From positions 62,001 through 126,000 of the forward strand of contig JAPUEB010000037.1 in NCBI GenBank assembly GCA_027492795.1: DNA of 64,000 bases, in the 5' to 3' direction. Within the stretch, counting starts at the first letter, position 1; the number at the start of each line of letters is the position of its first letter. Shown one piece after another: positions 1 through 64,000 of this stretch. The position numbers and the translations under genes are program-made. Below the pieces are notes generated by a model that worked only from the letters and a program-made list of their open reading frames with translations, ran no database searches and was not told where the DNA came from. Source of the stretch: Chryseobacterium sp. GTDB lineage: Bacteria > Bacteroidota > Bacteroidia > Flavobacteriales > Weeksellaceae.

Positions 1-573
1 TAAATACGTGCCATTTTTTGGGACAACAATTGGATTAGCTGCGTCTTCAAACCAAACATTTCTTTGCGTTTTGGGACCTAAATTGTAAACTTTGCTTATA
101 TAAACACTTCCTTCCGATTTGGTTGCTGTTGTAGCAACAGTTGCAGAATTAGCCTGCAAAGCTTTATCTGCATATTTTGCATATGGCACACTCAAAAACT
201 GGCTGGTTGAAGAAATCGTGTAATTAGTTCCTCCAGTTGGATCAATTTCTGTTTTAAGAAAGAAGATACCATTAACGGAGTCCCATTCAAAACCTACAAA
301 AGTTCCAGAAATTATAGTTCCTGTTCCAATTTGTAGCGTAAAAAGCCCGTTTGAGTTGGTATTAATATTATGTGTTTCAGAATAAGCAACTGGACCTGTG
401 GAACTGCCTTTTAAGATGCTTATTTTAACTCCAACAGGCGCATTTATTACCAAATTATTACTTGAATTTCTTACCACCGCTTGATATGAAAATGCATTGG
501 GAGCTTGTGCAAATACATTTTTTGAAAAAATAAATAAAATTGCTGCGGATAAAAGTATTTTAAAAGTTTTCAT
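1..573 (-). CDS. Secreted protein with flavobacterial stalk-type N-terminal domain (3' part missing)
   Basis: The gene reads leftward from an ATG at 573 and stays open for 191 codons to the window edge, so its C-terminus is not visible. The first 22 residues are a signal peptide ending at Phe-Ala-Gln. The mature protein opens with FSYQAVVRNSSN, a pattern I associate with many Bacteroidota secreted proteins that carry collagen-like or tail-fibre-like C-terminal regions. The following part is beta-rich, with a segment VGVKISILKGSSTG and a later SVPYAKYADKALQA. The start lies 5 bp after the stop of the T9SS cargo gene, so the two are probably co-transcribed. The exact function is unknown; an extracellular structural or adhesion role is inference. 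Confidence 0.8.
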   Translation of the reverse strand, partial: MKTFKILLSAAILFIFSKNVFAQAPNAFSYQAVVRNSSNNLVINAPVGVKISILKGSSTGPVAYSETHNINTNSNGLFTLQIGTGTIISGTFVGFEWDSVNGIFFLKTEIDPTGGTNYTISSTSQFLSVPYAKYADKALQANSATVATTATKSEGSVYISKVYNLGPKTQRNVWFEDAANPIVVPKNGTYL

Positions 574-578
574 GATGA

Positions 579-1049
579 TTATTTTTTAATGATTTTAAAT
601 GATTTAAGCGGCGTTCCGTTTTCAGAAACCTGAAGGATGTAAATGGATGAAGAGAAATCCTGCATCACAATTTGGGAAGTTGCCGCTTTCAGTTTTTCTT
701 TGCGGAGGAGTTTTCCTGAAGCATCAAAAAGCGCATATTCCATCGCGGAAAATTTGTGTTTTTCTACACTTAAATTCAATACATCGGTGGTAGGATTGGG
801 GTAAACCGACATTTCTAAATTGACGTCTGTAATTTCAATACCTAAATATGCTTGAATTTCAAACGGTTGCTGAACTCCGGGTGTAATTTTGGTATTTCCT
901 CCCTGAAATGGAAGGTAATCAACTTGTCCGACTGTGAAACTGAACGAGCCACCACTTCCTGTTGCGTTTCCGCCAGTTGCAGCTATCGTTTGTTGGGAGA
1001 AACAGAGGGCAGAAATAAAAAATGATAAAAAGAATAGTTTTGTTTTCAT
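579..1049 (-). CDS. Small secreted protein with T9SS type A sorting domain
   Basis: This 156-residue protein has a signal peptide (residues 1-23), a short glycine- and serine-rich beta region (about 24-70), and a C-terminal domain from about residue 78. That domain begins with the hallmark VYPNPTTDVLNL and ends in SFKIIKK, which is the usual form of the Por/T9SS type A sorting signal. It should therefore be exported across the inner membrane by Sec and across the outer membrane by the type IX system, then released or anchored at the surface. The middle is too short to suggest an enzyme. It lies 73 bp downstream of the response regulator gene and 5 bp upstream of the next secreted protein, so it may be a target or an operon partner of that regulator. 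Confidence 0.88.
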   Translation of the reverse strand: MKTKLFFLSFFISALCFSQQTIAATGGNATGSGGSFSFTVGQVDYLPFQGGNTKITPGVQQPFEIQAYLGIEITDVNLEMSVYPNPTTDVLNLSVEKHKFSAMEYALFDASGKLLRKEKLKAATSQIVMQDFSSSIYILQVSENGTPLKSFKIIKK

Positions 1050-1109
1050 TGTGTAAAGCTTTTACATTATGAAAACAAATTTCTGCAAGAAAATTAGGCG
1101 AAGCAATAC

Positions 1110-1121
1110 CGAATTTGGGTA
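1110..1121 (-). promoter_or_regulatory. Candidate response-regulator site, copy 1 (TACCCAAATTCG)
   Basis: On the minus strand this reads TACCCAAATTCG followed by GTA, giving a TACC/GGTA dyad. The same 12-mer recurs at 1808-1819. This copy lies about 60 bp upstream of the T9SS cargo gene start. NarL-family regulators often bind heptamers of TACYYMT type, so an operator is possible. This is inference from repetition and position only. Confidence 0.3.
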
Positions 1122-1122
1122 A

Positions 1123-1764
1123 TCAGATATTCACGATCTTGTATTTCAGCGCTTTGGCTACTGCTTCTGTACCACAATTTACGTGGAGTTTGTAGTAGAT
1201 GTTTTGGATGTGTTTTTTCACGGTTTCGTTGCTGATTTCCTTTTCGGCGGCAATCATTTTATAGGAATTTCCTTTTACCAAAAGTGTCAGAATTTCGCGT
1301 TCACGCTCCGATAAATCAAAATTTTCTGTTAGTTGGCTTCTTTCCTTTCGGAAATGGCTGATTACTTTTTGCGCTACGTAAGGGCTCATTGGAGCTCCAC
1401 CTTCCATCAATTCTTTAAGGGAAACCAAAAGTTGCAATGGCGAAGTATTTTTCAGCAAATAACCGTCTGCTCCAGCGCAAATAGCATCATAAATATGCTG
1501 ATCGTCTTCAAAAACGGTGTGCATAATAATTTTTACGTCCGGAAATTTAGATTTTATCTGCGCAACACCTTCTATACCGCTCATTCCGGGCATATTGATG
1601 TCCATGATTACCAAATCTGGTTGCAAACTCGCTACTTTTTCAGAACAACCATTGCAGTTCGGAAATGCGCCAACTACCGAAAAGCCTTTCTCGCCGTTCA
1701 GCAAAATTTCCAGCGATGAACGGAGCCGGCTGTTGTCCTCAAAAAGTATAATTTTAGAATTCAT
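1123..1764 (-). CDS. NarL/FixJ-family response regulator
   Basis: The 213-residue protein (start ATG at 1764) has a receiver domain at about 1-120 with the acidic pair Glu9-Asp10, phospho-acceptor Asp55 in IMDINMPG, a conserved threonine near 83 and Lys105. A LuxR-type helix-turn-helix follows at about 150-213 (LSEREREILTLLVKGNSYKM, then NETVKKHI). It should bind DNA when phosphorylated by the histidine kinase encoded immediately upstream. A longer reading from 1860 would overlap the kinase gene and adds a stretch unlike any receiver domain, so I reject it. The genes form a two-component operon, kinase first, with 40 bp between them. The stimulus is unknown. Confidence 0.95.
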   Translation of the reverse strand: MNSKIILFEDNSRLRSSLEILLNGEKGFSVVGAFPNCNGCSEKVASLQPDLVIMDINMPGMSGIEGVAQIKSKFPDVKIIMHTVFEDDQHIYDAICAGADGYLLKNTSPLQLLVSLKELMEGGAPMSPYVAQKVISHFRKERSQLTENFDLSEREREILTLLVKGNSYKMIAAEKEISNETVKKHIQNIYYKLHVNCGTEAVAKALKYKIVNI

Positions 1765-1804
1765 GATGTTGACCAAAATTAAACTACAATTTTTTATAAA
1801 ACAA

Positions 1805-3289
1805 TTACGAATTTGGGTAGTGCGAAAGTGGAACGATGAGTAGAATTTTGGTTCCCTCACCTACAAAACTTAAAATTTGGAGATCTGCTCCAATATTTTC
1901 GGCTCGATTTCTCATATTTTGAAGTCCGTTTCCTTCAGAAATCTTATTGACATTAAAACCTTTCCCATTATCAAAAATTCCCATTTTCAAAATGTTTTCT
2001 TCAATTTCAATATTTAAAAGGACTTCTGTAGCTTCGGAGTATTTTATGAGATTGTTTACAGCTTCTTTAAAGATTAAGTAAAGATCTTTTCGGTATTCAA
2101 AATCGTGTTCTATCAACTTCTCATCTTCAGGAAAATGAAATTGATACGCAATTTTTTTGCTTTCAAACATATCTGAAGCGTAACGTTTCATTCTGATAAA
2201 AAGATTATTTAGCTTATCGAATTTCGGATTGATGTTCCAAACAATATCGCTGATACTTTCGCTGACATGCTGAATGTCTTCCTGCGCTTTTTCCAAATAT
2301 TCTTGGGATTTTTCGCTCTGTGAATTTCTTTTTGCCAGTTCATTCAGAATATTGAGATTGCTTAATGTTGCGCCAATATCATCATGTAAATCTTGGGCAA
2401 TATTGTTGCGGATTTCTCTCAGTTTTTGTTCCTTTTTTTGGTTCTCTTCCATTTCGGCAATCAGGATTTTTTGGGCTTCACTTTTCTCTTTTTCTAAAAA
2501 CTTGGTTCTGTAGGTAAAGCTGCTTGTAAACAGCACAATCTCAATGAGCGCACCTGTTTGTGTGTAGAAAATCCAATGGTTGAACGGAGGATGATTTACC
2601 GGATAACTTTGCAAAAAAGACAAAATAAAACCCAAAACTGAGCCTATGAAAAAGAACAACGATCCAAAAGCAATAATTTTGGCAATATTATTTTTAATTT
2701 TAAATAAAACCAATAAAATACTGGCAAGTCCAATCGGCATACAACACAAAAGAATTGCGTTGTGAATAGTGAAGAACCATTCATTGTTTAGTGGAAGAAT
2801 TTTTATAAGAATTGAGAGAAAAAAAAGAAAAAAATTGATTTTCAGAAAAATTTTCACCCAGCGCCAAACTTCAGGACTTTTGTTCCTCATATCCATAAAC
2901 TGCACGGCAAAAAGGATATAGAAACAGTAGGAAAGAGTAAGTATCGGCAATGTAATTTCCCACCTCAAATCCTGTAGCCAAAGAGGAAAATCTTTCATCA
3001 CAAAAGGCAGATTGGTGAAAATAATCAGAAAATAAAGGAGATTAAGGAGAATATAATTTACATAATAAATATAAGTAATATCCCTCAGCAAAAAGAACTG
3101 AATAAAGGTAATGACTGCAATAAAAAATAAAACTCCATTTACAAAAAGTGGATGAATAATACCGCCAAGCTCAGCATTTACGTGTTGCAAAATTTCAGAA
3201 CCAACGAAAAAGTTGACTGTAAAAAGTAACAAAGCAAGAACGATTAGAGCAGCACGAACAAGCAAAAGTTTTTCGTATTTGTGCGACAC
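1805..3289 (-). CDS. Membrane sensor histidine kinase, HisKA_3/NarX-like class
   Basis: The 494-residue protein has seven or so hydrophobic segments over residues 10-260, a coiled-coil linker (264-295), a HisKA_3 dimerisation domain with the likely phospho-acceptor His302 in QDLHDDIGATLS, and a HATPase domain with N-box KEAVNNLIKYS (about 408-418), G1 box FDNGKGF (439-445) and G2 box GNGLQNMRNRA. The seven-helix plus NarL-partner layout resembles 7TM-DISM kinases of Bacteroidota, but no extracellular ligand-binding domain is present. The start is a GTG at 3289; the frame is open upstream but offers no other start codon. It pairs with the regulator gene downstream. The signal is unknown. Confidence 0.93.
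   Translation of the reverse strand: MSHKYEKLLLVRAALIVLALLLFTVNFFVGSEILQHVNAELGGIIHPLFVNGVLFFIAVITFIQFFLLRDITYIYYVNYILLNLLYFLIIFTNLPFVMKDFPLWLQDLRWEITLPILTLSYCFYILFAVQFMDMRNKSPEVWRWVKIFLKINFFLFFLSILIKILPLNNEWFFTIHNAILLCCMPIGLASILLVLFKIKNNIAKIIAFGSLFFFIGSVLGFILSFLQSYPVNHPPFNHWIFYTQTGALIEIVLFTSSFTYRTKFLEKEKSEAQKILIAEMEENQKKEQKLREIRNNIAQDLHDDIGATLSNLNILNELAKRNSQSEKSQEYLEKAQEDIQHVSESISDIVWNINPKFDKLNNLFIRMKRYASDMFESKKIAYQFHFPEDEKLIEHDFEYRKDLYLIFKEAVNNLIKYSEATEVLLNIEIEENILKMGIFDNGKGFNVNKISEGNGLQNMRNRAENIGADLQILSFVGEGTKILLIVPLSHYPNS
1808..1819 (-). promoter_or_regulatory. Candidate response-regulator site, copy 2 (TACCCAAATTCG)
   Basis: This is the second exact copy of the 12-mer at 1110-1121. It lies inside the last codons of the kinase gene and 43 bp upstream of the regulator start. 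Because the sequence also encodes Tyr-Pro-Asn-Ser, chance or protein constraint is a real alternative to an autoregulatory site. Confidence 0.25.
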
Positions 3290-3384
3290 AGTTATAATTT
3301 TAAGGATAAAATTAGGTTTTTTGGAAAATTGAAGGTAAAAGAATTTTCAAGACTTTTCACGTTAATTTTTTGTATTTTAGAACC

Positions 3385-3870
3385 ATGCAACGTGTTTACA
3401 TTAAAACATCACAAACAGTTCTCCTGAAGCGATATGCGATGATTTTCCTTTTGTTTTCGCCGTTTATTTTAATGTATATTTTTGCTAAATCAGAAAGATA
3501 TTTGGTGCTTTTTCTGATGTTGGCTTACTATATTCCACTTTTTTTAATTTTTGTTTTTGAGATTTTCAGCAATTACAATAAGATTGTAGTAGAAATGAAT
3601 GAAGAAGGAATAAAAATTTTCAACAGAAATTTTTATCGTTGGGACGAGATTTATGTTTTTAAAATTGTGGAGAAAAAAGTAAAAACCCAAACATTGCGCA
3701 GAGGAACTGAGGTTACTAAAAAATATTATCTACAAATTAACGAATCTAAATACACTTTTGACAATCAATATCTTAAATTTACTACCGAACAGATTGCAGA
3801 AGTAATACAAATTTATAAACAGAAAATGGATGATAAAATGAATCGTTATGAAAATCTACCGATGTTCTAG
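3385..3870 (+). CDS. Small membrane protein with cytoplasmic beta domain, unknown function
   Basis: This 161-residue protein has two hydrophobic helices at about residues 19-38 and 43-63, followed by a soluble region (70-161). That region contains EEGIKIFNRNFYRWDEI, a pattern typical of PH-like domains of the YdbT/YcxB type, in which an aromatic and a WDEI turn face the membrane. I use the ATG at 3385; an upstream TTG (3370) sits in what looks like the promoter region. The gene is divergent from the kinase operon and converges with the HD hydrolase gene, with one base between the stops. No function can be assigned. Confidence 0.75.
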   Translation: MQRVYIKTSQTVLLKRYAMIFLLFSPFILMYIFAKSERYLVLFLMLAYYIPLFLIFVFEIFSNYNKIVVEMNEEGIKIFNRNFYRWDEIYVFKIVEKKVKTQTLRRGTEVTKKYYLQINESKYTFDNQYLKFTTEQIAEVIQIYKQKMDDKMNRYENLPMF

Positions 3871-3871
3871 T

Positions 3872-4519
3872 TTATAAGCTCACATTCCATTCCTTAATGA
3901 ATTCCTCCAAAAACCTCAACATAAAATCGTGTCTCTCCTGCGCGATTTCTTTTCCTTTTTCCGTATTCATTATGTCTTTTAGCAGTAGAAGTTTTTCGTA
4001 AAAATGGTTGATGGTGGTCCCTTCGTTTTTTTTGTACTCCTCTTTCGTCATATCCAATTTTGGAGGAATTTCAGGATGATACATTAAGTTATTTTTGAAA
4101 CCGCCAAAGTTGAAAGTTCGAGCAATTCCGATGGCTCCAATAGCATCCAAACGATCTGCATCCTGAACGATTTTCAACTCAATCGGAAGATTTTCGGGAA
4201 CTTCTCGCCTATTCTTGAAAGAAATATTTTTGATGATGAATAAAACCTGCCCAATAATTTCGTCTGAGACATTTTGGCTTTCCAAAAAGTCTCTTGAAAC
4301 TTCCAAAGCCAAGTTTTCGTCGCCGTTGTGGAATTTTGGGTCCGCTATATCGTGAAGAAGCGCTGAAAGTTCAATAATTTCAATATTTCCGCCTTCTTTT
4401 TCTCCAATTTTTTTTGAAAGTTTCCAAACGCGTTCGATGTGAAACCAATCGTGACCGGATTCTGCACCTTGAAGCTTTTCTTTGACGAAATGGATGGTGT
4501 TTTGTAGGAGTTTTGACAT
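3872..4519 (-). CDS. HD-domain phosphohydrolase, YedJ-like
   Basis: The 215-residue protein shows the HD superfamily metal ligands: His23-Asp24 in GHDWFHIERV, the His56-Asp57 pair in LLHDIAD, and a downstream Asp in QDADRLDAIGAIGIAR. This last pattern is characteristic of the YedJ/YpgQ branch, soluble enzymes thought to hydrolyse nucleotides or pyrophosphate. Length matches that branch. It stands alone on its strand: the 3' side converges with a membrane protein gene and the 5' side is separated from the alpha/beta hydrolase gene by a 31-bp palindromic repeat. The physiological substrate is not known. Confidence 0.9.
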   Translation of the reverse strand: MSKLLQNTIHFVKEKLQGAESGHDWFHIERVWKLSKKIGEKEGGNIEIIELSALLHDIADPKFHNGDENLALEVSRDFLESQNVSDEIIGQVLFIIKNISFKNRREVPENLPIELKIVQDADRLDAIGAIGIARTFNFGGFKNNLMYHPEIPPKLDMTKEEYKKNEGTTINHFYEKLLLLKDIMNTEKGKEIAQERHDFMLRFLEEFIKEWNVSL

Positions 4520-4539
4520 TTTTTTGAGTGCTTTACATA

Positions 4540-4570
4540 AACCTTATAGGTTTCGGAAACCTATAAGGTT
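4540..4570. repeat. 31-bp palindromic repeat, copy 1
   Basis: A near-perfect palindrome with arms AACCTTATAGGTTT and AAACCTATAAGGTT around a CGG centre. The identical 31 bases recur at 57538-57568. It lies between two leftward genes. Both copies are intergenic, which fits a dispersed hairpin repeat of the kind common in Bacteroidota. Confidence 0.9.
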
Positions 4571-4595
4571 TCCCCGTGCAAAATATTAAAAATTT

Positions 4596-5441
4596 TCAAC
4601 TTTCCAATTCCTCCAAAACAATCTTCCAAAGATTCCTATTATAACTCCTAAAAAAATTAATATGTCCAATCTCTCCTTTCTCCGATTCGGAAACTTTTAC
4701 TTCGTGATATCGTTTTTTCAAATTAGAATAACCTTTATTCATAAGGCTTTCCATACCTTTCATTTTTACCCAAGGATCGTCTTCGGCATAAATAACAAGC
4801 GTATCTTGATGCAATTTCTTGGAATAATCATCTTCAATTTTTGCAAAAAGTTTTCCTGTGGATTTTCTATTTAAAATTAAAGTGCGCCAATCCAAAGCGC
4901 TTCCTTTCGGCAAACTTTCGCCCAAACCGAACCAGTTTGCAGGGAAATAACCAAGAAGGTGTGAAGTAAAAGGAACTGCCAATCCAAAACCGAATGTCGC
5001 TGTGATTGCCACTTTTTTTGGCAAATGTCCGATATACGCATCCTGAGTTCCAACAAAAATAAATTTTTCAAAAATCTGGGAATCTTCATTCATCCCTAAA
5101 ATTAAAGCACCAACCGAATGTCCGAGACAAAATTTTTGATACTCCGAATAATTTTCTTTCACAAAATCAGTAATTGTCTTGAAATCCTGCGTTCCCCAAG
5201 TCCGCATTGAAGCCTTGAAACCGCGCATTTTTTCAGGTTTTGAAAGCCCGATTCCGCGATAATCATAAGTAATCACTGTAAAACCATTTTCTGCAAAATA
5301 TTTGGCGAAAGAAAAGTAGACCTGTTGTTTTACGCCAGTTGCAGCATTGATAACGAGAATTTTTCCGTTACTTTTTTGCGGCTCAAAAAGATGAACCGCA
5401 ATTGAATAATTGTCCGATGTTTTCAGAAACAAGTTTTTCAT
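4596..5441 (-). CDS. Alpha/beta hydrolase, COG4757-like
   Basis: The protein is 281 residues from the ATG at 5441; an upstream in-frame GTG at 5456 is less likely. It carries the nucleophile elbow GHSVGA (GxSxG), an upstream oxyanion-region segment INAATGVKQQVY, and the ITYDYRGIGLS strand-turn seen in alpha/beta hydrolases. Asp in YAEDDPWV and His in GEIGHINFF near the C-terminus complete the triad. These features match the predicted hydrolases of COG4757, which have no settled substrate. No signal peptide is present, so it should be cytoplasmic. It lies between the HD hydrolase and the sugar kinase, both on the same strand but well spaced. Confidence 0.88.
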   Translation of the reverse strand: MKNLFLKTSDNYSIAVHLFEPQKSNGKILVINAATGVKQQVYFSFAKYFAENGFTVITYDYRGIGLSKPEKMRGFKASMRTWGTQDFKTITDFVKENYSEYQKFCLGHSVGALILGMNEDSQIFEKFIFVGTQDAYIGHLPKKVAITATFGFGLAVPFTSHLLGYFPANWFGLGESLPKGSALDWRTLILNRKSTGKLFAKIEDDYSKKLHQDTLVIYAEDDPWVKMKGMESLMNKGYSNLKKRYHEVKVSESEKGEIGHINFFRSYNRNLWKIVLEELES

Positions 5442-5615
5442 CACAAAAAAATCCACTGTAAAAGTGGAAATTTTTATTTTAAAAATGATTAAAAATGGGG
5501 TTTTTCAATATGCAAAAAATAGTGAGTTGAAACATTAGAATTAGTGAATGGTGAATAAGTGAATTGTCAATCATTGAATAGTCAATACCATACTCTATCA
5601 CTCCCAAATTCTATC

Positions 5616-5647
5616 ACTCTCTAACTCTCTAACTCTCTAACTCTCTA
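5616..5647. repeat. Tandem octamer repeat, 4 copies of ACTCTCTA
   Basis: Four exact head-to-tail copies of an 8-bp unit run from the intergenic space into the end of the sugar kinase gene. The last unit supplies the kinase stop codon TAG on the minus strand. Partial copies continue leftward (CTATCACT), so slippage is likely to vary the length. Confidence 0.9.
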
Positions 5648-6541
5648 ATTATCAAGCTGAAAATCCTTCAAATACGGCAAACCGCGTTGAGAACCTAAAT
5701 TTTTTGCAACCTTCAAAGAAACATCGTTTCCAAATTTCACGCAGTCTTCCACCGAATTTCCGTGGCAAAGCGCCACTGCAAAACCGGAAGTGAAAGCATC
5801 GCCCATTCCCATTTTGTGTGAAACTTCATCGTGGTCGTTTCGGAAATATTTCATTTCAGTTCCGTTGAAATAGGTGGTTGAATTGGTATCATCGCGCACA
5901 AAAAGCTTGTTCGGAAAAGTTCTTAAAACATGGTCTCGACTTTCATCTTCAAAAATTTCGGACAGTTCGCTGCTTTTCGCGACAATAAAATCAACATTTG
6001 TAATAGTTTCTGGGGAAAGTTTCCTTGCTGGAGAAGCATAAATACCCACTTTTTTGCCATATTTTTTTGCCAGCTTTACGCTATGCTCCACCACTTCCAT
6101 CGGAATTTCAAGTTGAATCAAAACCAAATCGGTAGAGTGAAAAAATTTCTCCGCACTGTCTATATTTTGAATTTTCAGGCAATAATTAGCAGCCGGAACC
6201 ACTACAATAGAGTTTTTTCCCTCGCAGGAAGTTACGTAAGCCGTTCCTGTTTCAGCTTCTTCACTTTCCGTTACAAATCCTACGTTCACTCCTTCATCTA
6301 CGAGATTTCGCATGATTTGCTGTCCAAGCGGATCCATTCCAACGCAGCCGATGAAATAGACACTCGCTCCAAGTCGCGATGTTCCTACCGCTTGATTGGC
6401 GCCTTTTCCACCGAAAAAACTTTCAGATTTCGAGGCAATAACGGTTTCGTTAGCTTGCGGAAATTTCGAGGTATTCAGCACCAAATCTACAGACGAACTG
6501 CCTACAACGATAATTTTTGGCTGCTCCGAACTTATTTTCAT
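5645..6541 (-). CDS. rbsK: Ribokinase-like PfkB-family sugar kinase
   Basis: The 298-residue protein has the two PfkB signatures: an N-terminal glycine-rich GGKGANQAVG (44-53) and a C-terminal GMGDAFTSGFAVAL (245-258), where Asp248 is the expected catalytic base. The more usual form is GAGDTF, so Met246 is a small departure. The N-terminal order and GGKGANQA favour ribokinase over fructokinase or adenosine kinase, but no ribose transport or ribose-5-phosphate genes are nearby, and another sugar or nucleoside is possible. A TAAATTTG -7 element lies at 6559-6566 with no clear -33 box. The stop codon sits in the octamer repeat. Confidence 0.85.
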   Translation of the reverse strand: MKISSEQPKIIVVGSSSVDLVLNTSKFPQANETVIASKSESFFGGKGANQAVGTSRLGASVYFIGCVGMDPLGQQIMRNLVDEGVNVGFVTESEEAETGTAYVTSCEGKNSIVVVPAANYCLKIQNIDSAEKFFHSTDLVLIQLEIPMEVVEHSVKLAKKYGKKVGIYASPARKLSPETITNVDFIVAKSSELSEIFEDESRDHVLRTFPNKLFVRDDTNSTTYFNGTEMKYFRNDHDEVSHKMGMGDAFTSGFAVALCHGNSVEDCVKFGNDVSLKVAKNLGSQRGLPYLKDFQLDN

Positions 6542-6590
6542 ATTGAAGGTATATTCAACAAATTTAACTTAAAATTTGTATTGAAAAAAG

Positions 6591-7232
6591 TTAAGAAACG
6601 CTAATTTCGATAAATTCGGTAATAATTTTTATCGGTTGGTTATCTTCGCCAAAACCGATGTAGCTTGCATAGAAACCTTCGCCATAACCCGTTTCAAAAG
6701 CGAAAATATTTCCAGATTTTTCTTCATCAGGTTTTAGGAATGCGAATTGGTCTATCGCGCCGTTTTCATCAAAAAAATGTTCGTGGAAAAACTCTTCGTA
6801 AATGCCCATAAAATCGGCACCTTTTCTGTGAAAAAGCCTTTTTTCAAGATGATTGAGGCAATCTTGAGTTTCCACATCCATAAAACTTCCCATTCCGCTT
6901 TCCACAGGATATCCGAAAACTTCATCTTCGCCTAAATCCTCCAAATTTTGACCTTCTGTTGTCGCCAATTTCCATTCTGCTATTGGCTCATTCCCAAAAA
7001 TAATTTCTACATAAGCCACACAATTACTCTCTTTTTCTTTATGCACCAAAACCGGAAATTCACCATCGGGAAAATGCACCTTAAACTCCCTCATATCATT
7101 GGTAATCAACGGGTCGCAAGCCGCCAGTTTTCCAGTAGGAAGATTGATTTTTCCTGCTTCGAAAGTTTCAATTAAAGTGTTTTCAACAAAATTTTTGCTA
7201 AAAAGTTTGGATATGTTATCGATGTGGTTCAT
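6591..7232 (-). CDS. DUF4241-domain protein
   Basis: The 213-residue soluble protein has the recurrent features of DUF4241: an N-terminal GKLAACDPL, a central VHFPDGEFPVLVHKE, and the glycine- and acid-rich GYGEGFYASYIGFGEDNQP near the C-terminus. Members occur singly in many bacteria and next to immunity genes in polymorphic toxin loci, but no toxin is visible here. The function is not known. The gene lies 50 bp upstream of the sugar kinase gene on the same strand, so the two could be co-transcribed, although the kinase has its own candidate -7 element. Confidence 0.85.
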   Translation of the reverse strand: MNHIDNISKLFSKNFVENTLIETFEAGKINLPTGKLAACDPLITNDMREFKVHFPDGEFPVLVHKEKESNCVAYVEIIFGNEPIAEWKLATTEGQNLEDLGEDEVFGYPVESGMGSFMDVETQDCLNHLEKRLFHRKGADFMGIYEEFFHEHFFDENGAIDQFAFLKPDEEKSGNIFAFETGYGEGFYASYIGFGEDNQPIKIITEFIEISVS

Positions 7233-7240
7233 ATTTTAAA

Positions 7241-7422
7241 ATCCCCCTTTCCCCCAAAGGGGGAGCGATGGCAAGTTTTAATGTTAAAAATTATAAAAAA
7301 TTAAGTTCCAATCCAATAACCGCTCCCAATTTCATGCAAAAAAGCAGAGCGATGGTAAGTTTTGATTATAAAAAAAAAAATCGCAATTCAACCACTTTTC
7401 TCCCCTTTGGGGGAAAGGGGGA
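7241..7422. repeat. C-rich terminal-inverted-repeat element 1
   Basis: Two copies of a palindromic C-rich block face each other about 135 bp apart: TCCCCCTTTCCCCCAAAG at 7242-7265 and its inverse, CTTTGGGGGAAAGGGGGA, ending at 7422. The right block begins directly at the valS stop codon. The internal sequence is AT-rich and has no gene. The same arrangement with a different interior occurs at 50680-50810, again with one block starting at a stop codon. Confidence 0.8.
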
Positions 7423-10068
7423 TTACGATGTTTTTAATTTCTCCTCTAAGATAGCGATTTTTTCCATCGTATCGCGCTGTTTCTTTTGTTCTGTCGCTAC
7501 AATTTCAGGTTTTGCGTTAGCTACAAATTTCTCGTTGGATAATTTTTTATCTACAGAAATCAGGAAGCCTTTTAAATATTTCAGTTCTTCTTCGGTTTTC
7601 GCTTTTTCTTCGGCTAAATCGAGGTTTTCGCTTAATGGAATGGCGCATTCTGTTGCTCTAACTAAAAAAGTAAAACTTGGTTTATCCGTTTTTTGACCAA
7701 AATGAATTTCTGAAATATTTGCCAATTTTTTGATAACCGCTTCATTTTCAAAACCTGCAGCGTTGGTATAAACTTCAACTGCTTCTCTATGCGAAATTCC
7801 TTTGGATTGGCGGTAATTTCTTACTCCGGAGATGACTTCTTTTGCAAAATCAAAGACTTCTAATTTTTTGGAATCAAATGCGTCTTCTTTTTTCTGTTGA
7901 GAAATCATCAATGCGTTTTCAGGCGTTCTTTCCGCTATATTTTGCCATAATTCTTCTGTTAGGAATGGCATAAATGGATGCAGCAACTTCATCAATTCTT
8001 CAAAATAGGCAATCGTATTATCATAAACTTCCTGCGAAATTCCTTCGCCAAAATTAGGTTTAATTGCTTCCAAATACCACGAACAGAAATCGTCCCAGAT
8101 CAATTTGTAAATCAAATGCAACGCATCCGAAATTCTGAATTTTGAAAACTGGTCGTTGATTTCTATAATGGTTTTATTTAATTGATTTCCAAACCATTCT
8201 ATCGTTTGTAAATCAGCTTCGTTTGCTGGTTTATCTTCTTTTTTCCAACCTTGAATCAATCGGAATGCATTCCAAATTTTTGTAGCGAAATTTCTTCCTT
8301 GAAGCATTAAATCTTCATCAAAAAGAAGGTCGTTTCCGGCTGCGGAACTCAATAAAATTCCTACACGAACGCCGTCTGCTCCGTATTTATCTATCAATTC
8401 AATCGGATCTGGAGAATTTCCTAACGATTTTGACATTTTTCGACGCTGTTTATCACGAACAATTCCCGTGAAATAAACATTTTTGAATGGAACTTCTTTT
8501 CGGTATTCCAAACCTGCCATAATCATTCTCGCGACCCAAAAGAAAATAATATCGGGACCCGTAACCAAATCTGAGGTTGGATAATAGTATTTTATGTCTT
8601 CATTTTCAGGATCTAGCATTCCATCAAAAACGGAAATTGGCCATAACCACGAGGAGAACCAAGTGTCGAGAGCGTCTTCGTCTTGTTTTAAGTCCGAAGT
8701 CTGAAGTCCGAAGTCCGAAGTTTTTTGCTTCGCTAATTCTAAGGCTTCTTCAATGGTTTCGGCAACTACGAAATCGTTTTCGCCTTCGCCGTAATAATAG
8801 GCAGGAATTTGTTGTCCCCACCAAAGTTGGCGCGAAATATTCCAATCGCGGATGTTTTCCATCCAATGTTTGTAGGTATTTTTGAATTTTTCGGGGTGAA
8901 ATTTCACCTCATCATTCATCACCACATCCAAAGCAGGTTTTCCTAATTCCGACATTTTCAAAAACCACTGAACAGAAATTTTTGGTTCAATTACGGCTCC
9001 TGTTCTTTCAGAAGTTCCCACTTTATTCACATAATCTTCGGCTTTTAGCAAAAGATTTTTTTCTTCTAATTCTTTAGCAATCAATTTTCTAACTTCAAAA
9101 CGATTTTTTCCGTTGTAATGAAGTCCGTGTTCGTTCAAATTAGCGTCATCATCCAAAGAATCGATTATTGAAAGATTGTGACGCTGTCCTATTTCATAAT
9201 CATTCGTGTCGTGAGCCGGCGTAATTTTCAAAGCTCCAGTTCCAAATTCAACATCAACATAATCGTCCTCAATAATCGGAATTACGCGGTTTGCAATCGG
9301 AACGATGACATTTTTTCCTTTTAAATGCGAATATCTTTCGTCATTAGGATTAATACAAACGGCGGTATCGCCAAAAATGGTTTCAGGACGCGTTGTTGCA
9401 ACGGATAGAAATTCCTCCCCCGTCCCCTCCAAAGGAGGGGTGTTTGCATCGTCAACAATATAGTATTTAAGATAATAAAGTTTTCCGTTTTGCTCTTTGA
9501 AAATAACTTCTTCATCGGAAATATTGGTTTTGGCTTCCGGATCCCAATTTACCATTCTATAACCTCTGTAAATCAGTCCTTTGTTGTATAGATCAACAAA
9601 AGATTTAATGACTTGTTGAGACAATTTCGGCTCCATAGTGAAACGCGTTCTGTCCCAATCGCAAGAACAACCGAGTTTTTTTAATTGTTCTAAAATGGTT
9701 CCGCCGTATTTATCGGTCCATTTCCAAGCGTGTTTTAGAAATTCTTCGCGGGAAATATCAGATTTGTTGATGCCTTCTTCTTTCAGTTTTGCCACTACTT
9801 TTGCTTCCGTCGCAATAGACGCGTGATCCGTTCCCGGAACCCAAAGCGCATTGAAACCCTGCATTCTCGCTCTGCGAACCAAAACATCTTGAATCGTGTT
9901 GTTCAGCATATGTCCCATATGAAGAATTCCCGTAACATTTGGCGGCGGAATTACAATCGTATAAGGCGGTCTATCATCGGGAGTGGAGTGAAAATATTTG
10001 TTGTCCAACCAGTATTTGTACCATTTGGTTTCGGTTTCCTGTGGATTATACTTTTCTGAAATCTGCAT
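7423..10068 (-). CDS. valS: Valyl-tRNA synthetase
   Basis: This 881-residue class I enzyme charges tRNA-Val. It has the HIGH-like motif at 50-53 in GILHMGHML after PPPNVT, the editing-domain segment VATTRPETIFGDTAV, the second signature RRKMSKSLGNSPDP near residue 540, and a C-terminal coiled coil (EEKAKTEEELKYLKGFL) that grips the tRNA. The start is the ATG at 10068; the longer reading adds a non-conserved leader. A TATTTTTG -7 element lies at 10097-10104. Two segments look repeat-derived: residues about 208-219 (TPPLEGTGEE, from a CTCCAAAGGAG palindrome) and about 449-459 (TSDFGLQTSD, from AAGTCCG repeats). Both keep the frame. Confidence 0.98.
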   Translation of the reverse strand: MQISEKYNPQETETKWYKYWLDNKYFHSTPDDRPPYTIVIPPPNVTGILHMGHMLNNTIQDVLVRRARMQGFNALWVPGTDHASIATEAKVVAKLKEEGINKSDISREEFLKHAWKWTDKYGGTILEQLKKLGCSCDWDRTRFTMEPKLSQQVIKSFVDLYNKGLIYRGYRMVNWDPEAKTNISDEEVIFKEQNGKLYYLKYYIVDDANTPPLEGTGEEFLSVATTRPETIFGDTAVCINPNDERYSHLKGKNVIVPIANRVIPIIEDDYVDVEFGTGALKITPAHDTNDYEIGQRHNLSIIDSLDDDANLNEHGLHYNGKNRFEVRKLIAKELEEKNLLLKAEDYVNKVGTSERTGAVIEPKISVQWFLKMSELGKPALDVVMNDEVKFHPEKFKNTYKHWMENIRDWNISRQLWWGQQIPAYYYGEGENDFVVAETIEEALELAKQKTSDFGLQTSDLKQDEDALDTWFSSWLWPISVFDGMLDPENEDIKYYYPTSDLVTGPDIIFFWVARMIMAGLEYRKEVPFKNVYFTGIVRDKQRRKMSKSLGNSPDPIELIDKYGADGVRVGILLSSAAGNDLLFDEDLMLQGRNFATKIWNAFRLIQGWKKEDKPANEADLQTIEWFGNQLNKTIIEINDQFSKFRISDALHLIYKLIWDDFCSWYLEAIKPNFGEGISQEVYDNTIAYFEELMKLLHPFMPFLTEELWQNIAERTPENALMISQQKKEDAFDSKKLEVFDFAKEVISGVRNYRQSKGISHREAVEVYTNAAGFENEAVIKKLANISEIHFGQKTDKPSFTFLVRATECAIPLSENLDLAEEKAKTEEELKYLKGFLISVDKKLSNEKFVANAKPEIVATEQKKQRDTMEKIAILEEKLKTS
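8690..8720. repeat. AAGTCCG tandem repeat inside valS
   Basis: Four and a half units of AAGTCCG/AAGTCTG lie in frame inside valS. The same family occurs at 47701-47724 inside the ABC-F gene and in diverged form at 24005-24030 between genes. Confidence 0.85.
9411..9445. repeat. C-rich palindromic repeat inside valS
   Basis: The block centred on CCCCTCCAAAGGAGGGG matches intergenic palindromes of this window, such as the one at 22483-22512. It is read in frame in the editing domain region as TPPLEGTGEE. Confidence 0.75.
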
Positions 10069-10195
10069 AAAATCTGTCTTTTTGGCTTTATATTTGCAAA
10101 AATATAGCAATTAAAAAAAATTAAGGCATTATTTAAAAATATTTTTAACTTTGCTTATAGTTTTAAATCAAATTTTTATAAAACAAATTTACATT

Positions 10196-10765
10196 ATGAA
10201 AAAATTATTTGCAGGTTTCGCACTTTTAGGAACCATTGTTTTTGCATCAGCACAAACTATTAATTTTGATACAACAACTCTTGATTATGGCACTATAAAG
10301 CCTGGAGCAGACGGAAACAGAGTTTTTAACATAAAGAATACAGGTGATAAACCTCTTATTATTTCCAATGTAAAGCCAGGATGTGGGTGTACAACACCTG
10401 AATACAGTAAAGATCCAATAATGCCTGGAAAAAGCGGAGTTATAAAAGTTCACTATAATACGGCTACTCCTGGAAGTTTCTTAAAAACTATTGAAGTTTT
10501 TACCAACGATCCTGTAAACAGCAGATCGGTAATCAACATCAAAGGTAATGTAGATCCAAATGCTGTTGAAAAAGTTTTGACTCCCGCTGAAAAAAAAAAG
10601 TTGGAAATCGAGCAAAAAAGGGAAGAAATAGTTAAAACCGAAAAAAACCTTGAAGCTGCTACAACAGCAAAAAATAAAGACGAAGCTAAAAGCTTGAAAA
10701 AAGATTTGAAAAAGATGAAGAAAGATTTAAAATCTTTTGAAAAAGAGCTAAAAACTTTATCTTAA
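10196..10765 (+). CDS. Secreted DUF1573 protein with charged coiled-coil tail
   Basis: The protein is 189 residues from the ATG at 10196. A signal peptide (1-19, ending SAQ) is followed by a DUF1573 immunoglobulin-like domain (about 21-115) with the conserved FDTTTLDYGTI start, FNIKNTGDKPLII, and the Cys pair in KPGCGCTTPEY. A lysine/glutamate-rich coiled coil fills residues 125-189, which is unusual in character but common in flavobacterial members. DUF1573 proteins are periplasmic or surface beta-sandwich proteins with no established activity. A TAACTTTG -7 element lies at 10146-10153, 43 bp before the start, and a strong terminator follows the stop, so it is a single-gene transcript. Confidence 0.9.
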   Translation: MKKLFAGFALLGTIVFASAQTINFDTTTLDYGTIKPGADGNRVFNIKNTGDKPLIISNVKPGCGCTTPEYSKDPIMPGKSGVIKVHYNTATPGSFLKTIEVFTNDPVNSRSVINIKGNVDPNAVEKVLTPAEKKKLEIEQKREEIVKTEKNLEAATTAKNKDEAKSLKKDLKKMKKDLKSFEKELKTLS

Positions 10766-10786
10766 ATTTTTATAGAAAAAAAATTC

Positions 10787-10822
10787 AACGTTTCACCAAA
10801 AAGTGAAACGTTTTTTTTATTT
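10787..10822 (+). terminator. Rho-independent terminator after DUF1573 gene
   Basis: A perfect 10-bp stem AACGTTTCAC/GTGAAACGTT with a 6-nt loop is followed by a run of eight T. Confidence 0.92.
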
Positions 10823-10842
10823 TTAATGAAAATACTTTGAAC

Positions 10843-11712
10843 ATGGACAATAACTTTTCTGACGACTTTCTGGCGAAAGGAACTATTAGATTAAAAGACT
10901 TCAGTACTGGATATGAAGGGAAACTGAGCAAAGAAGACGGAAAAAAATTACTGGAAGATGAAAAAAAGAAACTTTACGAGCTGCAAGAAAAATTGTATGC
11001 AGACGGAAGCAAATCTTTGTTGATTGTTTTGCAAGCGATGGACGCAGCTGGAAAAGACTCTTTAATAGAACACGTTTTTGGCGGTGTAAATCCGCAAGGT
11101 TGTGAAGTTACCAGCTTTAAAGCGCCAAGTTCAAAAGAATATGCTCACGATTTTTTGTGGCGGCATTACATTGCACTTCCGGAAAAGGGAAAAATCGGGA
11201 TTTTCAACCGTTCTCATTATGAAAGCGTTTTGGTCTGCAAGGTTCATCCCGAATACAATTTAAGTGAGAAAGTTTGGAAATCTGCTGATGAATTTGATGA
11301 GAAATTCTGGGAAAACCGCTACGAAAGCATCAGAAATTTTGAAAAACATTTGGCAGAAAACGGGACTAAAATCGTGAAAATTTTCCTAAATGTTTCCAAA
11401 GATGAACAAAAACAACGCTTCCTAGACCGCATCAACGAGCCGGAAAAAAACTGGAAATTTTCTTTGGGAGATTTGCCGGAACGCGCTCTTTGGGACAAAT
11501 ATCAGGAAGCGTATGAAGCAGCCATTAACGAAACCAGCAAGGACCACGCTCCTTGGTTTGTAATTCCTGCAGATCAAAAATGGTTTGCGAGAGTTGCTGC
11601 TATACAGATTATTATTGATGCTTTAGAAGAAATGGATTTGCAATACCCGAAACTTTCTGCTGAAGATTTGAAAGGACTGGAAGAAGCGAAAAAAGGTTTG
11701 GAAAGTGAGTAG
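10843..11712 (+). CDS. ppk2: Polyphosphate kinase 2 family phosphotransferase
   Basis: The 289-residue, single-domain protein belongs to PPK2, which moves phosphate between polyphosphate and nucleotides. It shows a P-loop-like AMDAAGKDSLIEHVF, the VNPQGCEVTSFKAPSS segment, WRHYIALPEKGKIGIFNRSHYE with the Walker B region, and a lid segment around FLDRINEPEKNWKFS. The VNPQGC/FKAPS wording is that of the polyphosphate:nucleotide phosphotransferase subgroup (PPK2-related family 1, which includes class III enzymes acting on AMP and ADP). Which nucleotide it prefers cannot be read from sequence. The start is the ATG at 10843; a TTG at 10837 is less likely. No ppk1 or ppx gene is adjacent. Confidence 0.93.
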   Translation: MDNNFSDDFLAKGTIRLKDFSTGYEGKLSKEDGKKLLEDEKKKLYELQEKLYADGSKSLLIVLQAMDAAGKDSLIEHVFGGVNPQGCEVTSFKAPSSKEYAHDFLWRHYIALPEKGKIGIFNRSHYESVLVCKVHPEYNLSEKVWKSADEFDEKFWENRYESIRNFEKHLAENGTKIVKIFLNVSKDEQKQRFLDRINEPEKNWKFSLGDLPERALWDKYQEAYEAAINETSKDHAPWFVIPADQKWFARVAAIQIIIDALEEMDLQYPKLSAEDLKGLEEAKKGLESE

Positions 11713-11719
11713 TTGAAGT

Positions 11720-11870
11720 TGATATTGGTTGTAATTGGTGCAAGTTGCAGAGATGCAGGTTGCAATTGGTGCATTAGGTGCAATTGGTACAGGTTGCAAC
11801 TGATGCAGAAATCTGAATATGTTTTGCAACAAAAATCAAACAATTCAAACCAAATCAAACAATTTCAAAC
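11720..11870. repeat. TGCA-rich repeat block upstream (3' side) of rnpB
   Basis: A run of short degenerate units such as GGTGCAA, GGTTGCAA and ATGCAG, then CAAACAATT/CAAACCAAATC units. The same vocabulary is found at 12290-12545 and 24060-24135. There is no coding potential. Confidence 0.75.
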
Positions 11871-11920
11871 TTGAAACCTGGAACCTGAAACTTGGAACTC
11901 TAAACTCGAAACTTAAAAAC

Positions 11921-12255
11921 CCACCGGAAAACCTATAAGCCGGATTCTGTTTTCCGCCGAAACGGAACGCCTGTTATTTATCTGCGTTGTGCATTGCTGC
12001 AAAACTTGAGCTGGTTACCCCTCGGTTTTTGGAGCGAGCCACTCCTATTTTTCATTTCTGAAAAAAATCCGATATACTTACCATTGCACCGCATAGAGTT
12101 TACCTGATTTCACTATAAATTAATATACATTCTTTCTGTTGCACTGGTCCTGATCTTTCGACCGACGGATGTTATCCGCTATGCTGCTCTACGGTGTCCG
12201 GACTTTCCTACCTCCGAAAAAAAAATCGGAAATCAACAAGCCGGTTTTCCTGTGG
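11921..12255 (-). ncRNA. rnpB: RNase P RNA (class A)
   Basis: The minus strand carries the RNase P RNA signatures. Near the 5' end are GGAAAGTCCGGAC and AGAGCAGCATAGCGG; the core has GACCAGTGCAACAGA; the 3' side has GAGGGGTAACCAGC-like sequence and ACAGAATCCGGCTTATAGG. The ends pair as helix P1: CCACAGGAAAACC at 12243-12255 with GGTTTTCCGGTGG at 11921-11933, with one mismatch, which sets the boundaries to within a few bases. The RNA is the catalytic subunit that trims the 5' leader of pre-tRNA. The predicted length of about 335 nt is normal for class A. It is flanked on both sides by TGCA-rich repeat blocks. Confidence 0.95.
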
Positions 12256-12289
12256 AGGGCAAAGATAAGGAATTTTGGGTGGTAGTAGG

Positions 12290-12545
12290 GTTTGAATTTG
12301 TTTGATTTGGTTTGAAATTGTTGCAAAGGTGCAAGTTTCACGGTGCAGTTGGTGCATTTGACGCAAGTGAAAACGGTTTTACACAAAATCTGTTTTTACA
12401 GAATTTTTCTTGAAGTTGTTTGATTTGGTTTGAATTTGTTTGAAATCGTTTGATTTATTCAACACTCTGCACCAATTGCATCAATTGCACCCTTGCATCA
12501 ACTGCAACTTGCACCTTTGCAACAATTGCACCGTGAAACCTGCAC
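12290..12545. repeat. TGCA-rich repeat block with 20-bp inverted repeat
   Basis: This fills most of the 338-bp gap between rnpB and the sigma factor gene. TTGTTGCAAAGGTGCAAGTT at 12318-12337 and its exact inverse at 12506-12525 are the arms. Between and around them are GTTTGATTTGGTTTG units and many TGCACC/TGCAAC words. No gene is visible. Confidence 0.85.
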
Positions 12546-12593
12546 CAAAACCAACACATTTTCTTATCTTCGTGCGGAAAAAATTGAGAAAAA

Positions 12594-13088
12594 GTGTCTT
12601 CTAAGGAAAATGTATTTTCGCAACTCATTAAGGATAATCAGGGTTTGATTATTAAGGTTTCGCGGCTTTACACGAATACTTTGGAAGATGAACAAGACCT
12701 TTTTCAGGAGATTGTGTTACAATTGTGGCGAAGCTACGACACATTTAAAGGCGACAGCAAAATTTCGACTTGGATGTATCGGGTTGCGCTGAATACGGCA
12801 ATTACGCTCTTCAGAAAAAAGACAAAATCTCTGCAAACCGACGAATTGCAAGATTATCACCATAAAGATTTTGTGGAAGATAATGAGGAAAAACAGCAGC
12901 AAATTTCACTGCTTTATAAGGTGATAAAGATGCTGCCGAAAGTGGAACGTGCGATTGTAATGATGTATCTGGACGATTTGCCCTATCGTGATATCGCCGA
13001 AAACCTCGGGATTTCTGAGGTAAATGCGCGTGTGAAAATGAACCGACTGAAAAAAACGCTTAAAGAACTGATGGAAAAACATGCCTGA
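12594..13088 (+). CDS. ECF-type RNA polymerase sigma factor
   Basis: The 164-residue protein has sigma-70 region 2 (about 10-75) with DEQDLFQEIVLQLWRSYDTF and the STWMYRVALNTA promoter-melting segment, and region 4 (about 108-160) with LPKVERAIVMMYLDDLPYRDIAENLGIS and a helix-turn-helix ending VKMNRLKKTLKEL. There is no region 1 or 3, so it is group 4 (ECF). The start is a GTG at 12594, because a stop lies 9 bp upstream in frame and no ATG is near the N-terminus. Its end overlaps the start of the next gene by 8 bp, which is the usual arrangement of an ECF factor with its membrane regulator. Confidence 0.93.
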   Translation: MSSKENVFSQLIKDNQGLIIKVSRLYTNTLEDEQDLFQEIVLQLWRSYDTFKGDSKISTWMYRVALNTAITLFRKKTKSLQTDELQDYHHKDFVEDNEEKQQQISLLYKVIKMLPKVERAIVMMYLDDLPYRDIAENLGISEVNARVKMNRLKKTLKELMEKHA

Positions 13089-13770
13089 TTTTAATATAGA
13101 CGATTTCAAAAAAACGTGGCAGGAACAGGAAGTTCAGCCAAAGTACGGCAATTCTGAGATTTTGGATATGTTGAACCGCAAGTCGCGCAACTATGTGAAG
13201 TATATTCTGTGGATTAGTGTAGCGGAATTTCTACTGTTTTTTGCCATTACGATTTATTACATTCTAAATGGTGATGACGGCAGCAGTTTTGTGCGTATTA
13301 TGGAAAGAATGGGCGTACAAAAAACGACGGATGTGGAGAAAAATTTTGAACACCTGTATTTTGGGCTGAAAATGTTGAGCTTACTGGTAACTGCATTTTT
13401 TGTAGTGCTGTTTTACCAAAATTACCGAAAAATAAATGTGGAAGCCAATTTGAAGAAATTCATACTGCAAATTATCCGATTTAGAAAAACGGTGAATGCA
13501 TTTATTTTTACCAATATTTTCCTGTTAGTGGCTTTCATGGGTGTTTTGACGGTTTTTGTTTTCCGAACAATGTCTTCGCAGAATATTCAATTGGATCATC
13601 CTAATTTGATTGGTTTTGTAACCGGAATTATCGTTACGCTGTTGTTAAGTATCGCTCTGATTTGGCTTTATTACAGGGTTGTTTATGGAATTATTGTGGG
13701 AAGATTGAGCAAGAATTTGAAACAGCTTCAGGAGATTGAGGAGGAGGAGTTGGAGAGTGGGAGTTTTTGA
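13081..13770 (+). CDS. Four-helix membrane protein paired with ECF sigma factor (candidate anti-sigma)
   Basis: The 229-residue protein has a 35-residue cytoplasmic start (DFKKTWQEQE), then hydrophobic helices at about 41-62, 95-112, 138-160 and 178-205, and an acidic tail. It overlaps the sigma gene by 8 bp, so the two are translationally coupled. By position it may hold the sigma factor at the membrane, but it has neither a zinc-binding anti-sigma motif nor a FecR-like domain, so the role is inferred from context. No known family was recognised. Confidence 0.8.
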   Translation: MPDFNIDDFKKTWQEQEVQPKYGNSEILDMLNRKSRNYVKYILWISVAEFLLFFAITIYYILNGDDGSSFVRIMERMGVQKTTDVEKNFEHLYFGLKMLSLLVTAFFVVLFYQNYRKINVEANLKKFILQIIRFRKTVNAFIFTNIFLLVAFMGVLTVFVFRTMSSQNIQLDHPNLIGFVTGIIVTLLLSIALIWLYYRVVYGIIVGRLSKNLKQLQEIEEEELESGSF

Positions 13771-14012
13771 GTGGTTGAATGGTTTAGTGGTTTAGTATTT
13801 GAGTAGTTTAGTGTTTGAGCAATTTTAAAATACTATTTTTTCACTTTTTCTTTAATTACCCTAATCCTCCAGCGACAATTCGCAAGAGGTTAACAATGTG
13901 TCTCGCTCCGCGCGAAACAACTGAGTGTTAAATTTTCTCTGAAAAAGAAGGAGTTTTTGAAAAATTGAAAATTTTCAAACTTTAAGAGATTTTCCCAGAA
14001 TAAACTAAAAAA

Positions 14013-14212
14013 ATTGACCATTAACAGCAAAGCGAATTGACTATTCACTTTTACAAAATAGCAAATTCACCATTGACAAGCGAAGCGAATTCACTATTCA
14101 CCTTTTACAAAATAGCAAATTCACCATTGACAAGCAAAGCGAATTGACTATTCACTTTTACAAAGTAGCAAATTCACAATTGACAAGCGAAGCGAATTCA
14201 CTATTCACCTCC
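14013..14212. repeat. Tandem repeat array of about 54 bp, 3.7 copies
   Basis: Units begin with ATTGAC at 14013, 14072, 14126 and 14179 and contain AGCGAATT(G/C)ACTATTCAC and ACAAAATAGCAAATTCAC. Units 2 and 4 share GCGAAGCGAATTCAC, while 1 and 3 share GCAAAGCGAATTGAC, so the array looks like a duplicated dimer. It ends right at the rpoN stop codon. The rest of the 443-bp gap (13771-14012) is low-complexity DNA with no gene. Confidence 0.88.
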
Positions 14213-14213
14213 C

Positions 14214-15692
14214 TTAAAGTTCCTTTCTCAAACGTGCAACAGGAATATTGAGCTGTTCACGATATTTTGCGATGGTTCTTCTGGCGATATTGTAGCCTTT
14301 TTCTTTTAAAATTCCTACCAAAGCGTCGTCTGTGTAAGGTTTGCGCTTATTTTCTTTGTCGATGGCTTCCTGCAAATGCTGTTTGATTTCTTTTGTGGAA
14401 ACTTCCTCGCCATCATCGTTCGTTAAAGAATCTGAAAATAAATCTTTTAGGTAAACAATTCCGTTTGGCGTATCCGCATATTTGCTTTTTACAACACGGG
14501 AAATCGTGGAAATATCGAAACCGGTAATATCTGCAACATCCTTCAAAATCATTGGTTTCAGAGATTTATCGTCACCGGTGATGAAATATTCTTTTTGAAG
14601 TTTTACAATTGCTGTGATGGTTTGTAAAAGTGTGTTTTGACGCTGATTTATGGCATCAATATACCATTTTGCAGCATCTAATTTTTGTTTGATGAACAGT
14701 GCAGCCTGTTTGTGTTCTGCAGAAGTTTTATCGTGAGAATACGTTGTTAAAATATCTTTATACTCTTCCGAAACACGCAATGTTGGAGCGTTTTTGCTGT
14801 TTAATAAAGGAATTACGTCCGGTTGTCCACCTTTCTTATTTTCATTTACTTGAATGACGAAGTCGGGAATAATTTCCTGATTGATGGTGATGGTTTGCGT
14901 ATCGAAATTCCCTCCTACTTTCGGAGAAAGATGTGAAATTTCGTCCAAAGCGTCTTTCAAATCGTCTTCATCCACATCGTATTTCTGCATTATTTTGTTG
15001 TAATGCTTGTTGGTAAGCGCATCAAACTGATGTCTCAAAATATTGGCTGCCAAAGAAACGGCTTTATCGGCAGTTACTTTTTTCTCAATCTGGAGCAACA
15101 AACATTCTTGCAAATTCCTCGCACCAACTCCGGATGGATCCAGTTTCTGAACATAATTTTCAAGAATATCCTCTACTTTTTCTTTGGTGGTGTAAATTCC
15201 TTGAGAAAAAGCCAAATCATCAACGATAGATTTTGTTTCTCTACGAAGATATCCGTCTGTATCGAGGTTTCCGATGATGTATTCTGCAATTTTTAAATCT
15301 TCTTCATCAATATTAATGAGATTGATTTGCTCCAAAAGATAATCATACAAAGACTGTCCTTCCGTTAAAAGCGATTGATTATCAAACTCTTCATCATCAG
15401 CAGAATAGTTGCTGGAAGCTGTTTTGTAGCTTGGTTCGTCATCAAAAATATATTCATTTACATCGAAATCGGTGTCGATGCTTTCGCTTCCTTCATCTTC
15501 ATAATCGTTGCCCAAATCCTCGTAATCATCCTCTTTTTTATCTTCAGCTCTTTCCAAAGCAGGATTTTCCTCCAACTCGCGTTCCAGTTCTTCCTCAAAT
15601 TCAAGCGTGTGAAGCTGTATCAACTTCATTAGTTGAATTTGTTGCGGAGCCAATTTCTGGCCGAGTTTCATTTGGAGGTGTTGTTTCAGCAT
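14214..15692 (-). CDS. rpoN: RNA polymerase sigma-54 factor
   Basis: The 492-residue protein begins with the activator-interacting region I (LKLGQKLAPQQIQLMKLIQLH, here with MKLGQKL), followed by a long acidic region II (about 35-115), a core-binding domain with LDPSGVGARNLQECLLLQ, and a C-terminal DNA-binding part that includes DISTISRVVKSKYADTPNG and the RpoN box ARRTIAKYREQL near residue 475. It needs AAA+ activators and binds GG/GC promoters. The gene lies 5 bp downstream of an ORF6N-domain gene, and probably shares its transcript. The tandem repeat array touches its 3' end. Confidence 0.97.
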   Translation of the reverse strand: MLKQHLQMKLGQKLAPQQIQLMKLIQLHTLEFEEELERELEENPALERAEDKKEDDYEDLGNDYEDEGSESIDTDFDVNEYIFDDEPSYKTASSNYSADDEEFDNQSLLTEGQSLYDYLLEQINLINIDEEDLKIAEYIIGNLDTDGYLRRETKSIVDDLAFSQGIYTTKEKVEDILENYVQKLDPSGVGARNLQECLLLQIEKKVTADKAVSLAANILRHQFDALTNKHYNKIMQKYDVDEDDLKDALDEISHLSPKVGGNFDTQTITINQEIIPDFVIQVNENKKGGQPDVIPLLNSKNAPTLRVSEEYKDILTTYSHDKTSAEHKQAALFIKQKLDAAKWYIDAINQRQNTLLQTITAIVKLQKEYFITGDDKSLKPMILKDVADITGFDISTISRVVKSKYADTPNGIVYLKDLFSDSLTNDDGEEVSTKEIKQHLQEAIDKENKRKPYTDDALVGILKEKGYNIARRTIAKYREQLNIPVARLRKEL

Positions 15693-15697
15693 AATTA

Positions 15698-16237
15698 TTA
15701 GTCTGTTTTCCTTTTAATGGTATGTTTAAACTTTAAAACAGCAAAATTAAGTTCTACCGTAGTTTCTGTGTCGGTGGTTTTCATATCTTCCCCCAAAATA
15801 TCGGAAATTATTTCACCGCTTTTTTGCATTAAAGATTTTTGTTCCTTCTCATCTTTCACTTCGGAAAGTTCGGAAACCGTTCGTGAAAGTTCGCGAATTT
15901 GGGTGAAAGTTTCAATTATTGCAATAGTCGTTTGTGTCGCTTTTTTGCTTTTCAGAATTGTTGCGAGCATATACAACCCTTTTTCTGTGAAAGCTTTAGG
16001 ATTCACTCTCGTCATTGGTGAATTTGTGGTCAAAAATTTTGACCGCAAATTAGTAACCTCTTGTTTATCAAGTTCAAAAATGTAATTATTGGGGAATTTA
16101 TCAGGATTATTTCTAACAGCTTGATTAATTTCTTTAGTCTGAACACCATACAATTCCGCAACATCACTATCAATAATCACTTTTTGATTTCTGATGGTAA
16201 TAATTTTTTCTTCTATGTCGCTAAATTTTAAAAGCAT
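15698..16237 (-). CDS. ORF6N-domain DNA-binding protein
   Basis: The 179-residue protein carries an N-terminal ORF6N domain (about 5-95): IRNQKVIIDSDVAELYGVQTKEINQAVRNN, then KFPNNYIFEL and the ALTEKGLYMLATIL-like segment AFTEKGLYMLATILKS. A helical region (110-150) follows. ORF6N domains are related to KilA-N and are found in phage and mobile-element proteins, where they are thought to bind DNA. No prophage surrounds it here. The gene ends 5 bp before rpoN, so it may be an old acquisition that now leads the rpoN operon. A perfect 17-bp palindrome lies 36 bp upstream of its start. Confidence 0.9.
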   Translation of the reverse strand: MLLKFSDIEEKIITIRNQKVIIDSDVAELYGVQTKEINQAVRNNPDKFPNNYIFELDKQEVTNLRSKFLTTNSPMTRVNPKAFTEKGLYMLATILKSKKATQTTIAIIETFTQIRELSRTVSELSEVKDEKEQKSLMQKSGEIISDILGEDMKTTDTETTVELNFAVLKFKHTIKRKTD

Positions 16238-16272
16238 ATCTATACTCTAAAATTAAATTTACTGTTAATTGT

Positions 16273-16289
16273 GGTGGAAATTTTCCACC
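16273..16289. promoter_or_regulatory. Perfect palindrome upstream of the ORF6N gene
   Basis: GGTGGAAA-T-TTTCCACC lies 36 bp upstream of the ORF6N start. There is no T-run, so it is unlikely to be a terminator. An autoregulatory operator is possible because the downstream product is a DNA-binding protein. This is inference. Confidence 0.4.
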
Positions 16290-16375
16290 ATCTTTATTTT
16301 AAAACCTTCAAGCAAAATTAAACCTATTGCTCAATCTAAAATTACAAAAAATTTCAATTTAATTGCAAAATTTCC

Positions 16376-17824
16376 TTAAAACTCTGCATTTTTCGGGGTT
16401 CTCGGGAAAGGAATTACATCGCGAATATTGGTCATTCCTGTTACGAAAAGAACCAATCTTTCCAATCCCAAACCAAATCCCGCATGCGGAACCGAACCAA
16501 ATTTTCTGGTATCGAGATACCACCAAAGTTCATGTTCATCAACATGCATTTCCTGCATTTTTGTTTTCAAAACGCTCAAACGGTCTTCTCTTTGCGAACC
16601 ACCGATGATTTCACCAATTCCTGGGAAAAGAACGTCCATCGCAGCAACCGTTTTTCCATCCTCGTTCAAACGCATATAAAAAGCTTTGATTTCTTTTGGA
16701 TAATCGAAAAGAACAACCGGAGACTCGAAGTGTTTTTCCACCAAATATCTTTCGTGTTCGCTCTGCAAATCGGTTCCCCAATGTTCCACCGGAAACTGAA
16801 ATTTTCCTTTTTTATTTTCTTTGGAACTCATCAAAATCTCAATAGCTTCCGTATAAGAAACTCGCTTGAAACGTTTCTTGATGACGTTTTCCAATTTTTC
16901 AATTAAACCTTCTTTAGCTCTGTCTTTTTCCGGTTTTTGTTTTTGTTCTTCCGCAAAACGTTTGTCTAAAAACACCAAATCTTCTTTGCAGTTTTCCAAA
17001 ACATAATTGATGACGTATTTCAAGAAATCTTCCGCCAAATCGATGTTGTCTTCCAAATTATTGAAAGCAACTTCCGGTTCCACCATCCAGAATTCAGCAA
17101 GGTGACGCGTTGTATTGGAATTTTCTGCACGGAAAGTCGGCCCAAAAGTATACACTCTTCCCAATCCCATTGCAGCGGTTTCTGCCTCCAACTGTCCGGA
17201 AACGGTAAGATTGGTCTTTTTTCCGAAAAAATCTTCAGAAAAATCGATTTCACCTGCTTCGTCACGTGGAATTTCGTTTAAATCGAAATTGGTCACCCCA
17301 AACATTTCGCCCGCTCCTTCTGCATCGGCTCCTGTAATGATTGGCGTGTTGATATAAAAGAAGTGATTTTTATGAAAAAACTCGTGAATGGCAAAACTCA
17401 CCGCGCTTCTCACACGGAAAACCGCAGAAAAAAGGTTGGTTCTGAAACGCAAATGCGCTTGTTCACGAAGCACTTCCAAGGAATGTTTTTTGGGCTGAAG
17501 AACGGTTTTTTCCATTTCTTCCGTGAAATGTTCTCCCAAAATTTCGATTTTTTTGGCTAAAATTTCAATATTTTGTCCAGCTCCCTGACTTTCAATTACT
17601 TCACCCGTAATCTTCAAAGAAGAAGCAGTTTTGATATTTTTGATAATTTCATCATCAAAATTTTCAAAATCTACCACAATTTGCAGATTATCAATGGTAG
17701 AACCGTCGTTCAAAGCAATAAAACGGTTGGAGCGGAATGCGCGAACCCAACCTTGAACGGTAATATCGTGGTGAAGAATTTTTTTGTAATCGCCTAAAAG
17801 CTCTTTAATGGTCGTCTTTTTCAT
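16376..17824 (-). CDS. asnS: Asparaginyl-tRNA synthetase
   Basis: The 482-residue class II enzyme has an N-terminal OB-fold anticodon-binding domain (about 15-110, [20 protein letters not shown]), motif 2 around [25 protein letters not shown], and motif 3 at the C-terminus ([16 protein letters not shown]). The [38 protein letters not shown] segment is typical of AsnRS, not AspRS. A TATTTTTG -7 element at 17843-17850 suggests a short 5' leader. The gene stands alone, since the upstream rimM gene ends in a terminator. Confidence 0.98.
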
Positions 17825-17890
17825 GTGTTTCTATCAAGACCACAAAAATAGCAAAATTTGGCGTAATTTTTGATGATTGCGACGATTTTT

Positions 17891-17928
17891 GAAAAAGAAA
17901 AAAGGATTTCGCTGTTTTGAAATCCTTT
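17891..17928 (-). terminator. Rho-independent terminator after rimM
   Basis: A perfect 10-bp stem AAAGGATTTC/GAAATCCTTT with an 8-nt loop lies 13 bp after the rimM stop and is followed on the minus strand by TTTCTTTTTC. Confidence 0.88.
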
Positions 17929-17940
17929 GTTGTTTTTAAA

Positions 17941-18483
17941 TTATTCGTCTTTTACAGCGGGAGTTGTAAAAACCTCCAAAAGTCCATCCGGAAGCTGCAT
18001 TTTTATGAGTTTTTCATTGCGGTTAACTTCCAAAATCCAGTCTTTAATAATAGGGATGATGACTTCTTTTCCGTTCAGATTTAAAATAAAATAGTGTTGT
18101 GCGGTTTGGTCGTTGATTTCTTTGATGGTTCCACAAGAATTTCCGTTTTCATCTTTAATTTCAAAACCTACAACTTCGTGATAATAAAACTGGTTTTCCT
18201 TCAGTTCTGGAAGCGTGGAAAGCGGAAGAAAAACATTTTTTCCAACAGTTTGTTCCGCCATTTGCAAACTTGCGTTTTTGAAGGAAATAATTTTAGAATT
18301 ATCTTTACTCCATTGCTGTTTTTCTACAAAAAAAGGTGTCAAAAGTCCGTTGATTTCCAGAAAAATGCCTTCCAGTTTATTATAAAATTCTGGTTGGTCG
18401 GTATCGAGTTTTAAGATAACATTTCCGGCAAGTCCGTGAGTTCTGGTGATTTTTCCGAGATAGTAGCAGTCTTCTTTTTTCAT
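17941..18483 (-). CDS. rimM: 16S rRNA processing protein RimM
   Basis: The 180-residue protein starts YYLGKITRTHGLAGNVILKL, the RimM N-terminal beta-barrel signature, and has a C-terminal PRC-barrel domain (about 98-170) with YYHEVVGFEI and IPIIKDWILEVN. RimM binds ribosomal protein S19 and helps mature the 3' part of the 30S subunit. It lies downstream of rpsP on the same strand, which is the normal gene order, but a terminator follows rpsP and a TATATTTG -7 element at 18502-18509 suggests that rimM also has its own promoter. The trmD gene usually near rimM is absent. Confidence 0.97.
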   Translation of the reverse strand: MKKEDCYYLGKITRTHGLAGNVILKLDTDQPEFYNKLEGIFLEINGLLTPFFVEKQQWSKDNSKIISFKNASLQMAEQTVGKNVFLPLSTLPELKENQFYYHEVVGFEIKDENGNSCGTIKEINDQTAQHYFILNLNGKEVIIPIIKDWILEVNRNEKLIKMQLPDGLLEVFTTPAVKDE

Positions 18484-18529
18484 TTTTTTGAAATATTAAT
18501 GCAAATATAATACTTTGAAATGTGTAATT

Positions 18530-18705
18530 ATTTCACAAAGGACACAAAGTTTTTGCACGGAGTTCACTAAGATTTCGCTCACAAAGGCGCTACGCTTATT
18601 AAAGTCTTATGCTTCAAATTTTAAAAATGTTTTTTTTGAATAAATTCTTAACCTAAAGCATTGTGTCCTTTGTTCAAAAACTTCGTGAGCTTTGTGTTCC
18701 AAACA
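18530..18705. repeat. Inverted CACAAAGGACAC repeat between rpsP and rimM
   Basis: ACAAAGGACAC at 18536-18546 and its inverse GTGTCCTTTGT at 18662-18672 bound a non-coding stretch with further CACAAAG and TTTGTG words. It resembles the CACAAAAGTCACAAAAG elements seen elsewhere in the window. Confidence 0.65.
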
Positions 18706-18733
18706 TAAAAAAAGACGCGATAAATCGCGTCCC
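18706..18733 (-). terminator. Rho-independent terminator after rpsP
   Basis: The stem GACGCGA/TCGCGTC with loop TTTA is followed on the minus strand by seven T. It lies 27 bp after the rpsP stop. Confidence 0.88.
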
Positions 18734-18759
18734 TTTTTGAAAATATTTTTCCGAAAATC

Positions 18760-19377
18760 TTAAGCCTGTGCTTCTTCAGTTCCTTCAGCAGCCGGAGTTT
18801 CTTCAGCAGCTTCTGCAATTGGAGCTTCGTTACCTTCTACAGCAACTGGAGCTTCTTCTGCAACTTCAGCAAGTACTTCTTCTACAGGAGCGTTTGCCGC
18901 TTCTTCAGCCGCTTTTGCTTCAGCAACTAATGCTTCTTGAGCCGCAATTCTGTCTGCATTCACTTTTGCTTCTGCTTCCAAAGCTGCTTTTTTAGCGTCT
19001 TCTTTAGATTTTGCTAAATTGTCTTTTTTACCTTCAACCGCTTTTTCTTTGTTTTCCAACCAAGCGTTGAATCTTTTTTCTGCTTCAGCCTCATCAAAAG
19101 CGCCTTTCGCAACACCACCCTGCAAATGTTTTTTGTAAAGTGCACCTTTGTAAGAAAGGATTGCTCTTGCAGTGTCTGTAGGTTGTGCACCGTTGTTCAA
19201 CCATTTTACGGCAGAATCCACGTCTAATTCTATAGTCGCAGGATTGGTAATTGGGTTGTAGATACCAATTTTTTCGATAAATCTACCGTCTCTTCTGGCT
19301 CTAGCGTCCGCAACTACGATGTGGAAGAAAGGTTTTCCTTTTTTTCCGTGTCTTTGTAATCTAATTTTTACTGACAT
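18760..19377 (-). CDS. rpsP: 30S ribosomal protein S16 with long acidic tail
   Basis: Residues 1-80 are a normal S16: VKIRLQRHGKKGKPFFHIVVADARARRDGRFIEKIGIYNP and the downstream WLNNGAQPTDTARAIL. S16 binds 16S rRNA early in 30S assembly. The protein is 205 residues against 80-90 in most bacteria. The extra 120 residues are rich in Ala and Glu (AEAKAAEEAANAPVEEVLAEVAEE), a low-complexity tail that is frequent in Bacteroidota S16 but of unknown use. A full consensus promoter lies at 19425-19454, and a terminator follows. Confidence 0.97.
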   Translation of the reverse strand: MSVKIRLQRHGKKGKPFFHIVVADARARRDGRFIEKIGIYNPITNPATIELDVDSAVKWLNNGAQPTDTARAILSYKGALYKKHLQGGVAKGAFDEAEAEKRFNAWLENKEKAVEGKKDNLAKSKEDAKKAALEAEAKVNADRIAAQEALVAEAKAAEEAANAPVEEVLAEVAEEAPVAVEGNEAPIAEAAEETPAAEGTEEAQA

Positions 19378-19424
19378 ATAATGTTAATTTTTGGGAAACT
19401 CGTCCCGGTTAATATTTAAGTCTG

Positions 19425-19454
19425 CAAAAATACAAAATTTTATTTATGTAGCAA
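19425..19454 (-). promoter_or_regulatory. Bacteroidota-type promoter of rpsP
   Basis: On the minus strand, TTG (19454-19452), a 19-bp spacer and TATTTTTG (19432-19425) fit the TTG/TANNTTTG consensus exactly. It is 48 bp upstream of the rpsP start. Confidence 0.85.
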
Positions 19455-19484
19455 TGTATCAATAAAATAATTTGGAAATCTTGT

Positions 19485-19600
19485 CCTATATTTTAGGAGC
19501 CGGGAACCTGCTCTCCGCTGTATCTTTTTGCTCGTCGTGCCTCCTCACAAAAAGGATGTCGCTGCGATCAGGGCTAGTTACGTTTCGGACTTTGAAAGAA
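19485..19600. repeat. REP-like intergenic repeat (AGGAGCCGGGAACCTGCTCTCC type)
   Basis: This GC-rich island contains inverted words: CTTTTTGCTCGTCGTGCCTCC against CACAAAAAGG, plus CCGGGAACC and GATCAGGGCTAG. Its GC content is far above that of the surrounding DNA. Similar wording occurs at 57570-57690. It belongs to the dispersed REP-like sequences I associate with Flavobacteriia; copy number must be computed. Confidence 0.6.
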
Positions 19601-19724
19601 AATTGTGAAAAATGTAGAAAATTCATCAAAAAAAATGAAATCAAGCAAAGGTTTTAAAAAAAATTACAAAAGAAAAATATCGTGAAAAATTGGTGAGTCG
19701 AAGTTTCGGGATGGAAAAAAAATT

Positions 19725-19840
19725 GCAAAAACCAAGATGTCGCGCCTCTGGCGCTCCGCAATTCGTCTTAAATAATTTCTACCAACATTTCGCACCTCCG
19801 TCGCATTTGAGAAAAACCATAACTCATCCTCCCTGAAATT
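19725..19840. repeat. REP-like repeat with TTTCTACCAACATTTCGCACC
   Basis: The stretch GCGCCTCTGGCGCTCC followed by TTTCTACCAACATTTCGCAC parallels the sequence at 57815-57855 (TTTCTACACATATTGCGCTCC). Together with 19485-19600 and the rpsP promoter it accounts for the 478-bp gap between rpsP and the helicase gene. No coding potential was seen. Confidence 0.6.
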
Positions 19841-19855
19841 CTTATCTTCCAACTC

Positions 19856-22210
19856 CTAAATCTTCGTCAACTTCGCAAACTTCAAAATCAGATTTTTCTC
19901 GCCTTCGTTGTTGAAGAGGACTTTGGCTTTGATGTTTTGTGGGTCGGTTCCGTCTAAAAAAAGGACTTCGCCGATTCCGAAACGGTCGTGACGAACTTTA
20001 TCGCCAACTTCGATGTCTTGGGAACTTGCACCGCTTGGATTGACGATTTTTGCGGTGGCTACAGGTTTGAGATTAGGCAAAGGTTGAGGCGAAGGTTGAG
20101 ATTTTTCGTTGTTAGAAAGTGTTTTCTTCGGTTCTTTCTTCTTATAAAAGGATTGCTTCGCTTCGCTCGCAAAGACATCATCGAAAATATTGGATTTTAA
20201 ACCGGAATGATTCACGAAACGGCTTTCTACGGCAGGATTTACAAATTCTAAAAATCGGGAATCAACTTCGCTTAAAAATCGGGACGGTTCCGCATCGGTA
20301 ATTTTTCCCCACTGAAAACGGGAAACTGCATAAGTAAAAACTGCCTGTTTTTCGGCTCTGGTGAGTGCAACGTAGAACAAACGGCGTTCTTCCTCGAGTT
20401 CTTCGCGCGTGGACGAACTCATAAAACTTGGGAAAAGATTTTCTTCCAAACCTACCAGATGAACCACTGGAAATTCCAAACCTTTGGAAAGGTGAATCGT
20501 CATCAGCGAAACTTTGTCTTTATCGTCGTCTTTATTATTATCTTGGTCGGTGGAAAGTGCAATATTTCCGAGGAAATTGCTCAAACTTGCGTCGCCGTCT
20601 TCCAATTGTTGCTGCTCATCGATGAAACCGCGCATTGAGTTCAAAAGTTCCTGCACGTTTTCTACTCTAGAAATTCCTTCGGGCGTTTGGTCGTCTTTCA
20701 AAAATTTGATGAGTCCGCTTCGTTTGGCGACTTCCATTCCGACGGTGTAAGCATCTTCTGTTTTTAGCATTACTTCGAAGGCTTTTATCATCGACCAAAA
20801 ATCGGCAAGTTTGGTTAAAATTCCGTTGTTTAAACCCAATTGTGGTGCGTAAAAACCAAGATTATCCAAAACTTTTGATAAAGAAACTCCCTGACTGTCA
20901 GCAAAAACGATGAGTTTATTTTGTGTAGTTTCGCCAATTCCACGAACTGGATAATTGATGATTCTTGTGAGCGCTTCATTGTCGTTTTCATTCACCAAAA
21001 GTCGTAAATAAGCGACCAAATCCTTAATTTCTTTATGTTGGTAAAAACTCATACCTCCATAAACTCTGTATGGAATATTTTTTTTTCTTAACTCATCTTC
21101 GAAAGCCCTTTTAGTTGCATTTGTTCTGTAGAGAATAGCAAAATCTTTATAAAATAACTGATTAAAATTGTGTAATTCCCAAATATTGTTTGCTACAAAA
21201 CTTGCTTCATCTTTATCAGAAAGTGCACGATAGACTTTTATTTTTTCGCCGACTTCGTTTTCACTGAAAACATTTTTTTTGAATTGTTGAACGTTTTTGG
21301 AAATCACAACATTCGCTGCATCCACAATGTTTTGCGTAGAACGGTAATTTTGTTCCAACGAAACGGTCATTGCATCGGGATAATCTTTTTTGAAATTTAA
21401 AATATTGTAAATATTCGCGCCCCGAAACGAATAAATCGACTGTGCATCGTCACCAACAACACAAATATTTTCAAATTTTGAAGCGAGCGCTTTTACAATT
21501 AAATATTGAGAATGATTCGTATCTTGATACTCATCCACCAAAATATAACGAAAACGGTCTTGGTATTTTGCTAAAACTTCCGGAAATCGCGTCAACAATT
21601 CGTTGGTTCTCAACAACAAATCATCAAAATCCATGGCTCCGTTTCGAAAACAAACTTCTACGTATTTCGCATAAATTTGTCCCAAATGCTTCATATTTGC
21701 TCGTTCATCGGCTTCCAAAAGTTCGGGATTTTTGAGATAGGCTTTTACCGTGATGAGATTGTTTTTATACGCCGAAATCCGCGACATCACTTTCTTTGGC
21801 TTGTACAAATCGGCATCGATGTTGAGTTCCTTCAACACTTTTTTCATCACATTCAGCGCATCTTGAGTATCGTAAATCGTAAAATTGGAAGGAAAACCAA
21901 GATAATGCGCTTCACTTCGCAAAATTCTTGCAAAAACGGAGTGAAAAGTTCCCATCCAAATACTTTTCGCATCGCTGTCTCCTACTACTTTTGCGATACG
22001 TTCTTTCATTTCTCGGGCGGCTTTATTGGTGAAAGTCAAAGCCAGAATATTGAAAGGACTTACGCCGTTCGTAATGAGGTGCGCAATCCGCATCGTGAGC
22101 ACACGCGTTTTGCCGGAACCTGCACCTGCAAGAACCATTAACGGTCCTTCAAGTGCGGTAACGGCTTCGTATTGTGCTTCGTTGAGTCCTTTCAGATAAT
22201 CCATCATCAA
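19856..22210 (-). CDS. pcrA: ATP-dependent DNA helicase, UvrD/PcrA family
   Basis: The 784-residue SF1A helicase unwinds DNA 3' to 5' in repair and replication. It has the Q motif LNEAQYEAV, Walker A GAGSGKT (29-35), motif Ia LALTFTNKAAREMKERI, Walker B LVDEYQDTNHSQY, motif III VGDDAQSIYSFRGA, motif IV LEQNYRSTQNI, motif V LMTIHLSKGLEFPVVHLVG and motif VI EERRLFYVALTRAEK. The C-terminus has a Tudor-like segment (VGDKVRHDRFGIGEV) that binds RNA polymerase in PcrA. Residues about 678-687 (FASEAKQSF) are encoded by a dispersed repeat word. Three Met codons open the gene, so the start may be a few residues later. Confidence 0.96.
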   Translation of the reverse strand: MMMDYLKGLNEAQYEAVTALEGPLMVLAGAGSGKTRVLTMRIAHLITNGVSPFNILALTFTNKAAREMKERIAKVVGDSDAKSIWMGTFHSVFARILRSEAHYLGFPSNFTIYDTQDALNVMKKVLKELNIDADLYKPKKVMSRISAYKNNLITVKAYLKNPELLEADERANMKHLGQIYAKYVEVCFRNGAMDFDDLLLRTNELLTRFPEVLAKYQDRFRYILVDEYQDTNHSQYLIVKALASKFENICVVGDDAQSIYSFRGANIYNILNFKKDYPDAMTVSLEQNYRSTQNIVDAANVVISKNVQQFKKNVFSENEVGEKIKVYRALSDKDEASFVANNIWELHNFNQLFYKDFAILYRTNATKRAFEDELRKKNIPYRVYGGMSFYQHKEIKDLVAYLRLLVNENDNEALTRIINYPVRGIGETTQNKLIVFADSQGVSLSKVLDNLGFYAPQLGLNNGILTKLADFWSMIKAFEVMLKTEDAYTVGMEVAKRSGLIKFLKDDQTPEGISRVENVQELLNSMRGFIDEQQQLEDGDASLSNFLGNIALSTDQDNNKDDDKDKVSLMTIHLSKGLEFPVVHLVGLEENLFPSFMSSSTREELEEERRLFYVALTRAEKQAVFTYAVSRFQWGKITDAEPSRFLSEVDSRFLEFVNPAVESRFVNHSGLKSNIFDDVFASEAKQSFYKKKEPKKTLSNNEKSQPSPQPLPNLKPVATAKIVNPSGASSQDIEVGDKVRHDRFGIGEVLFLDGTDPQNIKAKVLFNNEGEKNLILKFAKLTKI
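20150..20176. repeat. Repeat word GGATTGCTTCGCTTCGCTCGC inside the helicase gene
   Basis: This matches a common intergenic repeat type of Bacteroidota (GGATTGCTTCG... CTCGCAA). It lies in frame in the poorly conserved linker before the C-terminal domain. Confidence 0.6.
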
Positions 22211-22293
22211 ATCAAGAATTTTGAAAAATTTGGGAATACAAAAATAGGTTTTTGAGGGGAGAATACAAAGAATTTGGGTGCTGGAAAGTTTTT

Positions 22294-22442
22294 AACCACA
22301 AAAGAGACAAAAGTTTTTTTGTTTATTTGAGTTGGAACGGATTGCGCTTGAAAAGGACACATAATTGCTGTGTTTTGAAACAACAAAAGGCACAAAAGTT
22401 TTTTTGAATTTTTGAGATGGAACGGATTGCGTTTAAAAAGGG
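22294..22442. repeat. Two direct repeats of about 64 bp, 85 bp apart
   Basis: Units at 22294-22357 and 22379-22442 share AACNACAAAAG, ACAAAAGTTTTTTTG and TGGAACGGATTGCG. The first part of each resembles the arms of the 37548-37688 element. Confidence 0.8.
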
Positions 22443-22482
22443 AACAAAAATTTAACGCAAAGTAGCGCAAAGTTTTTCTATC

Positions 22483-22512
22483 CTCACTCCAACCCTCTCC
22501 AAAGGAGAGGAG
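22483..22512. repeat. C-rich palindrome (CCTCTCCAAAGGAGAGG)
   Basis: A CTCC/GGAG hairpin repeat of the same type as the block read inside valS at 9411-9445. Confidence 0.7.
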
Positions 22513-22519
22513 TTGCTTG

Positions 22520-22717
22520 AAAATATTTAATGATTACAATGTACTATCTAATCGGAAATTAATTTTCTTCGTTTTCCCCAACCCTAAAGGGAGCGAAGAA
22601 AATCAATTTCCTCCCATGTCATCCTTAGGCTCTCGAAGGGAGAGTTGGGGAAAAGAAATTGATTTTCAATCATTAAATTTATATTAGGTAAATCCTTTAG
22701 TAATCATTAAATATTTT
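22520..22717. repeat. Nested palindromic element with 22-nt conserved cores
   Basis: The outer arms (22520-22537 and 22700-22717) are exact 18-bp inverses. Inside are two hairpins. The first, 22554-22611, has 18-bp arms with one mismatch around the core TTTTCCCCAACCCTAAAGGG plus AG. The second, 22598-22667, has exact 13-bp arms and an inverted, longer version of the core. They share the middle arm. The same design with different arm sequence occurs at 48165-48267. No coding potential was seen. Confidence 0.85.
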
Positions 22718-22760
22718 AATGAATGTCCGTTTTATGTCATATTTTGATTTTTGAAGCGAA

Positions 22761-22840
22761 TTTGTCATTCCGACGAAGGAGGAATCTATTTGATTATCAA
22801 TAGATTCTTCATTACGCTTCGCTTCATTCAGAATGACAAA
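22761..22840. repeat. 80-bp TTGTCATTC/GAATGACAA element, copy 1
   Basis: Exact 10-bp terminal inverted repeats TTTGTCATTC/GAATGACAAA bound a body with CCGACG, AGGAGGAATCT, AGATTCTTC and CGCTTCGCTTC. A second copy lies 130 bp away and a relative ends the ABC-F gene. The element resembles a small non-autonomous hairpin repeat. Confidence 0.88.
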
Positions 22841-22971
22841 GTACTCATTATTACAAAAAGCGGACATTCAAAAAAAATTTTAAGATAAACAAATATTCAT
22901 CTAAATATGAATTGCAATGTTCGCAATGAATTTTTGGAAATTTTTATTTTGTCAATTATTCAGCGGAATGC

Positions 22972-23050
22972 TTGTCATTCCGACGTTAGGAGGAATCTCT
23001 TTACAATTGAATAGATTCTTCGCTCCGCTTTGCTTCGTTCAGAATGACAA
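22972..23050. repeat. 79-bp TTGTCATTC/GAATGACAA element, copy 2
   Basis: Same order of words as copy 1 with point changes and matching ends. Together with the other repeats it explains most of the 949-bp gap 22211-23159, which contains no gene I can support. Confidence 0.88.
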
Positions 23051-23159
23051 ACTTTGCTCAAAAAAAAACTTGAAATTAATTTCCACAAAAAAAAACGGAC
23101 CGAAGCCCGTTTCCAATGATATAAAAATGATTTTAATATCTGATTTGTTGAAAATCGAC

Positions 23160-23351
23160 TTACGCCAATTTTACATTCACGGCGTTTAAGCCTTTGTTTC
23201 CTTGCTTTACTTCAAATGTTACTTTGTCGTTCTCGCGAATTCTGGAAATTAATCCTGAAGTGTGAACAAAAATGTCTTCTCCGCCGTTTGATGGAGTGAT
23301 AAATCCGAAACCTTTAGTTTCGTTGAAAAATTTTACTGTGCCTTCTTGCAT
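23160..23351 (-). CDS. Cold-shock protein, CspA family
   Basis: The 63-residue single-domain protein has RNP-1-like KGFGFITPSNG and RNP-2-like DIFVHTSGL on a five-stranded OB fold, ending in GLNAVNVKLA. Such proteins bind single-stranded nucleic acid and act as RNA chaperones, often at low temperature. The length is typical. It lies 28 bp downstream of a second cold-shock-domain gene on the same strand, so the two probably form an operon. Confidence 0.96.
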   Translation of the reverse strand: MQEGTVKFFNETKGFGFITPSNGGEDIFVHTSGLISRIRENDKVTFEVKQGNKGLNAVNVKLA

Positions 23352-23379
23352 CTTATTGTTGTTAAAAATTGTTTTGTAA

Positions 23380-23814
23380 TTATTTGATAACCTGTATATT
23401 CACTGCGGAAAAGCCTTTTGGTGACCTTTCTTTTTCAAAAGACACTTTGTTGCCTTTTTTTACAGGTTGTGCGCAGTTGTTTTCGTGAAAGAAAATATTG
23501 TCTTTAGAATTGTTTTCGGTGATAAATCCGTAACCTTTTTCGCTTAAAAAAGTAACAATTCCGGTTTTTACAGCCTCTTCTGCCTCTATCGGAGCAGCGC
23601 CTAACTGAATATCATTCGGGTCGATTTCCAAACGTTCCTGATCTTCGGGACGCGTTTCCACTAGTTGTCCGTTTGCATCCACGTAAAGGAACATTTCTTC
23701 CAATCCCTTTCCTTTATTGTTATTGGATTTGCGCTCTTCCCTTTTTTGCGCTTTTTCTTTTTGTTTCTGAAGTTTTTTCTTGAAATTTTCTTTTTTAGAG
23801 AAAGAATCTGCCAT
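23380..23814 (-). CDS. Cold-shock-domain protein with basic N-terminal extension
   Basis: The 144-residue protein starts at the ATG at 23814. Residues 1-40 are very basic (KKENFKKKLQKQKEKAQKREER), 45-80 are acidic and variable, and 84-144 form a cold-shock OB fold with KGYGFITENNSKDNIFFHENN and a GFSAVNIQV end. The extension is of a kind common in flavobacterial proteins of this group and probably adds RNA binding, which is inference. A longer reading upstream is made of TGCA repeat DNA (repeated Thr-Ile-Ala) and is not real. It precedes the small CspA-like gene by 28 bp. Confidence 0.93.
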   Translation of the reverse strand: MADSFSKKENFKKKLQKQKEKAQKREERKSNNNKGKGLEEMFLYVDANGQLVETRPEDQERLEIDPNDIQLGAAPIEAEEAVKTGIVTFLSEKGYGFITENNSKDNIFFHENNCAQPVKKGNKVSFEKERSPKGFSAVNIQVIK

Positions 23815-24004
23815 AAATATTGATGAAATTAAATTTGTTTTAAAATAAATTTTTGATGATTTCAAAGCACACAAAGATGCGCTGAACCCTCTAAAAATGG
23901 GCATCTGAAAGGCGAATACTGGAAGAAAAAAATTGGGAATTCTAAACTTGAACAGAAAATGCGATGGCAGTAGCCGATAATTATAGTGCAAAGATACGGA
24001 AAAA

Positions 24005-24135
24005 GTCCGAGGTCTGAAGCCTGAAGTTGGAAAATTTTTGAAAATCAATAAATTACAGAGAAAGTTGGTACAGTTGATGCAGTTGGTGCAAATGGTTGCA
24101 ATGGTTGCAATGGTTGCAGTTGTTGCAGTTGTTGA
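24005..24135. repeat. AAGTCCG-like and GGTTGCAAT tandem repeats
   Basis: AAGTCCGAGGTCTGAAGCCTGAAG is followed after about 30 bp by GATGCAGTTGGTGCAAA and tandem GGTTGCAAT/GGTTGCAGTT units. This accounts for most of the 440-bp gap 23815-24254; the rest is AT-rich and has no gene. Confidence 0.75.
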
Positions 24136-24254
24136 AAGGTTATAATTTGATGTAAGCATATCAACTGGTGTGAATTATATAAAAGAAAACCTTTAAAATT
24201 TAAAATAGTTTGGATGCAGTTGCTGTATTTTAGTATCAATAAAAATACAAAACT

Positions 24255-24509
24255 ATGTCAGAAAATATACTTTCCCTTGAAGACTTAAAATTCCTTGAAA
24301 AACTGCACGCTCATTACGGTTTGGAATTTTTAAGATGTGATGATTCCGGAATCCGAATCAACAATGAAGAAATAAAAAGCGACGATTTCTCGCGCGTTGA
24401 CAACTTCAATTTGCTATCCGAAATTTCCAAAAAATTGAAATACCGTTTGAATTCTAATTTTCAGATGAATTTTAGAAGCGGGTTTCAGTTTGATGTGGTA
24501 AGGCTTTAG
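24255..24509 (+). CDS. Small hypothetical protein
   Basis: The 84-residue acidic soluble protein begins MSENILSLEDLKFLEKLHAHYGLEFLR and shows no signal peptide, membrane helix or motif I recognise. The reading is supported by its own ATG, by a downstream hairpin with a T-run, and by codon use like that of its neighbours. It converges with uvrC. No function is proposed. Confidence 0.65.
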   Translation: MSENILSLEDLKFLEKLHAHYGLEFLRCDDSGIRINNEEIKSDDFSRVDNFNLLSEISKKLKYRLNSNFQMNFRSGFQFDVVRL

Positions 24510-24534
24510 ACTCTTTTCACTTTATATATTTAAA

Positions 24535-24565
24535 AGTCGGCGAAGTTTTCTTTGCCGGCTTTTTT
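24535..24565 (+). terminator. Terminator after the small hypothetical gene
   Basis: An 11-bp stem AGTCGGCGAAG/CTTTGCCGGCT with two G-U pairs is followed by five T. It overlaps the uvrC stop codon on the other strand. Confidence 0.75.
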
Positions 24566-26360
24566 ACTGACCAGAATTAAAATACTCCCAAACAATTTTC
24601 CCTTTCGATTTTCCCAAAATTTCCTCCAAAGTTTCCAATGAAGATTCTTTAATTCTCTTTACAGATTTCAATTTTTGAAAAAGCAATTCAATGGACTTTT
24701 CGCCAACGCCCGGAATTTCTTCCAATTCAGTTTGTATCGTTGAATTTTTTCTTCGCGTTCTATGATGTTTTACGCCAAAACGGTGGGCTTCATCTCGAAC
24801 TTTTTGTAAAATTTTCAAAGTCTCCGTTTTTTTATCCAAGTATAATGGAATAGAATCTTCCGGAAAGAAAATTTCTTCCAAACGTTTTGCAATACCGATA
24901 ATCGTGATTTTTCCGTAAAGTCCGAGCAATTTTAAACTTTTTACCGCAGAAGAAAGTTGACCTTTTCCACCGTCAATTAATATCAGTTGTGGTAAAGGTT
25001 CGTTTTCGTCCAACATTCTTTTATAACGGCGATAAATCACTTCTTCCATTGTTGCAAAATCGTTCGCGCCAACTACAGTTTTTGGATGAAAGATTCGGTA
25101 ATCGTTTTTGCTCGGTTTGCCGTCTTTAAAAACAACACACGCCGAAACAGGATTCGTTCCTTGAATATTGGAGTTGTCAAAACCTTCAATATGTCGCGGT
25201 TCTAAAGGCATTCGCAAGAGTTTTTGCATTTCCGCCATAATTCGGTTCGTGTGACGGTCGGGATCTACGATTTGTACTTGTTTCAGTTTTTCAATGCGGT
25301 ATTCTTTTGCGTTTTTTTCAGAAAGTTCTACAATGCGTTTCTTGTCGCCCACTTTTGGAACAATCAATTTCACATTCGGAATTTCCACCGAAAGATGAAA
25401 CGGAACCAAAATTTCTTTGGAATTGGAACTGAATTTTTGACGAATTTCAATCAGGGCTTCCTCCAAAATATCTTCATCACTTTCTTCCAAAACTTTCTTG
25501 ATTTCCGTCGTATAACTTTGGATAATATTTCCGTTTCGGATTTTGAAATAATTCACGTATGCCGCAGTTTCGTCGCTTGTCATTCCGAAAACATCCACGT
25601 CATCAATGTTTGGATTCACAACGGTATGTTTTTCCTGATAGTTGTCGAGCAAATCTATACGTTCTTTTACCATTTGTGCGTTTTCAAACTCCAAATTTTC
25701 AGCGAAAGTCATCATTTCATCCACCAAAAATTTTTTCGCCAAACGGAAATCACCTTTGATAATTCCACGAATGGCTTCTACTTTTTTATCGTAATTTTCT
25801 TTGGATTCTAAGCCTTCACAAGGACCTTTGCAGTTTTTGATGTGGTATTCCAAACAGACTTTATATTTTCCTTCCGCAATTTTTTCGGGCGACAAATTCA
25901 GGTTGCAGGTGCGGATTTTATAAATGTTTTTAATGGTTTCCAGCAAAATTCTCGCAGGTCGCACTTTCGCATACGGACCATAATATTCCGAACCGTCTTT
26001 TATCATCGTCCGTGTCATAAAAATTCTCGGAAAATCTTCATTTTTAATGCAAATCCATGGAAACGTTTTGTCATCCTTCATCATCACGTTATAAAACGGC
26101 TGATGTTCTTTAATCAAATTATTTTCCAGCAAAAGCGCATCGTATTCACTCGGAACAATCGTGGTTTCCAAGCGATAAATCTTCCCGACCATAATTCTCG
26201 TGCGGTAACCCGAAAGATTTTTGTTGAAATAAGTCAGTACCCGATTTTTCAAATTTTTGGCTTTTCCCACATACAAAAGTTGCCCGTTTTTATCGTAATA
26301 ACGGTACACTCCGGGATCGGTTGGTAAAGTTTTCAGTTGAAGTTCTAATTCGGCATTCAC
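24564..26360 (-). CDS. uvrC: Excinuclease ABC subunit C
   Basis: The 598-residue protein makes both incisions in nucleotide excision repair. It has an N-terminal GIY-YIG nuclease (12-95; PGVYRYYDKNG, LLYVGKAKNLKNRV), a cysteine-rich middle (CNLNLSP, CLEYHIKNCKGPCEG), a UVR motif (FENAQMVKERIDLLD), an RNase H-like C-terminal nuclease (IEGFDNSNIQGTNPVSACVVF; LILIDGGKGQLSSA) and a final helix-hairpin-helix pair (ELEEIPGVGEKS). The start is a GTG at 26360, placed only 4 bp after a TATTTTTG -7 element (26365-26372). The transcript may therefore be leaderless. Confidence 0.97.
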   Translation of the reverse strand: MNAELELQLKTLPTDPGVYRYYDKNGQLLYVGKAKNLKNRVLTYFNKNLSGYRTRIMVGKIYRLETTIVPSEYDALLLENNLIKEHQPFYNVMMKDDKTFPWICIKNEDFPRIFMTRTMIKDGSEYYGPYAKVRPARILLETIKNIYKIRTCNLNLSPEKIAEGKYKVCLEYHIKNCKGPCEGLESKENYDKKVEAIRGIIKGDFRLAKKFLVDEMMTFAENLEFENAQMVKERIDLLDNYQEKHTVVNPNIDDVDVFGMTSDETAAYVNYFKIRNGNIIQSYTTEIKKVLEESDEDILEEALIEIRQKFSSNSKEILVPFHLSVEIPNVKLIVPKVGDKKRIVELSEKNAKEYRIEKLKQVQIVDPDRHTNRIMAEMQKLLRMPLEPRHIEGFDNSNIQGTNPVSACVVFKDGKPSKNDYRIFHPKTVVGANDFATMEEVIYRRYKRMLDENEPLPQLILIDGGKGQLSSAVKSLKLLGLYGKITIIGIAKRLEEIFFPEDSIPLYLDKKTETLKILQKVRDEAHRFGVKHHRTRRKNSTIQTELEEIPGVGEKSIELLFQKLKSVKRIKESSLETLEEILGKSKGKIVWEYFNSGQ

Positions 26361-26364
26361 AAAA

Positions 26365-26372
26365 CAAAAATA
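26365..26372 (-). promoter_or_regulatory. -7 element of uvrC, 4 bp from the start codon
   Basis: TATTTTTG on the minus strand matches TANNTTTG. No TTG at ideal spacing was found. The position would put the transcription start at or next to the GTG start codon. Confidence 0.5.
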
Positions 26373-26389
26373 GGCATTAGCAACGACAA

Positions 26390-26420
26390 AAAAACAAAAA
26401 AGCCGTCTTTGCAGACAGCT
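26390..26420 (-). terminator. Terminator after the 26.4-27.2 kb secreted-protein gene
   Basis: AGCTGTC-TGCAAA-GACGGCT is followed on the minus strand by TTTTTTG. It lies 28 bp after the stop. Confidence 0.8.
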
Positions 26421-26447
26421 CTTTCAATTTTTTCTCATCAGTCAGTT

Positions 26448-27203
26448 TTATTTTTCTTCAGACATTCTGGTGTATTCGTAAATGAGCCAGCTTAGAAAGT
26501 CCCATTTCATTTTGCTAACAGGATATTCCTTCATAAAAGCGGGATTATCACCAAAAAGTTTGCTGTAACTTTCCTCGAAATTTGATTTTTCCAACCAGAA
26601 AACTTTTCCGTCTTTTTTAACATAAAAAGATTTGGTAACTCCACCAGTAACGCCGATTCCTCCAACCGCAAAAGTAGTGGTTTCCTTCGCAACCGGATCT
26701 GCATACACTTTAATTTTGCTGCTAAAATCGGGATTAATAAGTTGCATCAAATACTCTTTTTCAGCTTCTTTATTTTTTAAGGAAACCTTTTCGTTAAAGA
26801 AAGGAATCTGATCGTTTTTGAAGTTTTTATTCATGCTTTTTGAGCTCCAATTTCTGGAATTTGAAAGGAATTTATTCATTTTTCCAAATTTTTCTAATCC
26901 CATTGCATAAAGGTACAGTTCTGCAATTTGAGTAGCCTCAATTTCTTGAGTATTTCCAGTAATACTGTCTTTCAAATTCACGGAATAAATTTGCCCTTTT
27001 TTCTTATCAAATCCTCTGCTGTAGCCTTTTAATACTTTACCGTCTTTCAGCACAACTGTGGAAGTTTTCTTAGGAGAAGCACTTTTGAAGGTTTCTTGAA
27101 ACAGATAATTATCCATTTCTTTCAGTTTTTCTTTGCTGTATTCTTGCGCAAAAGCTAGTGAAGAAGCAAAGGCAAGAATCATCATAACAATTTTTGTTTT
27201 CAT
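26448..27203 (-). CDS. Secreted protein of unknown function
   Basis: The 251-residue protein has a clear signal peptide (MKTKIVMMILAFASSLAFAQ, cut after Ala-Gln region). The mature part contains a beta-rich N-terminal segment (TSTVVLKDGKVLKGYSRGFDKKKGQIYSVNLKD), a helical middle, and a central AVGGIGVTGGVTKSFYVKKDGKVFW. No family was recognised and no sorting domain is present, so it is probably periplasmic. It has its own full promoter (27226-27255), with an inverted repeat overlapping the -33 box, and its own terminator. It is divergent from hutH. Confidence 0.85.
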   Translation of the reverse strand: MKTKIVMMILAFASSLAFAQEYSKEKLKEMDNYLFQETFKSASPKKTSTVVLKDGKVLKGYSRGFDKKKGQIYSVNLKDSITGNTQEIEATQIAELYLYAMGLEKFGKMNKFLSNSRNWSSKSMNKNFKNDQIPFFNEKVSLKNKEAEKEYLMQLINPDFSSKIKVYADPVAKETTTFAVGGIGVTGGVTKSFYVKKDGKVFWLEKSNFEESYSKLFGDNPAFMKEYPVSKMKWDFLSWLIYEYTRMSEEK

Positions 27204-27225
27204 TTTTTAGGAATTTTTGATACGT

Positions 27226-27255
27226 CAAAACTAAACCATAAAATTGAAATCGCAA
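27226..27255 (-). promoter_or_regulatory. Promoter of the 26.4-27.2 kb secreted-protein gene
   Basis: TTG (27255-27253), a 19-bp spacer and TAGTTTTG (27233-27226) on the minus strand match the Bacteroidota consensus. Confidence 0.8.
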
Positions 27256-27273
27256 TACCCTGAAGAGGGTATT
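27254..27273. promoter_or_regulatory. Inverted repeat between hutH and the secreted-protein gene
   Basis: AATACCC-TGAAGA-GGGTATT overlaps the -33 box of the leftward promoter and lies 41 bp upstream of hutH. It may be an operator for one or both genes. Confidence 0.45.
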
Positions 27274-27313
27274 TTGAAAAAAAGGCGTAATTTTAAGACC
27301 TAATTTTTTTACT

Positions 27314-28801
27314 ATGATTTACGGTGTAGATACCTTTACTTTTCACGATATTCTGGAGATTGCAAAAAATCCAAAAAAAGCAAAACTGGACAAAACATCC
27401 AAAGAACAAATTATAAAATCACAGAAAAATGTTCAAAAGATTGTAGAATCAGACCGAACGGTTTACGGTATCAACACTGGTTTTGGACCGCTTTGCGACG
27501 TGAAAATTTCTGAAGAAGAAACAGCGCAGCTTCAGCATAACCTCATCATTTCTCACGCCGTCGGTGTAGGAAAACCTATTGATAAGGAACTTTCAAAAAT
27601 TATGATGATTGCAAAGATTCACGCTTTATCCAAAGGGTTTTCAGGCGTTTCTTTGGTAGTGATTGAGCGTTTGATAGAAATGCTGAAAAAAGACATTATT
27701 CCCGTAATTCCGGAGCAAGGTTCTGTTGGTGCTTCCGGAGATTTGGCGCCTCTTTCACACATGGTTTTGCCGCTTCTCGGTCTTGGACAGGTTTGGGAAA
27801 AAGGACAACCGCACGATTCTGCCATTATTTTAGAAGAAAATGGTTTAGAAGCTTTAAGATTAGGACCAAAAGAAGGTTTAGGTTTAATCAACGGAACGCA
27901 GTTTATTTTGGCTCACGCAATAAAAGGTTTAGAAAAAATGGAGTATCTGTTGGATTTGGCAGATTTAACCGCAGCAATGAGTTTGGAAGCGTATCGCGGT
28001 TCTGCTAGTCCTTTCAAAAAGGAACTTCACGAGATTCGTCCGTTTGCAGGAAGCAAAAAAGTGGCAGCAAGAATGTTGAAATTTTTGAAAAACTCAGAAA
28101 ATCTACACGCCCACGAATTTTGCGACCGTGTTCAGGATCCCTATTCGATGCGTTGCGTTCCACAGGTTCATGGTGCGAGTAGAAATGCGTTTGAACATTT
28201 AAAAAATTTAGCAGAGACTGAACTCAATTCTGTAACCGATAATCCAATTGTTTTAAGTGCAGAAGAATCCATTTCAGGAGGAAACTTCCACGGACAATTG
28301 TTGGCATTACCATTAGACTACGCTACGTTGGCTGCCGCAGAATTGGGAAATATTTCAGACAGAAGAAGCTATCTTTTGTTGGAAGGAAAATTCGGTTTAC
28401 CAAGATTATTAACCGAAAGTTCCGGCTTAAATTCCGGTTTTATGATTCCGCAATATACTTCTGCTGCGTTGGTTACAGAAAATAAAACTTTGTGTTTTCC
28501 GGCTTCCGCAGATTCTATTCCAACGAGCTTAGGACAGGAAGACCACGTTTCTATGGGAAGTATTTCGGGCAGAAAATTCAATCAGGTTTTGGATAATTTG
28601 GTGAATATTTTAGCTGTGGAACTGATGTTTGCAGCCCAAGGTTTAGAATTCCGCAGACCTGCAAAATGCTCAAAAATTGTAGAGGAAAATCACGATATTA
28701 TCCGAACAAAAGTTGCGAAACTGGAAGACGACCGATTGATTGGAAATGATATATTGACAATTGCGGAGATGATTAAGGAGAGAATGTTTGTGGTGAATTA
28801 A
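27314..28801 (+). CDS. hutH: Histidine ammonia-lyase
   Basis: The 495-residue enzyme deaminates histidine to urocanate, the first step of histidine breakdown. The Ala140-Ser141-Gly142 triplet in GSVGASGDLAPLSH is the source of the MIO cofactor. Other family marks are YGINTGFGPL (51-60), EGLGLINGTQ, and the C-terminal QEDHVSMGS. Length is normal. Phenylalanine or tyrosine ammonia-lyases share this fold, but single HutH-like genes in Flavobacteriia are usually annotated as HutH. The rest of the hut pathway is not in the window, and the gene is alone on its strand. Confidence 0.93.
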   Translation: MIYGVDTFTFHDILEIAKNPKKAKLDKTSKEQIIKSQKNVQKIVESDRTVYGINTGFGPLCDVKISEEETAQLQHNLIISHAVGVGKPIDKELSKIMMIAKIHALSKGFSGVSLVVIERLIEMLKKDIIPVIPEQGSVGASGDLAPLSHMVLPLLGLGQVWEKGQPHDSAIILEENGLEALRLGPKEGLGLINGTQFILAHAIKGLEKMEYLLDLADLTAAMSLEAYRGSASPFKKELHEIRPFAGSKKVAARMLKFLKNSENLHAHEFCDRVQDPYSMRCVPQVHGASRNAFEHLKNLAETELNSVTDNPIVLSAEESISGGNFHGQLLALPLDYATLAAAELGNISDRRSYLLLEGKFGLPRLLTESSGLNSGFMIPQYTSAALVTENKTLCFPASADSIPTSLGQEDHVSMGSISGRKFNQVLDNLVNILAVELMFAAQGLEFRRPAKCSKIVEENHDIIRTKVAKLEDDRLIGNDILTIAEMIKERMFVVN

Positions 28802-28948
28802 GTTGGAAGATGGGAGATGGAAGTTTTGAAATTTGAAAATGCAAGCGGCGAAGTCGCGAAATCGAAAGCATAGTGCGAAACGAAGTGCAGCGCTATGGAA
28901 ATTAAGAATAGATAGTTAAAGGTGCGAAGCACCGACATAAAATATATC

Positions 28949-29869
28949 ATGAAAAAAATATCAAGGTCTAAACAGATTGCTCAAAAAACCATTTATGCAA
29001 CTTTTAAAATTTTGAAAGAAAATGGTGGCGAAATGAGGGGTAAAGATGTTGTTGATAAGATTAGAGAAACAGTCAATTTTGATGAATATGAAAGCCACAT
29101 CTACGAAAAAACAGGATATGTAAGATGGGAAAGCATCTTACATTTCTATACTATCGATAGTATGAAAGCAGGATTTTTAAGAAAGCAAAATGGAATTTGG
29201 TATTTAACTGAAGAAGGCGAACAAGCATTTAAACTAGGTCCTGAAAAATTATTGGAGACCGCAACTCAAAAATACAGAGAATGGAATTCAAAATCAAAAA
29301 ACTTCAAGAAAGATAAATCATCTACTGAAAATGAAGATGACTTGGATTTGACAGATGAAGACGAATCGCAAAAACAAAGTGCTCTTATTGAACAATATGA
29401 AACTCGAGCAACAGAAGGAATTCGAGAGTTTGTAATTTCTAGAAACCCTTATGAATTCCAAGATTTAGTAGCTATACTTTTAAAAGCAATGGGATATCAT
29501 ATTTCTCACGTTGCTCCAAAAGGAAAAGATGGTGGAATTGATATTATTGCTTACACCGATCCTTTAGGCGTAAAACCTCCAAGAATTATTGTCCAAGTTA
29601 AACATAGACCAGAATCTAATATTTCATCAGATGATATTCAAAGATTAGCTGGAACTATGCGAAGGAGTTCAGATGTTGGTATTTTTGTAACTTCCGGTGG
29701 ATTCAGTGGTTATTCTGTTAATGAAGCTAGAAGCACAGATAAACATATTGAGCTAATTGATTTTGAAAGATTTTTAAAACTCTGGCAAGAATATTATTTT
29801 AAAATGTCTGATGATGAGAAAAATAAACTTCCACTTCATCCAATTTATTTTCTAGGAAGTAATGAATAG
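28949..29869 (+). CDS. Mrr-family restriction endonuclease
   Basis: The protein is 306 residues from the ATG at 28949; the GTG at 28922 lies in repeat-like DNA. It has an Mrr N-terminal winged-helix domain (about 8-95; GEMRGKDVVDKI, WYLTEEGEQAF), an acidic linker (110-150), and a PD-(D/E)xK nuclease domain with KAMGYHISHVAPKGKDGGID and IIVQVKHR. Asp of GGID and the Gln-Val-Lys of the last segment are the expected active-site residues. Mrr enzymes cut methylated DNA in some species. No methyltransferase is adjacent, so it is an orphan. A defence role is inferred from family. Confidence 0.92.
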   Translation: MKKISRSKQIAQKTIYATFKILKENGGEMRGKDVVDKIRETVNFDEYESHIYEKTGYVRWESILHFYTIDSMKAGFLRKQNGIWYLTEEGEQAFKLGPEKLLETATQKYREWNSKSKNFKKDKSSTENEDDLDLTDEDESQKQSALIEQYETRATEGIREFVISRNPYEFQDLVAILLKAMGYHISHVAPKGKDGGIDIIAYTDPLGVKPPRIIVQVKHRPESNISSDDIQRLAGTMRRSSDVGIFVTSGGFSGYSVNEARSTDKHIELIDFERFLKLWQEYYFKMSDDEKNKLPLHPIYFLGSNE

Positions 29870-29891
29870 AACCTCATCTAAGTTTGAAACT

Positions 29892-29921
29892 TTGACGAAT
29901 TTTTTATTAACATAATTTTTG
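29892..29921 (+). promoter_or_regulatory. Promoter of the M16 peptidase operon
   Basis: TTG (29892-29894), an 18-bp spacer and TAATTTTT(G) fit the Bacteroidota pattern in 7 of 8 positions. It lies about 58 bp before the first M16 gene. Confidence 0.6.
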
Positions 29922-29978
29922 TAACTTATTACCTACACTATATACTAATAGTTAAAATCTTAATATTTTTAATTTATA

Positions 29979-31292
29979 ATGAAAAAAAGACTTCTTTCTG
30001 CTGCGGCATTTGCTTTTGTGAGCATGTTTCTGAACGCCCAGCAAATTAAATTCGAAGAGTACAAATTGCCAAACGGATTGCATGTAATTCTTCATCAGGA
30101 CAACACGGCTCCTGTTGTTACAACCGGTGTAATGTACCATGTAGGTGCGAAAGATGAGGAACCTGGAAGATCAGGATTTGCCCATTTTTTTGAACATTTA
30201 CTTTTTGAAGGCACAACCAATATCAAGCGTGGCGAATGGTTCAAAGTGGTATCGTCCAACGGTGGCGCAAACAACGCCAATACTACCAACGACAGAACGT
30301 ATTACTACGAAACTTTCCCTTCCAACAACGAACAATTGGGACTTTGGATGGAAGCAGAACGTATGAGAAGCGGAATCATCAACCAAATTGGTGTAGATAC
30401 CCAAAGAGAAGTTGTAAAAGAGGAAAAACGCTTGAGAATGGATAACCAACCTTACGGAAATATCGGTACGGTTTTACAGGGGAATCTTTTCAGCAAACAC
30501 CCTTACAGATGGACTACAATTGGCTCTATGGAAGATTTGAACGCTGCAAAATTAGTTGAATTCCAAAATTTTTATAAAAAATACTACGTTCCGAACAACG
30601 CTGTATTGGTGGTAGCAGGAGATATTAAACCTGAACAAACCAAAAAGTGGATTCAGGAATACTACGGAGGAATTCCTAAAGGAACCATCTATCCTAAAAA
30701 TTACGCAAAAGAAGATCCTATAACTGTTTCTAAAGAAATTACCGCAACGGATAAAAACATTCAGCTTCCTGCCTATCTTTTCGCTTACAGAGTTCCAGGT
30801 GCAAAAGAAAGGGACGCATACATTTTAAGTATGATTTCATCTTACCTCAGCAACGGAAAATCTTCTGTTTTGTACAAAAAATTGGTTGACGAAGAGAAAA
30901 AAGCGCTTCAGACAGCAGCTTTCAGCCAAGGTTTGGAAGATTACGGAATGTTTGCATTCTTCGCAATTCCGATGGGTTCTACATCAAAAGAAGTTCTTCA
31001 AAAAGATATTGATGCAGAAATTTCTAAACTGCAAACCACGCTAATTTCCGAAGAAGATTATCAAAAACTGCAAAACCAGTTTGAAAATAATTTCGTGAAT
31101 TCTAATGCAAGCATTCAGGGCATCGCACATTCATTGGCTCATAACTATATGTTGATGGGAGATACCAACCTCATCAACAAAGAAATTGATATTTACAGAA
31201 AAATCACCAGACAGGACATTATGAACGCTGCAAAAAAATATCTGAATCCAAACCAAAGAATCATCATCAACTACGTACCTGAAAAAAAGTAA
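29979..31292 (+). CDS. M16-family zinc metalloprotease, catalytic partner
   Basis: The 437-residue protein has a signal peptide (1-21) and an inverzincin core: HFFEHLLFEGTTN carries the HxxEH metal site, and a Glu about 75 residues later in EVVKEEKRLRMDNQPYG completes it. A second M16 half (about 190-420) follows. The N-terminus FEEYKLPNGLHVILHQDNTAPVV is standard for the family. The downstream gene encodes a non-catalytic partner 9 bp away, so the pair should form a two-subunit periplasmic peptidase like mitochondrial processing peptidase or Sphingomonas-type M16 heterodimers. Substrates are unknown. Confidence 0.94.
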   Translation: MKKRLLSAAAFAFVSMFLNAQQIKFEEYKLPNGLHVILHQDNTAPVVTTGVMYHVGAKDEEPGRSGFAHFFEHLLFEGTTNIKRGEWFKVVSSNGGANNANTTNDRTYYYETFPSNNEQLGLWMEAERMRSGIINQIGVDTQREVVKEEKRLRMDNQPYGNIGTVLQGNLFSKHPYRWTTIGSMEDLNAAKLVEFQNFYKKYYVPNNAVLVVAGDIKPEQTKKWIQEYYGGIPKGTIYPKNYAKEDPITVSKEITATDKNIQLPAYLFAYRVPGAKERDAYILSMISSYLSNGKSSVLYKKLVDEEKKALQTAAFSQGLEDYGMFAFFAIPMGSTSKEVLQKDIDAEISKLQTTLISEEDYQKLQNQFENNFVNSNASIQGIAHSLAHNYMLMGDTNLINKEIDIYRKITRQDIMNAAKKYLNPNQRIIINYVPEKK

Positions 31293-31301
31293 TACAATCT
31301 C

Positions 31302-33335
31302 ATGAAAAATAATATAAGATATATTGCAGCTGCATTTTTAGTTTCGGGAATGCTAACTGCACAAAAAATTGACATCAATAAAATGCCGGTTGCAGGCCCT
31401 ACTCCAACCATCAATATTACCCAGCCAAAATCTTTCACACTATCCAACGGACTTACCGTAATGGTGGTAGAAAACAACAAATTACCGCGTGTAAGCGCAA
31501 CACTTTCTATGGACAGACCTCCTTATTACGAAGGAAAAATAGCGGGTGTAAGCCAAATAATGTCGGATCAGTTGGGCGATGGAACAGCAAAAACCAGCAA
31601 AGATGCCTTCAATAAAAGAATCGATTATTTAGGGGCAAACTTAAGCTTTTCTTCTGGTGGCGCCTTTGCAAACTCCCTTTCAAAATATTTCCCAGAAGTT
31701 CTTGGGATGATGGCAGAAGCGATTACAATGCCTAAATTTTCCGCAGAAGAAGTTCAAAAATCCAAAGACAGGATGATTGAAGGACTAAAAGCAGATGAAA
31801 AAAGCGCAGATGCAATTGCAGATAGAGTTTCAACCGCATTAACTTACGGTAAAAACACTTCAAGAGGAGAATTTGAAACCGAAGAATCCATCAAGGCGAT
31901 TACTTTGGCTGATGTTCAGGATATTTACAAAAAACATTACGCTCCGGATAACGCATATCTTGTAGTTGTAGGTGATGTAAAGTATGACGCGGTGAAAAAA
32001 CTGATCGAGAAAAACTTTTCCGGCTGGAAAAAATCGAACACCAAATATCCTTCTTTAGAACCTGCAAACAACGTTGCAACTACAGAAATAAATGTAGTAG
32101 ATGTTCCAAGCGCAGTACAATCTGTAGTGGATATCAGCAATTTGCATACAATGAAGATGAACGACCCAAAATATTTCGCAGGAGCAATCGCGAACTATAT
32201 TTTAGGAGGCGGCGGAGAAGCCAGACTTTTCATGAACCTTCGTGAGAAAAATGCATTTACCTATGGCGCTTATTCCAGTCTTTCTGCATCCAAATATTCA
32301 CCAAGTTTTTCTTCCAGCGCAAGCGTGAGAAACGAAGTAACGGATAAAGCGGTAAAAGAATTCATGAACGAATTGAACGCAATTTCTACCGTAAAACCAG
32401 AAGAACTTGCCAATGCTAAAGCAAAATTGAAGGGGGATTTCATCCGTTCTTTGGAAAGACCTGAAACCATCGCAAGATTTGCAGTTAACCAAAAAACTCA
32501 AAATCTTCCGGCAGATTTCTATACCAATTATTTGAAGTCTATTGATAAAGTAACTGCAGCTGATGTTACAAGTGCGGTGAACTCTACTATTTTCCCAAAA
32601 CAATCCAGAATTTTTATCGCAGGAAAAGCATCTGAAATTGCTGATAATTTGGAAAAATTGGGTTATCCTGTAAAATATTTTGACGACAAAGCAAATCCGG
32701 TTGCAAAACCAACGGCTCAAAAAGCTGATGCAAGCGTAACTGTAGCTTCTGTTGCCGATAAATACATCAACGCAATCGGTGGATTGGCGAATATTCAAAA
32801 AATCAACAGCATCACTACTACTGCAGGTGCAAAAGTTCAGGGTATGGATATGGAGATGAATTTGGTTCAGGCAAAAGGCGCAAAAATGTTCATGGACATG
32901 AAGATGATGGGCAACTCTATGTACAAAATGGCATTCGACGGAAAAGCTGGTTACATGGAACAACAAGGTCAGAAAATGCCGATTCCCGCAGCTGAAGCAG
33001 GACAAATGGCTAAAGAAACCGAACTTTTCCCAGAAGTTTCTTTTGCAAAAAATGCAGAATTGAAAGTTGCCGGAATTGAAAAATTCAACAACGAAGATTC
33101 TTATGTAATCAAAGGAAAGGACGTTACCTACTATTACAGCACAAAAACTGGTTTAAAAACAGGTGAGGTAAAAACAGCAGGTGGACAAACAATTCCTACC
33201 ACTTATGCTGATTACAAAGATGTTTCAGGTGTGAAAATGCCATACAAATTCAGTCAAAATCTTGGCGGAATGGATGTGGAATTCGTAGTGAAAGACATCA
33301 AAGTAAACCAAGCAAAAGATTCGGATTTTAAATAA
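31302..33335 (+). CDS. M16-family protein, non-catalytic partner with extra C-terminal domain
   Basis: The 677-residue protein has a signal peptide (1-20) and two M16 halves (about 35-450). The HxxEH site is missing: the equivalent helix reads AGVSQIMSDQLGDGT. The second half keeps the Arg/Tyr pair of partner subunits in EARLFMNLREKNAFTYGAYS. Residues about 470-677 form an added domain (YINAIGGLANIQKINSITTT, GYMEQQGQKMPIP, YYYSTKTGLKTGEV) like the outer-membrane lipoprotein-sorting or DUF4292 fold. The gene follows the catalytic subunit by 9 bp. Confidence 0.93.
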   Translation: MKNNIRYIAAAFLVSGMLTAQKIDINKMPVAGPTPTINITQPKSFTLSNGLTVMVVENNKLPRVSATLSMDRPPYYEGKIAGVSQIMSDQLGDGTAKTSKDAFNKRIDYLGANLSFSSGGAFANSLSKYFPEVLGMMAEAITMPKFSAEEVQKSKDRMIEGLKADEKSADAIADRVSTALTYGKNTSRGEFETEESIKAITLADVQDIYKKHYAPDNAYLVVVGDVKYDAVKKLIEKNFSGWKKSNTKYPSLEPANNVATTEINVVDVPSAVQSVVDISNLHTMKMNDPKYFAGAIANYILGGGGEARLFMNLREKNAFTYGAYSSLSASKYSPSFSSSASVRNEVTDKAVKEFMNELNAISTVKPEELANAKAKLKGDFIRSLERPETIARFAVNQKTQNLPADFYTNYLKSIDKVTAADVTSAVNSTIFPKQSRIFIAGKASEIADNLEKLGYPVKYFDDKANPVAKPTAQKADASVTVASVADKYINAIGGLANIQKINSITTTAGAKVQGMDMEMNLVQAKGAKMFMDMKMMGNSMYKMAFDGKAGYMEQQGQKMPIPAAEAGQMAKETELFPEVSFAKNAELKVAGIEKFNNEDSYVIKGKDVTYYYSTKTGLKTGEVKTAGGQTIPTTYADYKDVSGVKMPYKFSQNLGGMDVEFVVKDIKVNQAKDSDFK

Positions 33336-33358
33336 TTTTTGAAATTCAATTGAATAGA

Positions 33359-33386
33359 AACGGCGGCTTCGGTTGCCGTTTTTTTT
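33359..33386 (+). terminator. Terminator after the M16 operon
   Basis: The stem AACGGCGGC/GTTGCCGTT is closed by a UUCG tetraloop and followed by a T-run. Just beyond it are further GC-rich inverted words (GCGCGGAGCGCGG; CCTCATGCGAC/GTCGCTTGAGG). Confidence 0.88.
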
Positions 33387-33514
33387 GCGCTGTTCCGCGC
33401 GGAGCGCGGCACAATTGTTTACCTCATGCGACTTGTCGCTTGAGGCAAAATGAAAAACCAAATCAAATTTGAACCAAACAAAAAACCAAACTTACAAACA
33501 TGTACACTCTTATT

Positions 33515-33544
33515 TTGCAGTTCCACAAAAAAAAGTTAAATTTG
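33515..33544 (+). promoter_or_regulatory. Promoter of secG
   Basis: TTG (33515-33517), a 19-bp spacer and TAAATTTG (33537-33544) fit the consensus. It lies 26 bp upstream of the secG start. Confidence 0.85.
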
Positions 33545-33569
33545 CCCACTCTTATTTTATAAACTTACA

Positions 33570-33926
33570 ATGGGTACAATATTTACATTATTCATGGTTT
33601 TAATCATGATTGCATGTGTTCTTTTAGTAATCATCATCATGGCGCAAAACCCTAAAGGAGGTGGTCTTTCTTCTACTTTTGGAGGTTCTTCTTCTGCACA
33701 GTTTGGCGTACAAAGAACCAACGACTTTATGGAAAAGGCAACATGGACTCTTGGCGGAATCATCATAGCATTATGTCTTTTGAGCGTAATTCTTACCGCA
33801 AAACCGCATCTAAAAACTGCACCGAAAACTCCTGCTAAAAAAGAAGCTCCAGCGAAACAAACTGCACCTGCAACTACAACAACTACAGCTCCTGCTCAAA
33901 ATACAGCTCCAGCTACTGGAAAATAA
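33570..33926 (+). CDS. secG: Preprotein translocase subunit SecG
   Basis: The 118-residue protein has two membrane helices (about 4-24 and 60-80) around the conserved IIIMAQNPKGGGLSSTFGGSSS loop and the QRTNDFMEKATW segment that marks bacterial SecG. It stabilises SecYEG during export. The C-terminal tail (88-118) is rich in Lys, Pro, Ala and Thr, which is common in Bacteroidota SecG. It has its own promoter and a strong terminator. Confidence 0.96.
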   Translation: MGTIFTLFMVLIMIACVLLVIIIMAQNPKGGGLSSTFGGSSSAQFGVQRTNDFMEKATWTLGGIIIALCLLSVILTAKPHLKTAPKTPAKKEAPAKQTAPATTTTTAPAQNTAPATGK

Positions 33927-33950
33927 TATTATTTTCGATCATAAATATGA

Positions 33951-33979
33951 AAGCTTCCAAATTTGGAAGCTTTTTTTTT
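33951..33979. terminator. Terminator between secG and the glycosyltransferase gene
   Basis: The perfect palindrome AAGCTTCCAAATTTGGAAGCTT is followed by eight T on the plus strand. It separates convergent genes. Confidence 0.9.
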
Positions 33980-33980
33980 A

Positions 33981-34811
33981 TCATAATTTTAAACGCTGAA
34001 ACCAATACCTTAGCTGCAAACCCGCCAAAAGTAAAAAATATTGCAGGGGTTTTTCTTTCCGGTAATATTTTTCAATAAAAATTTTCATGGCACCGTAAAA
34101 ACGTTTTAAATAAAACTTATCCTTCACCGTACTTTCGCCCTTATGATGCAGAATTGAATATTTTCCGTAATAGAAATTTCGGTAGCCATGCTGCAAAAGT
34201 GTGTAGCAAAGGTCGATATCTTCGCCGTACATAAAATATCTCCCATCAAAACCCCCAATTTCTTCGTAAATCTTTCTCTTTATTAAAAGATTTGCGCCCG
34301 TTATAACTTCTACTTCGGCAATTTCATACTCACCAACATCGTTTCTGTAATATGATTTAGACTGGTTTTTTTTGAAACCATTAAAAAGTTTTTCAAAAGA
34401 GTTGAACATATCGGGAACCGCCCTTTTACTTTCCGGGAGAAAATTCCCATGAAAATTGTGCATTCGCAGTCCTAAACATCCGAAGTTTTCTATTCCGTCG
34501 GCAAAGCTTAAAATTTCCGACATATAATTTCCCTCCAATTCCGTATCGGGATTCAGAAAATAGAGATATTCACCTTTTGCATTTTCCGCTGCAATGTTGT
34601 TTGCTATAGAAAAGCCTTGATTTTTAGGGTTTTCGATAAAATATACCGTTGGAAATTCTTTCACAAGATTTTTCCAAGATGTGTCGGGCGAAGCGTTATC
34701 AATTACAATTACTTCATAATCAATATCCTGAACATACCTTTTTACCGAAGATAGACATGCTCTCAATAATTCCGTAACGTTATAGTTAAGTATGATGATG
34801 GAGAGTTTCAT
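33981..34811 (-). CDS. Family 2 glycosyltransferase, rhamnosyltransferase-like
   Basis: The 276-residue protein has a GT-A fold: SIIILNYNVTELLRACLSSV, then VIVIDNASPDTSW, NQGFSIANNIAAENAKG, and the DxD-type FLNPDTELEGN near residue 90. The acceptor half has GGFDGRYFMYGEDIDLCYTL. This second pattern is typical of the WcaA/rhamnosyl-transferase-like group. It should add a sugar from a nucleotide donor to a surface glycan. No membrane helix is certain. It overlaps the preceding glycosyltransferase gene by 4 bp (ATGA), so they are coupled. Confidence 0.92.
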   Translation of the reverse strand: MKLSIIILNYNVTELLRACLSSVKRYVQDIDYEVIVIDNASPDTSWKNLVKEFPTVYFIENPKNQGFSIANNIAAENAKGEYLYFLNPDTELEGNYMSEILSFADGIENFGCLGLRMHNFHGNFLPESKRAVPDMFNSFEKLFNGFKKNQSKSYYRNDVGEYEIAEVEVITGANLLIKRKIYEEIGGFDGRYFMYGEDIDLCYTLLQHGYRNFYYGKYSILHHKGESTVKDKFYLKRFYGAMKIFIEKYYRKEKPLQYFLLLAGLQLRYWFQRLKL

Positions 34812-35629
34812 CCTTGCAAGTTTTTGTTTTTTTGTAAACCGTAATAAAAATTCCTTGCAAGTCTAAGCCAATACTTCAATTTGAAGTACAAAAAATACAA
34901 AACATATTGAGGAAAATTGATATATCCCAATTGCTTAATGTCTCTCAAACCCTTCTGAAAACCCTTTTCCATCGCTTTCAAATTTGCCGATAATCCGCTC
35001 ACTCCAAATGTTCTTTTGCCGCCTCCTGCAACAATAAGTTCCTCATTCAAAATAAACATTTTGTTATGTTGCACCACTCTATACCAATAGTTCTGGTCTT
35101 CGGCATGGCGCAAAGAATCATCAAAAAAACCGGAGTTTTCGATTACTTTTCTTTTAAAAATCACCGAAGGAGCCAAAATTTCGTTGCGCAAAAGAAGTTT
35201 TTTAAAAGTTATTTCTGCTAATCCATTGGGATTTACAACATAAGGCCACAATATCTTCTTTCCTTTTCCTGAACATGCTATAAAATCTATGTTCAGCGTT
35301 AAATTCTTCAATATATCAAGCTGTTTTGAGGTTTTTTGTGGCATCCATTCGTCATCTGCGTCCAACAGAGCTATAAATTCTCCTCTACTCGCTTTTATTC
35401 CGGCATTTCTTGCGGATGCAACACCTTTGTTTTTTTGATGAAGCAGTTTTATGTTCACTTTGGGATTATTCTTCATGAAATCCTCTACTATTTGTGAGCT
35501 GCTGTCTGTACATCCGTCATCAATGACGATAATTTCCATCTCTTCATCCGTTAGCTGCCCTTTTACAGACTCCAAAGCTCTGGAAACTGTTTTTTCGGCG
35601 TTGTACATTGGTAGAATTACAGAAATCAT
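34808..35629 (-). CDS. Family 2 glycosyltransferase
   Basis: The 273-residue protein starts ISVILPMYNAEKTVSRALESV and contains IIVIDDGCTDSSSQIV, NKGVASARNAGIKASRGEFIALLD and the metal-binding DADDEW at about 93-98, all hallmarks of GT2 enzymes. The donor and acceptor cannot be told. It lies 17 bp after recR and overlaps the next glycosyltransferase by 4 bp, so recR and the two transferases probably form one transcript, an unexpected mix of repair and envelope functions. No other glycan genes are nearby. Confidence 0.92.
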   Translation of the reverse strand: MISVILPMYNAEKTVSRALESVKGQLTDEEMEIIVIDDGCTDSSSQIVEDFMKNNPKVNIKLLHQKNKGVASARNAGIKASRGEFIALLDADDEWMPQKTSKQLDILKNLTLNIDFIACSGKGKKILWPYVVNPNGLAEITFKKLLLRNEILAPSVIFKRKVIENSGFFDDSLRHAEDQNYWYRVVQHNKMFILNEELIVAGGGKRTFGVSGLSANLKAMEKGFQKGLRDIKQLGYINFPQYVLYFLYFKLKYWLRLARNFYYGLQKNKNLQG

Positions 35630-35646
35630 AAAATCAGCATTGCATT

Positions 35647-36258
35647 TTAGTCTTTTTCATTGTAAGGAACACGGTTTTGTATCGATCTTCCTAAAGAAAT
35701 TTCATCGGCATATTCCAGCTCCTCTCCTACTGCAATTCCTCGCGCGATGGACGTAAACTGCACCGAAAAATTTTTAAATTTTTTGTAAATATAATAGGCA
35801 GTTGTATCGCCTTCCATAGTTGCACTCAAAGCGAAAATAAGTTCTTTCACTGCGCCCTCATTCACCTTTTTTTCTATTGCCGAAATATTGAGTTGATTGG
35901 GACCTACACCTTCCATTGGCGAAATTTTCCCACCTAAAACCAGATATTTTCCCGTATATTTTCCTGTACTTTCCAGCGCCATCACATCTCGAACATCTTC
36001 TACAACGCAAAGAAGTTCCGCATTCCGTTTTTCGTTGGCACAAATCGAACATATTTCCGAATCTGAAAAATTATGACATTCTTTGCAGTATTTTATCTCG
36101 GTAACAAGATTTTTCAACGCATCTCCCAAAGCAATCGACTGGCTTTCGGGCTGCTTCAGCAAATGCAAAGCCAACCGCAGCGCAGATTTTTTCCCAATTC
36201 CGGGAAGTCCGGAAATTTCTTCTACCGCTTTTGCCAATACTTTACTCGGGTAATCCAT
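35647..36258 (-). CDS. recR: Recombination mediator RecR
   Basis: The 203-residue protein has an N-terminal helix-hairpin-helix (SGLPGIGKKSALRLALHLL), a C4 zinc finger (CKECHNFSDSEICSIC), and a Toprim domain (LCVVEDVRDVMALESTGKYTG; LVLGGKISPMEGVGP). With RecO it loads RecA on SSB-coated DNA. The start is the ATG at 36258. A consensus promoter ends 4 bp upstream of that codon, which rules out the longer reading from 36318 and suggests a leaderless message. Confidence 0.97.
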   Translation of the reverse strand: MDYPSKVLAKAVEEISGLPGIGKKSALRLALHLLKQPESQSIALGDALKNLVTEIKYCKECHNFSDSEICSICANEKRNAELLCVVEDVRDVMALESTGKYTGKYLVLGGKISPMEGVGPNQLNISAIEKKVNEGAVKELIFALSATMEGDTTAYYIYKKFKNFSVQFTSIARGIAVGEELEYADEISLGRSIQNRVPYNEKD

Positions 36259-36262
36259 AGCG

Positions 36263-36291
36263 CAAATATAAGTTTTTGTAAATATTTCCAA
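36263..36291 (-). promoter_or_regulatory. Promoter of recR, abutting the start codon
   Basis: TTG (36291-36289), an 18-bp spacer and TATATTTG (36270-36263) match the consensus. Only GCGC-like 4 bp separate it from the recR ATG. Confidence 0.75.
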
Positions 36292-36330
36292 ATTGTTGTT
36301 GAAAATCATTTTTTTCAAAATCTTTTCTTT

Positions 36331-36357
36331 TTGGGCACACTACTTTATTTATCTTTG
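36331..36357 (+). promoter_or_regulatory. Promoter of the LURP-one-like gene
   Basis: TTG (36331-36333), a 16-bp spacer and TATCTTTG (36350-36357) lie 21 bp before the ATG at 36379. Confidence 0.75.
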
Positions 36358-36378
36358 AAGAAAGTTAAAAAAAACATT

Positions 36379-36981
36379 ATGATTCTGAAAAACCTGAATT
36401 ACCCACTCGATTTTAAATTTAAAATCACCACTCTTTCCAGCGATTTTAACATTACGGATGTGAACGGAAACTATGTTTGCTATGTGCGCCAAAAATTGTT
36501 TAAACTAAAAGAAAATGTGGTTATTTTTTCTGATGAAAGCCGAACTAAAGAACTCTACAGCATAAAAGCCAACCAATGGATAGATTTCAATGCATCTTAT
36601 TCACTGTTTCAAAGAGATGGCTCTATAGTAGGAACGCTTGCCAGAAAAGGAATGAGATCTATTCTGAAATCCACTTATGATGTTTTGGATAATCAAAAAA
36701 ATATTCTTTTTCAAATTACAGAAAGAAATGCCTGGGTGAAATTTTGGGACGGATTAGTAGGCGAAATTCCCATTATCGGGATGTTTACGGGTTATTTTCT
36801 AAATCCAACCTACGATGTAAGAGACAGCCGCGGAAATTTAATTTTTGAACTCAAAAAAATGCCTTCATTGGTTGGAAGACGCTTCCAACTGCACAGAAAG
36901 GTGGATATTCCCGATGAGCAAGAGACTTTAATAGTGCTTTCTTTGTTGATGATGGTGCTTTTGGAGAGAGAACGAGGATAA
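36379..36981 (+). CDS. LURP-one-related (tubby-like fold) protein
   Basis: The 200-residue protein from the ATG at 36379 is almost all beta strands, with LSSDFNITDVNGNYVCYVRQKLFKLKENVVIF early and NPTYDVRDSRGNLIFELKK later. This pattern of repeated 'xVxDxxGN' hairpins fits the LURP-one-related/phospholipid-scramblase-like superfamily. It ends in a hydrophobic helix (ETLIVLSLLMMVLLERE) that could anchor it to the membrane. The biochemical role in bacteria is unknown. The longer frame upstream overlaps recR on the opposite strand and is rejected. It is followed by a lipoprotein gene 19 bp away. Confidence 0.8.
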   Translation: MILKNLNYPLDFKFKITTLSSDFNITDVNGNYVCYVRQKLFKLKENVVIFSDESRTKELYSIKANQWIDFNASYSLFQRDGSIVGTLARKGMRSILKSTYDVLDNQKNILFQITERNAWVKFWDGLVGEIPIIGMFTGYFLNPTYDVRDSRGNLIFELKKMPSLVGRRFQLHRKVDIPDEQETLIVLSLLMMVLLERERG

Positions 36982-37000
36982 ACTTTCAAAAAAAATAAAA

Positions 37001-37513
37001 ATGAAAAATTCAGGAATAATTTTAGGAATACTATTGATAACATTTTTTTCGTGTAAGAAGGAAACAGCACAAATCCACGAAAAACAAACTGAAGACAGCG
37101 CAACCTTAATTTCCGATACTTTAGCAGCGCCGGTTCAGGATTCCATAGACCTCGTTGCAGAAAAAAAACTGGATAAATTTGGATTTCCCCCAGAAGTTGA
37201 AGGTTGCTCCTGCTATTTTGCGGAAAATAAATCCGATTTTCAGAAACAGCAGTTCGTTTACGTGGATGATTATGGAAATAATGCCTACATTAAACTGAAC
37301 GGAAAACTGGTAAAAATCCCAATGGAAGAAGGAGATTTCGACCCTTCAAACTTTAGCAAAACCATTGAAAACGCGGAATATAAAGTAGAAATGAACGGTA
37401 AAAAAATCAAAGAAATGGATGAAACCATGATGTTTGAAGGAAAAATGACTGTGGAAAATAAAAAGACAGGCGAAAAAATCACCGCACCTATTTATGGCGA
37501 ATGTGGCTGTTAA
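37001..37513 (+). CDS. Putative lipoprotein
   Basis: The 170-residue protein has a lipoprotein signal peptide with lipobox TFFSC (lipidated Cys about 18) followed by KKE. The mature part contains EGCSCYFAENKSDFQ and closes with a GECGC end, and has two beta-rich halves. No known family was recognised. Its position 19 bp after the LURP-one-like gene suggests an operon. Confidence 0.85.
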   Translation: MKNSGIILGILLITFFSCKKETAQIHEKQTEDSATLISDTLAAPVQDSIDLVAEKKLDKFGFPPEVEGCSCYFAENKSDFQKQQFVYVDDYGNNAYIKLNGKLVKIPMEEGDFDPSNFSKTIENAEYKVEMNGKKIKEMDETMMFEGKMTVENKKTGEKITAPIYGECGC

Positions 37514-37547
37514 AAAATGAATTTGAATCTTAAAGTAGTTTTTATTT

Positions 37548-37688
37548 AACCACAAAAGTCACAAAAGCCATTCATCAAAAAAGATATTAATGCTTTGTAT
37601 AAATATAAAATAAGTACTCTTGAAATCCTTATTTAAACTTTAACTCGTTAAATAACAAAACTTTAAAGCTTTTGTGACTTTTGTGGTT
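37548..37688. repeat. 141-bp element with exact 21-bp terminal inverted repeats
   Basis: AACCACAAAAGTCACAAAAG plus C at 37548-37568 is repeated exactly in inverse at 37668-37688. The interior is AT-rich and non-coding. Diverged single arms occur at 22294 and 22380, and the rpsP-rimM repeat is similar. The design is that of a miniature inverted-repeat element. Confidence 0.88.
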
Positions 37689-37727
37689 TATAAAAATCCA
37701 TGAATTGAATTAAATTTTCTAAATATG

Positions 37728-37757
37728 TGCTTCCGAAAATACCGGAAGCATTTTTTT
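37728..37757 (+). terminator. Hairpin with T-run upstream of pepD
   Basis: TGCTTCCG/CGGAAGCA with a 7-nt loop and seven T. It probably ends transcription from the lipoprotein operon across the inverted-repeat element. Confidence 0.8.
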
Positions 37758-37786
37758 ATTCTTAAATTTGAGAAAACAAAAAAGTT

Positions 37787-39232
37787 ATGAACATCACACA
37801 GCTCGAACCGCAAATCATCTGGAAAAATTTTGCAGCTCTAAACGCAGTTCCGCGACCTTCTAAAAAAGAAGAAAAAGTAATAGAATTTATCAAAAAATTT
37901 GGCGAAAAACTTGGTTTAGAAACTACGGTGGATGAAGTAGGAAACGTTATCATCAGAAAACCTGCAACACCGGGAATGCAAAACCGGAAACCAATCGTTC
38001 TGCAATCGCATTTGGACATGGTTTGCCAAAAAAATGCCGATGTAAATTTTGATTTTGATTCGCAGGGAATTGAAATGGAAGTCCATGAAGACTGGGTGAA
38101 AGCCAAAGGAACTACTTTGGGAGCCGATAACGGTCTTGGCGTTGCCGCAATAATGTCGATTCTTGAAAGTTCGGATATTGCACATCCCGATTTGGAAGCA
38201 CTTTTCACCATTGATGAAGAAACTGGAATGACGGGAGCGATGGGGCTAAAACCAGGAAGTTTGCACGGCGACATTTTGCTGAATTTAGACACCGAAGAAG
38301 ACGATGAAATAGACATCGGTTGCGCAGGAGGAATCGACGTAACCGCAACCGCAAATTATCCTTTGGAAAATGCAAAAGGGATGATTGTGAAAATTGATAT
38401 CAAAGGACTTCAGGGAGGACATTCCGGAATGGACATCCACAAAGGATTTGGAAATGCAAACGTAATTTTGGGACGACTTCTTTATACTGGAATTTACGAC
38501 CAAAACCTTCAATTGATTTCTATTGATGGTGGCGGTTTGCGAAATGCAATTCCTAGAGAAGCAAACGCAGTAATTTCCGTGAGAAACGCTCCCGAATTTT
38601 TAGAAAATGCGGCTGCATTAAAATCCGCAATTTTAGAGGAGTTTGCTTCCGTAGAAAAGGATTTGCAGATTACGCTTGAAAATTTTTCCACCCACGAAAA
38701 AGCTTTGTCCGAAGAAGATTCAAAAAAAATAATTTTAGCTTTAAAGTCCGCTCACAACGGAGTTTACAGAATGTCTCCCGATGTTGCAGATTTGGTAGAA
38801 GCTTCTAACAACGTCGCTCGTGTTGAACTAAAACACGGCGAACTAAAAATCTTAAATCTTTCCCGATCATCCGTAGAATCCACAAAATTTGCGGTGGCAG
38901 AACAGCTGAAATCTGTTTTCGAGCTTGCAGGAATGAACGTAGAATTCAGCGGTTCTTACCCAGGTTGGAAACCAAAACCAGGCTCTGAAATCGTAAAAAT
39001 AATGGAAAAAATTTACGAAGAAAAATTCAACAGCAAACCTCACGTTGTAGCTTGTCACGCAGGTTTGGAATGCGGAATTATCGGTGCCAATTATCCCAAA
39101 ATGGAGATGGTAAGTTTTGGACCTACGATTCGAGGAGCACATTCTCCGGATGAAATGGCAAATATTCCTTCCACACAGAAATTCTGGGGTTATTTGAAGG
39201 ATATTTTGGCAAATATTCCTGAGAAAAATTAG
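37787..39232 (+). CDS. pepD: Aminoacyl-histidine dipeptidase (M20 family)
   Basis: The 481-residue metallopeptidase has the M20 metal-ligand segments LQSHLDMVCQ, WVKAKGTTLGADNGLGVA, FTIDEETGMTGA and LNLDTEEDDEIDIG, then LQGGHSGMDIHKGFGNAN and the late CHAGLECGIIGANYP. The spacing and the ADNGLG wording are those of PepD (carnosinase-like), which splits Xaa-His dipeptides. It should be cytoplasmic. A TAAATTTG -7 element lies at 37763-37770, 16 bp before the ATG, so the leader is about 10 nt. A terminator follows. Confidence 0.96.
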   Translation: MNITQLEPQIIWKNFAALNAVPRPSKKEEKVIEFIKKFGEKLGLETTVDEVGNVIIRKPATPGMQNRKPIVLQSHLDMVCQKNADVNFDFDSQGIEMEVHEDWVKAKGTTLGADNGLGVAAIMSILESSDIAHPDLEALFTIDEETGMTGAMGLKPGSLHGDILLNLDTEEDDEIDIGCAGGIDVTATANYPLENAKGMIVKIDIKGLQGGHSGMDIHKGFGNANVILGRLLYTGIYDQNLQLISIDGGGLRNAIPREANAVISVRNAPEFLENAAALKSAILEEFASVEKDLQITLENFSTHEKALSEEDSKKIILALKSAHNGVYRMSPDVADLVEASNNVARVELKHGELKILNLSRSSVESTKFAVAEQLKSVFELAGMNVEFSGSYPGWKPKPGSEIVKIMEKIYEEKFNSKPHVVACHAGLECGIIGANYPKMEMVSFGPTIRGAHSPDEMANIPSTQKFWGYLKDILANIPEKN

Positions 39233-39246
39233 AAAATTAATCTCAA

Positions 39247-39282
39247 AAAAAACTGCAATCTTTTTAGAATGCAGTTTTTTTT
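39247..39282 (+). terminator. Terminator after pepD
   Basis: AACTGCA/TGCAGTT with A-run before and eight T after. It should work in both directions, but mazG on the other strand is 100 bp away. Confidence 0.85.
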
Positions 39283-39305
39283 AGAACGTATGATAAAAAT
39301 TAATT

Positions 39306-39343
39306 CCACGAATGCACGAATGAAATTATTCGTGCATTCGTGG
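39306..39343. repeat. Perfect 16-bp hairpin CCACGAATGCACGAAT
   Basis: CCACGAATGCACGAAT and its exact inverse are separated by GAAATT. It lies between the convergent pepD and mazG genes, after the pepD terminator. CACGAAT-type palindromes are common intergenic repeats in Bacteroidota. Confidence 0.88.
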
Positions 39344-39382
39344 CATTTTAAACAAATAGATTTAGTTGTTTTTTTTTGAATA

Positions 39383-40147
39383 TTAGATCTTTTTCGCTTC
39401 CTCCCAAAGTAAATCCATTTCCTCCAAATTCATTTCAGAAAGAATGAGGTTTCTTTCGTTTGCGAGTTTTTCCATTTTTTGGAAACGCGAGATAAATTTC
39501 AAATTGGTTTTCTCTAAAGCAGAATCCGGATTCAGCCCCAAAATTCTTGCATAATTGATGAGCGAAAAGAAAACATCGCCCAATTCCTGCTCCTTTTTTT
39601 CAATGTTGGTTTCGGCATGAAATTCTGCCAATTCTTCATCCACTTTTTTCCAGGCATCTTCTGCATCGTGAAATTCAAAGCCAATTCCTTTTACTTTTTC
39701 CTGAATTCTAAAGGCTTTCACCATACTTGGCGTTCCTTTGGAAACTCCGGAAAGTACCGATTTGTTGCCTTCTTTTAGTTTCAGTTTTTCCCAATTTTGC
39801 TTTACTTCTTCTTCATCTTTTACCTCAACATCGCCATAAATATGAGGATGACGGAAAATCAATTTTTCATTTAAAGCATTGATAACATCAGCAATATCGA
39901 AAGCGTCTTTTTCTGACCCTATTTTCGCATAGAAAACCAGATGAAGCATCACATCGCCCAATTCTTTTTTTATTTCGGCCAAATCTTCCTGCAAAATAGC
40001 ATCTGAAAGCTCGTAAACTTCCTCCAAAGTAAGGTGACGAAGCGACTGCAAATCCTGCTTTTTATCCCAAGGACATTTTTCGCGCAAATCGTCCATAATA
40101 TCCAGCAATTTGCCAAAAGCCTCCAATTGTTCTGCTCTGGAATTCAT
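39383..40147 (-). CDS. mazG: Nucleoside triphosphate pyrophosphohydrolase MazG
   Basis: The 254-residue protein contains two MazG domains. The first has CPWDKKQDLQSLRHLTLEE, then EIKKELGDVMLHLVFYAKIG with the Mg-binding Glu/Asp cluster. The second has EKKEQELGDVFFSLINYARIL. It hydrolyses NTPs to NMP and pyrophosphate, which cleans damaged nucleotides and can affect the stringent response. Length is normal for the two-domain form. It lies 16 bp downstream of ribB on the same strand, so they are likely co-transcribed. Confidence 0.96.
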   Translation of the reverse strand: MNSRAEQLEAFGKLLDIMDDLREKCPWDKKQDLQSLRHLTLEEVYELSDAILQEDLAEIKKELGDVMLHLVFYAKIGSEKDAFDIADVINALNEKLIFRHPHIYGDVEVKDEEEVKQNWEKLKLKEGNKSVLSGVSKGTPSMVKAFRIQEKVKGIGFEFHDAEDAWKKVDEELAEFHAETNIEKKEQELGDVFFSLINYARILGLNPDSALEKTNLKFISRFQKMEKLANERNLILSEMNLEEMDLLWEEAKKI

Positions 40148-40163
40148 TGAGAAATTTTTGAAA

Positions 40164-41288
40164 TTATATGAGTTCTACCATTTCTGTAACCTCCACGTCG
40201 TATCCGCTTACAATCGGTTTTTGATTTGGGTTTTGGGTAATTACCCTGAATTTATTGATACCGAGTTTCTTTAAAATCTGCGTTCCGATGCCGTATTCCA
40301 TGAAGTTTGCGGTGATGGTTGGTCTTTTTTCCTGTCCATCCTGAAAATCCAAAAATTGCTGAAGTTTTCGCATCGTTTGTTCGGCGTTGGAAACGTTATT
40401 GATAAAAATAAATGCGCCCTTTCCTTCATCATTAATCATTTTTGTAACTTTTTCCAAAAGTAGATTTTCACCGTTCACCAATCTGGAAAGTACGTCGAAA
40501 TAAGCGCTGGAACTTTGCACACGAACCAAAACCGGCTCCTCCATTTCCCAAGTTCCTTTGGTAATCGCAAAATGAATTTGCTCCGTAGGTTTTTCCTGAA
40601 AAACATGAAAATCGAAGTCGCCATAGTTGGTTTTTATCGGTCGTTCTTCAATTTTGTGAACCAAATCGCCTTTTTTAAGTTGATATTCGATAAGGTCTTC
40701 TATGGAAACAATTTTAAGGTCTAGTTTTTTTGCCAATTCCATCAATTCGGGTAATCTTGCCATCGTTCCGTCTTCGTTCATGATTTCACAAATCACGCCT
40801 CCTTCTTTCAAACCAGCAAGTTTTGTCAAGTCGATTGCCGCTTCTGTATGACCTGCTCTTTTTAAAACGCCGCCTTTTTTTGCCCTTAACGGAAAAATGT
40901 GTCCGGGACGCATAAAATCTGTAGGTTTTGTATTTTCGTCCATCAGTGCGAGGATGGTTTTGGACCTGTCGCTTGCAGAAATCCCTGTGGAAACCCCGTC
41001 TCCCAAAAGGTCTACAGACACTGTGAAAGCAGTTTCTTTCGGGTCGCTGCTTCTGGTTACCATAATGTCCAAACCTAATTCATCACATCTTTTTTCGGGA
41101 AGCGGTGTGCAAATCAACCCACGACCGTGGATGCTCATAAAATTGATGATTTCTGGCGTTGTAAGTTCGGCTGCAGATAGAAAATCACCTTCATTTTCGC
41201 GGTTTTCGTCATCTACAACTATTATTACCCTTCCTTTTTGCAGCTCTTCTATCGCTTCTGGAATGGTGTTGAGTTTTATATCGGACAT
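40164..41288 (-). CDS. ribB: 3,4-dihydroxy-2-butanone-4-phosphate synthase fused to degenerate GTP cyclohydrolase II domain
   Basis: The N-terminal half (1-200) is a full RibB: VVDDENRENEGDF, INFMSIHGRGLIC, TAFTVSVDLLGDGVSTGISASDR, GHIFPLRAKKGGVLKRAGHTEA. It makes the four-carbon unit of riboflavin from ribulose 5-phosphate. The C-terminal half (205-374) has the GTP cyclohydrolase II fold (EEPVLVRVQSSSAYFDVLSRL; MEYGIGTQILKKLGINKFRV) but lacks the three zinc cysteines and the YLRQEGRGIGL-type motif; the equivalents read SSSAYFDVLS and FIFINNV. So the second activity is probably lost. A separate ribA would be needed. It precedes mazG by 16 bp. Confidence 0.93.
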   Translation of the reverse strand: MSDIKLNTIPEAIEELQKGRVIIVVDDENRENEGDFLSAAELTTPEIINFMSIHGRGLICTPLPEKRCDELGLDIMVTRSSDPKETAFTVSVDLLGDGVSTGISASDRSKTILALMDENTKPTDFMRPGHIFPLRAKKGGVLKRAGHTEAAIDLTKLAGLKEGGVICEIMNEDGTMARLPELMELAKKLDLKIVSIEDLIEYQLKKGDLVHKIEERPIKTNYGDFDFHVFQEKPTEQIHFAITKGTWEMEEPVLVRVQSSSAYFDVLSRLVNGENLLLEKVTKMINDEGKGAFIFINNVSNAEQTMRKLQQFLDFQDGQEKRPTITANFMEYGIGTQILKKLGINKFRVITQNPNQKPIVSGYDVEVTEMVELI

Positions 41289-41476
41289 TTTTCTAATAAA
41301 TTTTCACAAAGATAAGAATTTATGGGGTGGAAAACTCTGAAATATCGGTTTAAAGGTTATCAAAAGAAATGAATGAATAATAAATCTATTTTTAAAAAAA
41401 TGTTTTTCCTTTTTTAGAATAATGAAACAAAATTCTAAATTTATGTACTCAATTGGATTAATTAAAACATGAAATG

Positions 41477-41501
41477 CAAAAAGCCCCATTTCTGAGGCTT
41501 T
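41477..41501 (-). terminator. Possible terminator after the cytochrome c peroxidase gene
   Basis: A short stem AAAGCC/GGCTTT is followed on the minus strand by TTTTTGC. The stem is weak (6 bp). It is the only structure in the gap 41289-41564. Confidence 0.5.
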
Positions 41502-41564
41502 CACTATCAATCTACAAAAAAAATAGTTTTTATTTTTTATTCAATCATTTGCATTTATTTTTCA

Positions 41565-42611
41565 TTATTTTTTATCCAAATTTTCTTTAGGAATCGCTTT
41601 CGCATCGGCAGAAATATCGGCAGTTAAAGTTTTCAAAAAGCTTACAATATCCGTAATTTCCTGTTGGGAAAGGTCTTTGTTCAGCTGCACTTTTCCCATT
41701 ACTTTCACGGCTTCGTTCAAGTCTTTCACGCTTCCGTCGTGGAAATATGGACCGGTTTTTTCAATATTTCTAAGGCTCATTACTTTAAACATAAACTGAT
41801 CTGCTTTGTTTTTGGTAACATCCATTCTTCCGTTGTCCACTTTGGCACTGTGCGTAAACTTTTCATAAGGGAAAAATACCCCAAATTTTTGATACATTTG
41901 TCCACCAACTGTCGGTCCGTTATGACAGGTAATACAGCCAACTTCCACAAATTTTTTCATTCCGGCAATTTCTTGTGAAGTCAATACAGAAGCGTCGCCA
42001 AGTAAATATTGGTCGAATTTGCTTCTGGTAAGAAGTGTTCTCTCAAAAGCTGCGATTGCTTTTTTAAGATTATCGAAAGTCATTGGATCTTTATCCTTTG
42101 GAAAAGCTTTTTTAAACAAATCTGGATAATGGTCGGTTGCTTTCAAACGGTCGATAACTTCATTGTTGGTGTGCATCGCCATTTCTGCGGGGTTCATAAT
42201 TGGTCCTCCTGCTTGTTCTTCAACATCTTTTGCTCTTCCGTCCCAAAATTGTGCGAAATGCAGAGAAGCGTTAAAAACAGTCGGTGCATTTCTTCCGCCT
42301 AAACCACCGTCGTCACCGGTAGAAAACTGCTTATTATCCACACCGTAAGTATCCAAATTGTGGCAGCTGTTGCAAGAATTGTTTCCTTTCTCAGAAAGTC
42401 GGGTATCGTGAAAAAGCACTTTTCCTAAATAAACTTTTTCTGGCGTAACAATCGAATCTTTAGAAACTTCGGGTAAAATTCCAAAATATTTTGAAGCCAT
42501 TTCCTGATCTGCATTTTTTATGGTTGGAACAAAACCTGTTTTTTCTTTTGAGCAATAAAGCAATCCTAGAATTGCGATAATAGCGAGCCAATAATTTTTA
42601 ATATTTTTCAT
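41565..42611 (-). CDS. Di-heme cytochrome c peroxidase, lipoprotein
   Basis: The 348-residue protein has a lipoprotein signal (lipobox GLLYC) and two heme c motifs, CNSCH in the N-terminal half and CITCH in the C-terminal half. Typical wording of the CcpA/MauG family follows each: DTRLSEKGNNSC, GGRNAPTVFNASLHFAQFWDGRAKDVEEQAGGPI, and MSLRNIEKTGPYFHDGSVKDLNEAV. It reduces hydrogen peroxide with electrons from a small cytochrome. As a lipoprotein it should sit on the periplasmic face of a membrane. It is a single-gene unit. Confidence 0.95.
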   Translation of the reverse strand: MKNIKNYWLAIIAILGLLYCSKEKTGFVPTIKNADQEMASKYFGILPEVSKDSIVTPEKVYLGKVLFHDTRLSEKGNNSCNSCHNLDTYGVDNKQFSTGDDGGLGGRNAPTVFNASLHFAQFWDGRAKDVEEQAGGPIMNPAEMAMHTNNEVIDRLKATDHYPDLFKKAFPKDKDPMTFDNLKKAIAAFERTLLTRSKFDQYLLGDASVLTSQEIAGMKKFVEVGCITCHNGPTVGGQMYQKFGVFFPYEKFTHSAKVDNGRMDVTKNKADQFMFKVMSLRNIEKTGPYFHDGSVKDLNEAVKVMGKVQLNKDLSQQEITDIVSFLKTLTADISADAKAIPKENLDKK

Positions 42612-42793
42612 TGTTGCTGAATTTTGTATAGTAAAGTTACAAACAATCGAAATTCAATTTGCAAACTTTCGATTGATTTTTATCATTCTTTATAAAATCC
42701 ATAATTAGAATAAGTAAAAAAAGCAGGTTTTGAAAGAAAAATAGTTGCGATAAATTGAAAAAACTGTTTTAAATAAAATATTTTTGCAGACCG

Positions 42794-43660
42794 ATGGCAA
42801 AACGAAAACCCATAAAACGCCGAACCACGCGAAAAATTCACAAAACCCGCAAAAAACACTGGCTTTTGCGCAGGGAAATTTTGTTGGTTATTCTCGCATT
42901 GTCGTTACTGGGAACCGGTTTTTATTTAAAGGAAAAAATCGTGTTTTATTACGCAATGTATTTCAACAAATTCGAGCATAAAAAACTAAAAAATTCTGAA
43001 ATAGAAGCCGCGAGAATCAACCGAATTGTTGGAGATTACGCCGATAAAACATTTGGTTTCGATATTTCGCATTATCAAAATGTAAAAGATATCAAATGGG
43101 ATTCGCTGTCCATTGGCAACAGAACAATTCCTTTGAAATTTGTCGTTTTGCGCGCAACAATGGGAAACCGCAGCAAAGACAAGAATTTTGATGAATTTTG
43201 GGCACTCGCAAAAAAACACCAACTTATTCGCGGAGCCTACCATTTTTACAGAGCAGATGAAGACCCAGTTCAGCAAGCCAACAATTTCTTAGAAAGCGTA
43301 AAATTGGAAGAAGGCGATTTGGTTCCGGTTTTGGATATCGAGCGGATTCCGATAAGAAATTCGAGAGAGGATTTAATAAAAAATCTGAAAATCTGGTTGA
43401 AAATTGTAGAAGAAAAATACGGCGAAAAACCAATTATTTATACCTATTATCATTACAAAAGAGATTTCTTGCAAGATGAGTTTGATGATTATCCTCTTTG
43501 GCTAGCCAACTACAACGATGTTCCGCAACCTTCTCCCGACGACGACTGGAAAATGTGGCAATTCACAGAAAACGGCATTGTTTACGGCATTAATTCTAAA
43601 GTGGATCTGAATGTTTTTAATGGAAATTTGTGGTCGCTGAAAAGGTTGACTTTGGATTGA
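42794..43660 (+). CDS. Membrane-anchored GH25 lysozyme
   Basis: The 288-residue protein has a very basic start (MAKRKPIKRRTTRKIHK), one membrane helix (about 27-46) and a GH25 muramidase domain (from about 78). That domain shows FGFDISHYQNV with the first catalytic Asp, VVLRATMGNRSKD, IRGAYHFYRADEDPVQQANNF, and VPVLDIER with the second Asp/Glu pair. It is expected to cut the MurNAc-GlcNAc bond of peptidoglycan in the periplasm, as a type II membrane protein. It converges with the TPR lipoprotein gene, with 3 bp between the stops. Confidence 0.94.
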   Translation: MAKRKPIKRRTTRKIHKTRKKHWLLRREILLVILALSLLGTGFYLKEKIVFYYAMYFNKFEHKKLKNSEIEAARINRIVGDYADKTFGFDISHYQNVKDIKWDSLSIGNRTIPLKFVVLRATMGNRSKDKNFDEFWALAKKHQLIRGAYHFYRADEDPVQQANNFLESVKLEEGDLVPVLDIERIPIRNSREDLIKNLKIWLKIVEEKYGEKPIIYTYYHYKRDFLQDEFDDYPLWLANYNDVPQPSPDDDWKMWQFTENGIVYGINSKVDLNVFNGNLWSLKRLTLD

Positions 43661-43663
43661 TTA

Positions 43664-45427
43664 TCATTCTTTTAAGCGAATATGCCTCCTTCTCTTTTGG
43701 CTAATTTTTTGTGAATATTTTTTAAAAACCGCACGAAGATCGTTTTTCACCAATAAATTCACAAAAGCCTTCTCCATCCAATGATGCAAAGGAAAAAGCG
43801 CGGAAAGAATAACTACTTTCGCCAAAATAATCCAAATCGGGGCTCCGTGTGTGATATGATGCAACCAACCATCAATGAGCAAAATAATAAATTCAAAAAA
43901 CATCAGAAAAGAAAGATATCCCATCGATTTTATCCACCAAACCGGAACATGATAAAAAGCGGAAACCACCATCGACATTATAATTAATATGATGAAAATA
44001 GAGATGATTAGGTATTGGCGAAGATGCTTTTCTTCTTCTTTTTCCAATGTTTTTTTTCTTTCCAACTCTTTTTGGGCAAGAATGTTGGTTAGTTCTATAT
44101 CCCTTATATTTTCATTGTTCAGAACTTCTATAAGTTTTGATTTGGAATCGTTTACCTTTGAAACCACCTCCAAAAGTTTAGTTTTATCTCCATTTTTTTT
44201 GTAAAACTCCGCAATGTTTTCTCCCAAAGTTATTTGGTTGAAATACCGATTGGTTTTTAGAATATTTTCGAACGCCAACTCGTAAAAATGGTTTGCTTCG
44301 CCATCATTTCCCTGTCTTTTTTCAAAATCTCCACGTCGAAGGTGGTGCGTATAGAGAAAATGTACGTTTGCATCAGGCTGCGCTTGCAGCGAAAGTTCAA
44401 AATACTTTCGTGCAAGTTCCATATTGCCAATATTTTCCGCCATATAAGCCTGAACACGGTAATAAAACGACGGATTATTTTTGCTGAGTTCCACCAATTC
44501 TTGTGGATTTTTACGATACCATTCTATCAGTTTTTCAAACTCATTATGGTCTATAAAGTAGGTTCGCATTAAACTTTGCGCATAAAAACGAAGTTTGGGG
44601 ATATTTTTTCTTTTACCAAAATTGTCAATTTTTTCCGCAATTTCGGGAACGGCGTCGTTTTTCAAAGACTGTGATAAAATTCCCGCCCTATTCACTTCCG
44701 CAAAATACCATTCTACAGAATCTACAGGTTTTTTACTCTCGATTGATTTTTTCAGCTTTTCGGCATAATTCAGTGCGTTTTCATATTTTTTTTCATAAAA
44801 ATAAAAATCGGAAATTAGGGATATAATCCTATTTTTCAGCGAATCGTTTTCAATATCCATCGCCATATATTGCGCATCCAACAAATTGCGGAGCTGTTCA
44901 TAAGGCAAGTTGAGCTGCTGATTGATCTTGCTGTGAACCACAAGTTTTCTTATCCTGTTCCACTCGGTTTCTGAATCCGCAAAACTCATTAAGTTCAGAT
45001 AATTTAGGGCTTTTTCCGGCTCATTTTTGCGGATTAGAAAATCGCACGTAGCAAAATAAGCTTCGGTAATCAGTTTATTTTCTCCATTTTTTTCAGCATT
45101 GTTTATGGCTTCACGAAATAGTTTTTCCGCATCAGCATCCGAAATTTTGGATGCGGTTTTGTTTTTTAAAATTTCAATGTTGGATTGAGAGATGAGATTA
45201 CCATTATCTAAAAGCAAAGATTTTTTCAGGGCGCTTTCCAAAAGACTGTCCGCTTTTTTTTCATTCATCAGCGTATCCTTTTCCTTCTCAGCTTCCGCAA
45301 AAAGCAATTTGATTTTCTTCACTTCAGAATCCTCAACAAAAACTTTCTTTTTGCAAGAAAAATTCAGCAAGAAAATAGATAAAATAAATAGAATTTTAAC
45401 TTTTTTATTGATGCAATAAAAAAACAT
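43664..45427 (-). CDS. TPR lipoprotein with three C-terminal membrane helices
   Basis: The 587-residue protein opens with a signal peptide and a lipobox-like NFSCKKK (Cys about 25). Residues 70-440 are helical repeats of TPR type, for example EPEKALNYLNLMS and NMELARKYFELSLQAQP. A coiled coil (LAQKELERKKTLEKEEEKHLRQ) leads to membrane helices at about 478-495, 505-525 and 530-550, and a basic cytoplasmic tail (KRRRHIRLKE). The layout up to the first helix is that of Bacteroidota TPR sensor proteins, but no kinase or DNA-binding domain follows. Function is unknown. Confidence 0.85.
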   Translation of the reverse strand: MFFYCINKKVKILFILSIFLLNFSCKKKVFVEDSEVKKIKLLFAEAEKEKDTLMNEKKADSLLESALKKSLLLDNGNLISQSNIEILKNKTASKISDADAEKLFREAINNAEKNGENKLITEAYFATCDFLIRKNEPEKALNYLNLMSFADSETEWNRIRKLVVHSKINQQLNLPYEQLRNLLDAQYMAMDIENDSLKNRIISLISDFYFYEKKYENALNYAEKLKKSIESKKPVDSVEWYFAEVNRAGILSQSLKNDAVPEIAEKIDNFGKRKNIPKLRFYAQSLMRTYFIDHNEFEKLIEWYRKNPQELVELSKNNPSFYYRVQAYMAENIGNMELARKYFELSLQAQPDANVHFLYTHHLRRGDFEKRQGNDGEANHFYELAFENILKTNRYFNQITLGENIAEFYKKNGDKTKLLEVVSKVNDSKSKLIEVLNNENIRDIELTNILAQKELERKKTLEKEEEKHLRQYLIISIFIILIIMSMVVSAFYHVPVWWIKSMGYLSFLMFFEFIILLIDGWLHHITHGAPIWIILAKVVILSALFPLHHWMEKAFVNLLVKNDLRAVFKKYSQKISQKRRRHIRLKE

Positions 45428-45539
45428 AATGTAAAGGTTATTGTTTTTGTAAAAGTTTTTCTAAAGATATGAATAATTCAAAATAAATTATTAATTTTAT
45501 TAAAAATTTCTAACCAAGAAACCAATTAAACACAATATT

Positions 45540-46007
45540 ATGAAATCTTCAAATTCATTAGCAACATTAGGTATTGTTGCTGTAAGTCTTGCTCTTGGAG
45601 CAACAGGTGGTTATTTATACAGAGATGCCACTTGCAGACCTGCACCACTAGTTCAAAACGATAAAATTCCAAAAGAAGAGGCATTGAAAAATTCAGTAAA
45701 TTTTGTTACAACCTCACAACAAAATCAAAATTTTGTGAACGGGTATTTCGACATTACTAAAAACAATCTTGATCAACTCAATTCTGCAATGAACAATTTT
45801 GGTAATACAAAAATTCGCGTCTATTATGGGCAGGATTATGTTGATGACAAAAATCCTAAAAAAAACTTTTTGATGGTAAACGGATTTGATACAGGGGGAA
45901 ATGAACTAAAAAATACCGATTTGCAGCTAATTCTTTCAGATATTGCATTTGAAAGAGATTGTCCGCGATACTGCGATATCAACCAAACTTATTTATATTC
46001 AAAATAA
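45540..46007 (+). CDS. Membrane-anchored or secreted protein of unknown function
   Basis: The 155-residue protein has an uncleaved-looking N-terminal helix (SLATLGIVAVSLALGATGGYLY) and a periplasmic part with IRVYYGQDYVDDKNPKKNFLMVNGFD and a final FERDCPRYCDINQTYLYSK. The four cysteines, one early and three late, suggest disulfides. I do not recognise the family. A terminator follows 11 bp after the stop, so it is a single-gene unit. Confidence 0.82.
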   Translation: MKSSNSLATLGIVAVSLALGATGGYLYRDATCRPAPLVQNDKIPKEEALKNSVNFVTTSQQNQNFVNGYFDITKNNLDQLNSAMNNFGNTKIRVYYGQDYVDDKNPKKNFLMVNGFDTGGNELKNTDLQLILSDIAFERDCPRYCDINQTYLYSK

Positions 46008-46017
46008 AAACTAACCA

Positions 46018-46046
46018 AGCCTTTCACTTCCGAAAGGCTTTTTTAT
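46018..46046 (+). terminator. Terminator after the 45.5-46.0 kb gene
   Basis: The exact stem AAGCCTTTC/GAAAGGCTT with loop ACTTCC is followed by TTTTTTATTT. Confidence 0.92.
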
Positions 46047-46116
46047 TTCCAAACGTTTTTTAAAATCCTTACTTTCGCACACTCAACCTATACCTAAACC
46101 TTTACCTCAACCTAAA

Positions 46117-48126
46117 ATGAACTACGTTTCCGCAGAAAACCTCACGAAATCTTACGGCATCAAAACTTTGTTTGAAAATATTTCCTTCAATGTGAATGAA
46201 GGCGATAAAATTGCAATCGTTGCCAAAAACGGAAGCGGAAAATCGACGCTTTTGAAAATTTTGATGGGAAAAGAAATTGCAGATTCCGGAACGGTTACCA
46301 TTAACAAAGAAATTCAGGTGGTTTTATTTGACCAAGAAATTGATTTCGACCCGAATCTTACGATTGAGGAATTTATGATGACTTTGGATTCCAAACCAAT
46401 TCAGGCGCTGAAAAAGTATCATCAATCCTTGATTTCTCAAAATCCAACGGAAATGGAAGAAGCCATCTCCGAAATGGAAAACCAAAAAGCGTGGGATTTG
46501 GAAAATGAAATGAAACAAATTCTTTCCCAACTGAAAATCACCGATTTGGAAGCAAAAATGGGAAAACTTTCAGGTGGAGAAATTAAACGGGTTGCTTTGG
46601 CGAAATTACTAACTGAAACGCGCGCTCAACATACGCACACTTTGTTGATTATGGACGAACCAACCAATCACCTCGATGTAGAAATGGTGGAATGGTTGGA
46701 AAATTATCTCAGTAAAGAAAAAATTACGCTGCTTTTGGTAACGCACGACCGTTATTTTTTGGATTCGGTTTGTGATATTATTTGGGAAATGGAGGATAAT
46801 AACCTCTACGTTCACAACGGAAGTTATGCGACTTATCTAGAGAATAAAATGATTCGAGAAGATAATCTAAATTCTACGATTGATAAAGCCAACAACTTGT
46901 ATCGCAAGGAATTGGAATGGATGCGAAGACAGCCAAAAGCGAGAACCACAAAATCAAAATCGAGGATTGATGCGTTTTACGACACCGAAAAAGTTGCCAA
47001 AACCAACACCAAAAAGCAAAATCTGGAACTGGATTTTGAGATGAAGCGCCTCGGAAAGAAAATTTTGGAACTGAAAAATATTGACAAAAGTTTTGGCGAA
47101 AAAGTATTGCTCAAAGATTTTTCTTACCAATTTCAACGTGGTGAGAAAGTAGGAATTGTCGGAAAAAACGGCGCAGGAAAATCGACTTTGCTCAATATTA
47201 TTCAGGGTTTAGAAAAATATGATAAAGGCGAAATTGAAACTGGCGAAACCATAAAATTTGGATATTTTTCACAAAAAGGATTGGTTTACAAAGAGGAAGA
47301 ACGCGTTATTGATTTCATTAAAGAAATTGGCGAAAATTTTCCTTTAGCCAACGGAAGAACCATTTCTGCATCGCAGTTTTTACGATTATTTTTATTTGAT
47401 GACCAAACGCAATATTCTCCTATTTCTAAACTTTCGGGTGGAGAAAAACGTCGTCTGCATTTGATGTACGTTTTGTATCAAAACCCAAATTTTTTGATTT
47501 TTGATGAACCGACCAACGATTTGGATTTGCCGACTTTAACGGTTTTAGAAAACTTTTTATTGAATTTCCAAGGTTGTTTAATCATCGTTTCGCACGACCG
47601 ATATTTTATGGACCGAATTGTAGACCACGTTTTGGCGTTTGAAGGCGAGGGAAAAATCAGAGATTTTGTGGGGAATTTTTCGGAATATCGGGAAAGTTTG
47701 AAGTCCGAAGTCCGAAGTCCGAAGAAAGATGCTTCGACTTCGCTCAGCATGACAGTTGAGGAAAAAGAAGAAAGAACTGATAATCAAACAATTTTAAACG
47801 ATTTCAAACCAAATCAAACTAAAAAGAAATTAAGTTTCAAAGAACAGCGCGAACTCGAAACCATCGAAAAAGAAATGCCTGAATTGGAAAATCAGCGTAC
47901 AAAAATTTTGGAAAACCTCAATAATGAAAGTGATTACGAGAAAATCTCAAAACTTTCAGCAGAATTGGAGGAGGTTTCAGAAAAATTGGAAATGCACGAA
48001 ATGCGTTGGTTGGAATTGCAGGAAATCGTTGATAATCAATATCTTACTTCAAAAAAAACACACTTTTGTCATTCCGTAGGAATGAATACTGAGAAGAATC
48101 ACAATGTTGAGATTCCTACGGAATGA
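46117..48126 (+). CDS. ABC-F family ATPase, Uup-like, with repeat-derived linker and tail
   Basis: The 669-residue protein has two ABC domains with no membrane part. Domain 1: AKNGSGKSTLLK, LSGGEIKRVAL, LLIMDEPTNHLDVEMV. Domain 2: GKNGAGKSTLLN, LSGGEKRRLHL, FLIFDEPTNDLDLPTL. A C-terminal coiled coil (590-640; KEMPELENQRTKIL, LEEVSEKLEMHEMRWLELQ) points to Uup, an ATPase linked to ribosomes and branched DNA. Residues about 529-568, between domain 2 and the coiled coil, are encoded by three different dispersed repeats. The last 21 residues come from a 23-bp-armed hairpin that also supplies the stop codon. Confidence 0.95.
   Translation: MNYVSAENLTKSYGIKTLFENISFNVNEGDKIAIVAKNGSGKSTLLKILMGKEIADSGTVTINKEIQVVLFDQEIDFDPNLTIEEFMMTLDSKPIQALKKYHQSLISQNPTEMEEAISEMENQKAWDLENEMKQILSQLKITDLEAKMGKLSGGEIKRVALAKLLTETRAQHTHTLLIMDEPTNHLDVEMVEWLENYLSKEKITLLLVTHDRYFLDSVCDIIWEMEDNNLYVHNGSYATYLENKMIREDNLNSTIDKANNLYRKELEWMRRQPKARTTKSKSRIDAFYDTEKVAKTNTKKQNLELDFEMKRLGKKILELKNIDKSFGEKVLLKDFSYQFQRGEKVGIVGKNGAGKSTLLNIIQGLEKYDKGEIETGETIKFGYFSQKGLVYKEEERVIDFIKEIGENFPLANGRTISASQFLRLFLFDDQTQYSPISKLSGGEKRRLHLMYVLYQNPNFLIFDEPTNDLDLPTLTVLENFLLNFQGCLIIVSHDRYFMDRIVDHVLAFEGEGKIRDFVGNFSEYRESLKSEVRSPKKDASTSLSMTVEEKEERTDNQTILNDFKPNQTKKKLSFKEQRELETIEKEMPELENQRTKILENLNNESDYEKISKLSAELEEVSEKLEMHEMRWLELQEIVDNQYLTSKKTHFCHSVGMNTEKNHNVEIPTE
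47701..47820. repeat. Mosaic of three dispersed repeats inside the ABC-F gene
   Basis: In order: AAGTCCG x3 (47701-47724, also in valS), GATGCTTCGACTTCGCTCAGC with CATGACA (47728-47754, a common Bacteroidota repeat type), and AATCAAACAATTTTAAACG with CAAACCAAATCAAAC (47781-47820, the vocabulary of 11838-11870 and 12290-12460). All are read in frame. Confidence 0.8.
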
Positions 48127-48134
48127 CAAAAGTG
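48061..48134. repeat. Exact 23-bp inverted repeat ending the ABC-F gene
   Basis: The arm CACTTTTGTCATTCCGTAGG plus AAT (48061-48083) is matched exactly in inverse at 48112-48134. The TTGTCATTC...GAATGACAA ends relate it to the elements at 22761 and 22972. The ABC-F stop codon (48124-48126) lies within the right arm. Confidence 0.92.
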
Positions 48135-48164
48135 TAGATAATTAAGAACCTGTTTAAGATTTTA

Positions 48165-48267
48165 AAAATGAACCATAATTTGTTTACCCCAACCCTAAAA
48201 GGAGCAAATTAAGGTTCATTTTGAAGGAAATTTTCCACCCTTTAGGATTGGGGAAAAGAAAATTTCC
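48165..48267. repeat. Paired hairpins with inverted 22-nt cores
   Basis: The first hairpin (48165-48222) has 18-bp arms with one mismatch around TTTACCCCAACCCTAAAAGG plus AG. The second (48226-48267) has exact 10-bp arms around the inverted core. The arms differ from those at 22554-22667 while the core is kept. With the dyad at 48314 and the promoter at 48406 it accounts for the 343-bp gap 48127-48469. Confidence 0.85.
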
Positions 48268-48313
48268 GATACTGTATTTTATAAATAAAAAATTTAAACA
48301 TTCTCTAAATCTA

Positions 48314-48335
48314 AAAACTGATAAATATCAGTTTT
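48314..48335. promoter_or_regulatory. Dyad upstream of the TonB receptor promoter
   Basis: AAAACTGAT-AAAT-ATCAGTTTT lies about 90 bp upstream of the TonB receptor promoter. It could be an operator, or a terminator for the ABC-F transcript because the right arm ends in four T. It does not match the Fur consensus. Confidence 0.4.
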
Positions 48336-48405
48336 CCATATTTATTGATTCTCAATTAATTAAATAAAAATCATTTTCGCTATTTAGAATTATTCAAAAT
48401 TAATT

Positions 48406-48435
48406 TTGCGGAGTTGAAGTCAATCTCTACATTTG
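48406..48435 (+). promoter_or_regulatory. Promoter of the TonB receptor gene
   Basis: TTG (48406-48408), a 19-bp spacer and TACATTTG (48428-48435) match the consensus. The start codon is 35 bp further on. Confidence 0.82.
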
Positions 48436-48469
48436 CATCGTTATTTTAATTCATTCTAAATAAAAGCAA

Positions 48470-50680
48470 ATGAAAAGAGAGATTTTCGCCCTCGGATTTT
48501 TAGCAGTTTCATTCAGTTTCCACGCTCAGAAAGGCCCAAATCATTTGGAAATGGACACTCTAAAGGTTCTGGAAATTGAGGACATTCAACTTCACAAAAC
48601 CGGAAATCCAAACAAGGGAAAATCCTTCACCACAAAAGCGAATATTGCTCTGATTGAAAATCCACAACCGATTCAAATGGTAACTCACGAAATCATCGAG
48701 CAGCAACAGGCAAAACAGTTGAGCGATATCATCAAAAATGTGAACGGCGTTTATCTTACGTCTTCCAGAGGCGGTTCTCAGGACAGTTTTGGCGGTCGTG
48801 GTTTTACTTTTGGGAATGAAAATATGTTTAAAAACGGTGCGAAAGTGAACAGCGGAATTTTTCCGGAAGTGACTTCATTGGAGCGTGTGGAAGTTTTGAA
48901 AGGTGCGAATGCGATGCTTTACGGAAACGTTGGACCCGGCGGAATTGTGAATATGGTAACCAAAAAACCGCGATTTTTCTTTGGTGGAACTTTGGGAATG
49001 AATGTTGGAAGTTGGAACAATTATAAACCAACCGTAGATATTTTCGGACCGCTTTCAAAAACCGTGGCTTTCAGAATGAATGGAACTTACGAATATGCGG
49101 ACAGTTTTCGTGATGTCGTAAATTCTCAAAAACAATATTTCAATCCGTCTTTTGCCTTCAATATCGGTGAAAACACGCAGATTATTGTGGAAGGCGATTA
49201 TTTGAAACATCATTTCACGCCCGATTTTGGTATCGGAACTTTGATGGACAGCAAAACCGGAATTTCCTCATTGAATACAGGTTTAGACAAAACTAAATTT
49301 TTCGGTGAAGACTGGAATTACCAAACTAATCAAATGGCGACATCGAATATCACTTTAAATCATCAATTTAATGATAAATGGTATTTGAATTCCGTTGCGT
49401 CTTACCAAAATTATACGAAAGACTATTTTTCTGTGGAAAGAATTCAATGGATGTACGACGGAACCAATTCAAACTCGCTTCCGACTTGGAAAAGGGTTTT
49501 AAATAAAACATATAACGAACAGAATTTTGCATCGTTACAATTCAATATAAATGGTGAATTCAATACCGGAAAATTAGTTCACAAAATATTAATTGGAGCC
49601 GATGGAGATTACGGAATTGCCGATGCTTACACGTTTTTTAATCCAACAAACGGAAAAAATTTTGGTACATCTTACACCGTTGGAAACTGGGTTTTGAGCA
49701 ATCCAGACACTTGGAATTCTATTTCAATGCCACTTTCAGAACGGGAAAAATTAACCCAAATTAAAACCTCGCGTTACGGAATTTATGCGCAGAATTTTTT
49801 AGAGATTTCAAAATATTTTAAAGTTTTGGCGGGAATTCGTTTTTCCAATATCAAGAATGACGACACGTTTGAAAAAAATTATAAAACTTCAAAAGACGAA
49901 ACTAAAGCCAATACCGGAAACCAGGAACACGCATTTTCTCCTAAATTTGGGGTGATTTTCACACCGACTGAACATTTCACGATTTACGGAACCTACGCCA
50001 ATTCTTTCTCGCCAAATGCCGGTTTTGACATCAATAATTCTGCATTAAAAGCCTCAAGAGTTGACCAATACGAAGTTGGTTTGAAGAAAAATATTTTAAA
50101 AAATACGGTTGCCTTTAATTTAAGCGCCTATCAAATCAATAATCACGACACTTACACTTCGCCATATTTACCTTCGGGAGCGACCGCCGTTTATAAAGTC
50201 TATGCAGGAAATATTTTGAGTCGTGGAATTGAATTAGATATTACCGGAAATCCAACACCTCAACTTTCCTTAATTGGGGGTGTTTCTTACAATCATACCG
50301 TTTACACGAAAACGCCGGAAAATGGTTTTGTTGAAAATCAAAAATTGGCGAGAACACCAGCAATGACGGCGAATGCATCGGCTTTCTACAAATTTGATAA
50401 AACGTTAAAAGGTTTCATCATTGGCGCAACTGCATTTTACACCGGCGACCGAAAAGCAGGTTGGAACGACGTAAAAGGACAGCCGCAAACCACAAGAATG
50501 ATGGATTTAAAAGGTTTTGCAACCGTAGATTTATCATTGGGCTACGAACATAAAAAGTTTTTAATTCAAGGAAAATTGGGAAATATTTTCAATGTTGAAA
50601 ACTATAATGTTCACGAAAATTACTCTGTAAATCCGATTACGCCGATGAATTTTTATTTTACTTTGACTTACAAACTGTAA
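48470..50680 (+). CDS. TonB-dependent siderophore receptor
   Basis: The 736-residue outer-membrane protein has a signal peptide (1-19, ending HAQ), a plug domain (about 55-170) with NPQPIQMVTHEIIEQQQAKQ, NGVYLTSSRGG, LERVEVLKGANAMLYGNVGPGGIVNMVTKKP, and a 22-strand barrel to the C-terminus (FYFTLTYKL). The plug wording and SFSPNAGFD plus KASRVDQYEVGLKKN in the barrel are those of the siderophore receptor group (FhuE/FpvA-like). It would import ferric siderophores with energy from TonB-ExbBD. The ligand cannot be read from sequence. A PepSY membrane protein gene follows, consistent with iron uptake. Confidence 0.94.
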   Translation: MKREIFALGFLAVSFSFHAQKGPNHLEMDTLKVLEIEDIQLHKTGNPNKGKSFTTKANIALIENPQPIQMVTHEIIEQQQAKQLSDIIKNVNGVYLTSSRGGSQDSFGGRGFTFGNENMFKNGAKVNSGIFPEVTSLERVEVLKGANAMLYGNVGPGGIVNMVTKKPRFFFGGTLGMNVGSWNNYKPTVDIFGPLSKTVAFRMNGTYEYADSFRDVVNSQKQYFNPSFAFNIGENTQIIVEGDYLKHHFTPDFGIGTLMDSKTGISSLNTGLDKTKFFGEDWNYQTNQMATSNITLNHQFNDKWYLNSVASYQNYTKDYFSVERIQWMYDGTNSNSLPTWKRVLNKTYNEQNFASLQFNINGEFNTGKLVHKILIGADGDYGIADAYTFFNPTNGKNFGTSYTVGNWVLSNPDTWNSISMPLSEREKLTQIKTSRYGIYAQNFLEISKYFKVLAGIRFSNIKNDDTFEKNYKTSKDETKANTGNQEHAFSPKFGVIFTPTEHFTIYGTYANSFSPNAGFDINNSALKASRVDQYEVGLKKNILKNTVAFNLSAYQINNHDTYTSPYLPSGATAVYKVYAGNILSRGIELDITGNPTPQLSLIGGVSYNHTVYTKTPENGFVENQKLARTPAMTANASAFYKFDKTLKGFIIGATAFYTGDRKAGWNDVKGQPQTTRMMDLKGFATVDLSLGYEHKKFLIQGKLGNIFNVENYNVHENYSVNPITPMNFYFTLTYKL

Positions 50681-50810
50681 TCCCCCTTTCCCCCAATGGG
50701 GAGAACCGTGTCTATTATTGCTTCAAATATTTAAAAAAAAATCTGCAAATGAATGGTAAGAATAAAACAGATAGTATTAGAGATTTTCTCCCCTTTGGGG
50801 GAAAGGGGGC
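50680..50810. repeat. C-rich terminal-inverted-repeat element 2
   Basis: TCCCCCTTTCCCCCAATGGG at 50681-50703 and its inverse TCCCCTTTGGGGGAAAGGGG ending at 50810 bound 85 bp of unrelated interior. The left block begins at the stop codon of the TonB receptor gene, exactly as element 1 begins at the valS stop. The right block lies just before, or in, the PepSY protein gene start. Confidence 0.82.
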
Positions 50811-50817
50811 TAAATTT

Positions 50818-51303
50818 ATGCGTGTAACGCACCGTTATCTCGGTTATTTTATGGCGGGAATTATGACGGTTTATGCAATTTCGGGGGTGCTTTTGGTGTA
50901 TCGCGATACCGATTTATTGAAAAAAGATAAATTTCACGATAAAGTGATTGCCAAAAATCTGAACGAAAAAGATTTAGGTAAAGAACTGAAAATCAAAAAT
51001 TTTGAAGTTACAAAAACGGAAAATGACATTCTTCATTTCAAAGGTGGAACTTATAATTCTATCACCGGACAAGCAAAATATTCTAAAAAAGAATTGCCTT
51101 TTGTTTTGGATAAAATGACGAAACTCCACAAATCTGCCTCAAAAGACAAACTTGGTGGACTGAATATTTTGTTTGGAGTTTCCCTATTTTTCTTCGTCGT
51201 TTCCAGTTTTTGGATGTTCAACCCGAAATCCAAAGCATTTAGAAGAGGGATGATTTTTGCGGTTGTTGGATTTTTGGTTTCTATAATTTTGCTAATTATA
51301 TAA
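50818..51303 (+). CDS. PepSY-associated transmembrane protein
   Basis: The protein is 161 residues from the ATG at 50818. It has an N-terminal helix with the PepSY_TM signature VTHRYLGYFMAGIMTVYAISGVLLVYRD, a periplasmic PepSY-like part (45-95), and two C-terminal helices (about 104-125 and 135-160). It is a short relative of the PepSY membrane proteins that sit beside siderophore receptors and may help reduce ferric iron. An alternative ATG at 50749 would add 23 residues, of which RDFLPFGGKGAKF come from the C-rich repeat, so I prefer the later start. Confidence 0.85.
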   Translation: MRVTHRYLGYFMAGIMTVYAISGVLLVYRDTDLLKKDKFHDKVIAKNLNEKDLGKELKIKNFEVTKTENDILHFKGGTYNSITGQAKYSKKELPFVLDKMTKLHKSASKDKLGGLNILFGVSLFFFVVSSFWMFNPKSKAFRRGMIFAVVGFLVSIILLII

Positions 51304-51324
51304 TCCAAAAACATCAAAACACGG

Positions 51325-51352
51325 AAGTCTGTCTTATAAAGGCAGATTTTTT
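51325..51352 (+). terminator. Terminator after the PepSY gene
   Basis: TCTGTC/GGCAGA with G-U pairing and a 7-nt loop, followed by TTTTTT. Confidence 0.7.
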
Positions 51353-51361
51353 GCTGGTAAA

Positions 51362-52240
51362 ATGTTTAAATTTGAAAAAAATACTATGGAAATCGAAGAT
51401 GTGAAAGATTTGAAATATATAGATGTTGTTTACAAAGTTTTGCAGGAATGGTGGTTGAAATTTGCGGAATTCACGCCGAATTTAATCATCGGATTGTTGG
51501 TATTTTTCTTTGCTTTGTTTGCAAGTCGATATTTAAGTAAAGTTACGGTAAGAGTTTTTCAAAAATTATTTCCAAAAAGCAGAAATCAAGATACTATTTT
51601 AACACTGGTAAGTGTTTTTAGGTTTTTCATCATACTTCTCGGCACTTTCATTGCGCTTGAAATAATGGGCTTAAACAGCGTGTTTATGAAACTTCTCGGA
51701 AGTTTGGGTGTTGCCGGTATTATTGCGGGTGTTGCTTTGAAGGATTTGGTTTCTTCTGTATTTTCGGGAATGTTGGTTGGTGTTGATAAGTCTTTCAAAG
51801 TCGGTGATAATGTGACGATTAACAACGTAACGGGAACCGTAGAAGAAATCGGACTTTTGACCACGAAAGTGATTAATGATGAAGGTAAAAAAGTGTATAT
51901 TCCCAATCAATTGATTTTCAATTCACCGTTTATCAATACCACTGCTTCTCAACATCGAAAAATCATTATAGAACTTGAAATTCCAAACACCGAAGATTTG
52001 GAAAAAGCGAAAAAAGTGCTTTTAGATGCCATAAAAACCTTTGAATTTGTGCAAGATTCCAATACTTCCGAAGTGATTTACATTCGTCAAAAATTAGGCA
52101 TTTACAGTATGCAGGTAAAATTTTGGATGAAACAGGGCGAAAATTTCCCAACCGTGCGAAGCGAAGCGATTTTAAAACTTAAAAATTGTTTAGATTCTGC
52201 GGGAATTGCAACGGCGACACCAACAAATTCAGGTTCATAG
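51362..52240 (+). CDS. Small-conductance mechanosensitive channel, MscS family
   Basis: The 292-residue protein has three helices (about 38-58, 82-102 and 108-130), with the pore-lining glycine/alanine helix LGSLGVAGIIAGVALKDLVSS, then the MscS beta domain (VGVDKSFKVGDNVTINNVTGTVEEIGLLTTKV, VYIPNQLIFNSPFINTT) and an alpha/beta C-terminal part. It releases solutes on hypo-osmotic shock. The start may be the second Met (51386), because TAAATTTG at 51367-51374 could be a promoter element. The Crp-like regulator gene follows by 4 bp, so both are in one operon. Confidence 0.94.
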   Translation: MFKFEKNTMEIEDVKDLKYIDVVYKVLQEWWLKFAEFTPNLIIGLLVFFFALFASRYLSKVTVRVFQKLFPKSRNQDTILTLVSVFRFFIILLGTFIALEIMGLNSVFMKLLGSLGVAGIIAGVALKDLVSSVFSGMLVGVDKSFKVGDNVTINNVTGTVEEIGLLTTKVINDEGKKVYIPNQLIFNSPFINTTASQHRKIIIELEIPNTEDLEKAKKVLLDAIKTFEFVQDSNTSEVIYIRQKLGIYSMQVKFWMKQGENFPTVRSEAILKLKNCLDSAGIATATPTNSGS

Positions 52241-52244
52241 TGTG

Positions 52245-52772
52245 ATGTCCGTTATTGAAAATTTCATTCAACTCATTACTGAAAAAAATCTTTGGGAAAA
52301 GCCTTTATTGCTGAAGAAAAATGAATTTTTAGTCAATGAGGGAGATATTTCAGAAGATTTATTTTTTGTGAAATTGGGTGCATTGATTGTTGGTGTTGAA
52401 ATTGAAGAAAAGCAACAGATTATCCGCTTGTGTTATAAAAATTCTCTTTTCAGCAGCATCGACAGTTTTTTAACGAAAGAACCTACGATTTACAGCATTA
52501 AAGCCATCAAAGAATCCGAAGTTTTAAAGGTTAATAGAAATAAAATTCAACTAATTTTTGACGAATATCCGGAAATTTTTCAAGAATTACTAGTGGAACT
52601 CATTCGTCAACAAAGCGATAGAGAGTTGGATTTGCTTCACTCTTCCGCAGCAGCAAGATTTGACAGGCTTTTGAAACGCAGTCCGCAAGTTTTTCAGGAA
52701 ATTCCGCACAAATACATTGCTTCTTATCTGCGAATTTCAGCCGAAACACTATCACGTTTATTAAAATCTTGA
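52245..52772 (+). CDS. Crp/Fnr-family transcriptional regulator
   Basis: The 175-residue protein begins at the ATG at 52245. It has a cyclic-nucleotide-binding beta barrel (about 20-120; FLVNEGDISEDLFFVKLGAL, SIDSFLTKEPTIYSIKAIKES) and a C-terminal helix-turn-helix in the form QEIPHKYIASYLRISAETLSRLL. The ligand-binding residues of true CRP are not obvious, and the barrel is of the type found in many Bacteroidota regulators with unknown effectors. It lies 4 bp after the MscS gene. Confidence 0.92.
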   Translation: MSVIENFIQLITEKNLWEKPLLLKKNEFLVNEGDISEDLFFVKLGALIVGVEIEEKQQIIRLCYKNSLFSSIDSFLTKEPTIYSIKAIKESEVLKVNRNKIQLIFDEYPEIFQELLVELIRQQSDRELDLLHSSAAARFDRLLKRSPQVFQEIPHKYIASYLRISAETLSRLLKS

Positions 52773-52827
52773 CATTCATCAAGTCCATTATCAAAAATCA
52801 ATTCCGAATTTTGAAGAAATTTTCAAA

Positions 52828-53373
52828 ATGAATAGCCTAGAATTGCTACAGGAATTAATTTCAAATACGAAAAACCATATTTTCAGAGCCGGAAAATTTC
52901 TTGACTTTGATGAAGAAGAACTCAATAAAAGGTTTGAAAGTGAATGGACAATTTTGGAATGTTGCGAGCATTTGAATCAATATTTCGATTATTATCTTCC
53001 TGAAGTTTCAGATCAAATTTCAAAATCTAAATCAACTTCAAAAGAAAATTTTCGTTCGGGAATTTTGGGGAATTACTTTGCACAATCAATGCTTCCAAAG
53101 GAAAATATGAAGAAAATGAAATCGCCAAAAGATAAAAATCCTGTTGGAAAAACATTGGATAAATCCGTGATTAAAAATTTAATCAAAAACTTGGAAACGC
53201 TTTCGAGTTTATTGGAACAATCAAAATCCGTCAATCTCGAAAAAGTAAAAATTAAGATTTCTATTTCAAAATTGATTCAACTAAAATTAGGCGATACTTT
53301 TAGATTTATTGTAAATCATAATGAGCGGCATTTGGCGCAGGCGGAAAGGTTAATGAATAAAAAAATCCTTTAA
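52828..53373 (+). CDS. DinB-fold protein
   Basis: The 181-residue helical protein has the two histidine segments of the DinB/YfiT-like four-helix bundle: LECCEHLNQYFDYYLPEV and FIVNHNERHLAQAERLM. These provide a putative three-histidine metal site (His in CEHL, then H and H in NHNERH). Members include thiol-dependent transferases, but most have no known reaction. The last residues (KKIL) and the stop codon lie within the stem of the terminator shared with the convergent protease gene. It starts 55 bp after the Crp-like regulator. Confidence 0.88.
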   Translation: MNSLELLQELISNTKNHIFRAGKFLDFDEEELNKRFESEWTILECCEHLNQYFDYYLPEVSDQISKSKSTSKENFRSGILGNYFAQSMLPKENMKKMKSPKDKNPVGKTLDKSVIKNLIKNLETLSSLLEQSKSVNLEKVKIKISISKLIQLKLGDTFRFIVNHNERHLAQAERLMNKKIL

Positions 53374-53395
53374 GATTTAGACCCTTAAAGGATTT
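53363..53395 (-). terminator. Terminator of the T9SS protease gene, overlapping the DinB stop
   Basis: The exact 12-bp stem AAATCCTTTAAG/CTTAAAGGATTT with a 9-nt loop is followed on the minus strand by seven T in ATTTTTTTATT. The left arm contains the stop codon of the convergent gene. Confidence 0.88.
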
Positions 53396-53416
53396 GAATA
53401 ATTTATAAATTAATTT

Positions 53417-55612
53417 TTATTTCTTCACAATCAGTTTTTCTGAGTGTTTCTCTCCGTTTTCCAATTCAACATTAATAATGTAGTTTCCAGTTTGGAAGCC
53501 ATCAAGACGTATTTTGGTTTCTCCGGAAACATTTCCTTGCTTAATTAATCTTCCTGCCGCATCGTGAATCAAGAATTTTCCTTTTTCAGTACGATTTTTC
53601 GGCATTATTGTAACTTCTGAAGTTGCAGGATTAGGATAAATTGAGAAACTATTTCCAGCAGTTACTTCATTTGTTGCCATTGCGCCAGTAATAGAGAAGT
53701 TTGAAGAATTTAGTGCGTAATAAATATTTCCTACCGCTCTCACCATAATTCTTGCGTTCGCAACATTCTGATTTGGCAAAGTAACGGCTTGAGTTCCATC
53801 ATTTGGTGTATTTGCCAAAAGAACCGTATTGAACGTTAAACCACCATCTGTGGATAAAACTATATCAACATTTTGAGTATTAATTGTTCCGGCGTTTGTA
53901 CCTGCAACATTCCATGTAACTGTGGTTGCTGTGTTGGCTGTAAGCGCAGCGCTTGTAGTATGCGATGTTACTGTGAAAGGACCGTCATTGGTAACTGTTA
54001 CCACCATTAAATCACGAGAAGACTGTCCTCCACCTACTTTATTATCGCCTACTAGAAGTGAGAAATTAAGAGTTCTAGCCACACTTGGAGTAACTTCCCA
54101 TGTTGGAATTAAGTTGTTGGCTACTACAGACGATAATAACGGAAAATATCTATTATTGGATGTTGAAGGAAGGCGAGATCTATAAAGAGGCCCTGTTGTT
54201 GCGGTAGAAACTGGAGGTGCAGAAGTTGCAGCTCCCAAATCATATTGTTCCCATAAATAGGTAATTGCGTCACCATCCGGATCGCTTCCTGTTCCCGTTA
54301 AAACAAAAGCGGTACTTTTCGGGATAATATAGTCGGCTCCTGCATTTGCAGTAGGTTCGTTGTTACCAGTTGCAGTTAATGCAGCGCAAGAATTGCCAGA
54401 TCCTGTAATATAAGTGTACATTTGCAGTATGCTTCGCGCGTGGAAGTAGGGATCACTATTCATTTGCACATCCTCTCCTGTACAAATACCAGCATAACCC
54501 ATAATAGTAGAACCACTTCCAGGTTCGTAAGCAGAAGACGCAGCTCTATTTCCACCACCACAATTTACAGAAGTACCATTAAAAGTATGATCTGCACCAT
54601 ATTGATGTCCCATTTCATGAGCTACATAATCAATATCAAAAGGATCTCCCACTGGAGCGCCAGAACCGGTAACACCTCTAGCTTTACTAGCAGTACATAT
54701 TACACCCAATCCTGCGAGCCCGCCACTGTTGGTGCCAAAAACGTGACCAATATCGTAATTTGCTGAACCAATAATATTATCTGTATTAGTTTGATTTTGA
54801 TTAATCATTGTACCTGGATTTCCATTGCTGAAAGGATCCGTACTTGCATTGGTGTAAACTATTAAGTTATTATTTCCCACCATAATCATTCTAGAAGCCA
54901 ATTGTTTCTCAAAAACCCCGTTCACACGGTTCATGGTTGTAGTCATAGCTGCCATTGCTGCTGCGACAGTTCCGCCATGAAAAGTTGTATATTCACCTGT
55001 TGCAGATAGTGCTAAACGATAGGTTCTCAAATTTCCGTCCTGAACTATAAGAGCTGATTTATTAAGGCTTGTTTGTTCTAAAGCCTCTAAAGATTCTTTC
55101 ACACCACATTCAAAAAAGGAAGTTTTCTTGATATCACCTCTTTTATAAACAATGTAGGTGGAATTGTCTTTGGTGTAGCTGTCCATATAGCTCAAGCTAT
55201 AATTATCGAGGTACATTAAGCTCAGTCCAAACTCAGGAGTTACGGCAATATACATATTGTTTTCTGGCTTATTTTTTTCCCATGCAATATAAGAACGTAT
55301 TTCAGGAAATTTTGCCTGTAGTTCAGGTTCCATAATTGAATTTTCCTGAACAACATAATTTCGGAAGTTTCCATCAGCGTCAGGAAACTTTATAACAAGA
55401 CTTTCATTTTTAGAAAAACGTTGTGGCGCATTAGCCAAGTCTGCTTTCAATTGATTCAAATCTAGTTGGTATAGAAGGAACTTCACAGGGCTGGATCTGC
55501 GCTCACGCAATTCCAAATTTCGAGCGCCATCTACTTTCGACCAATAATTTTGCTGCCCGAAAGAGAACATAATGCTAAAGAGAAGCAAAAGGGTAAAGAT
55601 TTTTCTTTTCAT
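53417..55612 (-). CDS. Secreted reprolysin-like metalloprotease with T9SS sorting domain
   Basis: The 731-residue protein has a signal peptide (1-20), a propeptide-like region (about 25-190) with a possible cysteine switch (Cys169 in FFECGV), and a catalytic domain (195-410). That domain has the HExxHxxGxxH zinc site at His332, His336 and His342 in AHEMGHQYGADH, followed by the Met-turn region TIMGYAGIC. Two Ig/FnIII-like regions follow (ANAGADYIIPKST; FTVTSHTTSAALTANT). A T9SS type A sorting domain fills the last 80 residues (FSIYPNPATSEVTI). It should be a surface or released protease. A small lipoprotein gene lies 9 bp upstream. Confidence 0.95.
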   Translation of the reverse strand: MKRKIFTLLLLFSIMFSFGQQNYWSKVDGARNLELRERRSSPVKFLLYQLDLNQLKADLANAPQRFSKNESLVIKFPDADGNFRNYVVQENSIMEPELQAKFPEIRSYIAWEKNKPENNMYIAVTPEFGLSLMYLDNYSLSYMDSYTKDNSTYIVYKRGDIKKTSFFECGVKESLEALEQTSLNKSALIVQDGNLRTYRLALSATGEYTTFHGGTVAAAMAAMTTTMNRVNGVFEKQLASRMIMVGNNNLIVYTNASTDPFSNGNPGTMINQNQTNTDNIIGSANYDIGHVFGTNSGGLAGLGVICTASKARGVTGSGAPVGDPFDIDYVAHEMGHQYGADHTFNGTSVNCGGGNRAASSAYEPGSGSTIMGYAGICTGEDVQMNSDPYFHARSILQMYTYITGSGNSCAALTATGNNEPTANAGADYIIPKSTAFVLTGTGSDPDGDAITYLWEQYDLGAATSAPPVSTATTGPLYRSRLPSTSNNRYFPLLSSVVANNLIPTWEVTPSVARTLNFSLLVGDNKVGGGQSSRDLMVVTVTNDGPFTVTSHTTSAALTANTATTVTWNVAGTNAGTINTQNVDIVLSTDGGLTFNTVLLANTPNDGTQAVTLPNQNVANARIMVRAVGNIYYALNSSNFSITGAMATNEVTAGNSFSIYPNPATSEVTIMPKNRTEKGKFLIHDAAGRLIKQGNVSGETKIRLDGFQTGNYIINVELENGEKHSEKLIVKK

Positions 55613-55621
55613 AGGTTAATG

Positions 55622-56080
55622 TTATTTATAATTAATATTAATTTTCTTTATATCTAACTTTTCAAGAATTTTAACCATTACATTAGGTTGTGTTCTTGTA
55701 TTCTTATTGAATTGCGGATCATTGTATGGTGCAACATCTATCGTTAAAGTTCCTTTGTTAAAGCACATTTTTTGAATCTGAACACTATTTGTTGTTTTTA
55801 CGACCGGTTTATAAATAAGGTAGGTTTCATCTGCCTTTTCATAAACTGAACGTATGGGAGCCATTCTACCTTTTGGGCTTCTTTGATGGATAATTTTAAA
55901 GACGTCATCCATTTTTTGTTGCGTGTCGATAACCAAAAATTCCTTCGTAGTCAAAGAATACGGGTAAGCATATATCTCCTCGAAAGCTATCTCTTTTCCG
56001 CTTGTACAGGAAGTTACAGATGCTTTTTGTGAGGAGCAGTTTGAAAACAAAATTAAAAGAAGAAAAGCTAAAATTTTCAT
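55622..56080 (-). CDS. Small lipoprotein preceding the T9SS protease
   Basis: The 152-residue protein has a lipobox (FSNCSSQK, Cys about 15) and a compact beta-rich mature part with FLVIDTQQKMDDVFKIIHQRS and GTLTIDVAPYNDPQFNKN. I do not recognise a family. The stop is 9 bp before the protease start, so they share a transcript. An inhibitor or a folding helper for the protease is possible by analogy with protease-inhibitor pairs, but nothing in the sequence shows it. Confidence 0.85.
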   Translation of the reverse strand: MKILAFLLLILFSNCSSQKASVTSCTSGKEIAFEEIYAYPYSLTTKEFLVIDTQQKMDDVFKIIHQRSPKGRMAPIRSVYEKADETYLIYKPVVKTTNSVQIQKMCFNKGTLTIDVAPYNDPQFNKNTRTQPNVMVKILEKLDIKKININYK

Positions 56081-56170
56081 TTCAAAATTTTTTCTAAAGA
56101 TAAATCAAAAAAATTATTCCTGATTAAATAATATAAAAAAATCAACCTTTTGACGTATTATTAATAAGAA

Positions 56171-56205
56171 AACAAAAAAACCGCTCCAATTTTTCGGAAC
56201 GGTTT
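56171..56205 (-). terminator. Terminator after sucC
   Basis: AAACCGTTCC/GGAGCGGTTT (one G-U) with an 8-nt loop is followed on the minus strand by TTTTTTTG. It lies 22 bp after the stop. Confidence 0.9.
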
Positions 56206-56226
56206 CAATTATTTATTGAATATCAC

Positions 56227-57420
56227 TTATTGTCCTAAGACTTCTTTCACCTTATTCGCTGCCTCTTCCAAGGTGATAGCAGAATGCACAGGAAGTCCAG
56301 AATCATCAATCAATTTTTTCGCTTCCACGGCATTTGTTCCCTGAAGTCTTACGATTAAAGGTACCGGAAATTGTCCGATGGCTTTGTAAGCATCCACAAC
56401 TCCTTGCGCTACTCTATCGCAACGAACAATTCCTCCGAAAATATTAATTAAAATTGCTTTTACATTCGGGTCTTTCAAGATGATATCGAAAGCGGTTTTT
56501 ACTCTCGCAGCATCTGCAGTTCCACCAACATCCAAGAAGTTTGCTGGATTTCCGCCGGAAAGTTTAATAATATCCATTGTTGCCATTGCAAGACCTGCTC
56601 CGTTTACCATACAAGCAACGTCGCCGTCCAATTTCACGAAATTCAGACCTGCTTCTCCTGCTTCTACATCCATTGGATCTTCTTCTCTCTTATCGCGCAG
56701 TTCAGCCAAATCTTTGTGACGAAACAATGAATTGTCATCTAAAGTCACTTTTGCATCAACCGCAATAATTTTGTTATCAGAAGTTTTTAAAACAGGATTG
56801 ATTTCAAACAATGAAGCATCAATACCAACGTAAGCATTATATAAATTCGTAATGAATTTTGTAAATTCTTTGAAAGCATTGCCTTCCAAACCTAAATTAA
56901 AGGCAATTTTTCTTGCTTGGAAACCTTGCAAACCTAAAGCCGGGTCAATAATTTCGTTATGAATTAAGTGTGGCGTTACTTCTGCAACGTGCTCAATATC
57001 CATACCTCCTTCCGTAGAATATACAACCGTATTTTTACCTTGCGCTCTGTCCAAAAGGATGGAAACATAAAATTCTTTAGTTTCAGTTTCGCCCGGATAA
57101 TACACATCTTCAGCCACGAGAACAGAATGAACTTTTTTACCTTCAGCAGAAGTTTGCGGCGTTATCAACTGCATTCCGATGATGTTTTGTGCGTTTTCTT
57201 TCAATTTTTCCAAATTCGGAGAAAACTTTACACCACCACCTTTTCCACGACCACCTGCGTGAACCTGCGCTTTTACAACCCAACCGTCTGCTCCGGTCAT
57301 TTCCTTTAATTTTCCGGCTGCATCTACGGCTTCGTCCACATTATTGGCAACAAAACCACGCTGAATTGCAACTCCATACTTCGATAAAATCTCTTTAGAC
57401 TGATACTCGTGAAGATTCAT
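56227..57420 (-). CDS. sucC: Succinyl-CoA synthetase, beta subunit
   Basis: The 397-residue protein has an ATP-grasp domain (1-240; MNLHEYQSKEILSKYGVAIQRG, VVKAQVHAGGRGKGGGVKFS, LFEINPVLKTSDNKIIAVDAKV) and a CoA-ligase flavodoxin-like domain (245-397; MVNGAGLAMATMDIIKLSGG, FLDVGGTADAARVKTAF, ILINIFGGIVRCD). It makes succinate and ATP or GTP from succinyl-CoA in the citric acid cycle, together with SucD. SucD is not next to it, so the subunits are encoded apart. A TAAATTTG -7 element lies at 57458-57465. Confidence 0.97.
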   Translation of the reverse strand: MNLHEYQSKEILSKYGVAIQRGFVANNVDEAVDAAGKLKEMTGADGWVVKAQVHAGGRGKGGGVKFSPNLEKLKENAQNIIGMQLITPQTSAEGKKVHSVLVAEDVYYPGETETKEFYVSILLDRAQGKNTVVYSTEGGMDIEHVAEVTPHLIHNEIIDPALGLQGFQARKIAFNLGLEGNAFKEFTKFITNLYNAYVGIDASLFEINPVLKTSDNKIIAVDAKVTLDDNSLFRHKDLAELRDKREEDPMDVEAGEAGLNFVKLDGDVACMVNGAGLAMATMDIIKLSGGNPANFLDVGGTADAARVKTAFDIILKDPNVKAILINIFGGIVRCDRVAQGVVDAYKAIGQFPVPLIVRLQGTNAVEAKKLIDDSGLPVHSAITLEEAANKVKEVLGQ

Positions 57421-57476
57421 AATATTTAATTAGATTTAATTTTTTCTTAAAGATTTACAAATTTACGAAAAGTTTG

Positions 57477-57500
57477 GAAGATGGGAGATGGAAGATGGAA
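57477..57500. repeat. GGAAGATGG tandem words, one of four sites
   Basis: GGAAGATGGGAGATGGAAGATGG. Similar words occur at 28805-28820, 58409-58436 and 61351-61378, always next to gene ends. Confidence 0.7.
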
Positions 57501-57537
57501 GAATTTTGTTAGGGTGTGTCCCTCGCCAAAACTCTAA

Positions 57538-57568
57538 AACCTTATAGGTTTCGGAAACCTATAAGGTT
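57538..57568. repeat. 31-bp palindromic repeat, copy 2
   Basis: Identical to 4540-4570 over all 31 bases. Confidence 0.92.
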
Positions 57569-57569
57569 T

Positions 57570-57860
57570 ACCAGCAGCGTCAGGTCGCTACGTCCGCTCC
57601 TACTCCTCGCGCCAACGCTAAATCCTAAGCCTGTCCTGAGCTTGTCGAAGGGCTTGCTGTGGGGTATCCGCTACCATCGCTCACACGGGATTGGGAAATC
57701 AAAAAGATTGAGTTTTAAAAAGAAATTTGCAATTTTTAAAATTTTGTGGAAAAAACATTCGGCTTCCCGATATATCGGGACAGGCAATCCGGAGCCGCCT
57801 TCAATCTCGCAAATCATTTCTACACATATTGCGCTCCTACGGAGCGCCCAACCAATAAAT
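57570..57860. repeat. Cluster of REP-like sequences
   Basis: In order: a GC-rich stretch AGCAGCGTCAGGTCGCTACG, the repeat GTCCTGAGCTTGTCGAAGG (57631-57650), TATCCGCTACCATCGCTCAC, the 16-bp palindrome TCCCGATATATCGGGA (57765-57780), and TTTCTACACATATTGCGCTCC with CTACGGAGCGC (57817-57847). Together with the GGAAGATGG words and the 31-bp palindrome this fills the 463-bp gap 57421-57883. No gene is visible. Confidence 0.7.
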
Positions 57861-57883
57861 TTCAAAACTATCAAAATAAAAAA

Positions 57884-58141
57884 TCACAGGAGTCTATTCA
57901 TCTGTTTACAAACTTCAAAAAGTTCTTCCGGCATTTTCACAAAAGGTCCGTGTTCGTAATATTCGTCCAATTCAGAAATTTTAGCAGAATATGTCTTTCC
58001 CAGCGGAAAAATGGGGAAACCATAAAAAGCGGCATAATTTCTATAAATACAAAATTCAACATCCCGAAGTTGATTCTTGTAATAAACATTCTTGGTTTTT
58101 CTTTCAACCAAAACCTTTATATAATTTCCGGTTTTATACAT
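57884..58141 (-). CDS. Small hypothetical protein, paralogue of its upstream neighbour
   Basis: The 85-residue protein (ATG at 58141) is clearly related to the one encoded just upstream: FPIFPLGKTYSAKI, DEYYEHGPFVKMPEELFEVCKQ here against IPLIPLGKSYSVYI, DEYFEQGTFSKMPEDLLEVCKQ there. Its start codon shares one base with the upstream stop (TGATG), so the pair is translationally coupled. The FPIFPLGK turn resembles the end of zinc-ribbon small proteins, but the cysteines of the ribbon are missing. Function unknown. Confidence 0.8.
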   Translation of the reverse strand: MYKTGNYIKVLVERKTKNVYYKNQLRDVEFCIYRNYAAFYGFPIFPLGKTYSAKISELDEYYEHGPFVKMPEELFEVCKQMNRLL

Positions 58142-58398
58142 CAATAACTTCTGCCCACTTGTTTACAGACCTCCAACAAATCTTCCGGCATTTTTGAAAA
58201 AGTTCCCTGCTCAAAATATTCATCGGAATGTGGAATATAAACAGAATAACTTTTACCAAGCGGAATTAGGGGAATAAAAAAGAGTTCAAAATATCTTTTA
58301 TAAATGGTAATCACGGCGTTCACCTCAAAACCGTTTCTGTAGATTTTGCGGTTTTCTTTTCCGACAGGCTTTTTATTGAATCCGAAGATGAAAAACAT
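58141..58398 (-). CDS. Small hypothetical protein, zinc-ribbon-like remnant
   Basis: The 85-residue protein starts MFFIFGFNKKPVGKENRKIY and has the FELFFIPLIPLGKSYSVYI core. In zinc-ribbon relatives the stretch after FFIFG carries CxxC pairs, but here it has none, so metal binding is lost or never existed. It is a tandem paralogue of the following gene, with a one-base overlap. No function can be given. Confidence 0.8.
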   Translation of the reverse strand: MFFIFGFNKKPVGKENRKIYRNGFEVNAVITIYKRYFELFFIPLIPLGKSYSVYIPHSDEYFEQGTFSKMPEDLLEVCKQVGRSY

Positions 58399-58440
58399 AT
58401 TTTTTTAGTTGGAAGATGGATGTTGGATGTTGGAAGACTT

Positions 58441-58797
58441 CTACTGAACTCTTTTATAGTTCTTTTTTAGATAATTAATTTTAAAAGATAACTCAAAAGG
58501 TTCTATTTTACTTACTTTTGAAGAGTCTTTTCTTTTTGTGACAAAAAGTTTTAATTCCTTGTTGCTTTTGCTCCAATTTCCAGAATAACTTTTTTTATCA
58601 ATTTCATCAAATCCAAAATAACTATGAGTTTTCTTAAATGTAGAGTCCTTATATAGGATAATACTGTCGTATTCGGAATAGTTTTTATAGTGGTTTTTGA
58701 ATGTTTCTCTTTTTATTTGAACATAAACCGAATGAATTTTCTGCGCATCCAAAAAATTAAAAAATAATAGAGAGAATATGCAGAAAAATACTTTCAT
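58441..58797 (-). CDS. Small secreted protein of unknown function
   Basis: The 118-residue protein has a signal peptide (MKVFFCIFSLLFFNFLDAQ) and a basic, beta-rich mature part with YDSIILYKDSTFKKTHSYFGFDE and SGNWSKSNKELKLFVTKRK. This 'SYxGNWxxxxxxLxL' pattern is common in small Bacteroidota proteins of lipocalin-like appearance, but I cannot name a family. It lies 17 bp downstream of the DUF423 gene. Confidence 0.78.
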   Translation of the reverse strand: MKVFFCIFSLLFFNFLDAQKIHSVYVQIKRETFKNHYKNYSEYDSIILYKDSTFKKTHSYFGFDEIDKKSYSGNWSKSNKELKLFVTKRKDSSKVSKIEPFELSFKINYLKKNYKRVQ

Positions 58798-58814
58798 CTA
58801 AGCAAAATTAAAAC

Positions 58815-59201
58815 TCAAATTTTATTCTTAACAAAATAGAAAATCAGCATCACCCAAGAAATAATCATCAGCAATCCGCCAATTGGTGTTATTGGGCCTA
58901 GAAATTTCAAATTTGTGCCCCAATAATCCTGAAACGCCAGAAAATAAATACTCACCGAAAAAAGCAGCGTTCCGAAAATCATCAACCAAGAAATCCAGTT
59001 TTCAGATTTGGTTTCAAATTTCAAAATATAGCCGACTATCAAAAGAAAAAATGCGGCATACATTTGATAACGAACGCCGGTTTCAAAACTTTGCAACTTC
59101 TCCACCGATAAAATTTTCTTGAAAGCGTGCGCTCCAAACGCTCCTAAAATCACGGAAACCAGTCCGTAAACTGCGCCTATTACTAATGTTAATGTTTTCA
59201 T
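58815..59201 (-). CDS. DUF423-family membrane protein
   Basis: The 128-residue protein has four membrane helices and the family signature LGAFGAHAFKKILS followed by SFETGVRYQMYAAFFLL. The C-terminal helix contains PIGGLLMIISWVMLIF. DUF423 (YgdD-like) proteins are inner-membrane proteins with no established role. The gene lies between the 109-residue hypothetical gene and the small secreted protein gene, all on one strand. Confidence 0.93.
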   Translation of the reverse strand: MKTLTLVIGAVYGLVSVILGAFGAHAFKKILSVEKLQSFETGVRYQMYAAFFLLIVGYILKFETKSENWISWLMIFGTLLFSVSIYFLAFQDYWGTNLKFLGPITPIGGLLMIISWVMLIFYFVKNKI

Positions 59202-59238
59202 TTTATTTATAAGATATTATATTTCAGATATTTCACAT

Positions 59239-59568
59239 TTAATTTTCACACATTTCATCCAATTTCTGATAATATTTTTCATTCCATAATTGGTCTCTTT
59301 TATATTCATCAACATTCAACATTTCAAAAACTTCATCAATTTTTTTAATTGATTTATCTCTAAATTTATGTGCTTCATTTTCAGAACTACAAAAATATGT
59401 ATGAAACATAACTCCATAAATTCCAAGAGTAACTGAAAAAGGAGCAACTTGTCCATTTTTTTCAATGGTAATTCTCGCGCCAAAAATATTTTCAAAATCC
59501 GAGATTATAATTCCTTGTTCTGAACCTTTTTCGCCGATACTATTTCCATTGTCAAAAATATTCCACAT
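59239..59568 (-). CDS. Hypothetical soluble protein
   Basis: The 109-residue protein begins MWNIFDNGNSIGEKGSEQGIIISDFENIFGARITIEK, followed by a beta region with TLGIYGVMFHTYF and a helical end. There is no signal peptide. Similar short proteins are common single-copy genes in Bacteroidota and near toxin-immunity loci, but nothing here indicates that role. The start directly abuts the stop of the 54-residue membrane protein gene (TAA-ATG). Confidence 0.75.
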   Translation of the reverse strand: MWNIFDNGNSIGEKGSEQGIIISDFENIFGARITIEKNGQVAPFSVTLGIYGVMFHTYFCSSENEAHKFRDKSIKKIDEVFEMLNVDEYKRDQLWNEKYYQKLDEMCEN

Positions 59569-59733
59569 TTAATGTTGCAAATACTGCGTATAAATTTTAA
59601 AAATCAAACTAAGCAAACCAATTGCAATAAACATCCAGGCAAATTTCTTTGAACTTGCAAAACCTGGATTATTAGTCGTTTTCAGAAACAAACCAAAACC
59701 GAGAACAAAGATTGATACGATAATTCCGAACAT
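59569..59733 (-). CDS. 54-residue membrane protein
   Basis: This short gene reads MFGIIVSIFVLGFGLFLKTT, then a hydrophilic turn, then KFAWMFIAIGLLSLIFKIY and ends YLQH. It has two membrane helices (about 2-17 and 33-47). The stop is immediately followed by the ATG of the next gene, a zero-base gap typical of coupled genes, which supports that it is real. The function is unknown. Confidence 0.72.
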   Translation of the reverse strand: MFGIIVSIFVLGFGLFLKTTNNPGFASSKKFAWMFIAIGLLSLIFKIYTQYLQH

Positions 59734-59800
59734 AATTATAGATTTCAGGTATTAACTTTAGATTTATCATTTTTATTTGACCTAGGAGTTTTTTGCGTTA

Positions 59801-59926
59801 AGAAAATTTTTAAAAGTTCCGTTAAAAAATTCTCCCTGTTTGAGCGCGCTAGAATTTATCTTTGACAAATAAATTTTTCAATCGCGCGAGTTTGGAGAAT
59901 TTTAGGAAGTTTTAAAAATTTTTAGC
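59801..59926. repeat. Imperfect 126-bp palindrome
   Basis: Left words AAAATTTTTAAAAGTTCC, AAATTCTCC and GAGCGCGC are mirrored by GCGCGAG, GGAGAATTT and GGAAGTTTTAAAAATTTT. The centre contains TTATCTTTGACAAATAA. There is no coding potential. Confidence 0.8.
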
Positions 59927-59952
59927 AAAAAAATCCAAGTCTTGAATTTTTG

Positions 59953-59978
59953 GTTCTTTTGTTTCAAGACAAAAGAAC
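59953..59978. repeat. Hairpin GTTCTTTTG/CAAAAGAAC
   Basis: Exact 9-bp arms with loop TTTCAAGA lie just after the HMG-CoA reductase stop codon. No T-run follows on the minus strand, so its role as terminator is uncertain. Confidence 0.65.
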
Positions 59979-59983
59979 ATAAA

Positions 59984-61312
59984 TTATTTTTCCCGCAATC
60001 TTTCCAACTCCGCAATCACTTCGTGATGACTCACTGTTTTATCTTTAAAATAATTCACAAAATGCTGCTTCTCCTCTTCTGTTGCTCCCATTTGGTTCAG
60101 GATATTGAACAAATGCATTTTCATATGACCTTTTTGAATTCCCGTCGTCACCAACGAACGTAGCGCACCAAAATTCTGCGCCAATCCTGAAACTGCCAAA
60201 ATACTCATCAGTTCCTGAGCAGATGGTTTTCCGAGTAACGCTAACGAAAACTTCACCAGAGGATGCAAATTCGTCAAACCTCCAACAACACCCACAGAAA
60301 TAGGCAAATCAATCCAAAATCTGAAAATTCCGTTATCGATGGTGCAATGTGTTAAACTTTTATATTTTCCGTCTTTCGCAGCGTAAGCGTGAGCGCAGGC
60401 TTCTGTTGCGCGGAAATCGTTTCCGGTGGCAATAACAACGGCATCAACACCATTCATAATTCCCTTGTTGTGTGTTGTCGCACGAAACGGTTCAATTTCG
60501 GCAATTGTAACGGCTTGTTTAAATTTCCTTGCAAATTCTTCGTTGGAAATTCCGCTATCGTCCTTCAAATCGTCAATTTTACAGGAAACTTCAGCTCTTA
60601 CAATACAATCTGGTGTGAAATTCGACAAAATATTCATCACAATTTGCAAAGAATCTTTTTCTTCCTGCGTGAAACTTTCTTCGTTGGAAACCTCTTCTTT
60701 CAGAGTTTTTCCAAACTGTTCCAAACAAGAATTAATGAAATTTGCGCCCATAGAATCCACGGTGTCAAAACTCGCTTTCAGTTGGAAATAATTGTCCATT
60801 TCCGCTGTTTTATCAATCAGTCGGATATTCAAAATTCCACCGCCACGATTCCGCATATTTTTCGTAATGTCTTCAGTTGCTTCAAAAAGGCGTTTTTTCA
60901 GTTTGAAATTGAAAAAATGGTGTAATTTATGCGGTTCCACATTCAAAATAAAATGCGTGTGACCCAATTTTTTGGTATTAATAATCGTGGTTTTGAAACC
61001 GCCTTTATCCAGCCAAAATTTTGCTGCTTTTGATGCTGCTGCTACCACAGAACTTTCTTCCACTGCCATTGGTAACGCCAAAAGTTTCCCGTCAATCAAA
61101 AAATTCGGGGCAATTCCGTAAGGCATATAAAAATTGGAAATCGTATTTTCAGAAAACTCCTCGTGCAGTTTTTGCAGTTGTGGATTTTCGTTCCAATATT
61201 GCGCTAAAATCGTCTGATAATCTTGGTTTCCCTCCAAATATTCATTAACAATCCAATCAATTTTCTGCTGCTTCGTCAATTTGGAAAAACCTTCCACCGG
61301 CTTGTGATTCAT
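59984..61312 (-). CDS. mvaA: Hydroxymethylglutaryl-CoA reductase, class II
   Basis: The 442-residue enzyme has the class II order: ENTISNFYMPYGIAPNFLIDG, the catalytic Glu in PMAVEESSVVAAASKAA, SMGANFINSCLEQ, the catalytic Lys/Asn region THNKGIMNGVDAVVIATGND, and the C-terminal His in KGHMKMHLFN. This class is called degradative in Pseudomonas, but in Flavobacteriia, which use the mevalonate route, it most likely supplies mevalonate for isoprenoids. Whether it uses NADH or NADPH is not clear. A TATCTTTG -7 element lies at 61332-61339. No other mevalonate gene is in the window. Confidence 0.95.
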   Translation of the reverse strand: MNHKPVEGFSKLTKQQKIDWIVNEYLEGNQDYQTILAQYWNENPQLQKLHEEFSENTISNFYMPYGIAPNFLIDGKLLALPMAVEESSVVAAASKAAKFWLDKGGFKTTIINTKKLGHTHFILNVEPHKLHHFFNFKLKKRLFEATEDITKNMRNRGGGILNIRLIDKTAEMDNYFQLKASFDTVDSMGANFINSCLEQFGKTLKEEVSNEESFTQEEKDSLQIVMNILSNFTPDCIVRAEVSCKIDDLKDDSGISNEEFARKFKQAVTIAEIEPFRATTHNKGIMNGVDAVVIATGNDFRATEACAHAYAAKDGKYKSLTHCTIDNGIFRFWIDLPISVGVVGGLTNLHPLVKFSLALLGKPSAQELMSILAVSGLAQNFGALRSLVTTGIQKGHMKMHLFNILNQMGATEEEKQHFVNYFKDKTVSHHEVIAELERLREK

Positions 61313-61417
61313 ACCTTAAAATTTGAAATATCAAAGATAGGAATTTTTGGCTGGAAGATGGATGCCGGAAGTTGGAAGAGCTAAAAAATAATCAGTATTT
61401 AGAAGGAAACTGTGGTG

Positions 61418-62668
61418 TTATTTCTTTCTAAAAAACCCTTTATTTTTCGGTTTTTTATAGCTTATATTTTCCTTTGGTTGTGGTTTTGGCTTTGGAACAA
61501 ACGGCTTGTTATTGCTGTCGCGTTTGGTTACCACCAAATCATCGGTATGAAAAGGATGCTCCTTTTCCACAGGAATTTTTTTGCCAATTAATTTTTCTGT
61601 GTTCTTTAGATTGATTAAATCCAAACCGTCCACAAAAGAGATAGAGTTCCCTTCCGCACCGGCTCTTCCAGTTCTTCCAATTCTATGAACGTAGGTTTCG
61701 GAAACATCGGAAAGTTCAAAATTAATAACGTGTTTCAAGTCATCAATATCAATTCCTCGCGCTGCAATATCAGTCGCTACCAAAACTCTGGTTTTTCCTG
61801 TTTTGAAATTTCCCAAAGCCGCTTGTCGAGCATTTTGAGACTTATTTCCATGGATAGCTTCCGCAGAAATTTTGTGTTTATGAAGTTTTCTGGCAATTTT
61901 ATCAGCGCCGTGTTTCGTTCTGGAAAAAACCAAAACCGATTCAGAAATATCGTTTTGTAGAATGTGCGTTAACAAATCTAATTTATCATCTCTATCTACG
62001 AAATACACTTTTTGCTGAATGGTGTCTGCAGTTGCTGCAACAGGTGCAACCGAAACTCTCACAGGATTCGTCAGCATTGAATCTGCCAAATCTTCAATTT
62101 CTTTGGGAAAAGTTGCGGAGAAAAATAAAGTCTGTCTTTTTTGAGGTAAAAGTTTTACAATACGTTTCACATCGTGTACAAAACCCATATCCAACATTCT
62201 GTCGGCTTCATCCAAAACAAAAATTTCTAAATTTTTTAAAGAAATAATGCCCTGTTGAATAAAATCCAGCAATCTTCCTGGAGTTGCGACCAAAATATCA
62301 ACACCTCTTTTAAGAGATTGCTCTTGTGCGCCTTGTTTTACGCCGCCAAAAACCACTAAAGTTTTCAATGGAATATGTTTACCGTAGGCGTGAAAACTTT
62401 CTTCAATCTGTATCGCTAATTCTCTTGTTGGTGTAAGAATTAAAGCTTTTATGTGTCGGTTTTTTTCTTTTTTTAAAGAGAGGTTTTGAAGAATTGGGAT
62501 GGCAAAAGCGGCTGTTTTTCCAGTTCCGGTTTGTGCGGTTCCTAGCAAATCTTTGCCTTCTAAAAGATGTGGGATTGATTTTTGTTGGATAGGTGTCGGT
62601 TTTTCATAACCTTCGTGTTGAAGCGCATCAAGGATGGGCTTAATCAGTTTTAAGTCGGTAAATAACAA
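61418..62668 (-). CDS. rhlE: DEAD-box RNA helicase, RhlE-like
   Basis: The 416-residue protein has the Q motif (YEKPTPIQQKSIP), Walker A AQTGTGKTAAF, PTRELAIQIEE, TPGRLLDF, the DEAD motif in VLDEADRMLDMGF, SATFP, and domain 2 motifs VATDIAARGIDI and HRIGRTGRAGAEG. A short basic tail (KPKPQPKENISYKKPKNKGFFRKK) likely binds RNA. The DMGF after DEAD and the overall spacing favour RhlE over SrmB or DbpA. It unwinds RNA duplexes in ribosome assembly and RNA decay. The 248-bp region upstream holds no gene and may be a long leader. Confidence 0.95.
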   Translation of the reverse strand: MLFTDLKLIKPILDALQHEGYEKPTPIQQKSIPHLLEGKDLLGTAQTGTGKTAAFAIPILQNLSLKKEKNRHIKALILTPTRELAIQIEESFHAYGKHIPLKTLVVFGGVKQGAQEQSLKRGVDILVATPGRLLDFIQQGIISLKNLEIFVLDEADRMLDMGFVHDVKRIVKLLPQKRQTLFFSATFPKEIEDLADSMLTNPVRVSVAPVAATADTIQQKVYFVDRDDKLDLLTHILQNDISESVLVFSRTKHGADKIARKLHKHKISAEAIHGNKSQNARQAALGNFKTGKTRVLVATDIAARGIDIDDLKHVINFELSDVSETYVHRIGRTGRAGAEGNSISFVDGLDLINLKNTEKLIGKKIPVEKEHPFHTDDLVVTKRDSNNKPFVPKPKPQPKENISYKKPKNKGFFRKK

Positions 62669-62916
62669 ATGTATAATGTTTAAAAATGTGTGCGGACGAA
62701 GCAGTTTACTTCAACATTTTTTCAGCGAAAATTAGAGTAAAAATTTACAAAATTTTCTAAAAGATGAACTTTTATTGGGCTAAAGAATGCCGCGAAATAT
62801 GGCGCAAAGATAGTTTTTTTTGCTTAATTTGAAAATCATTGAAATTTGTAAAAAGTTGTTCAGCTATAGGGATGTAGCAAACACTTTCCTAAATTCGTGG
62901 TAAAATTTTATTGAAA

Positions 62917-63804
62917 ATGAAAAAAATTCTGCTGTTTTCAACTCTCGTCTTTATTTTTAGTTGTAAGAAAAATGAGTTTCAACAAGCCAAAAACGCTGTG
63001 GAAAGCACGGTTTCCAATGCTTTAAATTCAAATGAAAATTCATATGTGAAAATCAATGAAAATAAAAATACCATCAAAACCCGTTTTTCACCTCTCGATG
63101 ATTACACTTGGGTTGAAACCGAACACAATTCCTACGGAAATTTCATTGAAAATTTCAAACTGAAAAATTTCGGTGAGCCAATAATTAAGTATAATGGAGA
63201 AAAAGTTTCCAATCAAAATAATCATTTGGCGGTTTTTGATATTGATGTTGGCAGCAAAGATTTGCAACAATGTGCCGATGCGATTATTCGTCTTCGCTCG
63301 GAATATCTGTTTAAAACTAAAAGCTTCGGTGAAATAAAATATCATTTCACAAGTGGCGATTTACTCTCGTGGAACGATTTTAAAAATGGAACTCGAGCTT
63401 TCATGAGTGGAAATTCCGTTACTTTTAGAAAAACCGCTGCAGCAGACGATTCCTACGAAAATTTCAGGAATTACCTCGATTTAATATACAATTACGCTGG
63501 AACGATTTCACAATTTAAAGAAACTCAACCCGTAAATAAAACTTCCGATTTAAAAACTGGCGATATCCTTATCACCGCCGGAAGTCCGGGACACGTAGTT
63601 TTCATCGCAGGTGTTTCTAAAAACTCCGAAGGCAAAAAATTATTTCTCTTGGGCGAAGGTTTCACTCCTGCACAGTCGATTTCGATTATGAAAAATCCTT
63701 TCAATCCGAAAATTTCGCCTTGGTACGATTTGGATGCAAATGCGGATGAAATAAAAACTTCCCGATATTTTTTTAAGCCTGTAAGTTTTAGGAGATATGA
63801 GTGA
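62917..63804 (+). CDS. DUF4846-domain lipoprotein
   Basis: The 295-residue protein from the ATG at 62917 has a lipobox IFSC (Cys about 16) and the DUF4846 order: DDYTWVETEHNSYGNFIENF, HLAVFDIDVGSKDLQQCADAI, IRLRSEYLF, FTSGDLLSWNDFKNGTRAF and, near the C-terminus, TGDILITAGSPGHVVFIAGVS. The last segment resembles NlpC/P60-like or amidase folds and suggests a cell-wall-related role, but no catalytic activity is established for the family. A TTG at 62911 is a weaker alternative start. Confidence 0.9.
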   Translation: MKKILLFSTLVFIFSCKKNEFQQAKNAVESTVSNALNSNENSYVKINENKNTIKTRFSPLDDYTWVETEHNSYGNFIENFKLKNFGEPIIKYNGEKVSNQNNHLAVFDIDVGSKDLQQCADAIIRLRSEYLFKTKSFGEIKYHFTSGDLLSWNDFKNGTRAFMSGNSVTFRKTAAADDSYENFRNYLDLIYNYAGTISQFKETQPVNKTSDLKTGDILITAGSPGHVVFIAGVSKNSEGKKLFLLGEGFTPAQSISIMKNPFNPKISPWYDLDANADEIKTSRYFFKPVSFRRYE

Positions 63805-63901
63805 GTTTTAGACAAAATCTATGATTAAGATATTTTTAAATGTCATTTATCATCTCTTTCGTTTGCCTTAATTTTTGTAAATTTGCTATTCCTAATTTTG
63901 G

Positions 63902-64000
63902 ATGAATATGGCAGAACATAAAATAAAGAAAATTGGTGTTTTTACTTCAGGCGGAGATGCACCGGGGATGAATGCAGCACTGAGAGCCGTTGTAAGAACC
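63902..64000 (+). CDS. pfkA: 6-phosphofructokinase, 5' part only
   Basis: The first 33 codons are visible. [22 protein letters not shown] is the ATP-binding start of PfkA, which phosphorylates fructose 6-phosphate in glycolysis. The start is the ATG at 63902; a second ATG follows at 63908. TAAATTTG at 63878-63885 could be its -7 element, giving a short leader. The gene runs out of the window. Confidence 0.93.

Follow-up and report, generated by a model that had tools for sequence, protein, structure and literature searches.

The stretch of DNA analysed here (64,000 nucleotides, hereafter the window) contains two distant loci, each of which carries a pair of hairpins with the same 22-nt core in their loops and with the second core inverted relative to the first. 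A sequence-only reading of the window had pointed out these pairs, and we found the sequences at the positions that it gave. Locus 1 begins with the left arm of hairpin 1 (22554–22571, 18 nt; all coordinates refer to the + strand unless noted), which is 94% complementary to a middle arm at 22594–22611 (one mismatch). The core between them, TTTTCCCCAACCCTAAAGGGAG, lies in + orientation at 22572–22593. The second core (22611–22654, − strand) is interrupted and spans 44 nt, with its TTTA centre replaced by a piece of a TCATCCTTAGGCTCTCGAAGG-type repeat. The right arm of hairpin 2 (22655–22667, 13 nt) is 100% complementary to 22598–22610 and thus pairs within the middle arm that also serves as the right arm of hairpin 1. 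Since both hairpins depend on this common arm, they are mutually exclusive and only one of them can form at a time, which corrects the earlier description. The pair is enclosed by an exact 13-nt inverted repeat consisting of ATTTAATGATTAC (22525–22537), which is probably the left boundary of the element, and GTAATCATTAAAT (22700–22712), its right end. This element belongs to what we call arm family A, and ends resembling these flank other family-A copies as judged by eye.

The repeat that takes the place of the TTTA centre within 22611–22654 has the form TCATCCTGAG...CGAAGGA. The same nesting of this repeat inside a core is present in a genome of a different genus (G094), and the fetched segments of the window's own genome contain 12 pattern matches to interrupted cores. 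Adjoining locus 1, positions 22487–22512 (CTCCAACCCTCTCCAAAGGAGAGGAG) are core-like with a longer inner palindrome.

The element at locus 2 (arm family B) is bounded by a left terminal inverted repeat, GAACCTGTTTAA (48146–48157), and a right one, TTTAAACATTCTC (48293–48305). Beside these repeats stands TAA on either side (48143–48145 and 48306–48308, no strand assigned), probably as a target-site duplication. The arms of hairpin 1 (48162–48182 and 48205–48225) are 21 nt long and 90% complementary with two mismatches, and flank a core in + orientation (48183–48204). Hairpin 2 consists of a 10-nt left arm (48226–48235), the inverted core (48236–48257, − strand) and a right arm (48258–48267) that is 100% complementary to the left one. 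The arm lengths first proposed were correct for the 18-nt arm with one mismatch at locus 1 and for the exact arms of 13 and 10 nt; the locus-2 stem had been given as 18 nt with one mismatch, which is contained in the 21-nt stem. Just before this locus, the segment 48060–48135 holds a 24-bp perfect inverted repeat, ACACTTTTGTCATTCCGTAGGAAT, that overlaps the end of the upstream open frame.

A search of the window for the core with up to three mismatches returned three matches, compared to none in 100 shuffled sequences; the fourth copy is the interrupted one. As single-stranded DNA, the hairpins fold better than shuffled sequences in three of four cases (z = −5.1, −3.0 and −5.2). The 10-bp hairpin of locus 2 is not, with z = −1.0 and 31 of 200 shuffles that fold as well.

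A fixed loop on free stems

The sequence-only reading had proposed a fixed core with compensating arms as a rule, and had suggested comparing arm complementarity with that of shuffled flanks. A search of the window's genome for CCCCAACCCTAAAGGG, which forms the 16-nt centre of the core, gave 97 hits at up to two mismatches (49 forward, 48 reverse); the reversed control gave two. Allowing three mismatches in the fetched segments of this genome gave 100 sites, 99 of which have complementary arms and pass the shuffling comparison, with at most one of 100 shuffles per site being as good. The arms begin exactly 4 nt before and 2 nt after the centre in 70 sites, which defines the 22-nt core, and within a base or two in most others. 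The single site without a stem (C7:113281, three mismatches) looks like a chance match. The rule therefore holds genome-wide, and so does the remark that this architecture is unlike that of an ordinary MITE. The further claim that the arms are specific to a locus could not be upheld: instead, they form families that are repeated at unrelated loci. In the window's genome, family A consists of neighbouring hairpins with a common middle arm and a core spacing of 36–37, families B and C have core spacings of 48–51 and 49–50, and one-off arms also occur.

This genome and its relatives together contain 377 distinct sites. A stem score of at least 7 is reached by 348 of these, as compared to 26 of 2000 shuffled flanks, and the 29 sites below this score include apparent chance matches in genes and eroded hairpins. 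To describe the arms, we left out 36 of the 348 sites with unusual junctions and kept one site per distinct 10-nt left arm, which reduced 312 sites with standard junctions to 123. Watson–Crick pairs occur at distances 1–10 from the core in 123, 121, 120, 116, 123, 112, 114, 107, 100 and 100 of these 123 sites (shuffled means: 33 to 85), and all four types of Watson–Crick pair are present at every stem position. The pairing percentages are inflated because the sites were preselected by stem score; the variety of pair types is unaffected by this selection. The arms have a GC content of 21%.

The core varies chiefly at positions −4, −1, 5, 6 and 17 and hardly elsewhere, and since the sites were found by similarity, only the differences between columns are informative. 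Pairing inside the core as a conserved feature was rejected, as no covariation was found at the nine position pairs tested. The same applies to pairing between the two cores of a pair, which show no covariation and have an identity of 14.58/16 (shuffled mean 14.53, maximum 14.67). Because covariation is absent at these nine position pairs and between paired cores, we interpret the loop (about TTTNCCCCRRCCCTAAAGGGWG) as the part that is recognised by its sequence, and the stem as the part that is recognised by its shape and whose sequence is free. Neighbouring cores within 100 nt are predominantly inverted (+− 138, −+ 27, −− 3, ++ 2; not deduplicated).

Tandem arrays of up to 18 core hairpins were seen at L111, L112, L114, L110 and L113 (genomes G144, G251, G109 and G094), together with a DUF559 gene at L111, L114, L110 and in the L113 region. 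At L274 (G109:C5:241690–242020), tandem core-like units lie inside an open frame that matches diaminopimelate epimerase, and add a repeated PTLKG stretch to the protein.

Distribution, empty sites and decay

To the extent that one neighbouring protein can tell, the nearest named relatives of the window's genome are Chryseobacterium (64–67% identity). We sampled 246 genomes of the family, which we take to be Weeksellaceae, and found the core with at most one mismatch in 59 of them. These belong to 11 of 33 genera and hold between 1 and 77 copies each. Several of the single hits have no stem and are apparent chance matches in genes.

One locus (L118) could be compared with empty sites, using 13 of 20 loci, from 13 genomes. 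It is filled in three genomes (G208, G144 and G228), holds different content in three others (G168, G307 and G219), and is short and devoid of arm sequence by eye in the remaining seven (G261, G147, G296, G301, G255, G221 and G234). The absence of arm sequence from these orthologous sites implies that the arms arrive with the element. A second locus was uninformative in this respect, with the gap filled by different repeats in different species. At yet another locus, seven orthologous copies differ from their majority sequence at 16 of 301 core letters and at 10 of 441 arm and spacer letters. Core and arms of these copies thus decay, so that resident cores are unprotected there, and conservation must reflect a demand made when the element spreads. 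The constraint on core and arms seems to act at propagation.

These observations bear on the two origins that the sequence-only reading had offered for the structure. Insertion with duplication and inversion of flanking DNA is contradicted, for the arm families, by arms that recur at many loci and by empty sites that lack them. As for template switching at the core, the arm mutations in the seven orthologous copies persist as uncorrected mismatches. With recurring arms, empty sites and uncorrected mutations, we can eliminate target-derived arms and template switching for the arm families.

The hairpins might instead be kept by the host, as an RNA element, an mRNA stabiliser or a protein-binding site. 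In favour of this, both window loci are intergenic relative to open frames of at least 100 codons, and as RNA the two long hairpins form stable folds (z = −6.0 and −6.4). Within 300 nt of either locus (601 bases each), Rfam has nothing at gathering score and only sub-threshold matches, so that no known RNA family was recognised there. In addition, resident orthologous copies at the one locus studied show decay of the core, and its presence among relatives is patchy. We therefore consider a host function very unlikely.

Insertion-sequence-type ends on part of the elements

We compared the ends of 120 pairs (3 of 123 were dropped for short flanks). Ends resembling GAGCCTGTTTAAA within three mismatches stand on both sides of 22 pairs and on one side of another 14, compared to 0 and 2 with shuffled flanks, and TTA or TAA was seen by eye beside several copies. 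Window locus 2 has such IS-like ends with TAA on both sides. The same type of end with adjoining TTA or TAA is carried by four contig ends of the window's genome, and it looks as if the contigs break inside a multi-copy IS with GAGCCTGTTTAAA-type ends. At those four contig ends, no transposase was seen. The ends of arm family A, which includes window locus 1, differ from the GAGCCTGTTTAAA type. Some of the elements thus carry IS-type ends, and an IS transposase may be moving them or may have done so in the past; the IS connection is limited to these elements.

One could extend this connection to all elements and regard them as plain MITEs of a resident IS, with the hairpin pair as cargo between GAGCCTGTTTAAA-type ends, a DDE transposase, a TTA/TAA duplication, and only a side role for the hairpins. 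The excess of ends over shuffled flanks, the apparent multi-copy element at the contig ends and the arrangement at locus 2 are all consistent with this model. However, 84 of the 120 pairs have no such ends at up to three mismatches (though decay may have obscured some), the ends of arm family A are of another kind, and a transposase gene with GAGCCTGTTTAAA-type ends was not seen. Moreover, a fixed loop with covarying stems is not a MITE feature and is not accounted for by a transposase that reads double-stranded DNA, and the model leaves the linkage to DUF559 (see below) unexplained. For the population as a whole it appears doubtful.

A DUF559 gene among the hairpins

A scan of core-bearing loci revealed a DUF559 gene adjoining core hairpins in eight genomes. 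We then searched 21 genomes with Pfam, all of them core-bearing and some chosen on account of a DUF559 gene noticed next to cores beforehand. This search gave 33 DUF559 matches, 30 with loci that were tested. Cores lie within about 1.5 kb at 11 of the 30 loci, and all 11 belong to one subfamily (DUF559-I; 10 open frames and 1 broken copy). The other DUF559 loci in these core-bearing genomes have no core within this distance (0/19).

A profile built from 12 members detected 16 DUF559-I genes in the 246 genomes (E ≤ 1e-45), one per genome, in five genera. At each of the 16, core hairpins (at most three mismatches, stem score at least 7) occur no more than 600 nt from the stop codon. The hairpins stand on the 5′ side just upstream of the start in 15 of the 16 genes, and on the 3′ side within 160 nt in 10; in G120 and G170 the TAA stop codon even lies inside a core, which in G170 is eroded. 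Four of the genes (G049, G114, G166 and G170) had been left out of the profile. Three of these are clearly more distant (181–190 bits), and their arms are entirely different around the same core with up to three changes. The core (at most one mismatch) is present in 15 of 16 genomes with the gene versus 44 of 230 without it (Fisher 1.4e-9, not corrected for relatedness), and the sixteenth genome with the gene, G114, has variant cores at its DUF559-I gene.

The association is not complete. The same profile did not find a DUF559-I gene in the draft assembly of the window's genome, which is one of 13 among the 230 genomes without the gene that have at least 10 cores; others are G137 (34 cores) and G149 (38 cores). 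Either the hairpins of the window's genome are orphans, or the gene lies in an assembly gap.

The DUF559-I protein has about 130–140 residues and matches Pfam DUF559 in 12 of 12 cases, with weaker matches to restriction and homing endonuclease families. The best solved relatives are 3hrl, an endonuclease-like protein (E = 8e-25), and 3r3p, a mobile intron protein (E = 7e-5) which we take to be I-Bth0305I of the EDxHD family. Residues that are invariant in the 12-member alignment include E35, Q55, D64, E75, D77, H81 and D90. From these similarities, we predict that DUF559-I is a nuclease related to Vsr and EDxHD enzymes. The EDxHD family is treated in PMC3943268. The likeness of DUF559-I to EDxHD homing endonucleases and Vsr-like nucleases is one of sequence, by way of 3hrl and 3r3p; unlike homing endonucleases, it occurs without intron or intein, and with many short copies rather than one homing site. 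A Caulobacter DUF559 protein is reported to be responsible for an SOS response in vivo (PMC12907096). Among open-access papers, we recognised none that links DUF559 to repeats or describes this core.

Comparison with REP-type systems

REPINs are described (PMC3116915, PMC2817692) as inverted doublets with compensatory changes that cluster near one single-copy gene. The elements studied here resemble them in several respects: inverted hairpin doublets in many copies, clusters at one single-copy gene that is flanked by its own repeats, and compensatory changes in the stems. Based on this likeness, one may ask if the hairpins belong to a RAYT/REPIN system and are moved by a Y1 (HUH) transposase. 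No core lies within about 1.5 kb of any of the seven Y1_Tnp loci of the window's genome (L076–L082), nor of any of 30 such loci from ten genomes that carry the core. Several of the seven genes have other palindromic repeats on both sides by eye, for example GGGCTTTAGCCC at L079. On linkage we reject this origin, and consider movement by a RAYT extremely unlikely. The two systems also differ in their parts. The candidate nuclease here is DUF559 and not a Y1 HUH single-strand transposase, and a linked Y1 gene is missing. In REPINs the conserved part is a tag with a palindrome, whereas our elements conserve a 22-nt loop and leave the stem sequence free, and the core consensus contains no GTAG-type tag on either strand.

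Conserved loops on variable stems are also a feature of replication-origin hairpins, which carry a conserved nick site in the loop, with one Rep (HUH) origin per replicon. Our elements differ from these by their many dispersed copies and by a different nuclease.

A third comparison concerns the CGTC-tagged REPs, short palindromic repeats that are reported also from Bacteroidetes, Neisseria, Azospirillum lipoferum and S. meliloti (PMC3733652). They are marked by a CGTC tag, a stem that opens with A/T pairs, and a CCA tail. Di Nocera and co-workers, who named these repeats, could not assign a dedicated transposase to them, and the main text of their paper does not contain 'DUF'. The subfamily-I core consensus has no CGTC tag. 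As far as we are aware, the spread of short palindromic repeats is explained only for REP/RAYT.

Proposed mode of spread

Taken together, each site is most likely a short non-autonomous mobile element that normally consists of two adjacent hairpins with the same 22-nt core in their loops, the second inverted, and its partner is most likely the single-copy DUF559-subfamily nuclease whose gene sits among the same hairpins in relatives. We assign this reading a probability of about 0.6. The core hairpins would form when the DNA is single-stranded or extruded, and the DUF559 nuclease may recognise the loop and cut. Repair or replication of the cut end could then copy the hairpin pair elsewhere, and the resident copies would decay afterwards. 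The core, its covarying stems, the inverted pairing and the gene association are observed, as are empty sites and decay at one locus each; binding and cutting of the hairpin by the nuclease, spread as a result of cutting, and the way in which a copy enters a new site are inferred. By analogy, the system looks like one that works in the manner of REPIN/RAYT with an unrelated nuclease, rather than a member of that class. The weak point of this reading is that the window's genome and some other core-rich genomes lack a DUF559-I gene, and that IS-type ends explain part of the movement.

The hairpin family and its association with DUF559 suggest that small repeats can spread by a route that has not been described before. 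If this is true, DUF559, as yet an unexplained protein family, would gain a testable job, and there would be a second, independent case, on an unrelated fold, in which a single-copy nuclease is accompanied by many short repeats. The rule of a fixed loop on free stems also provides a clean assay: swap the stem and keep the loop, or the reverse.

Other DUF559 genes and their repeats

A second subfamily, DUF559-II, is represented by 11 loci including one in the window's genome, and adjoins a different repeat. This repeat has the form CCCCTC..GAGGGGTGG, a variable stretch that is often self-complementary by eye, and GACGGGGTGG (in short, CCCCTC..GAGGGG/GACGGGGTGG). Its GACGGGGTG part occurs within about 450 nt in 11 of 11 loci and on both sides in 9, as compared to 147 (either side) and 10 (both sides) of 20,000 random segments. 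Neither the 16 subfamily-I loci nor the window contain this part. After reading PMC3733652, we also compared the DUF559-II loci post hoc with the CGTC-tagged REPs of that paper. A CGTC-stem-loop-stem unit, strictly defined, lies beside the gene in 5 of 11 DUF559-II loci (L363, L365, L366, L359 and L371), 3 of them with a CCA tail, versus 31 and 11 of 4000 random segment pairs; the other 6 of the 11 fall outside the definition. None of the 16 subfamily-I loci and none of 16 plasmid-borne loci (see below) contain this unit.

DUF559 is also found within leucyl-tRNA synthetase (leuS), before the editing domain and in the same open frame, in three of three frames (L354 on G000:C35, from the window's own genome, and L356 and L361 from relatives). 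The insert of the window's genome comprises 206 codons and has an exact 22-nt inverted repeat at its ends; that of one relative has 164 codons and weaker ends, and the third frame was not delimited by the motif pattern. The two synthetase motifs that bound the insert are presumably close together elsewhere.

These genes help to judge if the linkage between DUF559 and hairpins could be passive or regulatory, such that the DUF559-I gene merely tolerates the hairpins or is regulated by them, and something else moves them. In 15 of the 16 genomes a hairpin stands at a similar position shortly before the gene, as one would expect of a regulatory site, and in six g20 genomes apparently the same gene lies downstream of DUF559-I (by eye). 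Yet dispersed cores accompany the presence of the gene, a second DUF559 subfamily has its own repeat, and the leuS insert has inverted ends. We judge a bystander or regulated gene to be improbable, and retain the DUF559 nuclease as the likely partner of the hairpins.

Plasmid-borne DUF559 genes from other phyla were included by fetching 17 of 25 hits, of which 16 were tested; L395 was left out because its DUF559 belongs to a 4.9-kb frame. For inverted repeats that span the gene, a score of at least 16 is reached in 4 of 16 cases versus 0 of 128 control segments, and one of at least 14 in 5 of 16 versus 2 of 128. The other 11 of the 16 have no flanking repeat at a score of 14 or more in this test, which depends on window placement: the Azospirillum lipoferum gene scores 22 with windows at the gene ends and 12.5 with shifted windows. 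Flanking repeats at plasmid-borne DUF559 genes are therefore a lead and not a rule.

With slightly less than even confidence, we suggest that DUF559 nucleases could join the DDE and HUH transposases as a third class of enzymes that spread repeats. Every subfamily would have its own hairpin repeat, read a short sequence on a stem of free sequence, and spread this repeat through the genome. Candidate examples are the 22-nt core of subfamily I, the subfamily-II repeat that partly resembles CGTC-tagged REPs, the inverted ends in leuS, and the palindromes at some DUF559 genes of Cyanobacteria and Alphaproteobacteria. Two plasmid-borne DUF559 genes, L392 from a Pseudanabaena plasmid and L404 from a Sinorhizobium meliloti plasmid, lie between inverted repeats, which are 40 nt long in the former and about 70 nt in the latter.
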